Shown one piece after another: positions 1 to 45,548 of a DNA stretch of 45,548 nt. Under the pieces are notes generated by a model. It was not told the DNA's origin and searched no databases. It saw only the letters and a program-made list of their open reading frames with translations. Positions within the stretch are counted from its first letter, which is position 1; every line of letters begins with the position of its first letter. The position numbers and the translations under genes are program-made. This DNA is from a virus. The stretch is from IMG/VR virus record IMGVR_UViG_3300033148_001204, positions 1 through 45,548 of that record; one strand, 5' to 3'.

Positions 1-45
1 TTATATAGAATAAAATTTAATTTAATTCTATATAATTCTATAATT
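1..45. repeat. Terminal direct repeat, left copy
   Basis: The first 45 bases are identical to 45504-45548. In an assembled phage contig this normally means the molecule was circular or circularly permuted and the assembler cut it with an overlap. It is too short to be the typical terminal redundancy of a T7-like virion. A real short end repeat cannot be excluded. Confidence 0.9.
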
Positions 46-158
46 CTTATAATTATCGCCCATATAGACTATAATTTATAATAATTATTTGTAATTCTTA
101 TATATATCACCTATAAGAATTCTAAATAATTATTATCAAAAATAATTATAATAATAGA

Positions 159-197
159 TATAATTTAAGAAGAGATTTATAATAATTTAGATATAAT
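159..197 (+). promoter_or_regulatory. Promoter pair for the primase operon
   Basis: TATAAT boxes lie at 159-164 and 192-197. A TTAAGA element at 165-170 is 27 bases upstream of the second box, the distance seen at the other promoters here. Transcription from the second box would give a leader of about 25 nt, with TAAGGA ahead of the ATG at 228. Confidence 0.6.
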
Positions 198-227
198 TAT
201 AATCAATTATTAATATTAAGGAATACA

Positions 228-539
228 ATGCAATACCAAACATTCACAGAACTATCAGAACAGCTACACAAATCAAACCCGAAGTATTGGCAGATACTAG
301 TAAATAACTCAAAACTCATAATGGTTGAGGTAGCCAACACAAATCAAGGGGTAGTAGCCAAATGTTTAAACATACATCTTCCAAAATTTAACGCATTGAT
401 TCCATTACTTAGAGAGTTCTCATATGCTGATAATACTCAACTTATAATAGGAGTTGATACAGCTAATACTGCCGACACTTTAGTATTCCCAACAATTAAA
501 ACATCGGCTCCTCATGACTTAGATAGTAAGGTTGACTAA
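228..539 (+). CDS. Hypothetical protein, first gene of the primase operon
   Basis: The protein has 103 residues, is soluble-looking and mildly acidic, with no membrane segment and no motif I recognise. The ATG follows a TAAGGA ribosome site by 5 bases. Its stop overlaps the primase start (TAATG at 537-541), so the two are translationally coupled. Position suggests an early replication accessory or a regulator, but nothing in the sequence proves it. Confidence 0.75.
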   Translation: MQYQTFTELSEQLHKSNPKYWQILVNNSKLIMVEVANTNQGVVAKCLNIHLPKFNALIPLLREFSYADNTQLIIGVDTANTADTLVFPTIKTSAPHDLDSKVD

Positions 540-2989
540 TGGCAACTAATAAAACTCAAACACGCAGTTACTTTATAGACGAATTCAAAGAACGTCTAGG
601 AATTGAACTTACACCAGGTGGGATATGGAAACTAGAGCAGGGAAAGAAAACTGCCACTTCAACATATTCAACACATCGCAAGAATCACTTAACATGGGAT
701 TTATACCAAAAAGATAATATGGCAAAGCATTATCTTAAACAAGAACAACAGCTTATCATTCTTGATGTAGATGGCGAATACATGGAATATAATAGCAAAA
801 CAAAAGAGTACTACATTCCATCATTAGATTTAACAGTGCCTAACACGTTTTACACTGTATCAACACGTAAGGATAAGTTTCACTTTTACTTCAGCATCCC
901 AGAAACTCTTATCGGTAGATTACCATCAAGGGCGACGAAGATAAAGAACACGGAGGTTGATACATTCACATACGGTAATATGTTTGAATGGCATTCATTC
1001 GCACCCTCACATCATCTTAACGCTTTTGATGTAGTTAGTGTGCCAAAGAAATTAGTAGCTGTATTACAGGATTTAGATTTACCTATCGGCTCACCAACAG
1101 AGGTAACTCCAACCTCACATATTCAGCGATACAATTTAGTTACTAGATTTCTTAACGACGAGATAGAGGGTAACAAACAATGGTTCGCATTCTTCAATGC
1201 TATATTCCCAAAAGAATATAAACCTGAGAACCGTAAGAAACTGTCGATAGATGATTATCCTTTGTCATATGACCTTTTCAATAAGATAGCTGTTAAACTT
1301 ACATCAACGGCAGAGTTAGACCATTACGAGCATACTATTCCATGTCTAGAGAAGCTACTCAAACTGTGGGGTAGAGACCCAGAGTCCTCAATGTCACAAA
1401 CGTTGATGCATAAGAATATGCTTCCATCTCTACCAGAGCATGAGGCAATACTTAAGTATTCACAGGAAGATGACGAGTTAACATTCCAAGAACATTTAGA
1501 CCAGCAAGTAGGTACAACAACTCCAATATTCAGAGTGGTGGATAAAACGATAAAGTTTATAGAAATTGATAAACTGACACATGAGCCAGTAATACATAAC
1601 AATGAGTATCTTATGGATGTTAAATCTGCTCAAGCACTTCATCCTGAGCGAGATATATTTTCAGAGGATGGGAAGCTGATAGGGTGGGACCAAAACGTTC
1701 CAATACTTTATACGATTAATGACCCATATGAGGGTCAATATATTCTTGATGATAAGCAACAGCGACATGTTATAAACTTGTATACTCCGAGTCAATACAT
1801 TAAAGAGGCACAGGCTATATCAACAGTACCAAAGAATAACATATTATACAAAACTATGTTCTCTTCAATAGGGCCAAGATATCTCGAATACGTTTTAAAC
1901 TATCATGCACAAGTGCTTTTTGGTAAGACCTCGTTGAATATGGTTTTATGGATGGCGTCATTACCGACAGATTTAGGTGGTACAGGTAAGAGTATGGCTA
2001 CAATTGAGATATTGTCGATGATAGCTGGTGGGTCTATACAAGCGATAAACGAGAAGACTGCGATGTCGGGGTGGGGTGATGTAGTAGCTTCATCTAGACT
2101 TATCTCATTGGAGGATATGACCGATTTAGGTAAGAAGGAGTGGGACCAGATTTATGCGATGATTAAACAGCAGACGTCGAACTCATACAGAAAGCTTAAC
2201 ATGAAGGGAAGTGCAGTAGCTACTAAGCGAGTCTCTGTTTCGTTGAGTGGTTCATCTAATCATAGACCGATGTTACCTCCCTCAGATAGAAGGTTTCTAT
2301 GTTTAGAGCCAGCACACCTAAGAGGTGAAACTGAGCCTCTAAGTAAAGCAGATTCTAAACGTATAGGGCAAGTACTACGGTCACGAGATTACGAGGAAGA
2401 TGTACAGGTGTATGTGAATTACTTATACTATTTACACTCTAATCCAATGACAGATGATATGTATGAGGCACTATATGAGAGAACACCACAAACGGAATAC
2501 AGAGCTAAGTGGGTAGGAGATGGTGCAACGAATACACAGAATATTATCCACTCGATTGCAAGTCCTAACGACTTAATGGGTATTATAAAAACTGATTCTG
2601 AGTTAGATATTGAGCTTGTAGTTAATCTGTTTAATATGATACTAACTACATATAATGCTAAAACTGGTAAAGCAGCTGTGTCATATAAATGGTTTATAGA
2701 GTTGTTACCATTAGTAGTTGCCGAGCGATTCAAAGAGAATATATATTCTAAACATGCATTAGAGAAAATGCTACAAATAGATTTTAAGAATGTTGGAACT
2801 ATTTATTCTAATACATGGCGTAAGAATACTACCTTACCGGTGGAAGAATGGCAGACGTGGCCAACAGAGGGTTTTGTATTTAGTATAACGCCTGAACAGA
2901 TTGCAGAATATACAGAGTGTATCACTGGTATGTTAATTCCACAGGTAGAACCACTAGAGATGGTAGATATAGACGATGTGGGAAAATAA
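539..2989 (+). CDS. Primase-polymerase / SF3 helicase fusion (P4-type, DUF5906-like)
   Basis: This 816-residue protein probably primes and unwinds at the origin. The N-terminal part has archaeo-eukaryotic primase features: DVD at residues 76-78 (two metal ligands) and a downstream KFHFYF strand matching the family's catalytic-His motif. The C-terminal part is an SF3/D5-type ATPase: Walker A GGTGKS at residues 480-485, then ISLEDM as the Walker B region, and the SLSGSSNHRP region with the conserved SN of motif C. Length fits P4-like primase-helicases. It replaces the T7 gp4-type DnaB-like helicase, which is absent. It starts at the TAATG overlap with the preceding gene. The gene is somewhat richer in G and C at third positions than the early genes after it. 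The family call is firm; which domain primes is inference. Confidence 0.88.
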   Translation: MATNKTQTRSYFIDEFKERLGIELTPGGIWKLEQGKKTATSTYSTHRKNHLTWDLYQKDNMAKHYLKQEQQLIILDVDGEYMEYNSKTKEYYIPSLDLTVPNTFYTVSTRKDKFHFYFSIPETLIGRLPSRATKIKNTEVDTFTYGNMFEWHSFAPSHHLNAFDVVSVPKKLVAVLQDLDLPIGSPTEVTPTSHIQRYNLVTRFLNDEIEGNKQWFAFFNAIFPKEYKPENRKKLSIDDYPLSYDLFNKIAVKLTSTAELDHYEHTIPCLEKLLKLWGRDPESSMSQTLMHKNMLPSLPEHEAILKYSQEDDELTFQEHLDQQVGTTTPIFRVVDKTIKFIEIDKLTHEPVIHNNEYLMDVKSAQALHPERDIFSEDGKLIGWDQNVPILYTINDPYEGQYILDDKQQRHVINLYTPSQYIKEAQAISTVPKNNILYKTMFSSIGPRYLEYVLNYHAQVLFGKTSLNMVLWMASLPTDLGGTGKSMATIEILSMIAGGSIQAINEKTAMSGWGDVVASSRLISLEDMTDLGKKEWDQIYAMIKQQTSNSYRKLNMKGSAVATKRVSVSLSGSSNHRPMLPPSDRRFLCLEPAHLRGETEPLSKADSKRIGQVLRSRDYEEDVQVYVNYLYYLHSNPMTDDMYEALYERTPQTEYRAKWVGDGATNTQNIIHSIASPNDLMGIIKTDSELDIELVVNLFNMILTTYNAKTGKAAVSYKWFIELLPLVVAERFKENIYSKHALEKMLQIDFKNVGTIYSNTWRKNTTLPVEEWQTWPTEGFVFSITPEQIAEYTECITGMLIPQVEPLEMVDIDDVGK

Positions 2990-3022
2990 TCTAAAATTAA
3001 TTATTAAATTTAATTTTAGATT
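2988..3022 (+). terminator. 13-bp stem-loop after the primase gene
   Basis: AATCTAAAATTAA at 2988-3000 pairs perfectly with 3010-3022 across a 9-nt loop. It starts inside the primase stop codon and runs directly into the next promoter. The stem is A/T only and lacks a clean U run, so termination may be partial. Confidence 0.5.
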
Positions 3023-3041
3023 AAGAATATTTAGATATAAT
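3021..3041 (+). promoter_or_regulatory. Promoter for the early accessory block
   Basis: TATAAT at 3036-3041 has TTAAGA at 3021-3026, 15 bases upstream. The whole element is identical to the one before the gene at 10828. The expected start is near 3048, giving a leader of about 28 nt. Confidence 0.75.
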
Positions 3042-3075
3042 AAATTATATAAAGAGATAGAAGAAAGGAACAACA

Positions 3076-3267
3076 ATGGATAAGTTAACAGCAGAGATAA
3101 TCAAAAACCAGATGATAGGTCAAACAGATGGGCATATGGCGGCAATACCAAATAACCCTATTTTATTTAGTATCTTTGAAGTATATAAAGGAGATATATT
3201 AGCTACTAGAGATTTTGTATTTAAAGAGTTTATTTCAGAGTTAAACGAAGCATTAAATAAGAAGTAA
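3076..3267 (+). CDS. Hypothetical protein, head of the early operon
   Basis: A 63-residue protein with no recognised motif and an alternating helix-like charge pattern at its C-terminus. GAAAGGA lies 6 bases before the ATG. First genes behind early phage promoters often act on the host, but no function can be read here. Confidence 0.7.
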   Translation: MDKLTAEIIKNQMIGQTDGHMAAIPNNPILFSIFEVYKGDILATRDFVFKEFISELNEALNKK

Positions 3268-3377
3268 CAAAGTAGGTTTCATCACTACCTCTGAAAACAA
3301 TAAGTGTGAGATTTGTTCTACCCTCTATTAGAACTACTGGTTGTCCTTGAGATGTAAACCCAACTTTGGAGATAGAT
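3268..3377 (+). other. Spacer with small hairpins and locally higher GC
   Basis: The 110-base gap is visibly less AT-rich than its surroundings. GTTCTA at 3315-3320 pairs with TAGAAC at 3329-3334. AGGT at 3274-3277 can pair with ACCT at 3287-3290, while overlapping GTAG/CTAC offers an alternative fold. It could be a structured leader for the gene at 3378. Confidence 0.35.
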
Positions 3378-3593
3378 ATGTCTGATAGAACTTATACATA
3401 TGCAGAGTTAAAGAGAATGACAAAGAAGCGAGTACTAAAGATAGCAGGTTATAGAAATATGAAACATGCTTTAGCTGATGGTATTAACAGAAATGTTGCC
3501 ATGGTACCAGGTGGTAAACCTGTTATTTCTTATGATAAATTAAGTAAAAAATATCTAGCTAGAATAATAGCTAATGACAAGCAAGGAGATTAA
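3378..3593 (+). CDS. Hypothetical basic protein
   Basis: 71 residues, rich in Lys and Arg, mostly helical. The ATG at 3378 follows GGAG by 7 bases and is preferred to an in-frame TTG 12 bases upstream, which would place the ribosome site inside the gene. No domain recognised. It is followed after one base by the next start. Confidence 0.65.
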   Translation: MSDRTYTYAELKRMTKKRVLKIAGYRNMKHALADGINRNVAMVPGGKPVISYDKLSKKYLARIIANDKQGD

Positions 3594-3594
3594 A

Positions 3595-3915
3595 ATGAAA
3601 AAGATTATTGTTAATGGTGAAGAAGAGATAATGATAGAGCCTAATGAACCTTGCTATTTATGTGGTGGAGAAGTATACGGTCCATGGGCAATGTTTCATG
3701 GTGCTATAGAGTCGCAATGCTGTGGTATACAGTATCAGGTTAAAGATTATAGTGTTGAGAACGTATCGGAGCACAAAGAAGAGTTTGATTTGTACACTAA
3801 GGGTTTTAAACAACTAGGTATCAACTCAAAGTTCTTAGATAGAGTAAAAGAATTGTTTGATACTAATCAGATAACACATACAAATCAAATAACTGATGAA
3901 ATGTTGGAGGCTTAA
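3595..3915 (+). CDS. Small zinc-ribbon-like protein
   Basis: 106 residues. CYLC (C20, C23) and CC (C42, C43) form a plausible zinc knuckle. The rest is acidic and helical. Start chosen at 3595 because AAGGAG lies 6 bases upstream; a longer frame would begin within the previous gene. Zinc ribbons of this size in phage early regions bind nucleic acid or host proteins, but no specific role is shown. Confidence 0.65.
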   Translation: MKKIIVNGEEEIMIEPNEPCYLCGGEVYGPWAMFHGAIESQCCGIQYQVKDYSVENVSEHKEEFDLYTKGFKQLGINSKFLDRVKELFDTNQITHTNQITDEMLEA

Positions 3916-3916
3916 A

Positions 3917-4222
3917 ATGTTAACATGGAAAGAACTACACGCTATAAGCGAGTTAGAGGGCTTAGAAAATGAAATGCCTAAAGAGTTTGTGCCAGCTATA
4001 AATTTAGCAGGTTTATTAGGAACTAATCCTGTTATGTCTTTATCTTTTATATTAGGTTTAAACATTGGAGATGTTGAAGAAACAATGAAACTTTTAATTG
4101 GCTCAAACAGTATTACTGAGATGGGTGAATATCTATATAATAATATGGAAACTGAAAAGATTGTTAGTTCTTGCAGCATACTTATGACCGCAATAGATAA
4201 GCCATTTCCTTTAAAGGCTTAA
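3917..4222 (+). CDS. Hypothetical protein
   Basis: 101 residues with a hydrophobic stretch near residues 32-48 (LAGLLG..PVMSLSFILGL) that is amphipathic rather than clearly transmembrane. GGAGG lies about 7 bases before the ATG at 3917. No family recognised. It sits in the run of early genes with gaps of 1-3 bases. Confidence 0.6.
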   Translation: MLTWKELHAISELEGLENEMPKEFVPAINLAGLLGTNPVMSLSFILGLNIGDVEETMKLLIGSNSITEMGEYLYNNMETEKIVSSCSILMTAIDKPFPLKA

Positions 4223-4224
4223 TC

Positions 4225-4905
4225 ATGTATTTAGATGATGCAACACCTGGTACATTTCTAAAGCGATGCTATAAAGGTGAAAATATAGTTACTGATTATA
4301 TTATTAGTATATCTTTAAATAGAAAATTAAGATATTATAATCGTGTTAATAGTAATAGATACGAGGCAAGTAGTCCCGTTAGAGCTAACTCTGGCACACT
4401 GGACCACAATGATTTTGAATATTGTGACCAAAATGGAGAATTAATCAAGGAGATTAAAATGGTAAACAAAGAAAATGATGTAAATTACATCGGTGGAGAT
4501 TATCAAATAGTTGAGGTATCTTATACCACTAATACTGGGGAGTTTCCTACAATACATTCATATTACTTTAAATGTGATATTGATATAGAAGTAACAGAGG
4601 GAGATTTAATGGTAGTAGAGTCTAAGAGAGGTTTAGGTATTGTTGGAGTTATTAAATGTTTTACAAACTGTTTAGAGAATGCAGAGATTGTTAAGAAAGC
4701 TACTGCATGGATTGTATGTAAGATTGATTACTCAAGACAGAAAGCTCGTAAAGAAGCTACTGAACGTAGAGTATATGTGATACAACAACTCGAAGAGAAA
4801 AAGCAACAAATGGATGCAATTAATATGTATGCACTACTTGCAGAGACAGATAAAGATGCTGCTAAGCTTCTTGAAGAACTTAAAACTTTAGGTGGGACAA
4901 AATAA
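4225..4905 (+). CDS. Hypothetical protein with a probable internal translation start
   Basis: 226 residues. Residues 1-78 form one unit (Met at 4225). Residue 79 is a Met at 4459 preceded by AAGGAGATTAAA, the same ribosome-site string that precedes the gene at 3595. The downstream part has a strand-rich segment (GDYQIVEVSY..HSYYFKC..GDLMVVE) and a C-terminal coiled-coil-like helix rich in Lys, Glu and Gln. The gene may produce a full-length and a short protein, or may be an in-frame fusion of two genes. Confidence 0.6.
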   Translation: MYLDDATPGTFLKRCYKGENIVTDYIISISLNRKLRYYNRVNSNRYEASSPVRANSGTLDHNDFEYCDQNGELIKEIKMVNKENDVNYIGGDYQIVEVSYTTNTGEFPTIHSYYFKCDIDIEVTEGDLMVVESKRGLGIVGVIKCFTNCLENAEIVKKATAWIVCKIDYSRQKARKEATERRVYVIQQLEEKKQQMDAINMYALLAETDKDAAKLLEELKTLGGTK

Positions 4906-5279
4906 TGGTAAGATTTGAATCAGATTTAAAAGCAATAGATGATGATTATACTGACAAGCATGAAGCAAAAGACCAGATGGAAGAGTTTCTAGCTATGCAA
5001 GGTCTAAACAAAGAAAATAGAATAAGTATTATTCTTGATTACATTGTAGCTAAAACAATGGATGAAGCACAAGATGCAGAAGTGCCTACACAATCACTAT
5101 ATGAAATATATTGTGAACTAGTAGATAAAGCTGGTACAATGCGTAAACAAATGATAGTACCTTTTAAAGATGATGATAGTAAAATGAACTTGCTTATTGA
5201 GCAACAAACAGATGAATTAAAAAATCTTGAATTTGCTCTTTCATTAGGTGAACTACTTACTGAGTTAAAGGACCAGTAA
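4905..5279 (+). CDS. Hypothetical acidic helical protein
   Basis: 124 residues, strongly acidic, predicted all-helical with no Cys cluster or membrane segment. Its start overlaps the preceding stop (TAATG), so translation is coupled. Function unknown. Confidence 0.65.
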   Translation: MVRFESDLKAIDDDYTDKHEAKDQMEEFLAMQGLNKENRISIILDYIVAKTMDEAQDAEVPTQSLYEIYCELVDKAGTMRKQMIVPFKDDDSKMNLLIEQQTDELKNLEFALSLGELLTELKDQ

Positions 5280-5518
5280 TGGATAATGCAACATGTTTTG
5301 CCTCATTCGGCTCTGGCCAATTAATAGGATTTAATGTTATACCTATGAAAGTTATATTGGTTGCAGAAGACGAAGGCAAGTTAAGAGAGCGATTACGTGA
5401 AGCACCTTTTGATAATGAGTATTGTACTACTTATCCAATAGGAAAAGCTAGTACATTTATTAATGAGTGGGACTGTGAAGCTTATACTCTTGATGAATTA
5501 CTTTCATTACAAAGGTAA
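5279..5518 (+). CDS. Hypothetical protein
   Basis: 79 residues, coupled to the gene before it by TAATG. An alternating strand/helix pattern (VIPMKVILVAEDEGKLRERL) suggests a small alpha/beta fold. No family recognised. Confidence 0.6.
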   Translation: MDNATCFASFGSGQLIGFNVIPMKVILVAEDEGKLRERLREAPFDNEYCTTYPIGKASTFINEWDCEAYTLDELLSLQR

Positions 5519-5522
5519 CATT

Positions 5523-5963
5523 ATGAAACTAGATATATTTTGGGCTCACAAAGAAGGTATCTCTCAAGCTATGAGAAGTGCCTTAATAATGAGTAAAGCA
5601 TTAGGCAGACCAATGCATGATTATTGTGAGTATACTGATAATGTAACTATTCAATTAAATAAAGGATTGGTAGAAGATACTGATGAAGTTATGGAAAAGT
5701 TACAAAGTGTACAAGCTTATATAGATAATGGGTATACTCTTAAAATAGATGGTGATACTAGAGCTGATGGAAGATATGATTATTTTCATTGTGCTTATTT
5801 TAAACTAAGTAAAAAATTGCTTAGAAATAAAATAGAAGATACACAAATAGAAGATGCTATGAGAACATTGCTCAGAAAAGAAATGGGTTTACGTCCTTAT
5901 AGAGAAATTGAGTGTAAAGTACAGCTTTATTTAAGCAAGGTAAGATTGATTGGGATGCTGTAG
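5523..5963 (+). CDS. Hypothetical protein
   Basis: 146 residues. The ATG at 5523 lies 4 bases after the previous stop, with AAAGG upstream. The upstream in-frame extension overlaps the previous gene and has no ribosome site. The middle contains an acidic helix and a Tyr/His-rich stretch (GRYDYFHCAYFKL). No domain recognised. Confidence 0.6.
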   Translation: MKLDIFWAHKEGISQAMRSALIMSKALGRPMHDYCEYTDNVTIQLNKGLVEDTDEVMEKLQSVQAYIDNGYTLKIDGDTRADGRYDYFHCAYFKLSKKLLRNKIEDTQIEDAMRTLLRKEMGLRPYREIECKVQLYLSKVRLIGML

Positions 5964-6005
5964 TAGAAGCCCATACAACTGACTGTAAGATGTAAAGGAA
6001 ATATA

Positions 6006-6314
6006 ATGTATACTACAAGCGAAACATTACCTATACAGAGAGGTGAGCCTCAATTAGGTACTATAACTGATATAACAATACATGAGGCTTATTTTGGTGA
6101 GATTAGAAATTCATTCTATAAAGCTATGACAGAGGCTCAGTATATTACCAAAGAAATAAATATGATAGATACAGCCACTGATGAAGAGTTAATGATAGAG
6201 ATTGAGAATCATTTTTCTGAGTCTGAGATGTCCATGCTAGAGGTTCTGTTTGATAATAGTGATGAAGATAGGGAGCTATCATATACAGAGATTAAGGAGA
6301 TTATAGAGCTATGA
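6006..6314 (+). CDS. Hypothetical acidic protein
   Basis: 102 residues, very acidic C-terminal half (many Glu), predicted helical. AAAGGAAATATA precedes the ATG. Strongly acidic early phage proteins are often inhibitors that mimic nucleic acid, but that is only a possibility here. Confidence 0.6.
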   Translation: MYTTSETLPIQRGEPQLGTITDITIHEAYFGEIRNSFYKAMTEAQYITKEINMIDTATDEELMIEIENHFSESEMSMLEVLFDNSDEDRELSYTEIKEIIEL

Positions 6315-6553
6315 TAGTAGATATAATATTAATTTCGATAGCACAGTTAACGTTCATGGCTTATGCTAGGTCTAAGAATTGGAGAATAGCAGACCCTGAT
6401 GGAGATGTTGGTATTTTTATGTATATACCTATACTTGGTCCTATATCAATTATTATGGCTTTTGGCTTAATAGCAGTATTTGTAGCCCCTTTCTTAATAC
6501 CATCAGGTATTTCTTGGTGTGTAGATAAAATAGTAAGGAAACGAGATGATTAA
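6311..6553 (+). CDS. Two-helix membrane protein
   Basis: 80 residues with hydrophobic segments near residues 2-18 and 37-68, the second containing Pro and Gly and long enough for one kinked or two helices. The C-terminus is basic (KIVRKRDD), which favours it staying in the cytoplasm. ATGA overlap with the previous gene. Likely inner-membrane; role unknown. Confidence 0.6.
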   Translation: MIVDIILISIAQLTFMAYARSKNWRIADPDGDVGIFMYIPILGPISIIMAFGLIAVFVAPFLIPSGISWCVDKIVRKRDD

Positions 6554-6722
6554 TAATTTAAAGATAGTTAATGATTATAAAACACTTGCTATACCTTTAG
6601 ATATGGTAGCGAGTATGAATAAGGTATCTACAGGTTACTGTTTAAATCTATTACACAAAGCAATGGTTACCATACCTGAGAGTATAAGAGAGAGTAAAAC
6701 TATATTAAAGGAGTTAGAATGA
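6546..6722 (+). CDS. Small hypothetical protein
   Basis: 58 residues (begins MINNLKIVND, ends KELE). It overlaps the preceding gene by 8 bases and the next gene by ATGA at 6719-6722, the spacing typical of this operon. That coupling is the main evidence it is real. No recognised motif. Confidence 0.55.
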   Translation: MINNLKIVNDYKTLAIPLDMVASMNKVSTGYCLNLLHKAMVTIPESIRESKTILKELE

Positions 6723-7300
6723 AATGGTTAAAAGATTTATTTTCTTCAAAACAAGCTACTGATAGAGAAGAAAGTGCTAAAAATATAAATGATATTCCTC
6801 TTGTTGAGTTAGAGAGATTATATAAAATAGCTGCAATAAGTATACTTGAGAAGTCTAATATAGAAATTAAGATATCTAAATATAATAGAGAATTAGATAA
6901 GAACTTTATATTTAAGATGGGTTTATTCTCCATAGAACCTACATATGGAGCTAGTAGCACTGATTATATATGTAATGATATAACAAATCTATTGAATAAA
7001 GATATAGGTCATAATACAGTATTTGATTTGAGAGGAAATAAAATCGGTAATGGTAAATTTGAATTAAGCTGTAGTATAGCAGCTTCTATTTTAAGCGATA
7101 AAAATGTAGATGATAAGGTTAAAAATAGATTAAGGCTTTTACTATTTAAAGATTATATAGATGATGCTAAGTTCTTTCAGAGAGATAACCATGTCGATTA
7201 TGGTTTATTTAATATGGCATCTTATCCTATATTTGATAGTGAAATAGAGATGAAAAAACTACTGGTTTTATTAAGTAATAAAGCCTTTAAGGATAAGTAA
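6719..7300 (+). CDS. Hypothetical protein
   Basis: 193 residues, Asn/Lys/Ile-rich, mixed helix and strand, no cofactor motif. AAGGAG lies 7 bases before the ATG. It is one of the larger early unknowns and is flanked by coupled small genes. Confidence 0.65.
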   Translation: MKWLKDLFSSKQATDREESAKNINDIPLVELERLYKIAAISILEKSNIEIKISKYNRELDKNFIFKMGLFSIEPTYGASSTDYICNDITNLLNKDIGHNTVFDLRGNKIGNGKFELSCSIAASILSDKNVDDKVKNRLRLLLFKDYIDDAKFFQRDNHVDYGLFNMASYPIFDSEIEMKKLLVLLSNKAFKDK

Positions 7301-7470
7301 TGAGTGCTACACATGATAGATTTCTTGGTTATTTGAAAGAGGCAATAGTTAGAGGTAGATTCCTAAAAGCTGAGAATATAAGACTTGAAAGAATAAACCA
7401 TAATGCTGCTCTACTATGTAAAATAGAATTTGATGTGGCTATGTACAATTGTATGAGTAAGCATGTATAG
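7300..7470 (+). CDS. Small hypothetical protein
   Basis: 56 residues (begins MSATHDRFLG, ends MSKHV), basic and helical. Starts at the TAATG overlap with the previous stop and overlaps the following peptide gene by 8 bases. No family recognised. Confidence 0.5.
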   Translation: MSATHDRFLGYLKEAIVRGRFLKAENIRLERINHNAALLCKIEFDVAMYNCMSKHV

Positions 7471-7543
7471 TACATATGGAACAATAGCATTTATAGCTTG
7501 TATGGCTTACTTAGCTTATAATGTAATAACAGGAGAAGATTAA
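7463..7543 (+). CDS. Single-pass membrane micropeptide (26 residues)
   Basis: Encodes MYSTYGTIAFIACMAYLAYN followed by six residues. Almost the whole peptide is one hydrophobic helix. The start overlaps the previous gene by 8 bases and the stop is directly followed by the next ATG. No strong ribosome site, so translation would rely on coupling. Confidence 0.45.
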   Translation: MYSTYGTIAFIACMAYLAYNVITGED

Positions 7544-7819
7544 ATGGCTAAGAACAGATATAATATAGGTCAAAGATTTGGCAAGTTAGAATTAATGAGT
7601 ATTGATACTACTAAAGGCATGTATAAACTTATATGTGAATGTGGTAAGTTTGTATCTCGTCCTTGTAATATTATGAATAATAATTTACCTCCTAGAAGTT
7701 GTAACGATTGTAAAATGGATAAGCAAAGAGAAACAAGTAGAGTGAACAATAGCTTCATAGAGGTAAGAGAAAACACTGATAAAGAAGCGCAAATGATTAA
7801 AAGGTTTAAAAATGCATGA
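7544..7819 (+). CDS. Zinc-binding protein (RFGKL / CxC type)
   Basis: 91 residues. IGQRFGKLELMS near the N-terminus followed by CEC (C31, C33), C41 and CNDC (C53, C56) matches a zinc module often seen in phage proteins and at the N-terminus of AP2 or HNH homing enzymes. No nuclease domain follows, so only the module is present. AGGAGAA lies just upstream. Confidence 0.6.
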   Translation: MAKNRYNIGQRFGKLELMSIDTTKGMYKLICECGKFVSRPCNIMNNNLPPRSCNDCKMDKQRETSRVNNSFIEVRENTDKEAQMIKRFKNA

Positions 7820-7949
7820 TTTAAAATATAAGCTTAGAATGTTTAAAATAAAACATGATAAGTTAGTAATATTAATAGAATTAATGGTAACAATAGCTAT
7901 ATCATTAAGCTTAGCTTATTTATTCTTTTTAGCTACTATAGGAGTATAG
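7812..7949 (+). CDS. Single-pass membrane peptide (45 residues)
   Basis: A basic N-terminus (residues 1-18, several Lys and Arg) precedes a hydrophobic helix from about residue 19 to 45 (LVILIELMVTIAISLSLAYL). Overlaps the previous gene by 8 bases; the next gene starts two bases after its stop. The basic N-terminus predicts an N-in orientation. Function unknown. Confidence 0.5.
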   Translation: MHDLKYKLRMFKIKHDKLVILIELMVTIAISLSLAYLFFLATIGV

Positions 7950-7950
7950 T

Positions 7951-8148
7951 ATGAGTTATATGATAGGTTTAATAGTATATAAAGACTCGCTGAATAATTG
8001 GAATGAGGCTACAAATATAGCTTTTATAAATAAAGATGCTAATAAGATAAAAGTAATTTCAGCTAATCATGAGCAATACGCTAGGAAGCATTTAATAAAC
8101 AACAATGATTGGTTTGAACACTATAATCATTTAAGGAGTAAAGGATAA
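7951..8148 (+). CDS. Hypothetical protein
   Basis: 65 residues with no recognised domain. The following gene starts in its stop (TAATG). The ribosome site is GGAG about 6 bases before the ATG. Confidence 0.55.
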   Translation: MSYMIGLIVYKDSLNNWNEATNIAFINKDANKIKVISANHEQYARKHLINNNDWFEHYNHLRSKG

Positions 8149-8669
8149 TGACTAAATTTCAAAAGATACTAGAAGAGCTTAACTCTGGTGCATATGATAA
8201 ATCTACCATCTTTTCAGAAGTGGTGGACGAGTTAATGAGAGATTTTAAACTATCACATTCTGCAACTAGATATGCTGTTGTGGCTTGGGAATATTATAGA
8301 GGCAAAGAATTAATAAGAGGTAATCCTGGTCCTACCAAAAGCCACTATGTTAGAGTATGTCCTAAGTGTGGAGACGAGAAGGAAACTAATTACCCACCAA
8401 AGGAAGGGCAAGTATGTATGGATTGTCACTTTGATAGGTTTGTTCCTCTTAATAATAACTGCCCTGAAGACCATAGATGTACCGCTTGTGGAGAAGGGCC
8501 AAAGAAGGTAAACTTCACAATAAGTACTCAAACAGGTAGGCATAAAAAGAAATGTAATAGGTGTACTAATAACAAAGTAAAGGTTAAGCTACCTCTAACA
8601 GCTGATAGAGTAAACGAAATATCTGATAAGTTTAAAGATTATTTTAAGGAGAATTATAATGTTAAGTAA
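8148..8669 (+). CDS. Double zinc-ribbon protein
   Basis: 173 residues. Residues 1-55 are helical and HTH-like. Two zinc ribbons follow: C71/C74 with C90/C93, and C111/C114 with C136/C139. The C-terminus is basic. The arrangement suggests nucleic-acid binding, possibly transcription control, but no close family is recognised. Coupled to the gene before it by TAATG. Confidence 0.65.
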   Translation: MTKFQKILEELNSGAYDKSTIFSEVVDELMRDFKLSHSATRYAVVAWEYYRGKELIRGNPGPTKSHYVRVCPKCGDEKETNYPPKEGQVCMDCHFDRFVPLNNNCPEDHRCTACGEGPKKVNFTISTQTGRHKKKCNRCTNNKVKVKLPLTADRVNEISDKFKDYFKENYNVK

Positions 8670-8937
8670 AGACGCTAAAGAAAAGGTATGCCCATACTTA
8701 GGTAGAAAATGTATATTAGAAGGGTGTATGTTTTGGACTACTACAATAAAAGGTAAAAAAGAAATAGATAGAAAAACAGAACCTTATGATATGACTCCTA
8801 TGGATATAGGAAATTGGGCACGAAGTTTAAAAGGTGATGGTTACGAGAACATAGGTCGTGAAGGTGGCTTTAGAGATGTTTATGCTAAATATGAAGAAAC
8901 CCATGAGGGGTACTGTGATATAAAGGAGAAGTCATGA
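8659..8937 (+). CDS. Small Cys-cluster protein
   Basis: 92 residues. C11, C18, C23 in CPYLGRKC....CMFW and C86 could bind one zinc or a cluster; the CP...C..C..W pattern occurs in other small phage proteins of unknown role. GGAG lies 7 bases before the ATG. Overlaps the previous gene by 11 bases and the next by ATGA. Confidence 0.6.
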   Translation: MLSKDAKEKVCPYLGRKCILEGCMFWTTTIKGKKEIDRKTEPYDMTPMDIGNWARSLKGDGYENIGREGGFRDVYAKYEETHEGYCDIKEKS

Positions 8938-9320
8938 TGTCAAGAGAAGAATTTGTAGAATATGTAATAAGTACAGGCAGTTGCCCTGCTGTTAATCAAT
9001 CTAACGAGATATTAACTAAACAGGATATGATTGACATAGAGAATTATGCAAGTAATCATAATGATGATAAGCTTAGAGAGTTTATTTGGAGGAAGTTTGA
9101 CGTTGTTAAGTCACTTGAAAACAAAATATCAGAAGCTATGAATAAAATAAGTAATGAAAGAGCTGAACAAATAGATGCCTTTGTTGTTGCTATACTTAAG
9201 GTACGTCAAGAGAATGAAAATCTTGATATGAACTATATAGCATTAGAACATAGTAATGACTTTGTAAAGGGTAAGCATGTATCTAGAGTAAAAGTAGTTT
9301 ATTTAAAGGGGGCAAAATAA
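8934..9320 (+). CDS. Hypothetical protein
   Basis: 128 residues; the middle (about 55-85) is a charged, coiled-coil-like helix. Two adjacent Met codons at 8934 and 8937; the first makes the ATGA overlap seen elsewhere in this operon. Its stop overlaps the start of the helicase gene. No family recognised. Confidence 0.6.
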   Translation: MMSREEFVEYVISTGSCPAVNQSNEILTKQDMIDIENYASNHNDDKLREFIWRKFDVVKSLENKISEAMNKISNERAEQIDAFVVAILKVRQENENLDMNYIALEHSNDFVKGKHVSRVKVVYLKGAK

Positions 9321-10636
9321 TGTCTGAAATGTTAGAACAAGTAAGTAACTATGACCAAGAGATTGAGTTTGTTATAGGTTTTGCTGGTTCAGGTAAATCT
9401 ACTGAGCTTAGTGAAAGAGCAGATACTAAAACATTGGTATTAACTCCAACACATAAGGCTGCAGCAGTACTAATAAGAAAGGGAGTTGAGAATGTTTATA
9501 CTATACATTCAACTCTTAAACTTGTACCTACTCTAAATCAGAATTATGTTCCAGGTAAGCATAGAATGCAAAAGCTTAAACAGATAGGGTCTACTGATTT
9601 ATCTAAAATTAAAAATGTATTTATTGACGAGTTTAGTATGATTAACCAAGAGATACTAGATTTACTATTAGAGGTATTACCAGCTGAATGTAAGGTTACA
9701 ATATTTGGTGACCCTTATCAATTACCACCTGTTACAGGATTAGTTATTGACCCTATAGTATATACAGAAAATATAACTGAATTAACTACTCAACATAGAG
9801 CAGAGGCACCAGAAGTAGTTGAGACATTTATGAGGTTTATGAATTATATAAAAAATGGTAAAGAGATGGACTTAAAGTTACATTCTGATATTAAGAAAGG
9901 AAGTATTAAAACTTTTAACCCTGAAACTGATAGAGTACTGGCTTATACTAATGCTAAGGTTTTAGAACTTAATACACAGATAGCAAAACATTTAGGATTA
10001 CCTGAGGAGTTCAGCGTCAATGAAAATTTAATGGTTAATGGTATTGATTGTACCTTTAATGGTATTGATTGGTCTAAGACTATATTAGCACAGCAATTGT
10101 TTCCTAATTGTATTAGTAAAGGTAAACTAATGGGAGAGCAAGAGTTACAAACTCAGGCTGCTAAAACTATGGCTGACATTAGTAAGTGGGGTACAGATAA
10201 AATCATTAGACAATATAAGCAAACCATTGTTACAATAGATGATACACCTTATGTGATTAATTATGACCCTAATCATTATGCTACTCAACAAAGATTAAAA
10301 GCTGATGTAGATAAATGGCAAACTCATGTATATGAAAAGAATGATATACCTGCAGATACTAAATTAGCTTATTGGTGTGGTCAAAATAAGAATGCTCCTG
10401 GGGTTAAAGAAAGAGGTAGAGCATGGTCAGAATATATAGCACATAGTAATCTAGTATTTAATTTACAACGACCATTTGCTACTACTGTTCACAAGAGTCA
10501 AGGTTCTGAGTTTAGTACTATATACATAGCACAAGAAGATATAAAGAGGGCTATATATAAAGGGTACTATAAAACATATGCAATACTAATGTATGTATCA
10601 TTAAGTAGAGCAATTAATAAGGTGGTAATAATCTAG
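9320..10636 (+). CDS. SF1 DNA helicase, Dda/RecD-like
   Basis: 438 residues, an ATP-driven 5'-3' DNA translocase by family. Walker A GFAGSGKS at residues 20-27, motif Ia TPTHKAA near 42-48, Walker B FIDEFSM with D103/E104, motif III GDPYQLPP at 130-137, a late VHKSQGSEF motif and YVSLSRA motif VI near the C-terminus. All SF1B motifs are in order and the length equals phage T4 Dda. Expected to assist fork progress or remove bound proteins. Last gene of the early operon, coupled to its upstream neighbour. Confidence 0.92.
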   Translation: MSEMLEQVSNYDQEIEFVIGFAGSGKSTELSERADTKTLVLTPTHKAAAVLIRKGVENVYTIHSTLKLVPTLNQNYVPGKHRMQKLKQIGSTDLSKIKNVFIDEFSMINQEILDLLLEVLPAECKVTIFGDPYQLPPVTGLVIDPIVYTENITELTTQHRAEAPEVVETFMRFMNYIKNGKEMDLKLHSDIKKGSIKTFNPETDRVLAYTNAKVLELNTQIAKHLGLPEEFSVNENLMVNGIDCTFNGIDWSKTILAQQLFPNCISKGKLMGEQELQTQAAKTMADISKWGTDKIIRQYKQTIVTIDDTPYVINYDPNHYATQQRLKADVDKWQTHVYEKNDIPADTKLAYWCGQNKNAPGVKERGRAWSEYIAHSNLVFNLQRPFATTVHKSQGSEFSTIYIAQEDIKRAIYKGYYKTYAILMYVSLSRAINKVVII

Positions 10637-10661
10637 CTAGGAATAAAATAAAATTTAATTA

Positions 10662-10693
10662 TTAAGATTAGATTAAGAATATTTAGATATAAT
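10662..10693 (+). promoter_or_regulatory. Promoter for the SSB/polymerase operon
   Basis: TATAAT at 10688-10693; TTAAGA at 10673-10678 and 10662-10667, exactly 15 and 26 bases upstream. This is the best match to the shared plan. Expected start near 10700, leaving a leader of about 128 nt. Confidence 0.8.
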
Positions 10694-10699
10694 TATATC

Positions 10700-10827
10700 A
10701 TATCTTTATTCATTTAAAGAGATAGGTTTTTCAGGACTTCCCTATCGAGCTACTCAATTGATAGCTTAACAATAAGTTACTTATGGTTTTATCTTGCTTT
10801 ACCTATAAAGCAGACAAGGAGTCTATT
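10700..10827 (+). promoter_or_regulatory. Structured 5' leader with competing hairpins
   Basis: GATAGG at 10721-10726 pairs with CCTATC at 10741-10746. The same CTATC (10742-10746) can pair instead with GATAG at 10760-10764. AGCTA/TAGCT at 10748-10752/10762-10766 is a further hairpin, and TGCTTT/AAAGCA at 10795-10800/10807-10812 sits just before the ribosome site. Mutually exclusive helices in a long leader suggest attenuation or mRNA stabilisation; no known riboswitch class is recognised. Confidence 0.45.
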
Positions 10828-11373
10828 ATGACTAAAGCTAAATTACACGAAGAAGTATTAAGTCTTTGTAATACACACAACGCAAGCAAAAAGCTTACTG
10901 AAGCATTAAGTGAGTTAACTAAGCCAAAAGTTGGTGGTTCAAGTGATGTTAATGACTATACTGCGTTTAATGAAGATGGGTCAGTAGCTGCAATCTTTTG
11001 TACATATCACAAACAATGGGAACCGGTTTCTGCTGTTAGAACTGTTGATGCTGTTGAAGCAGATGAAGAAGCTGGTACTGAAGCGGTTGAAGCTTATGAA
11101 GAAGATTTCAATCTTTTCGTTGAAGATACAAAAAGCAAAAATGGTTTCAGACGTTACTGTGATGCTGGTGATAAGCAGTGGAAAGAAGCTGCTAAGTTAT
11201 TTAAAACATCAAAAGAAGCAATCGTTACAGATATTCTTGATGGTGAAATGTCAGGTGCTGATGGTAAATCTGCTCTTGAGAAACTTCAAGAAGCTCGTGA
11301 TATACATACACCTCGTGTTGATGGTCTTGGTGAAGACAATAAACCAGGTGATGTTGGTACTGAAGAAGCATAA
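10828..11373 (+). CDS. Small acidic protein, paralogue of the gene at 44337
   Basis: 181 residues. Start set at 10828 because AAGGAG precedes it and because the N-terminus then aligns with the protein at 44337: MTK.. L...(V/A)L.L.N.H.A.KKL.EA...L. Both also place C58, H61 and EP at 65-66 identically. A later C111 in RRYCDAG may complete a zinc site. The C-terminal half is acidic and helical. Strong promoter, long leader and a following UUCG hairpin suggest an abundant protein. Function unknown; the C..H....EP pattern is reminiscent of a zinc finger associated with HNH proteins, but no HNH core is visible. Confidence 0.75.
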   Translation: MTKAKLHEEVLSLCNTHNASKKLTEALSELTKPKVGGSSDVNDYTAFNEDGSVAAIFCTYHKQWEPVSAVRTVDAVEADEEAGTEAVEAYEEDFNLFVEDTKSKNGFRRYCDAGDKQWKEAAKLFKTSKEAIVTDILDGEMSGADGKSALEKLQEARDIHTPRVDGLGEDNKPGDVGTEEA

Positions 11374-11397
11374 TATTACTCTCTTCGGGGAGTAATA
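11374..11397 (+). terminator. UUCG-capped 10-bp hairpin
   Basis: TATTACTCTC pairs with GGGAGTAATA around a TTCG tetraloop (11384-11387), closed by C-G. It starts at the stop codon of the gene at 10828. No U run follows, so it is more likely a 3' end stabiliser or partial terminator than a full stop. Confidence 0.65.
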
Positions 11398-11406
11398 GCT
11401 TATACT

Positions 11407-11426
11407 AAGAACTCCTTAGAGTTTTT
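11407..11426 (+). terminator. 8-bp hairpin with U run
   Basis: AAGAACTC pairs with GAGTTTTT (one G-U) around CTTA. The 3' arm ends in five T residues followed by AATA, close to a weak intrinsic terminator. Together with the preceding UUCG hairpin it would make more transcript for 10828 than for the downstream SSB and polymerase. Confidence 0.55.
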
Positions 11427-11431
11427 AATAT

Positions 11432-11503
11432 AGGTTAAGTTATACAAGTATATGGACATAATCCTGAAACTATCGAAAGAAGATATATAAGTATAACAAA
11501 CCT
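11432..11503 (+). ncRNA. Candidate structured RNA element upstream of SSB
   Basis: Three nested helices with small internal loops: AGGTT/AACCT (11432-11436 with 11499-11503), GTTATAC/GTATAAC (11439-11445 with 11491-11497), TATAT/ATATA (11449-11453 with 11483-11487). The apical part (11454-11482) is not fully paired and includes a short GGA/TCC hairpin. It lies in the leader of the SSB gene. It could be an autoregulatory site for SSB or an mRNA-stabilising fold; no known RNA family recognised. Confidence 0.4.
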
Positions 11504-11553
11504 AGCGTCGGTATAAACACCTAAAACACATGAAACATATGAAAGGACATAAT

Positions 11554-12234
11554 ATGTCAAAAGCAAAACTATCTGGACAAAAAACTCCACTACTTCCACT
11601 ATCTTGGGTAACTACTCGTGGTCAAGGTAAAATGAAAAAGAACGACCCTCTAAAACCTTTAGATGAAAATGACCCATCAAGCTACAATTACTGTGCTACT
11701 GTTACAATGTCAAAAGAGCAAGCTGAATCAATTAAAAAAGTATTCGATAAGTTCTGGCGTGAAAACAAACCTGCTGGTGTAGGTAAGCAAAAGTATGAAG
11801 TAGTTAAAGAAGAGTTCGTAAAAGTTCTTGATGCTGAGGGTAAACCTAAGGTTGATGAAGATGACGAACCAATCAAAGAAGCTACTGGTAAGTGGACTAT
11901 GCTTGCTAAGACTTTAACAGTATGGCCTGACGGTAATACTAATGTAGTTAAACTACTTGGTTCTAATGGTAGTGAACTTCAAGAAGGTCATGCCTTAGAA
12001 AAAGGTTGTGGTGATGGTACTATGGGTATTCTACATTATTCTGTAGGTATTAACAACTTTGCAGATAATGAAGGGTTACAAGTATATCTTAATGGTGTAC
12101 AAATCAAAGACTCTTCATTCACTGAATATACTGGTGGTGATGCTGAAATCAATGCAGACTCTATTGATGATGATGTTGCAGAAGCTGATGTACCTGATAC
12201 TACACCTTCTGGTGAGAATAGACCAGTGGTATAA
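11554..12234 (+). CDS. Single-stranded DNA-binding protein (T7 gp2.5 / DUF2815-like)
   Basis: 226 residues. The N-terminal basic part (PLSWVTTRGQGKMKKNDP), a strand-rich core and the segment GILHYSVGINNFADNEGLQVYLNGVQI (shown only in part by residues GVQI and YLNG) resemble the gp2.5-like OB-fold group. The last 25 residues are very acidic, as in phage SSBs that contact polymerase. Start at 11554 follows AAAGGA; eight extra upstream codons lack a ribosome site. Expected to coat single strands at the fork with the polymerase two genes downstream. Confidence 0.75.
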   Translation: MSKAKLSGQKTPLLPLSWVTTRGQGKMKKNDPLKPLDENDPSSYNYCATVTMSKEQAESIKKVFDKFWRENKPAGVGKQKYEVVKEEFVKVLDAEGKPKVDEDDEPIKEATGKWTMLAKTLTVWPDGNTNVVKLLGSNGSELQEGHALEKGCGDGTMGILHYSVGINNFADNEGLQVYLNGVQIKDSSFTEYTGGDAEINADSIDDDVAEADVPDTTPSGENRPVV

Positions 12235-12238
12235 TATC

Positions 12239-12475
12239 ATGGCTGGAAATAAATTTAATATTGAACCTATAGATGACGTATCTAGTGAAGAGAGCTACAT
12301 AGTCGACCTTGAGCATGAGGTTACTACTCTTCGGGCAAAAGTATTGAAATTACAGAAGGCCATAAATAGCGAAGGCAAAGTAAACATAGAACAGCAAGAT
12401 AAGTCTTGTTGTTCTGCTTATAAACTATTACAAAAGAGTTACCAAAAACTAATAAATGACCTACTACCTTTTTAG
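12239..12475 (+). CDS. Small coiled-coil protein
   Basis: 78 residues; residues 20-45 are a heptad-like helix (IVDLEHEVTTLRAKVLKLQ), then CC at 57-58 and a second basic helix. It starts 4 bases after the SSB stop. It lies between SSB and polymerase, so a replisome accessory is possible. Nothing is known of it from sequence. Confidence 0.6.
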   Translation: MAGNKFNIEPIDDVSSEESYIVDLEHEVTTLRAKVLKLQKAINSEGKVNIEQQDKSCCSAYKLLQKSYQKLINDLLPF

Positions 12476-12517
12476 TACACAGTGGTGTATTAATAGATAG
12501 TATAGTGTGAGTACACT
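12476..12517 (+). other. Two short hairpins before the polymerase gene
   Basis: TACAC/GTGTA around AGTG (12476-12489) and AGTGT/ACACT around GAGT (12504-12517). Both sit between a stop codon and the polymerase ribosome site and may be RNA processing or attenuation signals. Confidence 0.35.
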
Positions 12518-12537
12518 TATAAAGCTAAGGAAAGTTA

Positions 12538-14322
12538 ATGAATTACAAAATTATAAATTCAGTATTGGATTTACCTACATTCGATAAAGACAAGCCAGTT
12601 TTCTGTGATATAGAAACGGATGATTTATACGGACCACTTAGAATGATACAGATGTATCAACCCTCAACAGACCCTTTAATATATATCTTGGATATAGCTC
12701 CTATAGGCTATGATAAAGATACTTATAACCATGAACTACTAAATATCAAAGAAGGCCTTATGCGTCTTCATACAGTATGGTATAATAGTTCTTATGATTT
12801 AGGTACTTTAAATATTAGTCCTAGTATGGGTGCAAAGACTCCTGCAGATATTACTTCTGATAGTGTATATAGTCATAGAGTAGATGATTTATTCTATGCT
12901 ACTAAATCTGCATATCCTGAGTTTCAAGAGTTTGGATTAAAGAAGGTAGTTCTTAAATTGAAATATACAAAAGATTTGTATATTGATATTAAGACAAAAG
13001 AAGCTGCTAAGGGATTTGTTAGAGGTGCTTATATATCTCAACAAGCTATAAGATATGCTGCTTTAGATGTATATGCGTTATCTTTAATGTGGGAAGATAA
13101 GAAAATTCAGTTAGTTATATCTGATAACTTATCTTATGAAGTAGATATGATGTCCCAATCATATGCTCTTATCTATCAGCAAAATGGTTTAAAATTAGAT
13201 AGAGAAATGTGGATAGAAAAGCTTGAATTCGCCAGAGAACAAGTAATTAAATTTACTGATTTGTTGCCGGCTGGATTTAATCCTAATTCATATGTACAGG
13301 TAAGGAAATTACTTGATACTGAGAAGAGTGATAATGATGCATTGGTTACATATGCTGCAAGTAGTAAGCCATTGGCTAAAACAGCATGGTATATTATCAA
13401 TGCTAAGAAGTATAAAAAACAAGTAAGCTACTTGACAAGTATTAATTTCAATAGAATGTTTACTAAGTTCAATGTAGCAGGTGCTATTACAGGTAGATTT
13501 ACTTCTGCTGGTGGGTCATTAGAAGATGGCTTTAATAGTCAACAAATACCTAGAGATTTCCAAAAACTATTTACTCAAGATATTGGTAACACTACAGTTA
13601 TTGATTTGGATTATAGTACTCTAGAGTTAAGACTTGCTTGTGCATTATTCGGTAGTGAATATATGTATCAACAGTTAAAAGATGATAGAGATTTACATAT
13701 TGATATGGCTCTTATAGCTTCACAGAAAGCTATTGCACCTGATGGCTTCCCTGAGATTAATGAGCGTAATATGTTACCTTGGGGTCAGAAGCATGATGAA
13801 TATTTAAATGAGCAAGAACGTAATGATGCAAAAGCAATTAACTTTGGTTATGTGTTTGGTATGAGTGCTGCTTCTTATATTCCTTATGCTTTTGTACAGT
13901 ATGGAATTATAGTTACTATGGAAGAGTCTGTAGCATTAAGAAAACATTACTTTAAAATGTACCCTGAGTTTTCAGTTCATCATAAGTATGTTTGGAATAA
14001 CTATAAGAAACCTAGCTTTATAGTAGAGACAGCTTTAGGTCGTAAAATAAAACCTAAACTTGGTACAGATGGTATTAATGGTGGAGTACAAGGTACAGGT
14101 GCAGAGACTACTAAACTTGGTGTTCACTATATGGTTAAAGAAAATCCGTTAGTATTAAAGTATATCTTTAATGTTGTTCATGATGCTGTATATGCAAGAG
14201 TAGATAAACTTGATGAACATTACTGGCGACCATTAATTAAGACTAACATGTTAAAAGGTTGGACAGAGATTAGTAAATGCCCAATCTTTAAGTTTAAAGA
14301 TATCCCAATGAAGGTGGAATAA
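12538..14322 (+). CDS. Family A DNA polymerase with 3'-5' exonuclease
   Basis: 594 residues, the replicative polymerase. Exonuclease: D24/E26 (CDIETDD), D87 (WYNSSYDLG), Y173 and D177 (YAALD). Polymerase: motif A DYSTLELR with D358, motif B R428..K432..F436 G in RNDAKAINFGYVFG, motif C VHDA with D549. Shorter than T7 gp5 (704) and resembling compact marine podovirus enzymes. The thioredoxin-binding insert of T7 is not apparent. AAGGAAA lies before the ATG. If the phage makes modified dCTP (see 17079), this enzyme would have to accept it. Confidence 0.96.
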   Translation: MNYKIINSVLDLPTFDKDKPVFCDIETDDLYGPLRMIQMYQPSTDPLIYILDIAPIGYDKDTYNHELLNIKEGLMRLHTVWYNSSYDLGTLNISPSMGAKTPADITSDSVYSHRVDDLFYATKSAYPEFQEFGLKKVVLKLKYTKDLYIDIKTKEAAKGFVRGAYISQQAIRYAALDVYALSLMWEDKKIQLVISDNLSYEVDMMSQSYALIYQQNGLKLDREMWIEKLEFAREQVIKFTDLLPAGFNPNSYVQVRKLLDTEKSDNDALVTYAASSKPLAKTAWYIINAKKYKKQVSYLTSINFNRMFTKFNVAGAITGRFTSAGGSLEDGFNSQQIPRDFQKLFTQDIGNTTVIDLDYSTLELRLACALFGSEYMYQQLKDDRDLHIDMALIASQKAIAPDGFPEINERNMLPWGQKHDEYLNEQERNDAKAINFGYVFGMSAASYIPYAFVQYGIIVTMEESVALRKHYFKMYPEFSVHHKYVWNNYKKPSFIVETALGRKIKPKLGTDGINGGVQGTGAETTKLGVHYMVKENPLVLKYIFNVVHDAVYARVDKLDEHYWRPLIKTNMLKGWTEISKCPIFKFKDIPMKVE

Positions 14323-15033
14323 ATGTTAACACGTAAAGAAACAATAGCTAAGGGTAAACTATTAGTAGAGATTGATATTAATACAGTATGTAACCTTAGT
14401 TGTAATAACTGTAATAGGTTTTCACAGTTTAAATCTACATATAAGGTTATGAATCTTGAGCTTATCAAAGAATTTGTTAAAGATAATAAACATTACGGTA
14501 AAGATATGACAGTAGCAATATTAGGAGGTGAGCCTACACTACACCCTGATATAGAGTTAATTATTATAGCTCTAGCTAAGTATTTTAATGTTATACTAAC
14601 TACTAATGGCTTGACTGAGTATAAGCCTCTTATACCAGGTATAGTAATTGAAAACTCAGCTAAAGAGGTTAATGAAGAGCCTGAGTTTGCTTTAACTATG
14701 AATGCTCCAATAGATGATAATAGTTATATAGGTGTAGACTATTCTATGGGTTGTAGACAATCAGGTATTTGTGGTAATGGCTTTAATGAGAATGGCTATT
14801 ATCCTTGTTCAGTAGCTATGAATATAGATAGAATGATGATGACTCAAGGTATGTTAGGCAATGGATGTGTATCTTTATCTATGAGTAATAGGCATAGAAG
14901 TGCTACATTAGATAATCTATGTAGATATTGTGGTACTTTTCAGAACAGACATTATGGTGTATTAAAAGCAACTAATATAGGAACAGAACAGGTTTATTCT
15001 AAATCTTGGAAATTTATGGCGATGGTAAAATGA
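14323..15033 (+). CDS. Radical SAM enzyme with SPASM-like C-terminal cysteines
   Basis: 236 residues. CNLSCNNC gives the canonical CX3CX2C (C23, C27, C30) that binds the SAM-cleaving 4Fe-4S cluster; GGEP at 68-71 binds the SAM amino group. C144, C150, C162, C182, C200 and C203 suggest one auxiliary iron-sulfur cluster, as in SPASM/Twitch proteins. It begins directly after the polymerase stop and ends in ATGA with the exonuclease, so it belongs to the replication operon. Substrate unknown. No precursor-peptide gene is obvious next to it, which favours a nucleotide or DNA-linked substrate over a peptide (inference). Confidence 0.88.
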   Translation: MLTRKETIAKGKLLVEIDINTVCNLSCNNCNRFSQFKSTYKVMNLELIKEFVKDNKHYGKDMTVAILGGEPTLHPDIELIIIALAKYFNVILTTNGLTEYKPLIPGIVIENSAKEVNEEPEFALTMNAPIDDNSYIGVDYSMGCRQSGICGNGFNENGYYPCSVAMNIDRMMMTQGMLGNGCVSLSMSNRHRSATLDNLCRYCGTFQNRHYGVLKATNIGTEQVYSKSWKFMAMVK

Positions 15034-15965
15034 GTGAAGAAATGAAAGATATAAATTTAAGTGCTAGAGGTGAGGTTATGCCTCCAAAGATTGATTTAAT
15101 TGCATTAGTAGATGCAGACACAGTAGTATTTGCTGCAGCAGTATCTTGCGAGTATAGAGAAGAGTTACTACATATTGATATGTATACAGATGAAGAGCTA
15201 TTAGTTATTAGAGCTGACCCTGGTTTTGATGAAGCAGAGTGGTGTGTCTATGGTATTAACATGGAAGAGGCAATGGCTCATGCAGAAGATAAGTTAACAA
15301 CTATACTACATCTATCAGGTGCTAGAGTATTTGAATTACATTTTACTGCTGGTAGAGAGTCGTTTAGATATACTGATGTAGATAAAGATTATAAAGCTAA
15401 TAGATTAGCTGATAGTCAAGGGCAAAAGACTAGAGCTCCATTCGGGCTATACAATTTAAAACAAGCATTAGTTAAGAAATATGACACAAGTGTTATGTGG
15501 TTAAGATGTGAAGCTGATGATGCAGTTTGGTGGTTAGGTAATCAATACCCTGATAAGTATTTAGTTTGTGCTGTGGATAAAGATGTATTAGGTGCAACTA
15601 GAGTTCAAGCATTTAATTACTTTGCAAGAGCTGCATATATACATCCTAAATCTAATAATCAAATTGCTGAGATTAAAATGAAGTTTGTTCAAGCTAAAGA
15701 CCCTGATTTATTTTGGTACTACCAATGTTTAACTGGGGATAAGGGTGATGGTATTATAGGTATTCATGGTATGGGACCAAAGAAAGCACAGAAGGCTCTC
15801 AAAGGTTGTGAGACTAATGCTGAGAGATGGTCTGCAATTGTTAGAGAGTATGAGAAGTCTGGTGGTTCAGAGATAGATGCATTGTTAAATATGCGAATGG
15901 TCAGGTTAGACCAGTATAATCCCGAGACGCAAGAATTAAATTTATTTACTCCGAGGGATTTATAA
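15030..15965 (+). CDS. 5'-3' exonuclease (T7 gp6 / FEN-like)
   Basis: 311 residues. Acidic metal ligands occur in the family order: LVDADT near the N-terminus, YTDVDKDYKANR, CEADDAVWWLG, CAVDKDVLG and LTGDKGDGIIG, with the helix-hairpin-helix GIHGMGPKKAQKAL after it. Removes RNA primers or degrades host DNA, as gp6 does in T7. Start at 15030 uses the ATGA overlap; an 8-codon longer frame lies within the radical SAM gene and has no ribosome site of its own. Confidence 0.88.
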   Translation: MSEEMKDINLSARGEVMPPKIDLIALVDADTVVFAAAVSCEYREELLHIDMYTDEELLVIRADPGFDEAEWCVYGINMEEAMAHAEDKLTTILHLSGARVFELHFTAGRESFRYTDVDKDYKANRLADSQGQKTRAPFGLYNLKQALVKKYDTSVMWLRCEADDAVWWLGNQYPDKYLVCAVDKDVLGATRVQAFNYFARAAYIHPKSNNQIAEIKMKFVQAKDPDLFWYYQCLTGDKGDGIIGIHGMGPKKAQKALKGCETNAERWSAIVREYEKSGGSEIDALLNMRMVRLDQYNPETQELNLFTPRDL

Positions 15966-17095
15966 TGATAGTAACTTCGATAAGTTTAACAGACCACAGA
16001 ATTGATGTGAAGTTTTCAGATTATATATCTAAGGCATTAAATTGCACTAGGTATTTATCTGCTAACACTACTCATTTAATAGTTACTAATGGTATGATTG
16101 ATTCAGCAAATCCTAAAGTATTAAAGGCAATGAAAGAGTTACCTAGTATCTATTTGATTGACGACCATACTTGTTGGATACCTGATTTAATAGAATATCC
16201 TTTATGTACTATATACAGTCAATTCACAGAGCATCCAACAGATAAGCATACTCCTATGAAATATTTTCAAGTGAGTAAGTTAGCTTTGTTTGATGAATTA
16301 TTCTCTGTTCTAGAGCCTAGAGCAGAGAAACAATATGACTATGTTTATTGGGGTAAGTATAAAAAAGAACGACATGAGCAATACTTTAAGTATTTAAGAT
16401 TTGGTACTTATGTTATAGGTAAGAACTATCCTAAAGAGCTTGGGGACCGAATGGTTATAGGTAAATTTACCAAAGACTTAGATGTTTTAAATAAAGAGAT
16501 TAGTAAGGGTGCAAAGACTAAAATATTCGGTGATGAATTTCATGATGGTGTAAACTTGCCTTATCGTATCTATGAAGCTCTTATGAACTGTGTACAACCT
16601 GAAATAGCTAGAGAGTTATTAGGTACTCAAGAGATACCGCCTATTGGCTATATAATGGAGTATATAGAAGGTACAATTAGTTCTTTTGTATACAAGAAGC
16701 AGTTAGATAGAGATAGACAAGCTATCGTAGACGAATTAGATACTATGTTAAATGATTTACACTACGGTACTAATATGGTGGAAGCTAATGAATGTTTAAC
16801 TAATGATGTAAATAGCGTAACAGATATATTAAAAGAGAGAGGTAAGATATATGGTTCTTATGTTCATGGCGTACATTGTAGAGCTACTATTATGGAAGCT
16901 TTAAATGAACTACATATTGATTGTAATGGTAAATCTTTAGAGCCTAATGTTCAAGTAGTATTTAGTGATTTAGTTTTAAAACTTATGAGAGCAGCTTCTA
17001 GCCCTTCTCATTCAGATAGCTGGTTAGACCTTGCTGGATATGCTAAATTGATTAACGATATGGTAGAGGAGCAACCTGATGAATTTCACAGTTAA
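15965..17095 (+). CDS. Putative GT-B glycosyltransferase fused to DUF6378
   Basis: 376 residues in two parts. Residues 1-235 resemble a GT-B glycosyltransferase: a first alpha/beta half, then YDYVYWGKYKKERHEQYFKYL (residues about 124-144), FGTYVIGKN and LPYRIYEALMNC at 198-209, matching the sugar-nucleotide half of such enzymes. Residues about 280-366 match DUF6378: DILKERGKIYG, then DLVLKLMRA and DSWLDLAGYAKLI. DUF6378 is common in phages and looks like an all-helical nucleotide-related domain; its activity is not established. The stop codon overlaps the next gene by 17 bases. The fusion next to a dCMP-hydroxymethylase-like gene suggests a role in modifying hydroxymethylcytosine. Glycosyltransferase call moderate; DUF6378 call fairly firm. 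Confidence 0.6.
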   Translation: MIVTSISLTDHRIDVKFSDYISKALNCTRYLSANTTHLIVTNGMIDSANPKVLKAMKELPSIYLIDDHTCWIPDLIEYPLCTIYSQFTEHPTDKHTPMKYFQVSKLALFDELFSVLEPRAEKQYDYVYWGKYKKERHEQYFKYLRFGTYVIGKNYPKELGDRMVIGKFTKDLDVLNKEISKGAKTKIFGDEFHDGVNLPYRIYEALMNCVQPEIARELLGTQEIPPIGYIMEYIEGTISSFVYKKQLDRDRQAIVDELDTMLNDLHYGTNMVEANECLTNDVNSVTDILKERGKIYGSYVHGVHCRATIMEALNELHIDCNGKSLEPNVQVVFSDLVLKLMRAASSPSHSDSWLDLAGYAKLINDMVEEQPDEFHS

Positions 17096-17735
17096 TGATA
17101 TTAGACAAGAGTTTAAAAGGTTACACTCTGCTGGTAAGGTTAACAAGAGAGGCATGCTTGAGATTCAAGGTGCTTCTTTTATTGCTGATGAAGAAACTAT
17201 TGTTGGTACTCGTAATGAAGAGTATATAGCTATTGAAATGGATTGGTATCTTAGTCAAAGTAGAAATGTTTATGACATGACTAAGACTCCTAAAATTTGG
17301 AGAGATATAGCTACTCCTGATGGGTATATAAATAGTAACTATGGTTATCTAGTTTATGGTGATGATAATAACAATCAGTTCCAAAAAGTTATTAGAACTT
17401 TAAGACGACGACCAGATTCTAAACAGGCTACTATGATTTATACTAGACCTGAAATACATCAGCAAGCATTCGATGGAGGTAGACGAGATTTTATTTGTAC
17501 AAACACAGTTAACTATAACCAAGACTTGTATGACGAAAATAAGATTAATGCTATTGTTCAGATGCGTAGTAATGATGCAGTGTTTGGGTATAAGAATGAC
17601 TTCCATTGGCAACGGTATGTACTCAATGAGGTATGTAAAGCAGTAGGTAAGCAGCCTGGTAAGATACTTTGGCAGTGTGCTTCTTTACACATTTACCCTC
17701 GTCATTTTGATTTGATATCTTCATTATTTGATTAA
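17079..17735 (+). CDS. Thymidylate-synthase-fold enzyme, probable dCMP hydroxymethylase
   Basis: 218 residues. Thymidylate synthase signatures are all in order: E53 in EMDWYL, W74 in WRDI, YGY, R111-S114 in RPDSK, nucleophile C140, RSND with R163/S164/D166, and HIY with H204 and Y206. The base-recognising Asn of thymidylate synthase (E. coli N177) aligns with D174 in GYKNDF. Asp at this position is the hallmark of cytosine-specific hydroxymethylases such as T4 gp42. It therefore likely makes 5-hydroxymethyl-dCMP from dCMP with methylene-tetrahydrofolate. It is shorter than T4 gp42. Last gene before a strong terminator. Confidence 0.8.
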   Translation: MNFTVNDIRQEFKRLHSAGKVNKRGMLEIQGASFIADEETIVGTRNEEYIAIEMDWYLSQSRNVYDMTKTPKIWRDIATPDGYINSNYGYLVYGDDNNNQFQKVIRTLRRRPDSKQATMIYTRPEIHQQAFDGGRRDFICTNTVNYNQDLYDENKINAIVQMRSNDAVFGYKNDFHWQRYVLNEVCKAVGKQPGKILWQCASLHIYPRHFDLISSLFD

Positions 17736-17747
17736 GATATAATCATT

Positions 17748-17787
17748 AATATCTCTTCATATCTAATCAATATGAAGAGATATTTTA
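17748..17787 (+). terminator. Strong 15-bp hairpin terminator of the replication operon
   Basis: AATATCTCTTCATAT (17748-17762) pairs perfectly with 17770-17784 around CTAATCA, followed by a T-rich tail. It is 12 bases after the stop of the hydroxymethylase gene. A second smaller hairpin, TATCTATAT/ATATAGATA, follows directly. Confidence 0.8.
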
Positions 17788-17840
17788 TTATCTATATATT
17801 TATATAGATAGAGAATAAAAGTGCGTGTAGAGAATATAGA

Positions 17841-17894
17841 TTAAGATAGATTTAAGATTAAATTAAGATAAATTTAATTTAATTATGATATAAT
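17841..17894 (+). promoter_or_regulatory. Promoter with a four-step TTAAGA array
   Basis: TATAAT at 17889-17894 with an extended -10 TG. TTAAGA at 17841, 17852 and 17863, and TTAATT at 17874, form steps of exactly 11 bases; the last two are 26 and 15 bases upstream of the -10. Drives the HTH/ligase operon with a leader of about 20 nt. Confidence 0.75.
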
Positions 17895-17919
17895 ATAGCA
17901 TAAATTAAAGGATAATAAA

Positions 17920-18135
17920 ATGCAAAGAATAAATCAAATAGTGCTAGACTTATTAGAGAACCATACACCTACTGATATATCATGGAAGCTAGATGTTTCT
18001 ACTGCTATGGTAAGTACATGGAAAAATAAGACTAATGATTTCGTACCAAGATTACCGGTTGCAGCTAAACTATATCATGCATATGGCAAAGTTGTATACC
18101 CTTATGCTGAACAAGCTTTAAAGGAATATACATGA
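17920..18135 (+). CDS. Small helix-turn-helix protein
   Basis: 71 residues. PTDISWKLDVSTAMVSTWKN (residues 17-36) is a clear HTH pattern like that of phage repressors and small terminase N-termini. The rest is helical and basic. Being first in its operon, just after a TTAAGA array, it may be an autoregulator. DNA target unknown. AAAGGA precedes the ATG. Confidence 0.7.
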   Translation: MQRINQIVLDLLENHTPTDISWKLDVSTAMVSTWKNKTNDFVPRLPVAAKLYHAYGKVVYPYAEQALKEYT

Positions 18136-18323
18136 GTAAATTTATAACTACCAATGGTATTACATTTAAGAAGACTGACCTTAAAAGAATAGAGCGATAT
18201 AGTGGTGGAGATACTTTATACATAGTAGTAGCAGGTAAGAAAGACCCTATCTGTATTAAGTGTGAAGATGAAGTTACACTCGAAAATAAAAGACAAGAAC
18301 TCCTTGCATTGGCAGACTCATAA
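18132..18323 (+). CDS. Hypothetical protein
   Basis: 63 residues, strand-rich N-terminal half (FITTNGITFKKTDLKRIERY) and a helical end. ATGA overlap with the HTH gene. No recognised family. Confidence 0.6.
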   Translation: MSKFITTNGITFKKTDLKRIERYSGGDTLYIVVAGKKDPICIKCEDEVTLENKRQELLALADS

Positions 18324-18324
18324 A

Positions 18325-19512
18325 ATGATACCTATGGAGCATCAAATAGAAGGTGCAGACTGGGCTCTTCAAACTGTAAGAGACTATGGGTTTGCTTATC
18401 TATCCTGGCAAGAGAGAACTAGAAAAACTCTTACTGCTTTATTAGCTGTTGAGAATAGTAAAGCCAAGACTTGTTTGGTTGTAACTAAGAAACAAGCAAT
18501 GGATGGTTGGATTGAAACTTTAGCAGCATGGAAACATGAAACTAAGTTTGTAGTTATTAACTATGAGAGTATACATAAGATTAAAGGTAACTTTGATTTT
18601 ATTATTCTTGATGAATCACACCATGCTATTTCTAGTACTGGTAGGCCCTCTGCAACATGGAAGAAAGTAATGATGTTTACTTTTAAGAAGCCAATAATAT
18701 ATTTATCGGCTACTCCATATGCAGAACATTTAGGGTTGATATATCATCAGTTAAAATTGAGTCATTGGACTCCTTTTAAACAGAGAAACTTCTATGACTT
18801 CTTTAGACTATATGGAATTAGTTGTATGACTAGGACTCCTTATGGTTTAAAGGAAACTTATAGTAAGTATAAAGATGAAGAGATACTTGAGATATTAAAA
18901 CCATATTTTGATTTTAAGACTCGTAAAGAGGTTGGTATAGAGCATGAACCTAGTGTTAATGTTATAACTATTCCATTGCTAGATACTACTAAGTCTTGTA
19001 TTGAAGAGTTAATGAAGAAGGAACTATTGGTAGTTGGTGGAGATAATATACTAGCAGATAGTCCTATGAAGTTAAGAATGATGCACTATCAGATAGAGGG
19101 TGGTACATTAAAGATAAGGGATAAGAAGTCTATACATCTTAGATATGGGCAAGAGAAGGTAGCTTATATAAAGGAGAATTATGACCAAAGTAAGATTGCT
19201 ATTATGGCGCACTTCATTGAGGAGCGTAGTTTGCTTAGCAAGGCGTTCCCAAAAGCACTTATTCTATCGAGTGATGGACATGCAGAAGGAGTTGACTTAC
19301 ACACAACAGACAAGCTACTTGTATACAGCATGTCGTTTAAGACAAGTAAATACACTCAAAGACTTGCTCGCCAAGCGAACCACGATAGAGCGACCCCTAT
19401 CGTGGTAGATATATTAGTTGCTAATAAACCTGGAATTGGTTTTGAAGTTTATAAAGCTGTTGCAATCAAGAAACAAAACTTTGATAAGAACAGTTACGAA
19501 AGGATATGGTAA
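18325..19512 (+). CDS. SF2 (SNF2/DEAD-like) helicase with a degenerate Walker A
   Basis: 395 residues. Motif II is DESHH (D96-H99), motif III LSATP (128-132), and the C-terminal half has SSDGHAEGVDL and QRLARQANHDR, matching motifs V and VI with the arginine finger. The Walker A equivalent reads WQERTRKTLTALL: the Gly before Lys is Arg (R33), where relatives have GKT. Activity may be altered or the Arg may be tolerated. Start at 18325 (MIPMEHQIEG) places the Q-motif-like region at the N-terminus; a longer frame overlaps the previous gene. A ribosome site is weak here. Confidence 0.8.
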   Translation: MIPMEHQIEGADWALQTVRDYGFAYLSWQERTRKTLTALLAVENSKAKTCLVVTKKQAMDGWIETLAAWKHETKFVVINYESIHKIKGNFDFIILDESHHAISSTGRPSATWKKVMMFTFKKPIIYLSATPYAEHLGLIYHQLKLSHWTPFKQRNFYDFFRLYGISCMTRTPYGLKETYSKYKDEEILEILKPYFDFKTRKEVGIEHEPSVNVITIPLLDTTKSCIEELMKKELLVVGGDNILADSPMKLRMMHYQIEGGTLKIRDKKSIHLRYGQEKVAYIKENYDQSKIAIMAHFIEERSLLSKAFPKALILSSDGHAEGVDLHTTDKLLVYSMSFKTSKYTQRLARQANHDRATPIVVDILVANKPGIGFEVYKAVAIKKQNFDKNSYERIW

Positions 19513-19790
19513 TGAAGAAAAGATTTAATGGCGATAGAGGTATGGTGAAGTGTGGTAGTGATACAATGTATTCACCTGATGAAAAGAAGAAGTTACTTAA
19601 GCGAAATATTAAGAGTAATAAAGCTAAAGTTAAAAAACTAATGTCTTATATGGATAACCTTAAAGATATGCATATGGATTATGATTTTAATCACCAAGCT
19701 ATAACAGATTTAGTAGGTAATGTTTATATTCAATTAGATAGTGCTAAGGGTGAGATAGACTCTTCTAAGCTAGAGTTAAAGAAGATATAA
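19512..19790 (+). CDS. Hypothetical basic coiled-coil protein
   Basis: 92 residues, Lys-rich, two long helices. Start at 19512 is the TAATG overlap with AAGGA 8 bases upstream; an ATG two codons earlier is too close to the ribosome site. No family recognised. Confidence 0.6.
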   Translation: MKKRFNGDRGMVKCGSDTMYSPDEKKKLLKRNIKSNKAKVKKLMSYMDNLKDMHMDYDFNHQAITDLVGNVYIQLDSAKGEIDSSKLELKKI

Positions 19791-19960
19791 TGTGGTATAA
19801 GAGATTAGTATTTGTATTAATTATATTAGCTATGTTTATTTTAGTAGATTATATATGGTATAAAGCAGGTGGAGTTAAAATGGACTTTGCTCTTACACTT
19901 ATAACTATGGGTGGATTCTTTACACTTGTATATATAAAAGATGGAAAGGACTTTGAATAA
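19790..19960 (+). CDS. Small two-helix membrane protein (56 residues)
   Basis: Begins MWYKRLVFVLIILAMFILVD with a basic N-terminus, then a second hydrophobic helix around residues 31-49 and a charged end DGKDFE. Both ends use TAATG overlaps with neighbours, good evidence of translation. Orientation by positive charges: N-in, C-in. Role unknown. Confidence 0.55.
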   Translation: MWYKRLVFVLIILAMFILVDYIWYKAGGVKMDFALTLITMGGFFTLVYIKDGKDFE

Positions 19961-20148
19961 TGAAAGATTGGTATAAAAGACTATTAGATGAAGAAGCCGA
20001 GCTATTTATTAAAATAGAAAAGCTTGCTCACTTTAGAAAAACAGCTAAATTACCTGATGAAGATTTAGACTTGTTGAGAAACCAGTGCATAGTAATGAAT
20101 GACTACATACGAATTTTAAGAACAAGGATTAACCGTGGCAAAGATTAA
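19960..20148 (+). CDS. Small helical phage protein (resembles crAss001_48-related family)
   Basis: 62 residues. The pattern WY.RL..E..EL...I.KL..F..T..LP.EDL.LL..Q...M..Y..IL..RI matches a small helical family widespread in phages, known to me as crAss001_48-related. Function is not known for the family. Coupled to the previous gene; overlaps the ligase start. Confidence 0.6.
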   Translation: MKDWYKRLLDEEAELFIKIEKLAHFRKTAKLPDEDLDLLRNQCIVMNDYIRILRTRINRGKD

Positions 20149-21016
20149 TAAAGCCTTAGACTATAATAAATTGCTTATAGAGCAAGGCAAAGGTAAACTA
20201 CTTAATAAGCATATAAAGTTTCCTTTATATGCTACTACTAAGTATGATGGTAACTATGTAGCTATTCATGTGAGAAAAGGTAGAGCTACTTTCACTACTA
20301 GTGGAGGGTTTAATTATACCCATAGAGATGATGGAGGTTATATCTTTAAGAATGCAGAAGATGGTGTATACCTTGCTGAGCGTATTTGGGGTAAGGGATT
20401 ACTTGGAGATAGAAATCGTTGTAACCTTAGAGGCTCTAAACCTATTCAAACCAGTACAGACCATACATATAAAGTGTTTGACTATCTTACACATTCTGAA
20501 TATGTAAGAGGTAAGGCTAGAGTTGATTATGATTCAAGGTATAAGTGTTTACTACTATGTAATATACCTTATATGTATATAGCTGAGAGAGTTAAGATTA
20601 ATGATATGAAAACTTTAAAAGCATATCTTAGATTGATTGTTAATCAAGGATATGAAGGTTTAATGGGTATGGACCCTGAGTGGTATTGGAAAGCTACTAC
20701 ATCTAGGACGATTGATTTATTTAAATTCAAAGATAGACCTACTGTTGATTTACTATGTATTGGAGTAAATGCTGGTGAGGGTAAATATGAGGGTATGATT
20801 GGCTCATTGAAACTCATAGATAGTAAAGGAAGGGTAGTAAATCCTGGTAGTGGTATGAGTGATGAAGATAGATTACAAGACCCTGACTTCTTTATAGGTA
20901 AAGTAGTTGAAATGTTCTATGAGCAAATAGTACATACTTATATACAACCTACATTTGGTAGTGAGTATGAGGGTGTATTGATTAGAGAAGATAAAACAAA
21001 AGAGGAGATAGATTAA
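20135..21016 (+). CDS. ATP-dependent DNA ligase
   Basis: 293 residues, a compact T7-like ligase. Motif I is KYDG with K36 as the adenylated lysine. Motif III-like VFDYLTHSEYVRG, motif IV EGLMG and motif V LFKFKD (both Lys) follow, with an OB-fold C-terminus. Start is GTG at 20135 with AAGGAT ahead, overlapping the preceding gene by 14 bases. Seals nicks in replicated DNA. Confidence 0.9.
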   Translation: MAKINKALDYNKLLIEQGKGKLLNKHIKFPLYATTKYDGNYVAIHVRKGRATFTTSGGFNYTHRDDGGYIFKNAEDGVYLAERIWGKGLLGDRNRCNLRGSKPIQTSTDHTYKVFDYLTHSEYVRGKARVDYDSRYKCLLLCNIPYMYIAERVKINDMKTLKAYLRLIVNQGYEGLMGMDPEWYWKATTSRTIDLFKFKDRPTVDLLCIGVNAGEGKYEGMIGSLKLIDSKGRVVNPGSGMSDEDRLQDPDFFIGKVVEMFYEQIVHTYIQPTFGSEYEGVLIREDKTKEEID

Positions 21017-21192
21017 TGGAAGTTAAAATAGAACAACGTAGAGAATATGAGTTACACGTAAAAAGTTTAGTTGCTAAAATGCAAGTAAGTTCTAAGCATA
21101 AAAGTGCCTTTAGAAAACTTGCAATGAAGTGTTTTGATGATGGTGTACTGTTTACACAAAGTAATTTAATTGTGGAGGTTCAAGATGAGTGA
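21016..21192 (+). CDS. Small basic hypothetical protein (58 residues)
   Basis: Begins MEVKIEQRREYELHVKSLVA, helical and basic. Start overlaps the ligase stop (TAATG) and the end overlaps the next peptide by 8 bases, the spacing typical here. No recognised motif. Confidence 0.5.
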   Translation: MEVKIEQRREYELHVKSLVAKMQVSSKHKSAFRKLAMKCFDDGVLFTQSNLIVEVQDE

Positions 21193-21292
21193 TGATGCTA
21201 TAATAATGTTGCTTTGTTGTGGAGCTGTTTTACTATGTGCAGGAGAGCCAGATTTATATGACTCAATAATAATTTACTTGAATAAGGGGTAA
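21185..21292 (+). CDS. Cys-rich membrane micropeptide (35 residues)
   Basis: MSDDAIIMLLCCGAVLLCAG is followed by a charged stretch and YLNKG. One hydrophobic helix with three Cys. GGAGG 5 bases before the ATG gives it a better ribosome site than most small genes nearby. Two bases separate it from the nuclease gene. Confidence 0.5.
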   Translation: MSDDAIIMLLCCGAVLLCAGEPDLYDSIIIYLNKG

Positions 21293-21294
21293 CT

Positions 21295-21720
21295 ATGTTA
21301 GAGTCAGGTTTTCAAAAGAAAATTATTACTTCTATCGAAGATATCGGAGGAGTAGTAGTTAATGGTACTTATAGTAAGTCAGGAATAGCTGACCTTATCT
21401 GTGGGTGGCCTATGCCTGTGAAGAAACTAACAGAAAAGGAAAAATATTACTTGGTTATAGATTATGGTACAGCTGTATTAGATATGCAACCTCAGATACT
21501 ACTTCATCTTCATGTAGAGGTTAAGACTAAGACTGACTACAATAAACTATTCAAGAAGAACATTAAAGAAGTGAATGGATTGTATATAGTTGACCCAGAG
21601 TTTAGTGGTAGAGAAGTTCTACAAGCTCACAAATTAAATGATGTGAGAAAAAGAGGTGGATTAGCATTGTTTGCTTATTCATTTGAACAAGTACAGGAGT
21701 ACGTAAATGGACACGTTTAA
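21295..21720 (+). CDS. VRR-NUC (PD-(D/E)XK) endonuclease
   Basis: 141 residues. SGIADLI supplies D33 and HVEVKTK supplies E75 and K77, the catalytic triad of the PD-(D/E)XK fold; QAHKLNDVRKRGGLALFAYS is the usual family end. Phage VRR-NUC proteins are candidates for resolving branched DNA before packaging, the role of T7 gp3. Overlaps the next gene by 14 bases. Confidence 0.85.
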   Translation: MLESGFQKKIITSIEDIGGVVVNGTYSKSGIADLICGWPMPVKKLTEKEKYYLVIDYGTAVLDMQPQILLHLHVEVKTKTDYNKLFKKNIKEVNGLYIVDPEFSGREVLQAHKLNDVRKRGGLALFAYSFEQVQEYVNGHV

Positions 21721-21958
21721 ACAATATAGAAGAACAGGGTTATCTGAAATGAGACCAGTTACAGATGCAGAGGCTATGAGTAAATCATTAAATCCTAAGA
21801 TTAGTATTTCGCCAGCAGATAAAGAGAATGGCTCTCCTTATTTGGGAGATATGATTGCTCGTAATCCGAAGAATCATGAAGACCAATGGTTGGTAGCTAG
21901 AGACTATTTTGAAGCTAATTTAGAATTAGTAGAGGAAAAGATTAATGGCAACACTTAA
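21707..21958 (+). CDS. Conserved small phage protein of unknown function
   Basis: 83 residues. The pattern EMRPVTDAEAMSK..ISIS..D....PYLGDMIARNPKN..DQWLVA..YFEANLE recurs in unrelated tailed phages in my memory, with no assigned role. No cofactor motif. Both ends overlap neighbours by 14 bases. Confidence 0.7.
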   Translation: MDTFKQYRRTGLSEMRPVTDAEAMSKSLNPKISISPADKENGSPYLGDMIARNPKNHEDQWLVARDYFEANLELVEEKINGNT

Positions 21959-22184
21959 AAGTATAAAGCATATATGTGATAGATGTGGGGAATCAATAGA
22001 GTCCCCTACAGGTGTAGATGAAGCAATATGGTATCCACAAGAGTGGCAACACATTAGGTTAGGTCAGACAGGAGCTGAACTAGATTTGTGCACAGATTGT
22101 AATGTAGAACTATTGACGTTTATGACAGCTAAAGGCGCAATCAATATGGGAGACGCTATCTTTAATGAAAGAAGGCTTATCTAA
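21945..22184 (+). CDS. Zinc-ribbon protein, last gene of the rightward operon
   Basis: 79 residues with CDRC (C11, C14) and CTDC (C49, C52), a simple zinc ribbon. Its stop TAA at 22182-22184 overlaps the stop of the converging gene on the other strand and lies in the apex of a hairpin. Function unknown. Confidence 0.65.
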   Translation: MATLKSIKHICDRCGESIESPTGVDEAIWYPQEWQHIRLGQTGAELDLCTDCNVELLTFMTAKGAINMGDAIFNERRLI

Positions 22185-22194
22185 GCTTTCTTTC
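22167..22194. terminator. Bidirectional terminator at overlapping convergent stop codons
   Basis: GAAAGAAGGCTTA (22167-22179) pairs with TAAGCTTTCTTTC (22182-22194), with one G-U pair and a 2-base gap that would open to a 4-nt loop. Both stop codons (TAA on plus, TAG on minus) lie in the apex and start of the right arm. A T-rich stretch follows on the plus strand; none is clear on the minus strand. Confidence 0.65.
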
Positions 22195-22309
22195 TTCTAG
22201 TTCTAGCCTTTGACTTAGCTTTTGATTTGGTCTTTGTAAGACTGGACAATTTGCGTTTAACTTTATTGACTAACTTATTATAGTTACGTCTTTGTGCTAT
22301 ATTCTTCAT
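22181..22309 (-). CDS. Very basic 42-residue peptide, last late gene
   Basis: Begins MKNIAQRRNYNKLVNKVKRK and ends ARTRRKKA; about 40 percent Lys plus Arg and almost no acidic residue. AGGAGG lies 6 bases before the ATG at 22309, a very strong ribosome site. It ends the late operon, after internal virion proteins. It could be a DNA-condensing virion peptide, a view based on charge and position only. Confidence 0.65.
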   Translation of the reverse strand: MKNIAQRRNYNKLVNKVKRKLSSLTKTKSKAKSKARTRRKKA

Positions 22310-22341
22310 TTTTTAACCTCCTATGGTTTGGGATAAAGAAA

Positions 22342-22728
22342 TTATTTAGGTATATACCTATTGTTCAGTTCATCATACTTATATTTGTCACGGTCAACTG
22401 AACCAGGTATAGGTACTCCCATATCATACTCTATTGGTTTAATAGAGCCCTTCAATTCATATCTATTTTTCATATCATTATAATCATACTTATCATGGTC
22501 TACAGTTCCGGGTACAGGTACACCCATTTCATATTGAATAGGCTCAGCTCCATGGTCATTAGGTTCATATAAATCAACTTCTCTATTGTAAGTATACCCC
22601 TCATACTCAGGGATATCTTTCATATCTTTAGTAATGGTGTTCTGTCTATACTCTTCTGGTCTATCGAAGAAATCATCGAACTCACCCTTTGTAGGCTCTA
22701 CTGGTTCTGGTGTATCGAAAAAACTCAT
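22342..22728 (-). CDS. Virion-associated protein with a duplicated 32-residue unit
   Basis: 128 residues. Two copies of a unit: P.(Q/E)Y(E/D)MGVP(V/I)PG(T/S)VD.DKY.Y(N/D)(D/E)..NRY, near residues 62-95 and 97-128. The N-terminal half is acidic (FFDTPEPVEP..FDDFFDRP). Overlaps the end of the 811-residue ejection protein by 4 bases (ATGA), so it is part of that module. Probably carried in the particle; no known family. Confidence 0.6.
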   Translation of the reverse strand: MSFFDTPEPVEPTKGEFDDFFDRPEEYRQNTITKDMKDIPEYEGYTYNREVDLYEPNDHGAEPIQYEMGVPVPGTVDHDKYDYNDMKNRYELKGSIKPIEYDMGVPIPGSVDRDKYKYDELNNRYIPK

Positions 22729-25160
22729 GGTTGTATACCTCCTTGACTTTGCTTACTACCAAACTCTTTGGCTTTCTGCCCCAAGTTAATAAATAGGTTT
22801 TGTATCTCTTCGGACATTTTACCTTTCTTAGGTTTGTTTAAGTAGCGTTGTAATTTCTGAACATCTTTCTCAAAGATATTACGAGTAGCTCTACCTGCAT
22901 ATTTACCTGCTACTCCTCCAAATAAGGCACTTGCTAACATACCCTCAGCAGTTATATCTTCTAAGTCTGTAGTAGCAAGATAATAAGTCTCACCAGTAAT
23001 ACCACCTGTAATAGTTCTAAATGCAGGTTGATTGCCTATAATCTTTGTTAATGTTTTAGATAAGTGAAAACTCATCGCATCTTTAGCTACTTTCATACCT
23101 CGAGTAATAAAATTCTTTTTACCCTCTATACCTTCAAATATATATTTAGGTACACCCATATGAGTAATACCCTCTCCATACTTTGCCATTGCATTATCTA
23201 ATCCACTCATGCCTTCAACTATATGCTTTAAGCCTCTCATTTGATTACCAGCTGTTTTACCTAATACTTCATCTAGTAAATTATAATCTCTAGCTGTCAT
23301 ATTAAGTAATTGCTCTTGTACTGCTCCAATATTAATTTGGTCTTTAATACCTGAAGCCTTACCACCTTGCATTAATCTAGGAAGCATATCAGGAGTAATC
23401 CCAAGTTTATGATTAATGTAATGAGATAATGCACCTTTATAAGCTTCACTATCTTTACCAAATATATCTCTAACATACATAACATTTTCAGTAGCATCAC
23501 TACCCTCTAAATATTTAGAAGCTTTTGTCATATCACCCTCACCAATAAGCTTAGCTAGAAAAGGTTTTTCACCTCCCATATCTTTAGCACCAAATATACC
23601 AACTCTAGCTACAGTAGCTTCTTTAGCTTTTTTAAGTGCTTCTTTAAGTTTAGGGTCTTTAACTCTCTGCTCTAAAAAGGTAGTTAATTCCTCTTTAGCT
23701 ATTTGAAGTCCTCGCATTTCATCAAGGTCTTTAACAGAGATAGCTCCACCAGGACTATACATCTTACGATTTAATAATTTAATAGTTCCAAGTAATGACT
23801 TAGTATCCATGTATCTAATATCTTTAAGTTCATTCATTTCACCATTAAGAGTATCCCATTTTATATTAAGGTCTTGTTTCTGACCTATAAATTTTGTTAT
23901 ATCTGATTCCGTAGTAGCTTTATCTATCTTACGTTGTAATAGAGTTTGTTTACTAGTGAGTTCATTAAGTTCTAATTGTTTAGCTCTTAATTTAATAGTA
24001 TCATCTTTATATGGCTTTTTAAATCTAGTCATAATCTTGCGAGCAGCATCAACAGCTTCAGGCGGTATATTTTCATCAGCTAATTTTCTCTCTACACCAG
24101 TAAAGAAATCTTGAACTTGATATAAGTCTTTGTTATCTTGAGCAATAGTAGTTACCTTACCGTATAAATCATTCTCTATATCTTTATAGGCACCTCTAAG
24201 TTTCTCAACTTCTTGTTTAACTATTCGAGTAGCTTGTTTCATTTGGTCAGCACTTGCATCAGCTAAATCTATTCTATTAGCTTTTAATTTGCCTAAAACA
24301 GTTTCAGTCATTTGTAAATATTTAGAACTAAATTCAGTAGATGATTCAATTGCTTCTTTAACAGCAAATAGGTTACCCCCCGTTAGAAAAGAGCCTACAT
24401 CTGAGGATGTACTACCCTCTATCATAGCATCAAATGGTTGTAAGTTATTATCTTCCATGAATTTATATAGTTCTGTCTGTACTGCTTTATCTTCATCATT
24501 CCAACTATTTATAGTCTTTTTCATACCTGGAGTAAAAGCGAAGTCTTTTAATAGTGGTAATACTTTGGCTACTACTACTGCACCTGTACCCATCATTACA
24601 CCTGATACAAGGGCTTCGCCTTTCTCTTGTCCTTTACCTCTACCCTCAGCATAGCCTAATATACCTTCTCCAAGCATGGTAAGGATTGCTGATTCCATAG
24701 CTGCAGGTAGAGTCGCTATAATTGGCATTAATCTACCTAAATCTTCTGAACTAAAAAAGTCCTCTTCTCTACCACTCTCTTGAGCTTTATCATCTAAGTA
24801 TGTATTTATAAGTTCTATGTTAGCCATATTCTCTTCAGTAGCTTCTGACATATCTGTAATACCAGCTAAGTCTATTACATCAAATACTGTTTGCTTAATA
24901 CCTAAAGCTGTACCTTTTGCACCAGCTACAAATCTATCAGCTTTACTAGCTATATCAGTAGTTATATCCTCCATAGTAGGCATAAATGCTCGCATAGGTT
25001 TCTCTTGCTCAGCAATAGGCATAATATCTACCTGTTCTTGCTTACCCTCTGGCCAAGTTACTGCATCAGGAACATCTCCACCTAAACTATCAAGGTCTAT
25101 TATATCTGATTCATTAGTAGGTGTATCATCACCTAAATTATCTAGGTCTATTATTTCCAT
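22725..25160 (-). CDS. Large internal (ejection) virion protein
   Basis: 811 residues. The N-terminus contains a short repeat, EIIDLDNLGDD and DIIDLDSLGGD. The rest is helical, with Ala/Gly-rich hydrophobic stretches near residues 140-205 and 745-765, and long charged helices. Length and position after portal and a second ejection protein fit T7 gp16 or P22 gp16 analogues that enter the cell with the DNA. No lytic transglycosylase motif is visible. AGGAGG precedes the ATG; overlaps the previous gene by 10 bases. Confidence 0.65.
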   Translation of the reverse strand: MEIIDLDNLGDDTPTNESDIIDLDSLGGDVPDAVTWPEGKQEQVDIMPIAEQEKPMRAFMPTMEDITTDIASKADRFVAGAKGTALGIKQTVFDVIDLAGITDMSEATEENMANIELINTYLDDKAQESGREEDFFSSEDLGRLMPIIATLPAAMESAILTMLGEGILGYAEGRGKGQEKGEALVSGVMMGTGAVVVAKVLPLLKDFAFTPGMKKTINSWNDEDKAVQTELYKFMEDNNLQPFDAMIEGSTSSDVGSFLTGGNLFAVKEAIESSTEFSSKYLQMTETVLGKLKANRIDLADASADQMKQATRIVKQEVEKLRGAYKDIENDLYGKVTTIAQDNKDLYQVQDFFTGVERKLADENIPPEAVDAARKIMTRFKKPYKDDTIKLRAKQLELNELTSKQTLLQRKIDKATTESDITKFIGQKQDLNIKWDTLNGEMNELKDIRYMDTKSLLGTIKLLNRKMYSPGGAISVKDLDEMRGLQIAKEELTTFLEQRVKDPKLKEALKKAKEATVARVGIFGAKDMGGEKPFLAKLIGEGDMTKASKYLEGSDATENVMYVRDIFGKDSEAYKGALSHYINHKLGITPDMLPRLMQGGKASGIKDQINIGAVQEQLLNMTARDYNLLDEVLGKTAGNQMRGLKHIVEGMSGLDNAMAKYGEGITHMGVPKYIFEGIEGKKNFITRGMKVAKDAMSFHLSKTLTKIIGNQPAFRTITGGITGETYYLATTDLEDITAEGMLASALFGGVAGKYAGRATRNIFEKDVQKLQRYLNKPKKGKMSEEIQNLFINLGQKAKEFGSKQSQGGIQP

Positions 25161-26845
25161 AATCTACCTCCTTTCACAGTATATACTACGCCCTTAATCC
25201 TAACTTCTTGACCGTCAGGATATTTAGATATTGCTTCAGCTTGTTTATCATTAATAGGAGCATCATCTACTTCTACCTGCATAGCCTCAGCTTTATCTTT
25301 AGCACTAGCCATTGTCTTACCACTAATTCTACTTTTTACCTTATCATACATACCTTTAACTTTATCAACCATAGTTGCCTTTTTAGGCTCTTCTATAGGA
25401 GTTTCTTTTTTAGGTAATGTACTACCTACCTTGCCACTAGATTGTTTCCCTTCTAATTCTGCTTCTACCATCTCAGCCCATTTAGGTCTTAAGGCATGTC
25501 CACCAGTTACTTTTTTATCTAAGTACTTTTTAGCTTCTTTTATTTTTAAGTTTTTAAATTCATCAAGTTTCTCTGTTAAGGCATTAAGATTTTTAAACTC
25601 ACCACCTACTACTAAGTTCATCAAATACTCCCGTTCTTTATCTGATACAGCAGCACCTGAAATTTCTTTAATTAGTTGTACCATAGGATACCCTACAGCC
25701 GTTTCAATTCTATCAAAGGCTGCCTGAGCTTGTGCTAATTCAGCAGGGTCTTTACTTGTTAAGGCAGCTTTAAGTCCAATTAAGCCACCCTCAAAATGCT
25801 GACCAACTTTAGCTAGTGCAGTAGAGACAGCATCACGAGTAAATGCGCTACCTGCCTCACTTAGAATTTCTCTCATTCTATTATCAGTAGCTATAAAGGT
25901 TCTAGCACCTTCAACCTTCTCTTGTACTTCGCCGAAACGTTTATCTTTATCTTTAACTTGAACTTTATTATAGTGAAGTAAATCAGTTGCTTCACCTTCA
26001 TAAGCTGGAGAAGTTCTAGCTCTTCTTATCTCTTCTTGTTGATGAAGGAAATCTCTAGGTGCAGTTTCACCACCATATTTTTTAAGGTATGTAGTCTTAG
26101 CCTTAATAAATTGGTCATAAAGTTCCTCAGGTACTACATCACCACGCTCTTGCATTTCAGCTATATCATCTTCTATCTTTCTGTATGAACTATATAAATC
26201 TACAGCTTGTTTACCATATTCACCCTTTTTAGCTAGGTGCATATCATTAACAGCAGTCATATAAGCTTCGTATTTTTTATTTGCACTTATTTCAGGTGTA
26301 GCACCAATAGTAGCAAATACATCTTGAACTTTAACTGGGTCCCCATTTGCATTTATAATTACTTCACCACTTAAAGCTCTCATATTAGTTTCATTAGTTA
26401 TCTCTTCTGTCGTATAGCCATCTTCATCAGTAACACCAATATTTAAAATTTGAGATACTTTAGCCATCTCTTCTGGGTCATTAACATTAGGTACTCTAAC
26501 ATTACCCATCTTAGCTAATGATGGAATACCTTTTATATATGTTTGTAATGCTCCTATATCAGCACTAAATTCATTAGATACCATTGCATCAGGTTTAAGA
26601 CTTTGATAGTATTTTGTAGCTACTTCATCCCCTTTAGATTTCATAGAGGCACTATAATCATCTTTATACTTTTGCTCCATAGAATTAACTTTATCCATAA
26701 TCATTTGATTTTCTTGATTCTGTAAATTCTGAGTAGTCATTTGCATTGTTTGCAATTCACTTTTTCTTCTCTCAGCTTCTTGCTGTGCTACTACTTGTCT
26801 ACCTGCTTGATGGCCTGTAACAAGAGCCCCTGGATTTATTGGCAT
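25151..26845 (-). CDS. Internal (ejection) virion protein
   Basis: 564 residues when started at 26845 (MPINPGALVTGHQAGRQ), where AAGGAGG sits upstream and the portal stop overlaps within TAATATG. A 21-codon longer frame reads back through the portal gene without a ribosome site. Long Gln/Lys/Glu-rich helix at residues 15-60. YPMVQLIKEISGAAVSDKE near residue 405 matches a motif seen in ejection proteins of podoviruses. Likely the P22 gp20 / T7 gp15 counterpart. Confidence 0.7.
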   Translation of the reverse strand: MPINPGALVTGHQAGRQVVAQQEAERRKSELQTMQMTTQNLQNQENQMIMDKVNSMEQKYKDDYSASMKSKGDEVATKYYQSLKPDAMVSNEFSADIGALQTYIKGIPSLAKMGNVRVPNVNDPEEMAKVSQILNIGVTDEDGYTTEEITNETNMRALSGEVIINANGDPVKVQDVFATIGATPEISANKKYEAYMTAVNDMHLAKKGEYGKQAVDLYSSYRKIEDDIAEMQERGDVVPEELYDQFIKAKTTYLKKYGGETAPRDFLHQQEEIRRARTSPAYEGEATDLLHYNKVQVKDKDKRFGEVQEKVEGARTFIATDNRMREILSEAGSAFTRDAVSTALAKVGQHFEGGLIGLKAALTSKDPAELAQAQAAFDRIETAVGYPMVQLIKEISGAAVSDKEREYLMNLVVGGEFKNLNALTEKLDEFKNLKIKEAKKYLDKKVTGGHALRPKWAEMVEAELEGKQSSGKVGSTLPKKETPIEEPKKATMVDKVKGMYDKVKSRISGKTMASAKDKAEAMQVEVDDAPINDKQAEAISKYPDGQEVRIKGVVYTVKGGRLWK

Positions 26846-26846
26846 A

Positions 26847-28718
26847 TTAGTTTCCTCCTTGTGGAATTTGTAATGTTGGTGACTTAGGACCACCACCGTT
26901 TGAACCACCTAAGGCTCCACCCATAACACCTCTATCATCTGCACCTTGAGCTAACGAAGGGTCCATCTGACCCCCTCCTACCATTTGACCAGTACGAGCT
27001 AATGCTTCACTAATAGCTAATGCTGATTTAGTTCCCATCTCACTTGTTTGCATAGCTGCAATTTTAAAATAATCAGCTGGATTAGTTTTAAGTACAGCTT
27101 GACCTAATGGTCCATTTAGGAACGTTTCAAATAGTAATTGATTTTGTTCAGCTGCATTGTTATAAGGAACTGCTACAACTTTAAGGTCTACATCAACAAA
27201 CTTAATATCTGTATCAGGTTGATTAAGTGGTGTCATCATAATATTACCATCTTCATCTTCTACAGGTTCACCCTTATCATCTAGTTCTTCATCAAATACT
27301 GGATTAGTTACTATTTGACCTTGTTCATCTATTTGACCATTAGGCATCTCTATTGGTTGATTAAGTGCTAAATATCTATCACCATTAATCTTATCACTAA
27401 CTCTAAGAATCTGTGAAGAAGTATAGTATTGTTGTATGAAGTTAACTACATCAGTACCTACCATCTTATACATAAACTGTATTCTTTTAGTTATAACACT
27501 TAATTGGGATTTAGAAGCTTCTTGCTGGATATTAACTTTACGGCCGCTATCACTAGCATAAGCTTGACCTAAGAAACTATCATTAACACCTAAGATAGTT
27601 TTTATACGCATAAGTGCTTGGTCTATAATACCATATTGAGCCATAACATCTCTACTAAGGTCTTCAATTTTAATACCTTGTAAATCTTTAACAACTACTA
27701 CGTTATTAACTCTATTGAATTGCTCTGCAAATTCATCCACATCTTCAACTGCATCTTTTTCTATGATTGCTTTCTTAGTATTAATAAGTAGTTGTATTTG
27801 TATAAGAGCTTGATTAATTGCTTTTTGAGTTTCAATGATTTCTCTAAATGGCCCATAATGTTCAGCCTTATCACTCTCACTCATAAGTACAATTCTATAT
27901 GGAGATTGAACTCTTTTATATGGTATTTCTTTTTTCTCTAAGATAATATCATCGTGCCATAAAGTAGACCAAGTTTTATCCCCATCTCGCATAATAGTAT
28001 GTACAACTAAGTAGTTATTCCATTCTTCAAACTTACCAGTAAATCTAATATTATATCTTTTCTCAAATTCAGTATGTGTATCTTCTGTACCTTCAGTACT
28101 ATAAGTTTCAGCTTTATCTTTACCTGTACCTTTATATTTGTCTGTAGTTATATGTGGCCATTTTGTATTAAACTCTTCTTCATCTACCCATCTCCACCTA
28201 TGGTCAAATCTAGAATCGCTTCTATCATCTTTAAAAGACATAGGGTCAATTCTAACTTGCCATGATGGTACATGTTCAATTTTAAGCTCTTTAATTTTTC
28301 TACCAAATACATCAGCTTGTTCTGTATCAACTATATCATAATAGAAACACATTTTACCTGTAAGCATACCATCAAGTTCAGCCTTAGTAGCCACAGTTTC
28401 AAATTCATTTTCTTCTAATACATATTGAACTGTATCATCAAGAAGTAAAGCTGCTGCAGGGTTACTATTATATCTAGGCTTGACTTGAATGTTATTAACT
28501 ACTGTATCAAAGTAACCAGCAATAGCATTACTAAATGTTTTAATAACATTAAAAGTTTCTATAGGTTGACCTCTTTCAGTAAGTATATCAATCTCTTCTT
28601 GAGTATACTGTCTATTATGATATAGGTCTACTACCTCTTGAGCTTCAGCATCAGATGCACTATATACTTCACGAGAAATAGCAAATGAATCTTGTAGGTT
28701 TTGTATTGTAGGTTTCAT
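26847..28718 (-). CDS. Portal protein (P22 gp1-like family)
   Basis: 623 residues. The N-terminus (DLYHNRQYTQEEIDILTERG, then QP..TFNVIKTFSNAIAG) matches the start of P22-type portal proteins, and the middle has the conserved WRWVDEEEF and AKKAIIEKDAV-type region before a long helix. The end is Gly/Gln-rich, a possible barrel tail. It forms the DNA entry ring of the head. Position is unusual: it follows the tail and ejection genes, not the terminase. Starts at the TAATG overlap with the gene before. Confidence 0.85.
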   Translation of the reverse strand: MKPTIQNLQDSFAISREVYSASDAEAQEVVDLYHNRQYTQEEIDILTERGQPIETFNVIKTFSNAIAGYFDTVVNNIQVKPRYNSNPAAALLLDDTVQYVLEENEFETVATKAELDGMLTGKMCFYYDIVDTEQADVFGRKIKELKIEHVPSWQVRIDPMSFKDDRSDSRFDHRWRWVDEEEFNTKWPHITTDKYKGTGKDKAETYSTEGTEDTHTEFEKRYNIRFTGKFEEWNNYLVVHTIMRDGDKTWSTLWHDDIILEKKEIPYKRVQSPYRIVLMSESDKAEHYGPFREIIETQKAINQALIQIQLLINTKKAIIEKDAVEDVDEFAEQFNRVNNVVVVKDLQGIKIEDLSRDVMAQYGIIDQALMRIKTILGVNDSFLGQAYASDSGRKVNIQQEASKSQLSVITKRIQFMYKMVGTDVVNFIQQYYTSSQILRVSDKINGDRYLALNQPIEMPNGQIDEQGQIVTNPVFDEELDDKGEPVEDEDGNIMMTPLNQPDTDIKFVDVDLKVVAVPYNNAAEQNQLLFETFLNGPLGQAVLKTNPADYFKIAAMQTSEMGTKSALAISEALARTGQMVGGGQMDPSLAQGADDRGVMGGALGGSNGGGPKSPTLQIPQGGN

Positions 28719-29419
28719 TAATATTGTACTCCTGTTTGAGGATTAAATAACGCTTTACCTGTATTAGGGTTATACTTAGATGCACCATCAAAACCCCCAC
28801 CTAGAGCATATCCACTTAATTGCATCATGCCAGTACCGAATTGACCCCAACTTTGTGCTTGTTGACTATATAGGTTAGACATTTGTTGTCCTCCCTGCAT
28901 AGCTATATTTGCTTGATTTGCAAAAGCTGAACTAGTCATCCCTTGCTGTTGAACAGCTGCACCTCTAACTCCTGCCATCTCAGTTAGTCCCGTACCTAAC
29001 CAACCAGTTTGTTCTTGCGCATATTGGGTTTTGGCTTGGGTACCTAGTGATGCTTCAGCTTGCGCTTTTGAAGCTGTTAATGCAGTTCTAGCATCCAAGG
29101 CTTGCCCACTATTAAACATACCATTATATGATAACTGTGCCTCTAAATTTTTAGATGCTTTATCATATTGTTGCTCAAGATTTTCTTTACCTTGCATTTG
29201 AAGCATTTCAGGGCTAATACTATTATAGTACTTACTAAGGTTTTCTCTAACAGGGCCAAAGATATCTTCAAGTGCAGATAGTTGAGCCATTTGGTCTTCA
29301 TAAGCTTGCATATTAAAGTCTAAACCTGCCTCAGCTATTTCATTTGCAGACTGAGTACTTTGTTTTAGGGCAGTAGTTGCCTTATCGTCAAACATCATTG
29401 AGGTTACTATTCCAGCCAT
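28718..29419 (-). CDS. Small internal (ejection) virion protein
   Basis: 233 residues, Ala/Gln/Gly-rich with long helices (SAQANEIAEAG-like) and repeated QQ and GG. This composition and its location directly before portal and larger ejection proteins match P22 gp7 / T7 gp14. Met at 29419 overlaps the end of the previous gene by 13 bases. The C-terminus (NPNTGKALFNPQTGVQY) is a short duplicated NPxTG motif. Confidence 0.6.
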   Translation of the reverse strand: MAGIVTSMMFDDKATTALKQSTQSANEIAEAGLDFNMQAYEDQMAQLSALEDIFGPVRENLSKYYNSISPEMLQMQGKENLEQQYDKASKNLEAQLSYNGMFNSGQALDARTALTASKAQAEASLGTQAKTQYAQEQTGWLGTGLTEMAGVRGAAVQQQGMTSSAFANQANIAMQGGQQMSNLYSQQAQSWGQFGTGMMQLSGYALGGGFDGASKYNPNTGKALFNPQTGVQY

Positions 29420-29823
29420 TGTAATTCCTTCATATTAAATTTCATTTTATCTTCCTGTAAGGTAGTAAATTGTTTTTCTATTTCATCTATATCTGTTAAG
29501 TCTGTAACTATTACATTACTGATAACACAATCAGTATATGCAAATGCTAGTTTCCTAGTATTTGCTTCTGACTCAAATGTACAAGGTGCGTGAATAACTT
29601 TAGACTCATTACCTATTCTGATATGTACTGTACCCTTAGATACAATTGTAATATGCTTATGTTTATGGCTTGCACCTAAAGCAAATGTTCCTGCTAATAA
29701 AGTAGCTTCTCTTATGCAGACACCCTCACTAAAGTAATGTTTTATTTCAGGTTCACTCTTGCTAACACCTGTTAATAGTATTGACAAAGGTCCCGATAAC
29801 TTAGTACTATTTGCAATATTCAT
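29407..29823 (-). CDS. Cupin-like protein
   Basis: 138 residues. GASHKHKHITIVSKGTVHI fits cupin motif 1 (metal-binding HxHxH and the conserved Gly), set in a strand-rich core with an acidic C-terminal helix. Small cupin-like proteins occur among structural genes of other podoviruses; role unknown. The ATG has no ribosome site and a TATAAT lies only 9 bases upstream, so the mRNA could be leaderless. It is also the first gene after an internal late promoter. Confidence 0.6.
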   Translation of the reverse strand: MNIANSTKLSGPLSILLTGVSKSEPEIKHYFSEGVCIREATLLAGTFALGASHKHKHITIVSKGTVHIRIGNESKVIHAPCTFESEANTRKLAFAYTDCVISNVIVTDLTDIDEIEKQFTTLQEDKMKFNMKELQWLE

Positions 29824-29831
29824 AATTATTT

Positions 29832-29869
29832 ATTATATAATAATAATTCTTAAGATATTCTTAAATTGT
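29832..29869 (-). promoter_or_regulatory. Internal late promoter
   Basis: On the minus strand, TATAAT (plus 29832-29837) has TTAAGA 16 and 27 bases upstream (plus 29848-29853 and 29859-29864), the shared plan. It overlaps a hairpin at 29860-29890. Transcription would begin within about 3 bases of the ATG at 29823 and cover ejection proteins and portal. Confidence 0.7.
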
Positions 29870-29890
29870 AAAAATATTCTACAATTTAAG
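29860..29890 (-). terminator. 11-bp hairpin between nozzle and ejection modules
   Basis: CTTAAATTGTA (29860-29870) pairs with TACAATTTAAG (29880-29890) around 9 nt. It includes the stop of the small gene at 29886 and the upstream TTAAGA of the next promoter. No clean U run; likely a partial terminator or an operator. Confidence 0.45.
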
Positions 29891-30020
29891 GTTCTAATGC
29901 AACTATTCGTTCTTCTAAGGCTATAAGAGTTTCAAGTATCTCTTTAATTGCTTGAGCTACATCACTGTTAAACTTATCCTGTAGTGCTTCATCTGAGGAT
30001 GTACTAGGTGCCTCAACCAT
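29886..30020 (-). CDS. Small acidic coiled-coil protein (44 residues)
   Basis: Begins MVEAPSTSSDEALQDKFNSD, then a heptad-like helix IKEILETLIALEERIVALEP. GGAAGAG lies before the ATG, which overlaps the end of the nozzle gene by 8 bases. Helix heptads suggest an oligomer; possibly a trimeric virion or chaperone peptide. Confidence 0.55.
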   Translation of the reverse strand: MVEAPSTSSDEALQDKFNSDVAQAIKEILETLIALEERIVALEP

Positions 30021-32622
30021 TTTCTCTTCCTCTAACTGAGTATTCTATTGAGTGTAATTCTCCTATACCTGATACTATAAACTGAATACTTGTACCTTTA
30101 TTATGCTCATTAGGTATACCAATCTCTGCCAGAGGTTCTACTAATGTTTTGTTCTCTAGCACAGACTTACCATTTATGTTAACTGTAATACTTCCTGTAC
30201 CTGTTAAAGCTACTCTAACTTTATCATACTCTTTTAAATTAGTTAAGGCACCTTCAGTAAGTTCTCCAGTAGTTATAGAATATGTTTTAGCACCTGATTC
30301 ATCAAAATATATTCTATATAATTCTTGATTTGTTTGGGCACCAACTAATGCTCCATTAATAGCAGTAATACCTAACATTTCAGATGCTGTTATAGTTGAA
30401 TATACCCCAGTTGAAATATCTAATTTCAGTAAATAACCATCTTTCATAAGCAAGAAATATTGATTACCTACAACAGCAGAACTAAGTATTTCACTTTTAC
30501 TAACATTATAAATATCATCAAAAGCATATTTAGACAATAATAAGGGACCTAATTTATTATAACTTATAAGTTCTACTGTACCTCCATTACTCATAGATAT
30601 TCCCTCAATACTACCAAATATACAATTACCATGAAATTCTGATATACTTCTAAAGTCTATACATCCTTGAGATTTACTAATTATTCTCTTAGTAAAATTA
30701 TTTGTTTCTGTTCCAAGAAGTGCATGGGTTTCAGTAGTATGCATTACAAGTAACCCATTACCAGTTGTACCTATACCTGTAATTACTTTATCCATATTAA
30801 GGAAATTTGTAGCATCCCATACTAATGGATTACCCATATTAGACCATCTTAAAGTAGTATAATCATTTAGATTTTGATATCCAGGGTCTATAAGTTCCCA
30901 CATGCCATCTCTATATAATATTAAACCACCTATCTCAATAGTCTGACCAATTAAATCACCTACAGTATAAGTATACTGATTATCAGAAGTCCATACTGTA
31001 CCATAATACCAAGGACCTGTAGGATATTCATCATCTACAACAGGAGCATATTCATCTTCTGTAAAGTGATAATCTTTAGTAACTGCAAATACTCTACCTT
31101 TATAACTAGTTATAAATAATAAATCTAAGGGTACAGGTTTAGCAGTATCTCTTGGCATGTGAACACCTAGTTCGTCTACACCAGTATAATCTGTAATCGT
31201 AATAGGTAAGTCACCAATAGCTATCTCGTCCACACGAAGAAACCATGTTTGTCCTCCACAAAGATTACTATTATATCTATATAGATTAACAGTAACAGTT
31301 CCAGCAGGAGGAGAAGCGATTGCTGGTACATCTACTAATATTGATGAACCAATAGAAGATATAATATCTGTATATTCTCCTGAGTTTGTCTCTACTCCTG
31401 TACTAGTTTCATATGTCAAAGCATACTGAAAATCTCCTGTAAGTGTAGTAGATAGTCTTGTTGATGTTAAGCTAGTAGATGCACTAGATGCTTCCCATAC
31501 TTCATCCCAACTTACTACATTCGGTCCTGTAGACCAGTGACTATCTATATAGCTATCTGGAAAATATACTCCATAACCATCAGTATAAGCAAATGAGTAA
31601 AGAGAATAACCTGTAAAAGACACATCACACTTAAAAGTACCATAGTATTTAGTACCAGTCCAATCATCTTGTCTGAAATAAATCTCTAAAGTAAATACCC
31701 AATGTAAGCCTATTTTTCTTTTACCTTTCATTTGAATATATACCCAATCATGATTATTAGGATACCAAGTATGCTCAAATACCCTGAAACTTTTTAGGTA
31801 AGTACCAGAGGCTGGGCAAGTCCCAGTTATAAAGTTTAAGTTTAGAGTAGACGAAGTTAGTTTAATACCAATCTTAGCTGTACCATCAGAAGACCATGTA
31901 ATAGTAGGGTCATAAAAAGTTCTCAGGCTTATAGATTTAACTCTATCTACATAAGCATTATCATAAGTAGGTCTAAGTGTATCTTGACATAAATTAATAT
32001 TTATATTAGTTACTAAATTTGTAGGAGAAGTACAACCATCAATAACAGCTATATCTGTTTGTCTATATACTACTATTGTTGTAGGTGATGGAACTACGGT
32101 ACTTGATATAGTATCTAAGTGAAGATTAATTATTTTATTTTCAGTACCACATTCATAGTTAAATTCATGTGGTATATCATCTAATAAAATTATATACTTA
32201 TATAATCTAATAGCTGAAGTACCCTCAGTAACTAATCCTGTTAATGTTACATCCATAGTTAATGACAATCTATCAATAGTAGGCTTAATCTCTGGTTCAG
32301 TAACCTGTAAAGGTAACCAAGATAGTCTATCATTCTCGTCTCTTTTACCTACGCTATACATAGGTAATACACCATCACTTTTAATTAAATAATTCAGGGA
32401 ATTAGTAAATTTAAGATAATCACCAGAACCAGAAACAACTCTATTTTTATAATAGGTAACTATGGGACTAACATTATTAGTAATGTTAGTAGCTTCATTC
32501 AATGACCTGATACTACCTGAAGTTATTTCTGCATCTGCTATATGAATACACTCATTAGACTCTAATTTTTTAGGGTCTTTATGAATATTCATACCACCAT
32601 TAAATAAGTTAATTTCAGGCAT
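30013..32622 (-). CDS. Tail nozzle-like protein (T7 gp12 / P22 gp10 role)
   Basis: 869 residues, strand-rich throughout. The start MPEINLFNGGMNIHKDPKK..ESNECIHIADAEI..GSIRSL resembles the FxGGhNxRxDPxxhxxxEhxxhxNhdhxxGxLRxR opening of podovirus nozzle and stabilisation proteins. WSNMGNPLVWDATNF near residue 600 is another common feature of that family. Expected to form the distal tail tube. It is not adjacent to the adaptor, with the lysis and fibre genes between. Confidence 0.65.
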   Translation of the reverse strand: MPEINLFNGGMNIHKDPKKLESNECIHIADAEITSGSIRSLNEATNITNNVSPIVTYYKNRVVSGSGDYLKFTNSLNYLIKSDGVLPMYSVGKRDENDRLSWLPLQVTEPEIKPTIDRLSLTMDVTLTGLVTEGTSAIRLYKYIILLDDIPHEFNYECGTENKIINLHLDTISSTVVPSPTTIVVYRQTDIAVIDGCTSPTNLVTNININLCQDTLRPTYDNAYVDRVKSISLRTFYDPTITWSSDGTAKIGIKLTSSTLNLNFITGTCPASGTYLKSFRVFEHTWYPNNHDWVYIQMKGKRKIGLHWVFTLEIYFRQDDWTGTKYYGTFKCDVSFTGYSLYSFAYTDGYGVYFPDSYIDSHWSTGPNVVSWDEVWEASSASTSLTSTRLSTTLTGDFQYALTYETSTGVETNSGEYTDIISSIGSSILVDVPAIASPPAGTVTVNLYRYNSNLCGGQTWFLRVDEIAIGDLPITITDYTGVDELGVHMPRDTAKPVPLDLLFITSYKGRVFAVTKDYHFTEDEYAPVVDDEYPTGPWYYGTVWTSDNQYTYTVGDLIGQTIEIGGLILYRDGMWELIDPGYQNLNDYTTLRWSNMGNPLVWDATNFLNMDKVITGIGTTGNGLLVMHTTETHALLGTETNNFTKRIISKSQGCIDFRSISEFHGNCIFGSIEGISMSNGGTVELISYNKLGPLLLSKYAFDDIYNVSKSEILSSAVVGNQYFLLMKDGYLLKLDISTGVYSTITASEMLGITAINGALVGAQTNQELYRIYFDESGAKTYSITTGELTEGALTNLKEYDKVRVALTGTGSITVNINGKSVLENKTLVEPLAEIGIPNEHNKGTSIQFIVSGIGELHSIEYSVRGRENG

Positions 32623-33234
32623 TTAGGCAACCTTAGATACATGCATAGCAGCACTAGGTACATCATTCCAATCTAAAATTGTAGACTTGAATAACCCACC
32701 AGTAGCTGTACCATTTCTAACTAACCATGTTTTTAATGTATCACCAGATTCTACTACAAGCGTAAACATATAGTGTAAAGATATTAAATCTCCATCTTGT
32801 AAAGCTATAACACCTGTATCTCCTACCTGAGTAGCATTATGCGTAAATCGTGTAAAAGCTTTTAAACTATTTGTATCTACTACCTCTTTACCATATGTAA
32901 GAACCAAATTCATTTCATATGTACCAGTAGTATTAAATGTAATTGTGCCAACTGCATCAATCATGATAGGGTCTTCCCCATCTCCCTGTATTACACCATA
33001 TTCTACTTGCATTAATGTATCTACTGCAGTTGGTATCTGACTTGTTGCAGTACTCTTAGCATTAAGAACATTAAGAGCAATAGAAGCTAATGCATTTTCT
33101 ACTACTATTATCCTTCCATCTATAAAAGTAATAGCAGATTGTGTATTTGTAAAAGCAGACTCTATTTTATCATTGGCTGTTACACCTGTATCTACTCCAT
33201 CTTCTATTGGTTCATAACCTATTATATATGCCAT
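32623..33234 (-). CDS. Virion protein with shared N-terminal module
   Basis: 203 residues. Residues 1-40 (MAYIIGYEPIEDGVDTGVTA..) align with the start of the protein at 33245: MAY..G...I...VDTG.TAN.KI. The remainder is a strand-rich, jelly-roll-like domain ending in a Trp-containing loop. Likely a tail fibre or appendage that docks through the common N-terminus. Directly abuts the nozzle gene. Confidence 0.55.
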   Translation of the reverse strand: MAYIIGYEPIEDGVDTGVTANDKIESAFTNTQSAITFIDGRIIVVENALASIALNVLNAKSTATSQIPTAVDTLMQVEYGVIQGDGEDPIMIDAVGTITFNTTGTYEMNLVLTYGKEVVDTNSLKAFTRFTHNATQVGDTGVIALQDGDLISLHYMFTLVVESGDTLKTWLVRNGTATGGLFKSTILDWNDVPSAAMHVSKVA

Positions 33235-33244
33235 ATCATTCTCC

Positions 33245-34318
33245 TTATTTTAAATTTATTGACTCAATGTCAAATGAAGCACTTGTTAATGTAACATTCA
33301 TAGCTACACTCGCCCTAATTCTCATTTTATGCACTACTCCAGCAAGCTCATCTGTTATAGGCCACTGAAAACTTATTGAATCCTCAGTAGCATCACGGGG
33401 TATATTCACAGGATATGTATAGTGAATATCATCATTAGTTATATCATATAACTCTACATATACTGTACGAGTACTTGTTGTAGATGTAAAAGATATACCA
33501 GCTGTAAAACTGGCTCTGTAGTCACCATCTTCAGGTAGTGTTATTACCCCTGTAGCTTTTGTAACAGAGGTAACAATTTCTTTTTCTAGTGCATAATCAT
33601 TTATATCTTTAATTGTAGTAAGGTCATATATGCCAGTACCGGCTTGCCCCTTTAAACCTCCAAATACAGTAGGTATGTTTTGGTTATTTACTAACCTAAT
33701 ATATAACTTACCTAGTTCAGCATCAGCAACAAATACTCCACCTATTTGAGTTCTTATAGCGGGTGCAGTTGCTGAATATGTTCCAGGTACTGTGTTACTA
33801 AGGAACATAGGTGTACCTAAGGCTAAACCATTAGTATTTATGTTAATAATAAAACCACTAATAGCTATAGCACTCTTTTCACCATTAGGTATATCTACTA
33901 CTGCTACTCCTAGTACCCTAGCATTATCAAAAGTATCAGCTAAGGCTTTTACTACTTGTACTTCACCACCTGAAATACCATCAGGGCGAACAGCCATACC
34001 TGCTTCTATGGTATCCCCTGAATTATTTACAACATGCATATGTTCCCCGTGACCTGGCTCAACAGATATACCTGGATAAGGACCATAAAATACATATGTC
34101 TCAGTTTCAGCCCTATAAAAAAACGTACCCTCTACATAATCAATATCCTCTTCTTGAGGTAATAAAGCTATACTTGCTGGTATACTAGGCATCTTACCTA
34201 TGTCTAACTCATTAAGAGCTGTCTCTGCTAAGGCTAAGGGATTTTTAATTTTTAAATTAGCCGTAGCTCCTGTATCCACATTTTCTTGAATATCAATCCA
34301 ACCTAAATTGTATGCCAT
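33245..34318 (-). CDS. Virion protein, probable fibre or head appendage
   Basis: 357 residues. N-terminal module shared with the gene at 32623. The middle (residues about 90-210) has the HVVNNSGDTIEAGMAV...VLGVAVVDIPNGEKSAI...G pattern common in phage fibre or decoration domains. The C-terminal 130 residues are a C1q/TNF-like strand pattern (GDYRASFTAGISFTS). Its ATG overlaps the amidase stop. Suggests a receptor-binding appendage. Confidence 0.55.
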   Translation of the reverse strand: MAYNLGWIDIQENVDTGATANLKIKNPLALAETALNELDIGKMPSIPASIALLPQEEDIDYVEGTFFYRAETETYVFYGPYPGISVEPGHGEHMHVVNNSGDTIEAGMAVRPDGISGGEVQVVKALADTFDNARVLGVAVVDIPNGEKSAIAISGFIININTNGLALGTPMFLSNTVPGTYSATAPAIRTQIGGVFVADAELGKLYIRLVNNQNIPTVFGGLKGQAGTGIYDLTTIKDINDYALEKEIVTSVTKATGVITLPEDGDYRASFTAGISFTSTTSTRTVYVELYDITNDDIHYTYPVNIPRDATEDSISFQWPITDELAGVVHKMRIRASVAMNVTLTSASFDIESINLK

Positions 34319-34704
34319 TATTTACTCCTTGGTAAGCTTATAGAAAACAGATAAGTCTCTACATTAAAATTAGGGCAAGGCTTATCACTAACCTCGTAGT
34401 GCCCAACTACTTCATCGGCTGTATATTTTCCAGCTATTAAAAGTTTCTCTAAGCTAATAAACTGTGCATTAGTAAAAGAATCTTTACCTATAAGGCAGAT
34501 ACCAATAGCTTCATTATGGCCCTTAGCATGTGCCCCAGCCCAATATTCAGGCCTACCATTTTCTATAGTACCCTCCTCAAGAATAACGTAATGGTAACCT
34601 ATACCATCATACCCTCTCTCTTTATGCCATCGATGAATAGTCTCTGCCGTATCTCCACGACCTTGAGGACTATCACTACAATGTATAATTACTTTAATTG
34701 ACAT
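34318..34704 (-). CDS. N-acetylmuramoyl-L-alanine amidase (endolysin)
   Basis: 128 residues, an Amidase_2 enzyme of T7 lysozyme type that cuts the peptidoglycan stem peptide. Zinc ligands H8 (IIHCSDS), H102 (GHYEVSD) and C110 (CPNF), with Y37/Y39 and K108 matching catalytic positions. No signal peptide, so it needs the holin two genes upstream. Starts at the TAATG overlap with the spanin-like gene. Confidence 0.92.
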   Translation of the reverse strand: MSIKVIIHCSDSPQGRGDTAETIHRWHKERGYDGIGYHYVILEEGTIENGRPEYWAGAHAKGHNEAIGICLIGKDSFTNAQFISLEKLLIAGKYTADEVVGHYEVSDKPCPNFNVETYLFSISLPRSK

Positions 34705-35096
34705 TATTTATCCTTAAGTACATTTAATATCTCTAATACACTATCTTGCTTTCCCATTAATACAGCTAACTCTTTACTAGTATTACCAGTTACAAGTTCT
34801 ATCTTTTCTAAGTGTAGTTTCATCTCAACTCTAGTTATGAATTTACGCTCCGCAGTTTCTAAATCTAATAACTTTTCAGTATCACGTTCTAATATAGTAG
34901 TTCGCTCAATGACTGTATCTATTCTTTTAAACCCTGCGTCTAGCTTTCGTTGAGTTTCTTTTTTGTATTCATTGGAATCTATTATGTGCTGTCTATAATC
35001 AGATTCTAATCTAGCAACTCTATTTCTAAGAACTGCATATGTACCAGCAATACCAACTATTGCTATCACTATATTTATCATCCAACTTTCCATCAC
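34704..35096 (-). CDS. Spanin-like protein (N-terminal anchor plus coiled coil)
   Basis: 130 residues: one membrane helix at residues 4-23 (SWMINIVIAIVGIAGTYAVL), then a long charged coiled coil to the end. This matches inner-membrane (Rz-like) spanins by layout and by location between holin and amidase. No Rz1-like lipoprotein frame was found within it, so outer-membrane partner is unassigned. Confidence 0.55.
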   Translation of the reverse strand: MMESWMINIVIAIVGIAGTYAVLRNRVARLESDYRQHIIDSNEYKKETQRKLDAGFKRIDTVIERTTILERDTEKLLDLETAERKFITRVEMKLHLEKIELVTGNTSKELAVLMGKQDSVLEILNVLKDK

Positions 35097-35473
35097 ATGC
35101 CCTTATTCTTAATCTTAAATACACCACCAGCAAAATAAAATCCAACTACTACTAATATAACGGCGCCTAACGTTTTAGTGTTCCACTCAGCTAATTCAAA
35201 TGCTGCGACCATATAAAACCCTTGCATTTCTAAATTACTTGTAAGCACGCCAACATTCCATAATATTACAGCGTTTAAATATACCAAAAGAAATATACCA
35301 CTAAACATAAAAGCTAGATATCTCTGAGCCAACTTGAACGGCTCATATTTAGATAAAAAATCTACATGTAACTTAGCTTTTTCTTCGTTGGTAAATACTA
35401 AAGCGTCTATAGCTTTACTACCCGCTTCCATCATTTTACCACTACCGAATATTTTACCTAATAGACCTAACAT
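35093..35473 (-). CDS. Holin, 3-TM type
   Basis: 126 residues. A cytoplasmic amphipathic start precedes hydrophobic segments near 49-70 (YLAFMFSGIFLLVYLNAVIL), a weaker one near 82-92, and 99-118 (TLGAVILVVVGFYFAGGVF). This fits the phage holin family with EAGSKAIDAL...FTNEEKAKLH at its N-terminus. Forms the membrane lesion that releases the amidase. ATGA overlap with the spanin-like gene. Confidence 0.75.
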   Translation of the reverse strand: MLGLLGKIFGSGKMMEAGSKAIDALVFTNEEKAKLHVDFLSKYEPFKLAQRYLAFMFSGIFLLVYLNAVILWNVGVLTSNLEMQGFYMVAAFELAEWNTKTLGAVILVVVGFYFAGGVFKIKNKGM

Positions 35474-35988
35474 TATAATGCACCTCTCTCAGTTCTAAGT
35501 GTAATAGCCTCATCATCTAAAGCAGTCATAATACTATCATCACTAGTATTACCTCTACCTCTGTTAATGCTTCTAAGACTTCTAATAGTGAGCCTATCTA
35601 TTTCATCTAAGCGTGTATCTATTTCAGCTTTACGCTTATCTTTAGCTTGTTGAGCTGTAGCTACTGGTTCATCAATCCACTTATCAATGCTCCACAGTGG
35701 AAAATCATTTAATGGCTCTTTATCTGTCATAGTATTATCGACAACATTGCCAAGAGCAAACTCAACCTTTGAAGCATCAGATTTTAACCAATAATTTTTA
35801 TCTCTATTATCAGCTATATATTCCCATTTATCAATATTGAAACAAACTAGAAAACCAGTTTTACTAGCAATTGGCTTTATTGTTGTACTAAAAGGTGGAG
35901 TTAAAAACTTTCCATCTTTTAAAGGATTTATTTGACCCTCTGTTTCTCTTAAAAATTCTTTTGTAATTTTGTCATATATATAAAACAT
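35473..35988 (-). CDS. Tail fibre assembly chaperone-like protein
   Basis: 171 residues directly after the collar-domain fibre. The start MFYIYDKITKEFLRE (fibre-assembly proteins open similarly), a WSIDKWIDEP Trp cluster and a C-terminal helical ATAQQAKDKRKAEID segment are typical of the DUF4376/Caudo_TAP group. Expected to fold or join the fibre at 35998. Confidence 0.6.
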   Translation of the reverse strand: MFYIYDKITKEFLRETEGQINPLKDGKFLTPPFSTTIKPIASKTGFLVCFNIDKWEYIADNRDKNYWLKSDASKVEFALGNVVDNTMTDKEPLNDFPLWSIDKWIDEPVATAQQAKDKRKAEIDTRLDEIDRLTIRSLRSINRGRGNTSDDSIMTALDDEAITLRTERGAL

Positions 35989-35997
35989 TTAATCTCC

Positions 35998-37086
35998 TTA
36001 ATATTTAATACAATAAAGTTTTGTAACTGTAATAGGTCTTGTTTCTATTGCATCACCTGTGCTAGAAGTATCTATATTGTCAGGAAGTACATAGGTTCCA
36101 ACTCCACCTGCCGAAGTATTGTAAACACTTCTTGAAGCTATATTCATAGCATGGTCGTGTTCTTTAAACACATCTTGCTGATAGCTACCTACTGCACCAT
36201 TAACCGAACCAACACCCCTTGTATATAAACCTCTACCATCTGCACTTTCTTGTGGTGGAAGCCTAAAGTTTCCACCTGATGGAGCTGCTGCACCATCAAA
36301 AGTGTTATATTTAGTTCCAACTATTGCAAATAAAGCAGCATATGTTGTTTCACTAACCTCTGAATTATCCATAACTAAAAAACCAGCTGGTGCTGTAGTG
36401 CCCTCGTATTCTGTTATTGCTCCTACTGGATTAGCAGCCAATACTAATGCGTCTACCTCATCCTCTGTGTAATATCTATTGTCTAATTGCCCGTTATCTA
36501 AGGTCACTTTGTTGTAGTAGTCATTAGGGTTAAAAGTTGCAGCTTTAGCAGCCCAATGTAATGCACTATATATACCTGTTTGTGGAGTATAAGTAAATGT
36601 GCCATCTCCATCCGAAGTAATCAAGTTTACCTCAGTATCTTCAACTTCAGTAGCATAACTAAGCGCTGTTAATGCCTTAGCTTCAGAAATCCAAGCTTTT
36701 AATTGTGAGTCATCTGCATATAGACTTGAACTATTAGCCCAATGTAACGAACTATATGTATCAGTAATCTCTTCAATTGTAAAAGTACCGTCTTTATTAG
36801 AGGTATACAATCGTACAAGCTCTCCAGCTGGTTGAGTAGCGAAAGAACTAGATGTACGCTTCCATGCTTCTGACTCCCAAGCAAAAGCTTGAGAAGCACC
36901 AGTACCACTTTCTAAATCTTGTATTTTCTCATTTATAGATAGAGTAGCACTATAAGGAATTAATGAACCATTAATCTCTTTAAGTACTATAGTCTCACCC
37001 ATTCGTTCCTGAGAGACTTCACCTACACCAAAAGCTAAATCATCCGCAGTACCTAGCTGCTTAGTTATTGCTATGCCTCCAGCCAT
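35998..37086 (-). CDS. Tail fibre with phage collar domain
   Basis: 362 residues. Residues 1-60 share a docking module with the small protein at 37086 (L....D.(L/A)FG.GEV.Q.R.GE...(V/L)..IN). Residues 69-182 hold two copies, 62 residues apart, of AW.SEA...T..S.AT.....V.L.TS..DGTFT....T..YS.LHWA. The C-terminal ~150 residues are a Phage_tail_collar domain (APAGFLVMDNS, FRLPPQESADGRGLYTRG, EHDHAM). Forms the host-binding fibre. Confidence 0.8.
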   Translation of the reverse strand: MAGGIAITKQLGTADDLAFGVGEVSQERMGETIVLKEINGSLIPYSATLSINEKIQDLESGTGASQAFAWESEAWKRTSSSFATQPAGELVRLYTSNKDGTFTIEEITDTYSSLHWANSSSLYADDSQLKAWISEAKALTALSYATEVEDTEVNLITSDGDGTFTYTPQTGIYSALHWAAKAATFNPNDYYNKVTLDNGQLDNRYYTEDEVDALVLAANPVGAITEYEGTTAPAGFLVMDNSEVSETTYAALFAIVGTKYNTFDGAAAPSGGNFRLPPQESADGRGLYTRGVGSVNGAVGSYQQDVFKEHDHAMNIASRSVYNTSAGGVGTYVLPDNIDTSSTGDAIETRPITVTKLYCIKY

Positions 37087-37304
37087 TATGCCGTTACCCC
37101 TTGTTCATATAAGAAATCTAAAGCAGCTTTTATTGTAATCAACTCACCTGTAGGAGTTCTATATGGAATAGACTCTGCATTAATTCTTGTAACAAGAACT
37201 AATTCTCCATCTCTAATTTGTTGTACTTCACCTTCACCAAAGAGTATATCCTCTTTACCAATTAAATCCTTAACAAATAATAATTCATCTGTATCTAAAG
37301 CCAT
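37086..37304 (-). CDS. Stand-alone fibre docking module
   Basis: 72 residues, closely similar in layout to the first 60 residues of the fibre at 35998: L.GKEDILFGEGEVQQIRDGE, then IPYRT..LITIKAALDFL. It ends one base inside the fibre start. It may be a tail adaptor that the fibre N-terminus copies, or a reduced second fibre. Confidence 0.6.
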   Translation of the reverse strand: MALDTDELLFVKDLIGKEDILFGEGEVQQIRDGELVLVTRINAESIPYRTPTGELITIKAALDFLYEQGVTA

Positions 37305-38365
37305 TATCTTATTCCTCCTCTATATTTTGTTTCATACTTCTTAGATGCTGAACTATAATCTTCAGCACTAGAAGCTATCTCTTTATCTAATTCTCTTGTA
37401 TATCTACCTAAGAACACCTGAGCTCTTGCATTATTTCCTGCATCATTATCATCTTGTAAAGCAGTACCTACAATCCAATTAATCATAGGTTCTACCCAAG
37501 TAGGACTTAAAGGGAATGCAACTTCTAATGAAGTTTGTTCTTGTGGTAAAGCTTTATATCTTGTTTGTATATACTCTGTACCTTTAAGAACTGATACAAC
37601 AGTACCATACCTTCCAGCTATTCTATAAGGAGCATTTAGTAATGTACCAATACTACCTTTCCCCTCAGAAGTCGTAGTCATACTAGTATCTAAACTTGTT
37701 AATACTCCATATACCTCACCAGTAGAAGGTACAATTGTAACAGTCGGCGCCCCAGTAAGATATACATCAGATAATAGACCATAAGCTGTATTAGGTAGAT
37801 TATCATATAATCCTTCAGTTATTGCTGTACCTGATGTAACACCTAATGGGTCAAGTAGAGGATTAGATACAACACCTAACCCTGTTTCTGTATCAAAGAA
37901 GTGATAACCCCATAATTGGTCATCTCTCCAATATCCAGCATCATTCCATACATCATCAGCCCATAAATCATTAATAGGTTGAGGAAGTAAATCACCAGTT
38001 GGTCCTTGTTTAAATCTAGGTTCTCTTGATTCAATATCTGGAATATTACGAAGTTCTAAAACACCTATATTTATTTGGTCCTTAGTAGCAAATAAAGAAG
38101 CATCTAAATCTTTCTTATTTCTGATAGGTACTTCATTACCTTCATATACTACTGATGTAACCTTTAATAAATCTAATGGCAAAGGATATCTTCGTCTAAA
38201 GTTATTTATCTCTGTAAAATGCTCAGACCTATAAGCACCTGCAAACTTATTAATATCTTTAAGTCCACCATTAACTATATCTAGCATTCGTTCATCTGAC
38301 CAACGTTGTTTATCAGTATCACCTAATATACGTCTGGCTTTTATAACTAAGTCATTTATTAGCAT
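37304..38365 (-). CDS. Head-tail adaptor (DUF6682-like)
   Basis: 353 residues. The N-terminus MLINDLVIKARRILGD....RWSDERMLDIVNGGLKDI is the adaptor opening also seen in T7 gp11-like and gp4-like proteins; RRRYPLPLDLLKVTSV and the C-terminal AFPLSPTWVEPMINWIVGTALQ..DNDAGN.ARA..FLGRY support DUF6682. Joins the portal to the nozzle. The middle contains a strand-rich insert (VYLTGAPTVTIVPSTGEVYG). Confidence 0.75.
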   Translation of the reverse strand: MLINDLVIKARRILGDTDKQRWSDERMLDIVNGGLKDINKFAGAYRSEHFTEINNFRRRYPLPLDLLKVTSVVYEGNEVPIRNKKDLDASLFATKDQINIGVLELRNIPDIESREPRFKQGPTGDLLPQPINDLWADDVWNDAGYWRDDQLWGYHFFDTETGLGVVSNPLLDPLGVTSGTAITEGLYDNLPNTAYGLLSDVYLTGAPTVTIVPSTGEVYGVLTSLDTSMTTTSEGKGSIGTLLNAPYRIAGRYGTVVSVLKGTEYIQTRYKALPQEQTSLEVAFPLSPTWVEPMINWIVGTALQDDNDAGNNARAQVFLGRYTRELDKEIASSAEDYSSASKKYETKYRGGIR

Positions 38366-38388
38366 TGTTTACCTTTCTTAGATTTCAG

Positions 38389-38440
38389 ATTAGTTCTACT
38401 TATAAAACTAATATGAAACCTAAAGCAATTAAGCTTTAGG
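38389..38440 (-). terminator. Tandem hairpins after the capsid genes
   Basis: CCTAAAGC/GCTTTAGG (38419-38426/38433-38440) encloses the stop of the 24-residue gene; ATTAGTT/AACTAAT (38389-38395/38406-38412) follows on the minus-strand transcript. Together they probably reduce expression of adaptor and fibre genes relative to capsid genes. Confidence 0.55.
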
Positions 38441-38503
38441 AGTAGTTTTCTTTGGCTTGTCGCCTGAAGGTTTAGAACCTTTAGGTGCGCCTAGAACAGC
38501 CAT
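38429..38503 (-). CDS. 24-residue Lys/Pro-rich basic peptide
   Basis: Encodes MAVLGAPKGSKPSGDKPKKT followed by TPKA. Start overlaps the previous stop (TAATG) and GGTGAAGGG lies before it. Unstructured, with seven Lys and one Asp. Its place right after capsid and decoration genes suggests a virion or scaffold-binding peptide, but a coincidental frame cannot be excluded. Confidence 0.5.
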   Translation of the reverse strand: MAVLGAPKGSKPSGDKPKKTTPKA

Positions 38504-38952
38504 TACCCTTCACCAAGGTAACTCATAGTTGCTCTATTGTAATCAATATATTCAACTACTACATTTAAGTTAGAATTGTCTGTAGCAGTACCTGCAACAA
38601 CCAATGTAACTGTTAAGTTTGCTTCACTATCTAATAGTAAAGGAACTGATGTACCTGCAGTAATTCCAGCTGCAGCAATTGTAGTAGCGGCTAACAATGT
38701 AGTACTACCGATTTCAATTGTTGCAGTAGAAGCTGCACCATATACTTCACCTGTTGTAACTGCTAAATAAGCAGCTGTAACAACGATACCAGCTGGTAAT
38801 ACACCTAATGTATATTCCCCTGAAGCTGCATTAACAACTGCAGTACCTTCTCTAAGGTCAGCGGCTTCAAGTACAAATGGAAGTTTTCCGGTAACTCCAC
38901 ATACTTCACGTCTACGGTTATTCTGATATAAACCTGTTAAAACTGTTGCCAT
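38503..38952 (-). CDS. Head decoration-like protein
   Basis: 149 residues, Ala/Thr/Val-rich and strand-rich, with the LREGTAVVNAASGEYTLGVLPAGIVVTAAYLAV pattern (seen here as LREGTAVV and LPAGIVVTAAYL) of phage head or capsid-stabilising proteins. Last residues YIDYNRATMSYLGEG. It lies directly after the major capsid gene. Confidence 0.6.
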   Translation of the reverse strand: MATVLTGLYQNNRRREVCGVTGKLPFVLEAADLREGTAVVNAASGEYTLGVLPAGIVVTAAYLAVTTGEVYGAASTATIEIGSTTLLAATTIAAAGITAGTSVPLLLDSEANLTVTLVVAGTATDNSNLNVVVEYIDYNRATMSYLGEG

Positions 38953-38987
38953 TTTAAATGTCCTTTCTTAATGAGTGACGCTAGTTA

Positions 38988-40202
38988 TTAAGCTAGAGTC
39001 TCTACCCAAGTATCAAAGTAAGCAAGACCAAAAGTCATGTTACCGATTTTTGCTGATTTATAATCACCATTTTCTGGTTTAAGGATTGTAGCTTGTACAT
39101 TTCCCCACCACTCTAATACAGACTCACTGTCAATGTCAAAATCTTCCGAAGATTTATATTTGTAGTCTGGGTCCATACCAATACCTTCAGAGAAAGCACC
39201 TGCACCAATTATTAACCCACGGTCAATAACTTTTGTACCAGCAGTAACTTCAGCATCATATGCTTCAGTACCTTCAAATAACTCTGTACCATCAGCTTTT
39301 ACTTTGATACGTCTAAGACCAGACATTTCAACTACCGACTTTCCAAGTCCATTGTTACCAACTTCATCTTCTTCACCATGATATGAAGGAGCTTCCATAT
39401 AAACTGAATTACCAACTCTACCAATTGAACCACTTAACAACATATTATCTCTACCACGTACATCACCTTGTGATACGATAGATTTAAATACAGTGTCTTG
39501 CTTAAGATTAGCAGCTTGTAGCGCAGTTAAGATGTGTAAGTATACTGGAGCTGGGTTAGCACCATTATTTTCTGTACCACCTTGATAAGGTTTCATTGGT
39601 CTACGATTCCCACCGATTGTCCAACCTTTACCAGTTTTCTCTGCAGTTTCAAGTGCTAAGAATTCATCATAACCCATAACATCACCAGAAACTAAATCTT
39701 TAGATGCTGTTTTACCACCAGGTAAAAATGCATGAGTTGGCTTTTCGCCACGTAAGTAACCTTGACCACAGTCAAAGAAGAATTGATCGTTTTGGCGTAC
39801 GAAGTTATCAGAAAGTAAACTAATTGAATTAGCATGCTCTGTAATAGCTAGATTACCGACTTCTTTACCACTAAATGCATCACCATTGTTAATCGGGTAA
39901 CGTAATCTTTCAGAAGTAATCTTGTCACTAAATTGAAGTTTAACTCCGCCATAACCATATGCTTTTTCTTTACCCTTACGAGCAGCACCAGCATAATTAC
40001 CTGTATAATCCATAACAATTGTGTGACCATCATCGGCACTTGATGTTTGAGACTGTACAATACATGCATCTAATGTAGTACCTTTTAAAGGTGACCAAAA
40101 AGATAGAGATTGTTTTTGAACTAAGCCTTTTTTCACCCATGTATTTCTAACAAGTTTAGAAGTAATAGGTAACTTAGCTGTTTGAGACTTTGCTTGAGGC
40201 AT
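38988..40202 (-). CDS. Major capsid protein (N4 gp56 / DUF4043-like)
   Basis: 404 residues. The order scaffold, this gene, decoration protein is classic. The core (GGVKLQFSDKITSERLRYPI, then LAITEHANSISLLSDN, QFFFDCGQGYLRG and the C-terminal GNMTFGLAYFDTWVETLA) resembles the N4 gp56-like HK97-fold capsid family. GGAGGGCG precedes the ATG. C/G-rich third positions and strong ribosome site fit high expression. Confidence 0.85.
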   Translation of the reverse strand: MPQAKSQTAKLPITSKLVRNTWVKKGLVQKQSLSFWSPLKGTTLDACIVQSQTSSADDGHTIVMDYTGNYAGAARKGKEKAYGYGGVKLQFSDKITSERLRYPINNGDAFSGKEVGNLAITEHANSISLLSDNFVRQNDQFFFDCGQGYLRGEKPTHAFLPGGKTASKDLVSGDVMGYDEFLALETAEKTGKGWTIGGNRRPMKPYQGGTENNGANPAPVYLHILTALQAANLKQDTVFKSIVSQGDVRGRDNMLLSGSIGRVGNSVYMEAPSYHGEEDEVGNNGLGKSVVEMSGLRRIKVKADGTELFEGTEAYDAEVTAGTKVIDRGLIIGAGAFSEGIGMDPDYKYKSSEDFDIDSESVLEWWGNVQATILKPENGDYKSAKIGNMTFGLAYFDTWVETLA

Positions 40203-40215
40203 TTCGCCCTCCTAC

Positions 40216-40908
40216 TTATAATATTTGATAACCCTTAGATTCTTCTGTCTTGTTACCCTCGCCACCAGCGAGCTTACCAAGATTTGTTGCGTCTAATGAG
40301 TCATCAGTTGGTTTAACTTTTTTATCTTTTCCAAGATATTCAGCCACTTTGTCTAAGTAATCATCGAATGGCATTGTTCCAATTTGATTTTGCAATCTAG
40401 GTGGAATGTCATTCTCCATTACATCATCTGTAAGCTCTAACCCAGTACGCTCTTGAAACTCAGCTAGTGCATCTTTACGTTCTGAAAGAGTAAGGTCATT
40501 TAATGCTTTCTCAGAAGCGGCATCAGTTAATTCCTTCATCTTACCAGCACCTAGTTGCTTAGCTTCATTCTCGTATTGAGTTTTCTTACTAAACCACTCG
40601 TCAAGGTCAGTAATCTTCAACTCGTCCAATTCAGCAACTTGTTCTGCAGATAATTGCGCAGACTCATTGATAGAATTGCCTAACACTTGGTTAGTAGCTT
40701 CGAGACTTGTATTCTCTTGAATTAACTTAGTCGATTTAGCTTGATGCTGTCTCGATTTTTTCTCTGTTAAAACCAACTTCTTAAACATAGGGTCAACATT
40801 TTCTTCAAATGTTAATTGTCCTTTATCGTCTGCTGTTGCCAGCGCGTCATTGATTTGCTCGTCAAGAGTCTTCGTCCCTTGAGAGCCTTTGTCTGTGTTA
40901 TCAGCCAT
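40216..40908 (-). CDS. Scaffolding protein
   Basis: 230 residues, acidic, highly charged and helical with coiled-coil segments (LTEKKSRQHQAKSTKLIQEN and onward), no Cys and few aromatics. It directly precedes the capsid gene, the usual place for a scaffold. The C-terminal ~30 residues include the basic KDKKVKPT patch that could bind capsid. No separate protease gene is visible. Confidence 0.75.
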   Translation of the reverse strand: MADNTDKGSQGTKTLDEQINDALATADDKGQLTFEENVDPMFKKLVLTEKKSRQHQAKSTKLIQENTSLEATNQVLGNSINESAQLSAEQVAELDELKITDLDEWFSKKTQYENEAKQLGAGKMKELTDAASEKALNDLTLSERKDALAEFQERTGLELTDDVMENDIPPRLQNQIGTMPFDDYLDKVAEYLGKDKKVKPTDDSLDATNLGKLAGGEGNKTEESKGYQIL

Positions 40909-40956
40909 AGTACGTCTCCATTATTAATGTACATCATAATAAATATGAATACTTCT

Positions 40957-40989
40957 ATTATATACTATTATATCTTAATCCTTTCTTAA
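40957..40989 (-). promoter_or_regulatory. Main late promoter
   Basis: On the minus strand TATAAT (plus 40957-40962) has TTAAGA at 16 and 27 bases upstream (plus 40973-40978 and 40984-40989). A second TATAAT lies 10 bases further upstream (40967-40972). It sits back to back with the rightward promoter at 41019. Leader about 42 nt. Confidence 0.75.
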
Positions 40990-40996
40990 TATTAAG
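40985..40996. promoter_or_regulatory. Palindrome CTTAATATTAAG between divergent promoters
   Basis: A perfect 12-base palindrome at the midpoint of the divergent promoters; its arms are part of TTAAGA elements of both. Flanking half-sites CTTA/TAAG occur at 40974 and 41004. A candidate operator for the ribbon-helix-helix protein encoded at 41052. Confidence 0.45.
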
Positions 40997-41024
40997 ATGA
41001 GTTTAAGAATTAATATCTTATAAT
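40992..41024 (+). promoter_or_regulatory. Promoter for the RHH/terminase operon
   Basis: TATAAT at 41019-41024 with TTAAGA at 41003-41008 and 40992-40997, 16 and 27 bases upstream. Leader about 21 nt with AAAGGA before the ATG at 41052. Confidence 0.75.
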
Positions 41025-41051
41025 ACATAATATTAATTAAAGGATAATTAT

Positions 41052-41276
41052 ATGAATACATCGTTTAGTATAGACCCTAATGATAAGTTAGGGCTTGAAT
41101 GTTTAGAGATTGTTAAGAATGAGGCGAGAACACATAGCCTTAGTTTTTCAAATGTAGTACGTAATCTATTAGTTGCAGAAGCAAAACCTGAATTAGTTAA
41201 TAATAAGCCGAAACAAATTAAGCCAATTACTACTCAGATTAAAGATAAACCTAAGCCAACAGTTAAAAAGGTTTAA
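41052..41276 (+). CDS. Arc-like ribbon-helix-helix protein
   Basis: 74 residues. TSFSID as the DNA-contacting strand, helix A to about residue 29 and helix B LSFSNVVRNLLVAEA fit the RHH fold. A Lys/Pro-rich tail follows (KPKQIKPITTQIKDKPKP). Placed at a divergent promoter with a TTAAG palindrome, it is the best candidate regulator of the late/packaging switch. Function otherwise unproven. Confidence 0.65.
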   Translation: MNTSFSIDPNDKLGLECLEIVKNEARTHSLSFSNVVRNLLVAEAKPELVNNKPKQIKPITTQIKDKPKPTVKKV

Positions 41277-41278
41277 TT

Positions 41279-41782
41279 ATGGCTATTGATAAAGATTTAA
41301 GACTGAAGGCTGAAGCATTATTAGTTTCAGGTTTAACCAGTAAGGAAGTATCCGACAAGTTAGGTATTGCTTATATAACTGTACAGACGTGGAAGCAAAA
41401 GCTTGGTGAGGAGCAAACAGAGGCTACTATTAGTGACTTAGTTAAAGTAGATAAAGAAGCTCTGCTACAGGTTAAAACTATAGTAGAGCAAAATGCGCCT
41501 CCTAAAGTTGCTGAGACTATAGGTAAGGTAGTAGATGGAGTAATAGGTCTCCAAGAGTTAGAACCTAAGTTTATGACTGTAGTTACTAAGTTACTAACTA
41601 AGGCTGAAGAGATGGCTACTAAAGAAGATTTATCTATTAAAGATTGGGTTGCTATATCTAACGCTATTGGTCTATTATATAGTAATATCTATAATAAGAG
41701 TGGTACTAACGTAAATGTACTTAATCAGACTAATCTACATAGTGAAAAAATGTCTATGTTTAAAGCGAATCAACGTGGGTAA
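41279..41782 (+). CDS. Terminase small subunit
   Basis: 167 residues. The N-terminal HTH (LVSGLTSKEVSDKLGIAYITVQTWKQK) is typical of DNA-recognising small terminases; the middle helices would form the ring. It lies two genes before the large subunit. Starts 2 bases after the RHH stop. Confidence 0.75.
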   Translation: MAIDKDLRLKAEALLVSGLTSKEVSDKLGIAYITVQTWKQKLGEEQTEATISDLVKVDKEALLQVKTIVEQNAPPKVAETIGKVVDGVIGLQELEPKFMTVVTKLLTKAEEMATKEDLSIKDWVAISNAIGLLYSNIYNKSGTNVNVLNQTNLHSEKMSMFKANQRG

Positions 41783-41873
41783 CTTATTTGCTCAGTATCC
41801 CGAGCTATTTGTGGGTATATTAGTCTTTGCTATTTCTTCATTAGTAGATTTTGTAAGGAGTCATAATGGCTAA
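41775..41873 (+). CDS. Possible GTG-started membrane micropeptide (32 residues)
   Basis: From GTG at 41775 it reads MGNLFAQYPELFVGILVFAI then SSLVDFVRSHNG, a single hydrophobic helix with a basic end. It fills the 83-base gap between terminase small subunit and the next gene and overlaps both by 8 bases, like other small genes here. The ribosome site is weak. Could be spurious. Confidence 0.35.
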   Translation: MGNLFAQYPELFVGILVFAISSLVDFVRSHNG

Positions 41874-42090
41874 TAAAAACTTTATAGGAAAAGAATATTT
41901 TTGTTCTGTATGTAAGACACAATATACAATGACTGATGATATGCTTGATGAAGTAGAACTAACTCATAAATGTGGAGAGCACTTAAATGTAATAACTGCT
42001 CAGTGTCCTCATTGCGAGAGTATGTCTATACCTGAGGGTATGAATCAGATAACTTGGCTAATGCCAGGAGAGGAAGATATAGATGGCTAA
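41866..42090 (+). CDS. Zinc-ribbon protein between terminase genes
   Basis: 74 residues. CSVC (C13, C16), HKC (H34, C36) and CPHC (C47, C50) give two or three zinc sites. AAGGAG precedes the ATG. Overlaps the large terminase start by 8 bases. May be a packaging accessory; no family recognised. Confidence 0.6.
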   Translation: MANKNFIGKEYFCSVCKTQYTMTDDMLDEVELTHKCGEHLNVITAQCPHCESMSIPEGMNQITWLMPGEEDIDG

Positions 42091-43756
42091 GTGTGAATGG
42101 TATTTAAATATAACACCTGACGAGTATGATGAACTATATCCCGACTTGTTAGATGTTAAATGGTTGTTTGAAAATAACCCTGATAGTGATGAAGATATGA
42201 TAGCTAATTATCTTCCTGTTAAATTATGGCGTATGAACAATCTTTATTGGATTGAAGATAAAGATGGTAATCGCGTTATAATGAACATGAATAGAGGACA
42301 ACATAAAGTTAAGGCTGCTCAAAGACGCCACCCTCGTATCATCATTCTTAAATCTAGACAGCAAGGTATCTCAACATACTGGTTGCTAGACTACAAAGAC
42401 GATGCAATATTCACTGATGCTCTCAAAGTTGGTATGCTTGCTCAAGGTCTTGAAGAAGCCTCTACATTACTTACTAGAGTTAAAACTGCTTGGGAACTAT
42501 TAGACCCCGGCATCAAAGAGTTCTTAGGTCTAGCTGTAACCAAAGATAATAGTAAAGAGTTTAGTTTCAACAATGACTCAACTATATTCATTCGTTCTTC
42601 GTTCCGTTCTACTACGCTACAACGTCTTCACGTTTCTGAGCTTGGAAAGATTAGTAACAAGGACCCACAGAAAGCGAGAGAACTTGTTGCAGGTACAATG
42701 CAAGCCATCAAGGCTGGTAACCCGGTTGTACTTGAGTCAACTGCTGAAGGTCGTAAGAACCTCTTTCACAAAATGTGGTATGAGGCTGTAAACTTCGTAG
42801 GTGATAGAGCACTTAAAGACTTCTACCCTGTATTCCTATCATGGGTAGATGACCCCGATTGTACTGCCAAGATACCTCAGAGATTAACCATCGATGATGA
42901 TGCATATATAGCTAAGGTTGAGCATGACCTAGACATGATACTATCTGATGAACAGAAGTGGTGGGTACATACACAACGTAAAGAGAGTGGTGATGACTTC
43001 GACCAAGAGTACCCTTACAACCCTGAGGCTGCATTTGCTGCTGTTAGAGATGGGGCTTACTTCGCGCGTATATGGAAAGACTCTGGGCGTATGTGGTATC
43101 CACACAATGGTCAAGGTACTGAATCTAAAAACCTTATTAAAGGTCATGAAGATGAACTATCGCTATATGATGGTGCACTTGATACATTCGTCTCTGTTGA
43201 CCTCGGTATGAACGACATGATGGTCTTAATAGTATGGCAAGAATATGTTAATGCTAGCGGCTTACTAGAGATTAGAATCGTTAGATGCTACAAGAACAGT
43301 GGTGAAGCACTACGTCACTACTATGAATGGCTAGTATCTCTAAACATCCGTATAACTAACGTGTATCTACCACATGATGCGAAGGTTAGAGAGTTGGGTA
43401 GTGCGAAGTCGCGTTATGGTATCCTCTACGATTTAGGCATGCGAAACATGACTGTACTAAAGAAAACCAATAACAAGTCTAACGATATAGAGCTTGCTCG
43501 TCGTATGCTACCACATGTTATTATAGATATGACACCTGGTACTGGTTGTGACTACTTAGACGATATGATGCATAACTACTCCAAGCAGTGGGATGAAAAA
43601 GGTGGTATGTGGAAAGACAAACCTTTACATGATGAATGGTCTAACCCCGCTGATGCATTCTTATACTTAGTTATGGGTCGTTATGCAACTGGTGACAGTG
43701 TTGGGAAGGTGAAGAAACGCGGTAGCCGTCGAAAACGTGGAGGGTTGGCCTTATAA
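42083..43756 (+). CDS. Terminase large subunit
   Basis: 557 residues. ATPase: Walker A-like KSRQQGIST (K90-T98), Walker B HVSEL (E186), coupling motif LESTAEG at 218-224. RNase H-like nuclease: D373 (SVDLG), D432 (LPHDAK) and D517/D524 (DEWSNPADA). Pumps and cuts DNA at the portal. From about 42300 to the end the gene uses more C-ending codons than its first 200 bases and its neighbours. Confidence 0.93.
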   Translation: MAKCEWYLNITPDEYDELYPDLLDVKWLFENNPDSDEDMIANYLPVKLWRMNNLYWIEDKDGNRVIMNMNRGQHKVKAAQRRHPRIIILKSRQQGISTYWLLDYKDDAIFTDALKVGMLAQGLEEASTLLTRVKTAWELLDPGIKEFLGLAVTKDNSKEFSFNNDSTIFIRSSFRSTTLQRLHVSELGKISNKDPQKARELVAGTMQAIKAGNPVVLESTAEGRKNLFHKMWYEAVNFVGDRALKDFYPVFLSWVDDPDCTAKIPQRLTIDDDAYIAKVEHDLDMILSDEQKWWVHTQRKESGDDFDQEYPYNPEAAFAAVRDGAYFARIWKDSGRMWYPHNGQGTESKNLIKGHEDELSLYDGALDTFVSVDLGMNDMMVLIVWQEYVNASGLLEIRIVRCYKNSGEALRHYYEWLVSLNIRITNVYLPHDAKVRELGSAKSRYGILYDLGMRNMTVLKKTNNKSNDIELARRMLPHVIIDMTPGTGCDYLDDMMHNYSKQWDEKGGMWKDKPLHDEWSNPADAFLYLVMGRYATGDSVGKVKKRGSRRKRGGLAL

Positions 43757-43759
43757 CTG

Positions 43760-43823
43760 TTATTAAATTTAATTTAAGTATTGTATTTTATACTTGTAGA
43801 ATATTTTATTAAATTTAATTTAA
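43760..43823. repeat. 18-base direct repeat flanking a terminator-like hairpin
   Basis: TTATTAAATTTAATTTAA occurs at 43760-43777 and 43806-43823. Between them AAGTAT/ATACTT (43776-43781/43790-43795) can form a weak hairpin after the terminase gene. The motif AAATTTAATTTAA also recurs near the ends of the window and near several promoters. Confidence 0.6.
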
Positions 43824-43952
43824 TATGATAGATTATTATAAATTAAAAATTTTAGGCTCCCATGTCAATCTCAATAGAATATGAATCGATGGCCCGACCC
43901 TTATGTATATAACAGCTGGCACTTTTTATAAATTTCATAATTCATCTCATAT

Positions 43953-43984
43953 TTAAGATTATATTAAGAATATTTCGATATAAT
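43953..43984 (+). promoter_or_regulatory. Control-region promoter 1
   Basis: TATAAT at 43979-43984 with TTAAGA at 43964-43969 and 43953-43958, 15 and 26 bases upstream. It is followed immediately by CGCGCGCCCG, a GC-rich discriminator unique in this window. Confidence 0.7.
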
Positions 43985-43990
43985 CGCGCG

Positions 43991-44165
43991 CCCGTTCATT
44001 ATATAAGAGATAATATCTATCTCTATATGATATGATTAGAATCAATATAAGAGGTTATAGAGATAGATAGATAATAAGATAGATATTATATCAAATAAGA
44101 AGATATCGGTGTTTATAGCCAAATTATAGAATTCACCATTTATTTAAATTAAATTTAAGATTAAC
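43991..44165 (+). ncRNA. Candidate non-coding RNA
   Basis: Starts about 7 bases after the -10 at 43979. ATCTATCTCTATA (44015-44027) pairs with TATAGAGATAGAT (44056-44068), and ATAAT (44010-44014) can extend it with ATTAT (44085-44089). A further GGTG/CACC hairpin lies at 44109-44138. No open frame with a ribosome site. It ends near the next promoter. Confidence 0.4.
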
Positions 44166-44175
44166 TGTATATAAT
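44144..44175 (+). promoter_or_regulatory. Control-region promoter 2
   Basis: TATAAT at 44170-44175 with TTAAGA at 44155-44160 (15 bases upstream) and TTAAAT at 44144 (26 bases upstream). Confidence 0.6.
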
Positions 44176-44219
44176 AATACATACCAAACGATTAAGGGCG
44201 AATATGATTAGATAATATC

Positions 44220-44263
44220 TAAATTGAATCATTCAATTTAATTTAAGAATATTTAGATAGAAT
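44220..44263 (+). promoter_or_regulatory. Control-region promoter 3 with preceding hairpin
   Basis: TAGAAT at 44258-44263 with TTAAGA at 44243-44248, 15 bases upstream. TAAATTGAA/TTCAATTTA (44220-44228/44232-44240) forms a hairpin just before it that may end transcription from promoters 1 and 2. The leader starts with GATTAA/TTAATC at 44270-44285. Confidence 0.6.
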
Positions 44264-44336
44264 TAGATAGATTAAATCTTTAATCAAAATCTTATGAAGT
44301 GAGATGATACACTCAAAAAACATGAAGGGTTCTATT

Positions 44337-44819
44337 ATGACTAAAACACAATTAAAAACAGAGGCACTAAATCTGTTAAATGAGCATAAAGCAAATAAAA
44401 AACTTGTTGAGGCAATTACTACATTAATGGCTTCTTATACTGCATCAAAATCAAATAAAGTGATTAGAGAAAAAATGATAACTATAGATGATGAACAATT
44501 TGTATGGTGTAATCGCCATGAAGTTTATGAGCCAATTATAAATTTCTCAAAAGGTGAAAAATCTGATTGTTGTATTCTTGCTCACACTGTTTGGAATGAC
44601 CTTGGAAAACAAGTTACTAAACTTAGTGATGATTTAACTACAAAAGCAATAGAGGGTGAAGATGTACAAGAAATTGCGGCTGAACTTAAATCTAAAAAAG
44701 AATTACGTGGCGGTAAATATAACTTCATAGATGATAAAGTGAAATTCCCAGAAATCGAAAACTATATCTATGATGATAAGTTATTCCACCAAGATACTGC
44801 AACTCCAGTAGAATCGTAA
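44337..44819 (+). CDS. Small protein, paralogue of the gene at 10828
   Basis: 160 residues. Start at 44337 chosen because the TCTATTATGACTAAA start region is the same as at 10828 and the proteins then align: MTK..L..EAL.L.N.H.A.KKL.EA...L, with C58, H61 and EP65-66 in identical positions. C78/C79 may finish a zinc site. The C-terminal half is charged and helical. Three stacked promoters before it and a perfect palindromic terminator after it suggest strong, regulated expression. Function unknown. Confidence 0.75.
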   Translation: MTKTQLKTEALNLLNEHKANKKLVEAITTLMASYTASKSNKVIREKMITIDDEQFVWCNRHEVYEPIINFSKGEKSDCCILAHTVWNDLGKQVTKLSDDLTTKAIEGEDVQEIAAELKSKKELRGGKYNFIDDKVKFPEIENYIYDDKLFHQDTATPVES

Positions 44820-44825
44820 ATAGTT

Positions 44826-44853
44826 ACTATCATTAAGATATCTTAATGATAGT
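44826..44853 (+). terminator. Perfect 28-base palindrome after the paralogue gene
   Basis: ACTATCATTAAG pairs with CTTAATGATAGT around ATAT, 7 bases after the stop; a short T stretch (GTTT) follows. The downstream genes at 44887 and 45069 would be read by leak-through. Confidence 0.65.
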
Positions 44854-44886
44854 GTTTACCACTACATCAAATTTAAAGGAAATATA

Positions 44887-45069
44887 ATGGTATTAGAAAT
44901 TGAAATGAACAGAGAAGAGTTGACAGAGTTATGTGAACACTACGAACAGAAGTTCCCAATTGTTATTGAAGAGGATAGTTTATCTATGACTATTGAATGT
45001 ACTGAAAATTTAAAACATTATTTAGACAGAGATAATATTGCTTGCTATGATAAAGCTGGGAGAATATAA
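44887..45069 (+). CDS. Small acidic hypothetical protein
   Basis: 60 residues, 13 acidic, helix then strand. AAAGGAAATATA precedes the ATG, the same string as at 6006. Coupled to the next gene by TAATG. No family recognised. Confidence 0.6.
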   Translation: MVLEIEMNREELTELCEHYEQKFPIVIEEDSLSMTIECTENLKHYLDRDNIACYDKAGRI

Positions 45070-45317
45070 TGGAAGTTATAACATTTAATGAACATAATGA
45101 AAAGCATGGAGTTGTTTGGCATACTGAATATAGTGAGGCACAGATATTTACTACTATTACACGTTATAGATGTTTAGGTGGAGTTCCGAAAACTATAAAG
45201 CTTCACTTCGACAAAACTGTGACATTAGTAGAGGTTGCTCAAAAAGTAAAGAATATTATAAACTTAGACGATGATATATTTACCATGGTAGCTGAAAGAG
45301 ATATCGACAAACTATAA
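45069..45317 (+). CDS. Hypothetical protein
   Basis: 82 residues, strand-rich first half (GVVWHTEYSEAQIFTTITRY) and acidic helical second half. Last gene before the origin-like junction. No recognised family. Confidence 0.6.
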   Translation: MEVITFNEHNEKHGVVWHTEYSEAQIFTTITRYRCLGGVPKTIKLHFDKTVTLVEVAQKVKNIINLDDDIFTMVAERDIDKL

Positions 45318-45548
45318 GAATTGTGATGAATTGGCAATCGTCTAGTGGGTTATAGAATTAAATAAGATTTAATCGAAAAAAATTCTAGAATTCTATAATT
45401 ATAGAATCCCTATCTTATATATATATTTTATTATAATAATTATATAATAGATTGTATAGAGAAGTTAGGGGTCTATAATTCTATAATTTTTATAATTATG
45501 AGCTTATATAGAATAAAATTTAATTTAATTCTATATAATTCTATAATT
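45318..45548. other. AT-rich non-coding junction with repeated ATTCTATAATT, candidate replication origin (right part)
   Basis: No gene is visible after the stop at 45317. The motif ATTCTATAATT occurs at 45390-45400, 45478-45488 and 45538-45548; the last is the same copy as 35-45 once the ends are joined. Two of the copies sit in a longer shared block in which the motif is followed one base later by TTATAATTAT. Short palindromes of TATAATTATA type overlap them. Iterated motifs in extremely AT-rich DNA next to the primase operon are what a phage origin looks like, but this is inference; an AT-rich control region is the alternative. Confidence 0.45.
45504..45548. repeat. Terminal direct repeat, right copy
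   Basis: Exact copy of bases 1-45. Joining the ends through it gives a continuous non-coding region from 45318 to 227 with no broken gene, which supports a circular map of about 45,503 bases. Confidence 0.9.

Follow-up and report, generated by a model that had tools for sequence, protein, structure and literature searches.

The operon around the family A DNA polymerase gene of a small uncultured podovirus-like phage probably encodes a T4-like cytosine-replacement system of the glycosyl-5-hydroxymethylcytosine (5hmC) type. The window, i.e., the whole stretch of DNA that was analyzed, comes from IMG/VR as a virus record 45,548 bases long; it carries podovirus-type genes for a portal, an internal virion protein and a terminase. 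The T4 cytosine disguise would extend to a clade whose members are small and have podovirus-type genes, by way of a very distant branch of the T4 DNA beta-glucosyltransferase (BGT) family.

The operon runs in the order single-stranded DNA-binding protein, family A polymerase, radical SAM enzyme, exonuclease, glycosyltransferase–DUF6378 protein, hydroxymethylase, HTH-like ORF, helicase and ligase. The polymerase gene, the operon head (12538–14322, plus strand, like the cassette genes that follow; PF00476, 4.4e-23), is followed by the genes for a 236-residue radical SAM enzyme (14323–15033; PF04055, 2e-10) and a 5'–3' exonuclease (15030–15965; phrog_107, 4.3e-42). The exonuclease ORF opens at a TTG at 15006, but the ATG at 15030 is the more likely start. 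A 376-residue ORF (15965–17095) then encodes a BGT-related GT-B domain (approximately residues 1–281; 15965–16807) and a C-terminal DUF6378 domain (16814–17095; PF19905), and the cassette ends with a predicted dCMP 5-hydroxymethylase (17079–17735). The junctions from polymerase to hydroxymethylase leave no gaps: the radical SAM gene abuts the polymerase gene (0 bases) and overlaps the exonuclease gene by an ATGA (−4, given the 15030 start), and the exonuclease–glycosyltransferase and glycosyltransferase–hydroxymethylase overlaps are 1 and 17 bases (−1, −17). All the overlapping or abutting genes that the preliminary description had listed downstream of the polymerase are therefore present, as judged by Pfam, PHROGs and these junctions. 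Elsewhere in the window, an 816-residue ORF (539–2989) with no PHROG match and a weak DUF5906 match is possibly a primase/helicase.

The 218-residue product of 17079–17735 is identified by homology as a dCMP hydroxymethylase of the T4 gp42 type. It carries the thymidylate-synthase fold (1.9e-16), and its best match in a phmmer search of the PDB is T4 dCMP hydroxymethylase (1b49; E=1.6e-52), which leads the best thymidylate synthase (E=2.7e-5) by 47 orders of magnitude. It is 44–45% identical to T4 gp42, and its identity to the counterpart in Micrococcus phage Kurnik is about 50%. Cys140, Thr141 and Asp174 match T4, and His204 is a further residue of note; Cys140 and Asp174 stand at the positions of the T4 catalytic Cys148 and the dCMP-selecting Asp179, and Asp174 aligns also with Asn177 of E. 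coli thymidylate synthase. The enzyme had been described beforehand as one of thymidylate-synthase fold bearing the Asp of dCMP hydroxymethylases, and both the residue and the sequence match bear this out. In the MetaGPA study, thymidylate synthase positions 177 and 147 best separate cytosine-modified from unmodified contigs, and position 177 is mostly Asp on the cytosine-modified ones (PMC8670742).

Automatic annotation names such proteins thymidylate synthase, which would fit an operon of ordinary nucleotide metabolism where this enzyme stands beside an unrelated glycosyltransferase. The dCMP-selecting Asp, the Thr after the catalytic Cys and the lead of the T4 hydroxymethylase all argue against that reading, which is the least likely of those considered. 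The homologue of the RB69 genus, described as a 5-hydroxy-dCMP synthase (PMC13390438), is likewise an enzyme of thymidylate-synthase fold with Asp, and with such an enzyme the sugar would be attached directly to the C5-OH (5-ara-dC type). This is very unlikely for the window, given that the protein is only 20% identical to the RB69 enzyme as against the value for T4 gp42, that the T4 motifs are kept, and that no sugar-making genes were recognized in the window by Pfam, PHROGs or a Walker-A scan.

A T4-like system also calls for a glycosyltransferase, and the N-terminal 281 residues of the 15965–17095 product are the candidate. This region is recognized by none of Pfam, NCBIfam and BLAST; a contig search with it gave no match, nor did it find a BLAST-level match among annotated phages. 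Structure and profile comparisons point to a remote homologue of T4 BGT with a GT-B fold. An AF2 model from an alignment of five sequences (pLDDT 78) shows two alpha/beta domains, and its top match in a Foldseek search of the PDB is T4 BGT (1qkj; E=2.3e-6, probability 1.00, TM 0.41–0.44), the sole match below E=0.001. The remaining top matches are mainly GT-B enzymes; the GT113 enzyme 9htx is among the matches, as is T4 alpha-glucosyltransferase. Glycosyltransferases account for many of the best matches in a viral structure library. PMC13216743 names GT113 as the cellular family closest to the T4 glucosyltransferases and describes the BGT family itself as phage-only.

Profile comparison by hhalign of the five glycosyltransferases with six BGTs gave a score of 46.3 (E=9.9e-6, prob 82), about twice that of the best of 100 column shuffles (23.8); the reversed profile scored 16.3, and no unrelated alignment exceeded 18. 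The kinship is significant with family alignments on both sides, but not against T4 BGT alone (E=0.15), and it should be read with the 14% identity, the TM of about 0.4 and the model from five sequences in mind. In the alignment, BGT Asp100, Arg191, Arg269 and Glu272 correspond to Asp67, Lys133, Arg201 and Glu204 of the phage domain, of which Arg201 and Glu204 are invariant in the five phages. Asp100, Arg269 and Glu272 are active-site residues of BGT. When the glycosyltransferase of L032, one of the relatives, was compared by tblastn with all annotated phages, the sole match was the BGT of Enterococcus phage vipetofem (E=0.01). The preliminary description had called the 15965 product a putative glycosyltransferase, to be abandoned if models lacked such a fold; the GT-B-like model with T4 BGT first, together with the profile match, sustains that proposal for the N-terminal part.

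The DUF6378 domain of the window matches PF19905 at 5.5e-6, just under the gathering score, and its homologue in the relative L012 passes. As the glycosyltransferase (9716–10498) and a 94-residue DUF6378 protein (10477–10761) are encoded by two separate, overlapping genes in L012, the 376-residue ORF is a fusion of the two, common to the window, L001, L004 and L032. DUF6378 is found in many unrelated phages as a separate gene near replication and nucleotide genes. It is also present in the relatives L039, L034 and L035, all of which are without hydroxymethylase and glycosyltransferase, and L039 keeps the exonuclease as well. Because both persist in such relatives, DUF6378 and the exonuclease belong to the core replication operon and are not modification-specific; their earlier inclusion in the modification cassette is accordingly withdrawn. 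A role of DUF6378 as a MazG/gp56-like dCTPase was considered and rejected: the ExxE...ExxD motif is absent, hhalign against T4 gp56 gave prob 3, Foldseek gave no match with a poor model, and the domain occurs in operons without hydroxymethylase. PHROG families 474 and 1167 and some phage records label DUF6378 proteins phosphofructokinase, a name that was set aside here as it is without Pfam support.

The proposed pathway can be outlined as follows. The hydroxymethylase would convert dCMP to 5-hydroxymethyl-dCMP. A kinase, for which no gene was recognized in the window, would phosphorylate this product, and the family A polymerase would then incorporate it into phage DNA. With a nucleotide sugar as donor, the BGT-like domain would glycosylate the hydroxymethyl group in the DNA, and the attached sugar would protect the phage DNA from host nucleases. 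Homology supports the predicted identities of the enzymes, closely for the hydroxymethylase and remotely for the glycosyltransferase; the substrates, DNA as acceptor, the sugar and the protection are what we infer. T4 requires both a dCTPase and a dNMP kinase step. Counterparts of the T4 enzymes for these steps (gp56 and gp1) were not found in the window by the same Pfam, PHROG and Walker-A searches, where some proteins are of unrecognized family; either the host or genes that escaped recognition may provide the two steps.

The same gene order was found in three other uncultured phages with polymerases 62–70% identical to that of the window, and a fourth has it except for the radical SAM gene. 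A search for the gene order in related phages had been proposed in the preliminary description; this recurrence argues that the cassette is not a chance arrangement. The cassette genes are translationally coupled in the relatives too, and hydroxymethylase and glycosyltransferase are conserved together in five diverged phages. In the polymerase tree, the four radical SAM carriers form one clade (100/99) inside the five-phage clade with hydroxymethylase and glycosyltransferase (86/96). A single acquisition may thus account for each gene set, so that the pairing of hydroxymethylase and glycosyltransferase may represent one event rather than five. Because the tree shows a single gain, co-occurrence counts prove nothing, and the association of the radical SAM gene with hydroxymethylase and glycosyltransferase (Fisher p=0.007) was discarded. 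The cassette may have grown from an exonuclease–DUF6378 core by addition of hydroxymethylase and glycosyltransferase and then of the radical SAM gene; the glycosyltransferase gene would have landed beside the DUF6378 gene, and in most relatives the two are fused.

The radical SAM enzyme has a CxxxCxxC motif (Cys23/27/30) and five further cysteines (C144, C150, C162, C200 and C203), all invariant in the four phages; the latter likely bind an auxiliary Fe-S cluster. The copy of L004 is 75 residues longer at its N-terminus, and weak matches occur among Campylobacter and Synechococcus phage proteins. The 42.7-kb record of L032 encodes hydroxymethylase and glycosyltransferase with no radical SAM gene anywhere. 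The gene is therefore a later, separable acquisition not required for the core pathway: it had been proposed as a cassette member, which holds for its place in the operon here and in three other phages but not for L032.

What this enzyme does bears on the final base. Some pathways of thymidine hypermodification use radical SAM enzymes, and a full hypermodification, with the enzyme acting on 5hmC, the attached sugar or its donor to yield a new cytosine derivative, is a tentative possibility. It accords with the presence of a translationally coupled gene in the operon of all four phages of one clade, with every Fe-S cysteine kept at 44–72% identity, and with the lack of the gene in all eight relatives without T4-type hydroxymethylase and glycosyltransferase. 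The single gain deprives this co-occurrence of statistical weight, however, L032 has the pair alone, and a family profile search placed the enzyme in no named family above cut-off beyond the superfamily. Somewhat better odds, though still short of even, may be given to a base that is hmC or glycosyl-hmC, with the radical SAM enzyme serving something else such as nucleotide supply or host takeover. L032, where a 91-residue ORF takes the same slot, would fit this, as would the diversity of the nearest named families (MoaA-like, SPASM maturases; all far below cut-off); against it, the gene occurs among the relatives examined only in phages with hydroxymethylase and glycosyltransferase, and amid those very genes. 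As a guess, the enzyme might further alter hydroxymethylcytosine, the sugar or the sugar donor within the T4-like pathway, but it is unlikely that such tailoring yields an undescribed base and so makes radical SAM chemistry part of cytosine hypermodification. The 91-residue ORF of L032 (9739–10014) is MazG-like (Pfam E=0.04, below cut-off) and is a candidate dCTPase on this similarity.

In more distant relatives other genes stand after the polymerase, and the region resembles a landing place for genes of nucleotide modification. An Asp-type enzyme of thymidylate-synthase fold directly follows the polymerase in L038 and in phages PH1, IW-1 and ctXG1253, the last of which also has an NTP-PPase there. 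The corresponding genes of L040 (PH1; 9655–10473), L042 (IW-1; 7851–8648) and L041 (9703–10518) are annotated as thymidylate synthase or pyrimidine hydroxymethylase. As the cultured relatives Pseudoalteromonas phage PH1 and Edwardsiella phage IW-1/KF-1 have the Asp-type enzyme in this place, cytosine modification can be tested at the bench. In L037 (5569–7292), the Asp-type enzyme adjoins a C5-cytosine DNA methylase (PF00145, 1.7e-22), after exonuclease and DUF6378. In L039 (10950–12727), L034 (5515–7850) and L035 (4926–7156), DUF6378 is followed by a ThyX-like protein, a nucleoside 2-deoxyribosyltransferase and a YfbR-like HD nucleotidase, possibly a different base-modification cassette in the same place; a PRA-PH/MazG-like protein is also encoded in the L034 cassette and, by eye, in that of L035. 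L039 has a second thyX at 3670–4347 with an in-frame TGA, and upstream of its operon L001 carries thyX (5837–6466), the gene for a FAD-dependent thymidylate synthase, which was not found in the window.

The combination had been regarded as a new arrangement for a small podovirus. A hydroxymethylase with a glycosyltransferase is already known, and GenBank has small phages in which an Asp-type enzyme is paired with a glycosyltransferase (Alakazam, 41 kb); what is new is the very remote BGT branch in a podovirus-like clade, the DUF6378 fusion and the neighboring radical SAM gene. Among 50,697 annotated phages, no full-length match was found to the glycosyltransferase, the fusion or the adjoining radical SAM enzyme of the window.

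The operon can be compared with several known systems. T4 gene 42 and b-gt share with it the hydroxymethylase type and catalytic residues, BGT as the nearest fold with aligned active-site residues, and a location of both enzymes in the replication region, b-gt adjoining gene 42; in contrast to T4, the window belongs to a 45-kb phage with a family A polymerase, its glycosyltransferase is about 280 residues long and DUF6378-fused, a radical SAM gene is added, and gp56 and gp1 are missing from the genes recognized. Microbacterium phage Alakazam and its relatives also have a glycosyltransferase alongside an Asp-type enzyme in the family A polymerase region, but the hydroxymethylase-like enzyme is 33% identical to that of the window, the glycosyltransferase is by eye of another fold type (GT-A), and a thymidylate kinase and MazG are present with no radical SAM gene annotated. 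In the larger Lactobacillus phage ATCCB (80 kb), an Asp-type enzyme directly adjoins a BGT homologue, which unlike that of the window is 31% identical to T4 BGT and lies beside a UDP-galactopyranose mutase gene. The 5-arabinosyl-dC pathway of Mosigvirus RB69 likewise joins an Asp-bearing thymidylate-synthase fold to glycosylated cytosine, but its enzyme makes 5-hydroxy-dCMP (PMC13390438) and sugar genes are present. The 5-carbamoyloxymethyl-dC phages found by MetaGPA resemble the window in pairing an Asp-177 type enzyme with a tailoring enzyme acting on hmC, which in their case is a carbamoyltransferase (PMC8670742).

Follow-up and report, generated by a model that had tools for sequence, protein, structure and literature searches.

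A probable early control region with an alternating pyrimidine-purine tract downstream of the terminase gene in a Kafunavirus-related podophage genome

What is the function of the long non-coding gap that follows the terminase gene in the podophage genome IMGVR_UViG_3300033148_001204? The window, i.e. the whole stretch of 45,548 nucleotides that was analysed, is a complete podophage genome in circular assembly, bases 1-45 being identical to bases 45504-45548. The rightward genes begin at 41052, pass the contig junction and end at 22184, and the structural genes run leftward from 40908 to 22342; the gap at 43757-44336 therefore separates the terminase from the beginning of the early block. Very probably it is the control region that starts the early genes of the podophage. 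A control region with stacked promoters had been proposed in the initial annotation; repeated promoter cassettes lend support to this proposal, as do the shared location of the gap in related genomes and a conserved element at the first promoter (P1).

The gap and the relatives of the phage

The gap is delimited by the following features.

42083-43756, + strand: gene for the terminase large subunit (TerL), used as synteny anchor; PHROG terminase matches, 40-65% identity to relatives
43757-44336, + strand: putative early control region, non-coding, from TerL to the first early gene; non-coding at the same position in relatives
44325-44329, + strand: predicted ribosome binding site AAGGG, in a context as in relative G005
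44337-44819, + strand: first early gene, 160 aa (phrog_10459), orthologue, by its position and start context, of the corresponding gene of G005

The TerL stop codon ends at 43756 and the preferred start of the next gene is the ATG at 44337 (SD AAGGG); in G005 the corresponding start context reads ..GGAGTCTATTATGACTAAA... Since no open reading frame of at least 40 aa starts within 43757-44303 on either strand, the gap is real and non-coding, as had been assumed. It had also been described as standing out in a genome of almost continuously overlapping genes; it is not unique there, a second gap of about 410-450 bp extending across the contig junction (45318 to 227). That second stretch (45318-45548 and 46-227) is non-coding, very A/T-rich and carries many inverted repeats (TATAATTCTATAATT units).

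By protein sequence, the phage is distantly related to Edwardsiella phage KF-1, Vibrio phage VPMS1, Pseudoalteromonas phage PH1 and Dickeya phage Amaethon, with identities of 40-46% for TerL, 39-43% for the major capsid protein and 39-41% for the portal. Homologues of these three proteins occur in the KF-1/PH1-type (Kafunavirus-related) gene order, and the window shares with Kafunavirus-related podophages the succession TerS-TerL-gap-early genes with a divergent structural block. A megablast search of the phage collection gave no match, and hence no genus-level nucleotide similarity to Kafunavirus, and the phage is classified here as lying outside that genus, though distantly related to it. 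Close relatives were obtained via portal alignment; a TerL scan for close loci and a search of viral contigs for the first early protein returned distant relatives only, or none. In genome contigs the best portal match was to a Sulfurovum MAG (46%).

The gap in the relatives measures about 330-960 bp and comes either directly after TerL or after one or two small genes 3' of it. More distant genomes with a different arrangement and other genes after TerL (G010, G011, G013-G015, G022-G024, G044, G062 and G064) were left out of the gap comparison. Within the gaps, A/T palindromes in repeated copies usually come first, followed by a GC box, by variable DNA that often contains iterons, by promoters and lastly by the first early gene. 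The first two of these elements correspond to the following positions in the window, none being assigned to a strand.

43761-43777: A/T palindromic repeat, copy 1, TATTAAATTTAATTTAA
43808-43825: A/T palindromic repeat, copy 2
43883-43900: conserved GC box GAATCGATGGCCCGACCC, found as a de novo motif of post-TerL gaps; candidate cos/pac site

The GC box stands as a conserved element by itself and perhaps marks the start of packaging. The box and the palindromes upstream of it would then form a cos/pac site, with TerS binding the palindromes and TerL cutting at or near the box, and virion DNA would begin just 5' of the early promoters, like the left end of T7. This explanation of the region is quite possible, if short of probable. 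The position after the terminase is kept even where extra genes lie between (G016, G017, ctXG1253, G065 and G042), and most gaps have one to six repeated palindromes followed by the box. As a de novo motif in 28 post-TerL gaps the box scored 152, far above the 62-74 of 14 shuffled sets, although plain local GC richness may contribute to that score. It is not followed by a T-run, and a simple terminator is therefore unlikely. At the position of repeat copy 1 the relatives have one to six TTAATAAATTTATTAA-like palindromes, and the match to their consensus reaches significance in roughly half of the genomes, the window not being one of them. Contig ends show no clustering at the box; G036 alone stops shortly beyond it, and the other end of that contig is not the matching early side.

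Promoter cassettes before the first early gene

Hexamers of the -10 type occur at 43979 (TATAAT), 44170 (TATAAT) and 44258 (TAGAAT), 285 bases from first to last, and belong to the first three features below; the remaining two were found by a genome-wide cassette search.

43964-43984, + strand: promoter 1 (P1) cassette TTAAGAATATTTCGATATAAT, -10 at 43979-43984; one mismatch to the exact copies, a level reached by no shuffle
44154-44175, + strand: possible promoter 2 (P2), TTTAAG-N10-TATAAT; not significant against the 21-bp cassette
44243-44263, + strand: promoter 3 (P3) cassette TTAAGAATATTTAGATAGAAT; one mismatch to the exact copies, leader to the gene about 65-70 nt
3021-3041, + strand: exact copy of the cassette before gene 3076
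10673-10693, + strand: exact copy of the cassette before gene 10783/10828, a paralogue of the first early gene

The 21-bp cassette TTAAGAATATTTAGATATAAT is thus exact at 3021 and 10673 and has one mismatch at 43964 and 44243. Everywhere else in the genome it has at least 4 mismatches, and shuffled genomes gave 0.2 matches at 4 and none below. All four copies precede + strand genes, and the protein encoded at 10828-11373 aligns with the first early protein at 27%; these paralogues share the promoter cassette. P2 has 5 mismatches to the cassette, which is about chance (0.28 per shuffled gap). The three stacked promoters of the initial annotation are therefore retained for P1 and P3, owing to the repeated cassette, but not with the same force for P2. 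A scan of the + strand of the gap with the E. coli-type consensus (TTGACA-N17-TATAAT) recovered no promoter at all, the three included; in this A/T-rich genome the scan was uninformative, giving fewer matches than shuffles, and assignment to E. coli-type sigma-70 promoters was not retained. A weak copy of the cassette (4 mismatches) was seen at 177, before the gene at 228.

Related TTTAAG-N-GATATAAT cassettes are present in three related genomes, and in one of these, L010, they stand in tandem within the same gap. Tandem cassettes of nearly equal length were observed in L010 (G002; 91 × 4), G006 (L139; 89 × 2), L035 (ct1fd225; 94 × 2) and G021 (L149; 89 × 6), where early promoters appear to have been multiplied by tandem duplication. 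The two spacings in the window, 191 and 88, are too few for comparison with these units of 89-94 bp.

RpoD promoters of C. jejuni have TTTAAG at -35 and a -10 extended by TGx (PMC3824568, PMC3656092). The promoters of the window resemble Campylobacterota RpoD promoters in having TATAAT without an E. coli -35 and with TTTAAG-like A/T-rich DNA upstream (PMC3824568, PMC3656092), but differ from those of C. jejuni in that TTTAAG lies just about 10 bp 5' of the -10. The phage-like promoter pattern was found 59 times in 81 Campylobacteria genomes, against 28 for a reversed control, and 3 times in 75 Gammaproteobacteria genomes, against about 20; these pattern counts favour the Campylobacterota class over Gammaproteobacteria. 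The pattern was not enriched in the five genomes of the genus Sulfurovum that were searched, and stricter patterns gave counts too low for this comparison. Neither the Sulfurovum portal match nor the pattern counts prove the host.

Phage early promoter regions are a known kind of element. The T7 early cluster A1/A2/A3 places several host-type promoters within about 300 bp just 5' of the first early gene; these promoters have normal -35 and -10 hexamers and no alternating tract, and T7 encodes its own RNA polymerase. In anatomy the gap fits such a cluster, with putative promoters stacked before the first early gene. It differs by the alternating tract described below, and no phage RNA polymerase was found among the 20 proteins of the window scanned against PHROGs.

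The alternating tract at P1

43985-43998, + strand: tract CGCGCGCCCGTTCA of alternating pyrimidines and purines, adjoining the P1 -10 on its 3' side; 12 of 14 positions in phase

A GC-rich start in otherwise A/T-rich DNA had been noticed here, and it is rare indeed: the run of 10 G or C in 10 bases, CGCGCGCCCG at 43985-43994, was matched in 5 of 2000 gap shuffles. In eight relatives a -10-like TATT, TATA or TAAT, with TGTACA or TTTACT 17 bp upstream, is followed by CG, CA and TG steps. A matrix was built from these eight relatives, with the window excluded, and every position of the window was scored on both strands. The top match in the whole window was 43976-43994, equalled in 0 of 3000 gap shuffles; G005 (0 of 3000) and G065 (0 of 500) also passed. 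Many relatives (G004, G008, G001, G002, G007, G025, G019 and others) showed no element recognisable by this matrix. G006, in which P1 was identified by eye, failed the matrix, being weakly similar, and was excluded from the alignment.

In the alignment of 11 genomes, pyrimidine and purine alternate in 149 of 154 cells of the 14 bp that follow the -10. Substitutions within the tract comprise 38 transitions and 5 transversions, compared with 64 and 118 in its flanks (Fisher p~1e-10, a nominal value because the aligned sequences are related; the difference from their own flanks holds). With the window and G005 removed, the tract has 30 transitions to 1 transversion. In the window, and in 10 of the 11 other genomes with a P1-like element, the run at P1 ranks first among the GC-bearing alternating runs of the gap. 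KF-1, VPMS1, PH1 and Amaethon share the element, with TGTACA or TTTACT 17 bp 5' of TATTCG, whereas P1 of the window is of the TTAAG type with TATAAT. It combines a -10-like hexamer with the alternating tract, has ATTATA in place of TGTACA/TTTACT, and its longest unbroken alternating run is 7; with 12 of 14 positions in phase, and with TATAAT and TTAAG replacing the TGTACA/TTTACT-N17 type, it has changed relative to its relatives.

A blind scan of IMG/VR used two patterns that fixed the upstream half and CGC and left the next 11 bases free; matches arising by chance had on average 5-6 of the 11 in phase. Among the matches listed, at least 14 loci had 11 of 11 in phase, at least 13 of them with a KF-1/PH1-type TerL; the sole other locus listed with such a TerL had 10 of 11, and four listed with only a distant TerL (about 27-29% identity) had 4-6. 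Six or seven of the loci listed are additional genomes, the others being phages already used or near copies. One locus without a TerL match, L257, shares the upstream half and also carries a long alternating tract, CGCGCGTATGCGCGCGTACGCGCGTA; it may represent one more relative or a different use of a tract of this kind.

As judged from these comparisons, the tract is a DNA element that has been retained among relatives with distantly related bacterial hosts, and in it the alternation of base type is conserved above the letters themselves. Such conservation suggests selection on DNA shape or strand opening, or on recognition by a regulator that reads shape. Bacterial promoters do not usually conserve the class of a base and leave the base itself free, and this pattern suggests selection on the form of the DNA. 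The promoters may be compared with those that carry a GC-rich discriminator (rRNA-type), which are sensitive to supercoiling and ppGpp (see also PMC3865300). GC-rich DNA between the -10 and the start is common to both; here, in contrast, a strict pyrimidine-purine alternation is conserved over about 14 bp, past the start.

The tract might instead be an operator read by a dimeric phage repressor or activator, with the alternation a by-product of near-palindromic GC-rich half sites. Several tracts have dyad symmetry (KF-1, GCGTGCGCACGC; G005, CGCG-CA-CGCG), but in VPMS1, Amaethon and the window this symmetry is imperfect or absent and yet the alternation is retained, and we regard an operator as possible but rather unlikely. 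Fur-box-like sites, considered as the target of a shared regulator, were significant in few relatives and not in the window. Sites resembling the classical Fur box GATAATGATAATCATTATC were noted in the post-TerL gap of L162 (G042, three tandem copies), L144 (G007), L032 (ctXG1253) and L148/L149 (G021).

The explanation that we consider probable overall is that of an early control region of a Kafunavirus-related podophage, in which stacked promoters lead into the gene at 44337 and P1 is gated by the alternating tract. From the repeated cassette, the conserved position and the conserved alternation, all read off the sequences themselves, we infer promoter activity, its early timing and the gating. 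Host RNA polymerase would start rightward early transcription at P1 (43979), P3 (44258) and possibly P2 (44170); all transcripts would run into gene 44337, the P1 RNA with a long 5' leader. The approximately 14 bp of alternating steps (C-G, C-A, T-G) after the P1 -10 would cover the discriminator and the transcription start, so that P1 could be gated by the form of its start region, either through supercoiling-dependent opening (possibly a B-Z transition) or through a shape-reading phage regulator, and P3 would give an ungated transcript with a short leader. A more specific proposal, speculative and on balance unlikely, is that the tract is kept for a physical property (Z-prone or very flexible steps), not for its sequence, and gates the first early promoter as a supercoiling sensor, which would distinguish the relaxed, newly entered genome from the circularised, supercoiled one, in phages of gammaproteobacteria and, probably, of Campylobacterota.

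The element is short and present in cultivated phages (KF-1, PH1, VPMS1 and Amaethon) and is therefore directly testable. It also provides a landmark for the early region in a large, mostly uncultivated group of podophages. A literature search, with most subscription journals outside its reach, found no paper describing an alternating P1 element.

Iterated repeats, the stem and a probable P1 leader

The region could also, or instead, be an origin of replication whose initiator sites would be the inverted repeat and the iterated repeats. Tandem iterons do occur in the same gap of G042, G052, G021, PH1 and Amaethon, and near 41 kb, about 3 kb upstream, both gene orientation and skew diverge. An origin is nevertheless improbable: the window has no tandem array, the skew tracks gene direction and the iteron sequences differ between relatives.

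Two potential secondary structures, without strand assignment, lie downstream of P1.

44014-44027 with 44056-44069: perfect 14-bp inverted repeat, specific to the window and absent in relatives
44221-44228 with 44232-44239: 8-bp hairpin before P3, within chance by shuffling

The stem had been given as 13 bp; it is present and above chance (0 of 200 shuffles reach 14), but measures 14 bp. The hairpin before P3 is likewise present, but DNA this rich in A/T would yield it by chance. Absence of the stem from close relatives had been named beforehand as an outcome that would refute a small RNA of about 170 nt from P1, and this is what was observed: in the 110 nt after P1, the longest perfect stem is 5-8 bp in ten relatives with P1, none of which has the stem of the window. 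In the window, the stem region resembles an insertion.

A non-coding RNA of about 170 nt that starts at P1 and is folded around the stem is thus very improbable, despite the cassette at P1, the stem above shuffles and a modest z-score for RNA folding (-2.16, equalled by 3 of 200 shuffles), since the stem is absent in relatives, no + strand terminator was found in the gap and no Rfam family was matched. Furthermore, P1 of several relatives lies too close to the first open reading frame to leave room for a separate RNA and a leader: the distance is 126-154 nt in KF-1, VPMS1, PH1, ctXG1253, G063 and G005, and 312-345 nt in the window. With P1 so close to the first open reading frame in these six relatives, a 5' leader is the simpler reading, and the P1 RNA is more likely an early leader than a small RNA.

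Two further observations were made outside the gap. A radical SAM domain protein with a weak QueE-like match is encoded at 14323-15033, directly 3' of the DNA polymerase and inside the replication block, and a perfect 28-nt palindrome, ACTATCATTAAGAT/ATCTTAATGATAGT, lies at 44826-44853, directly 3' of the first early gene.
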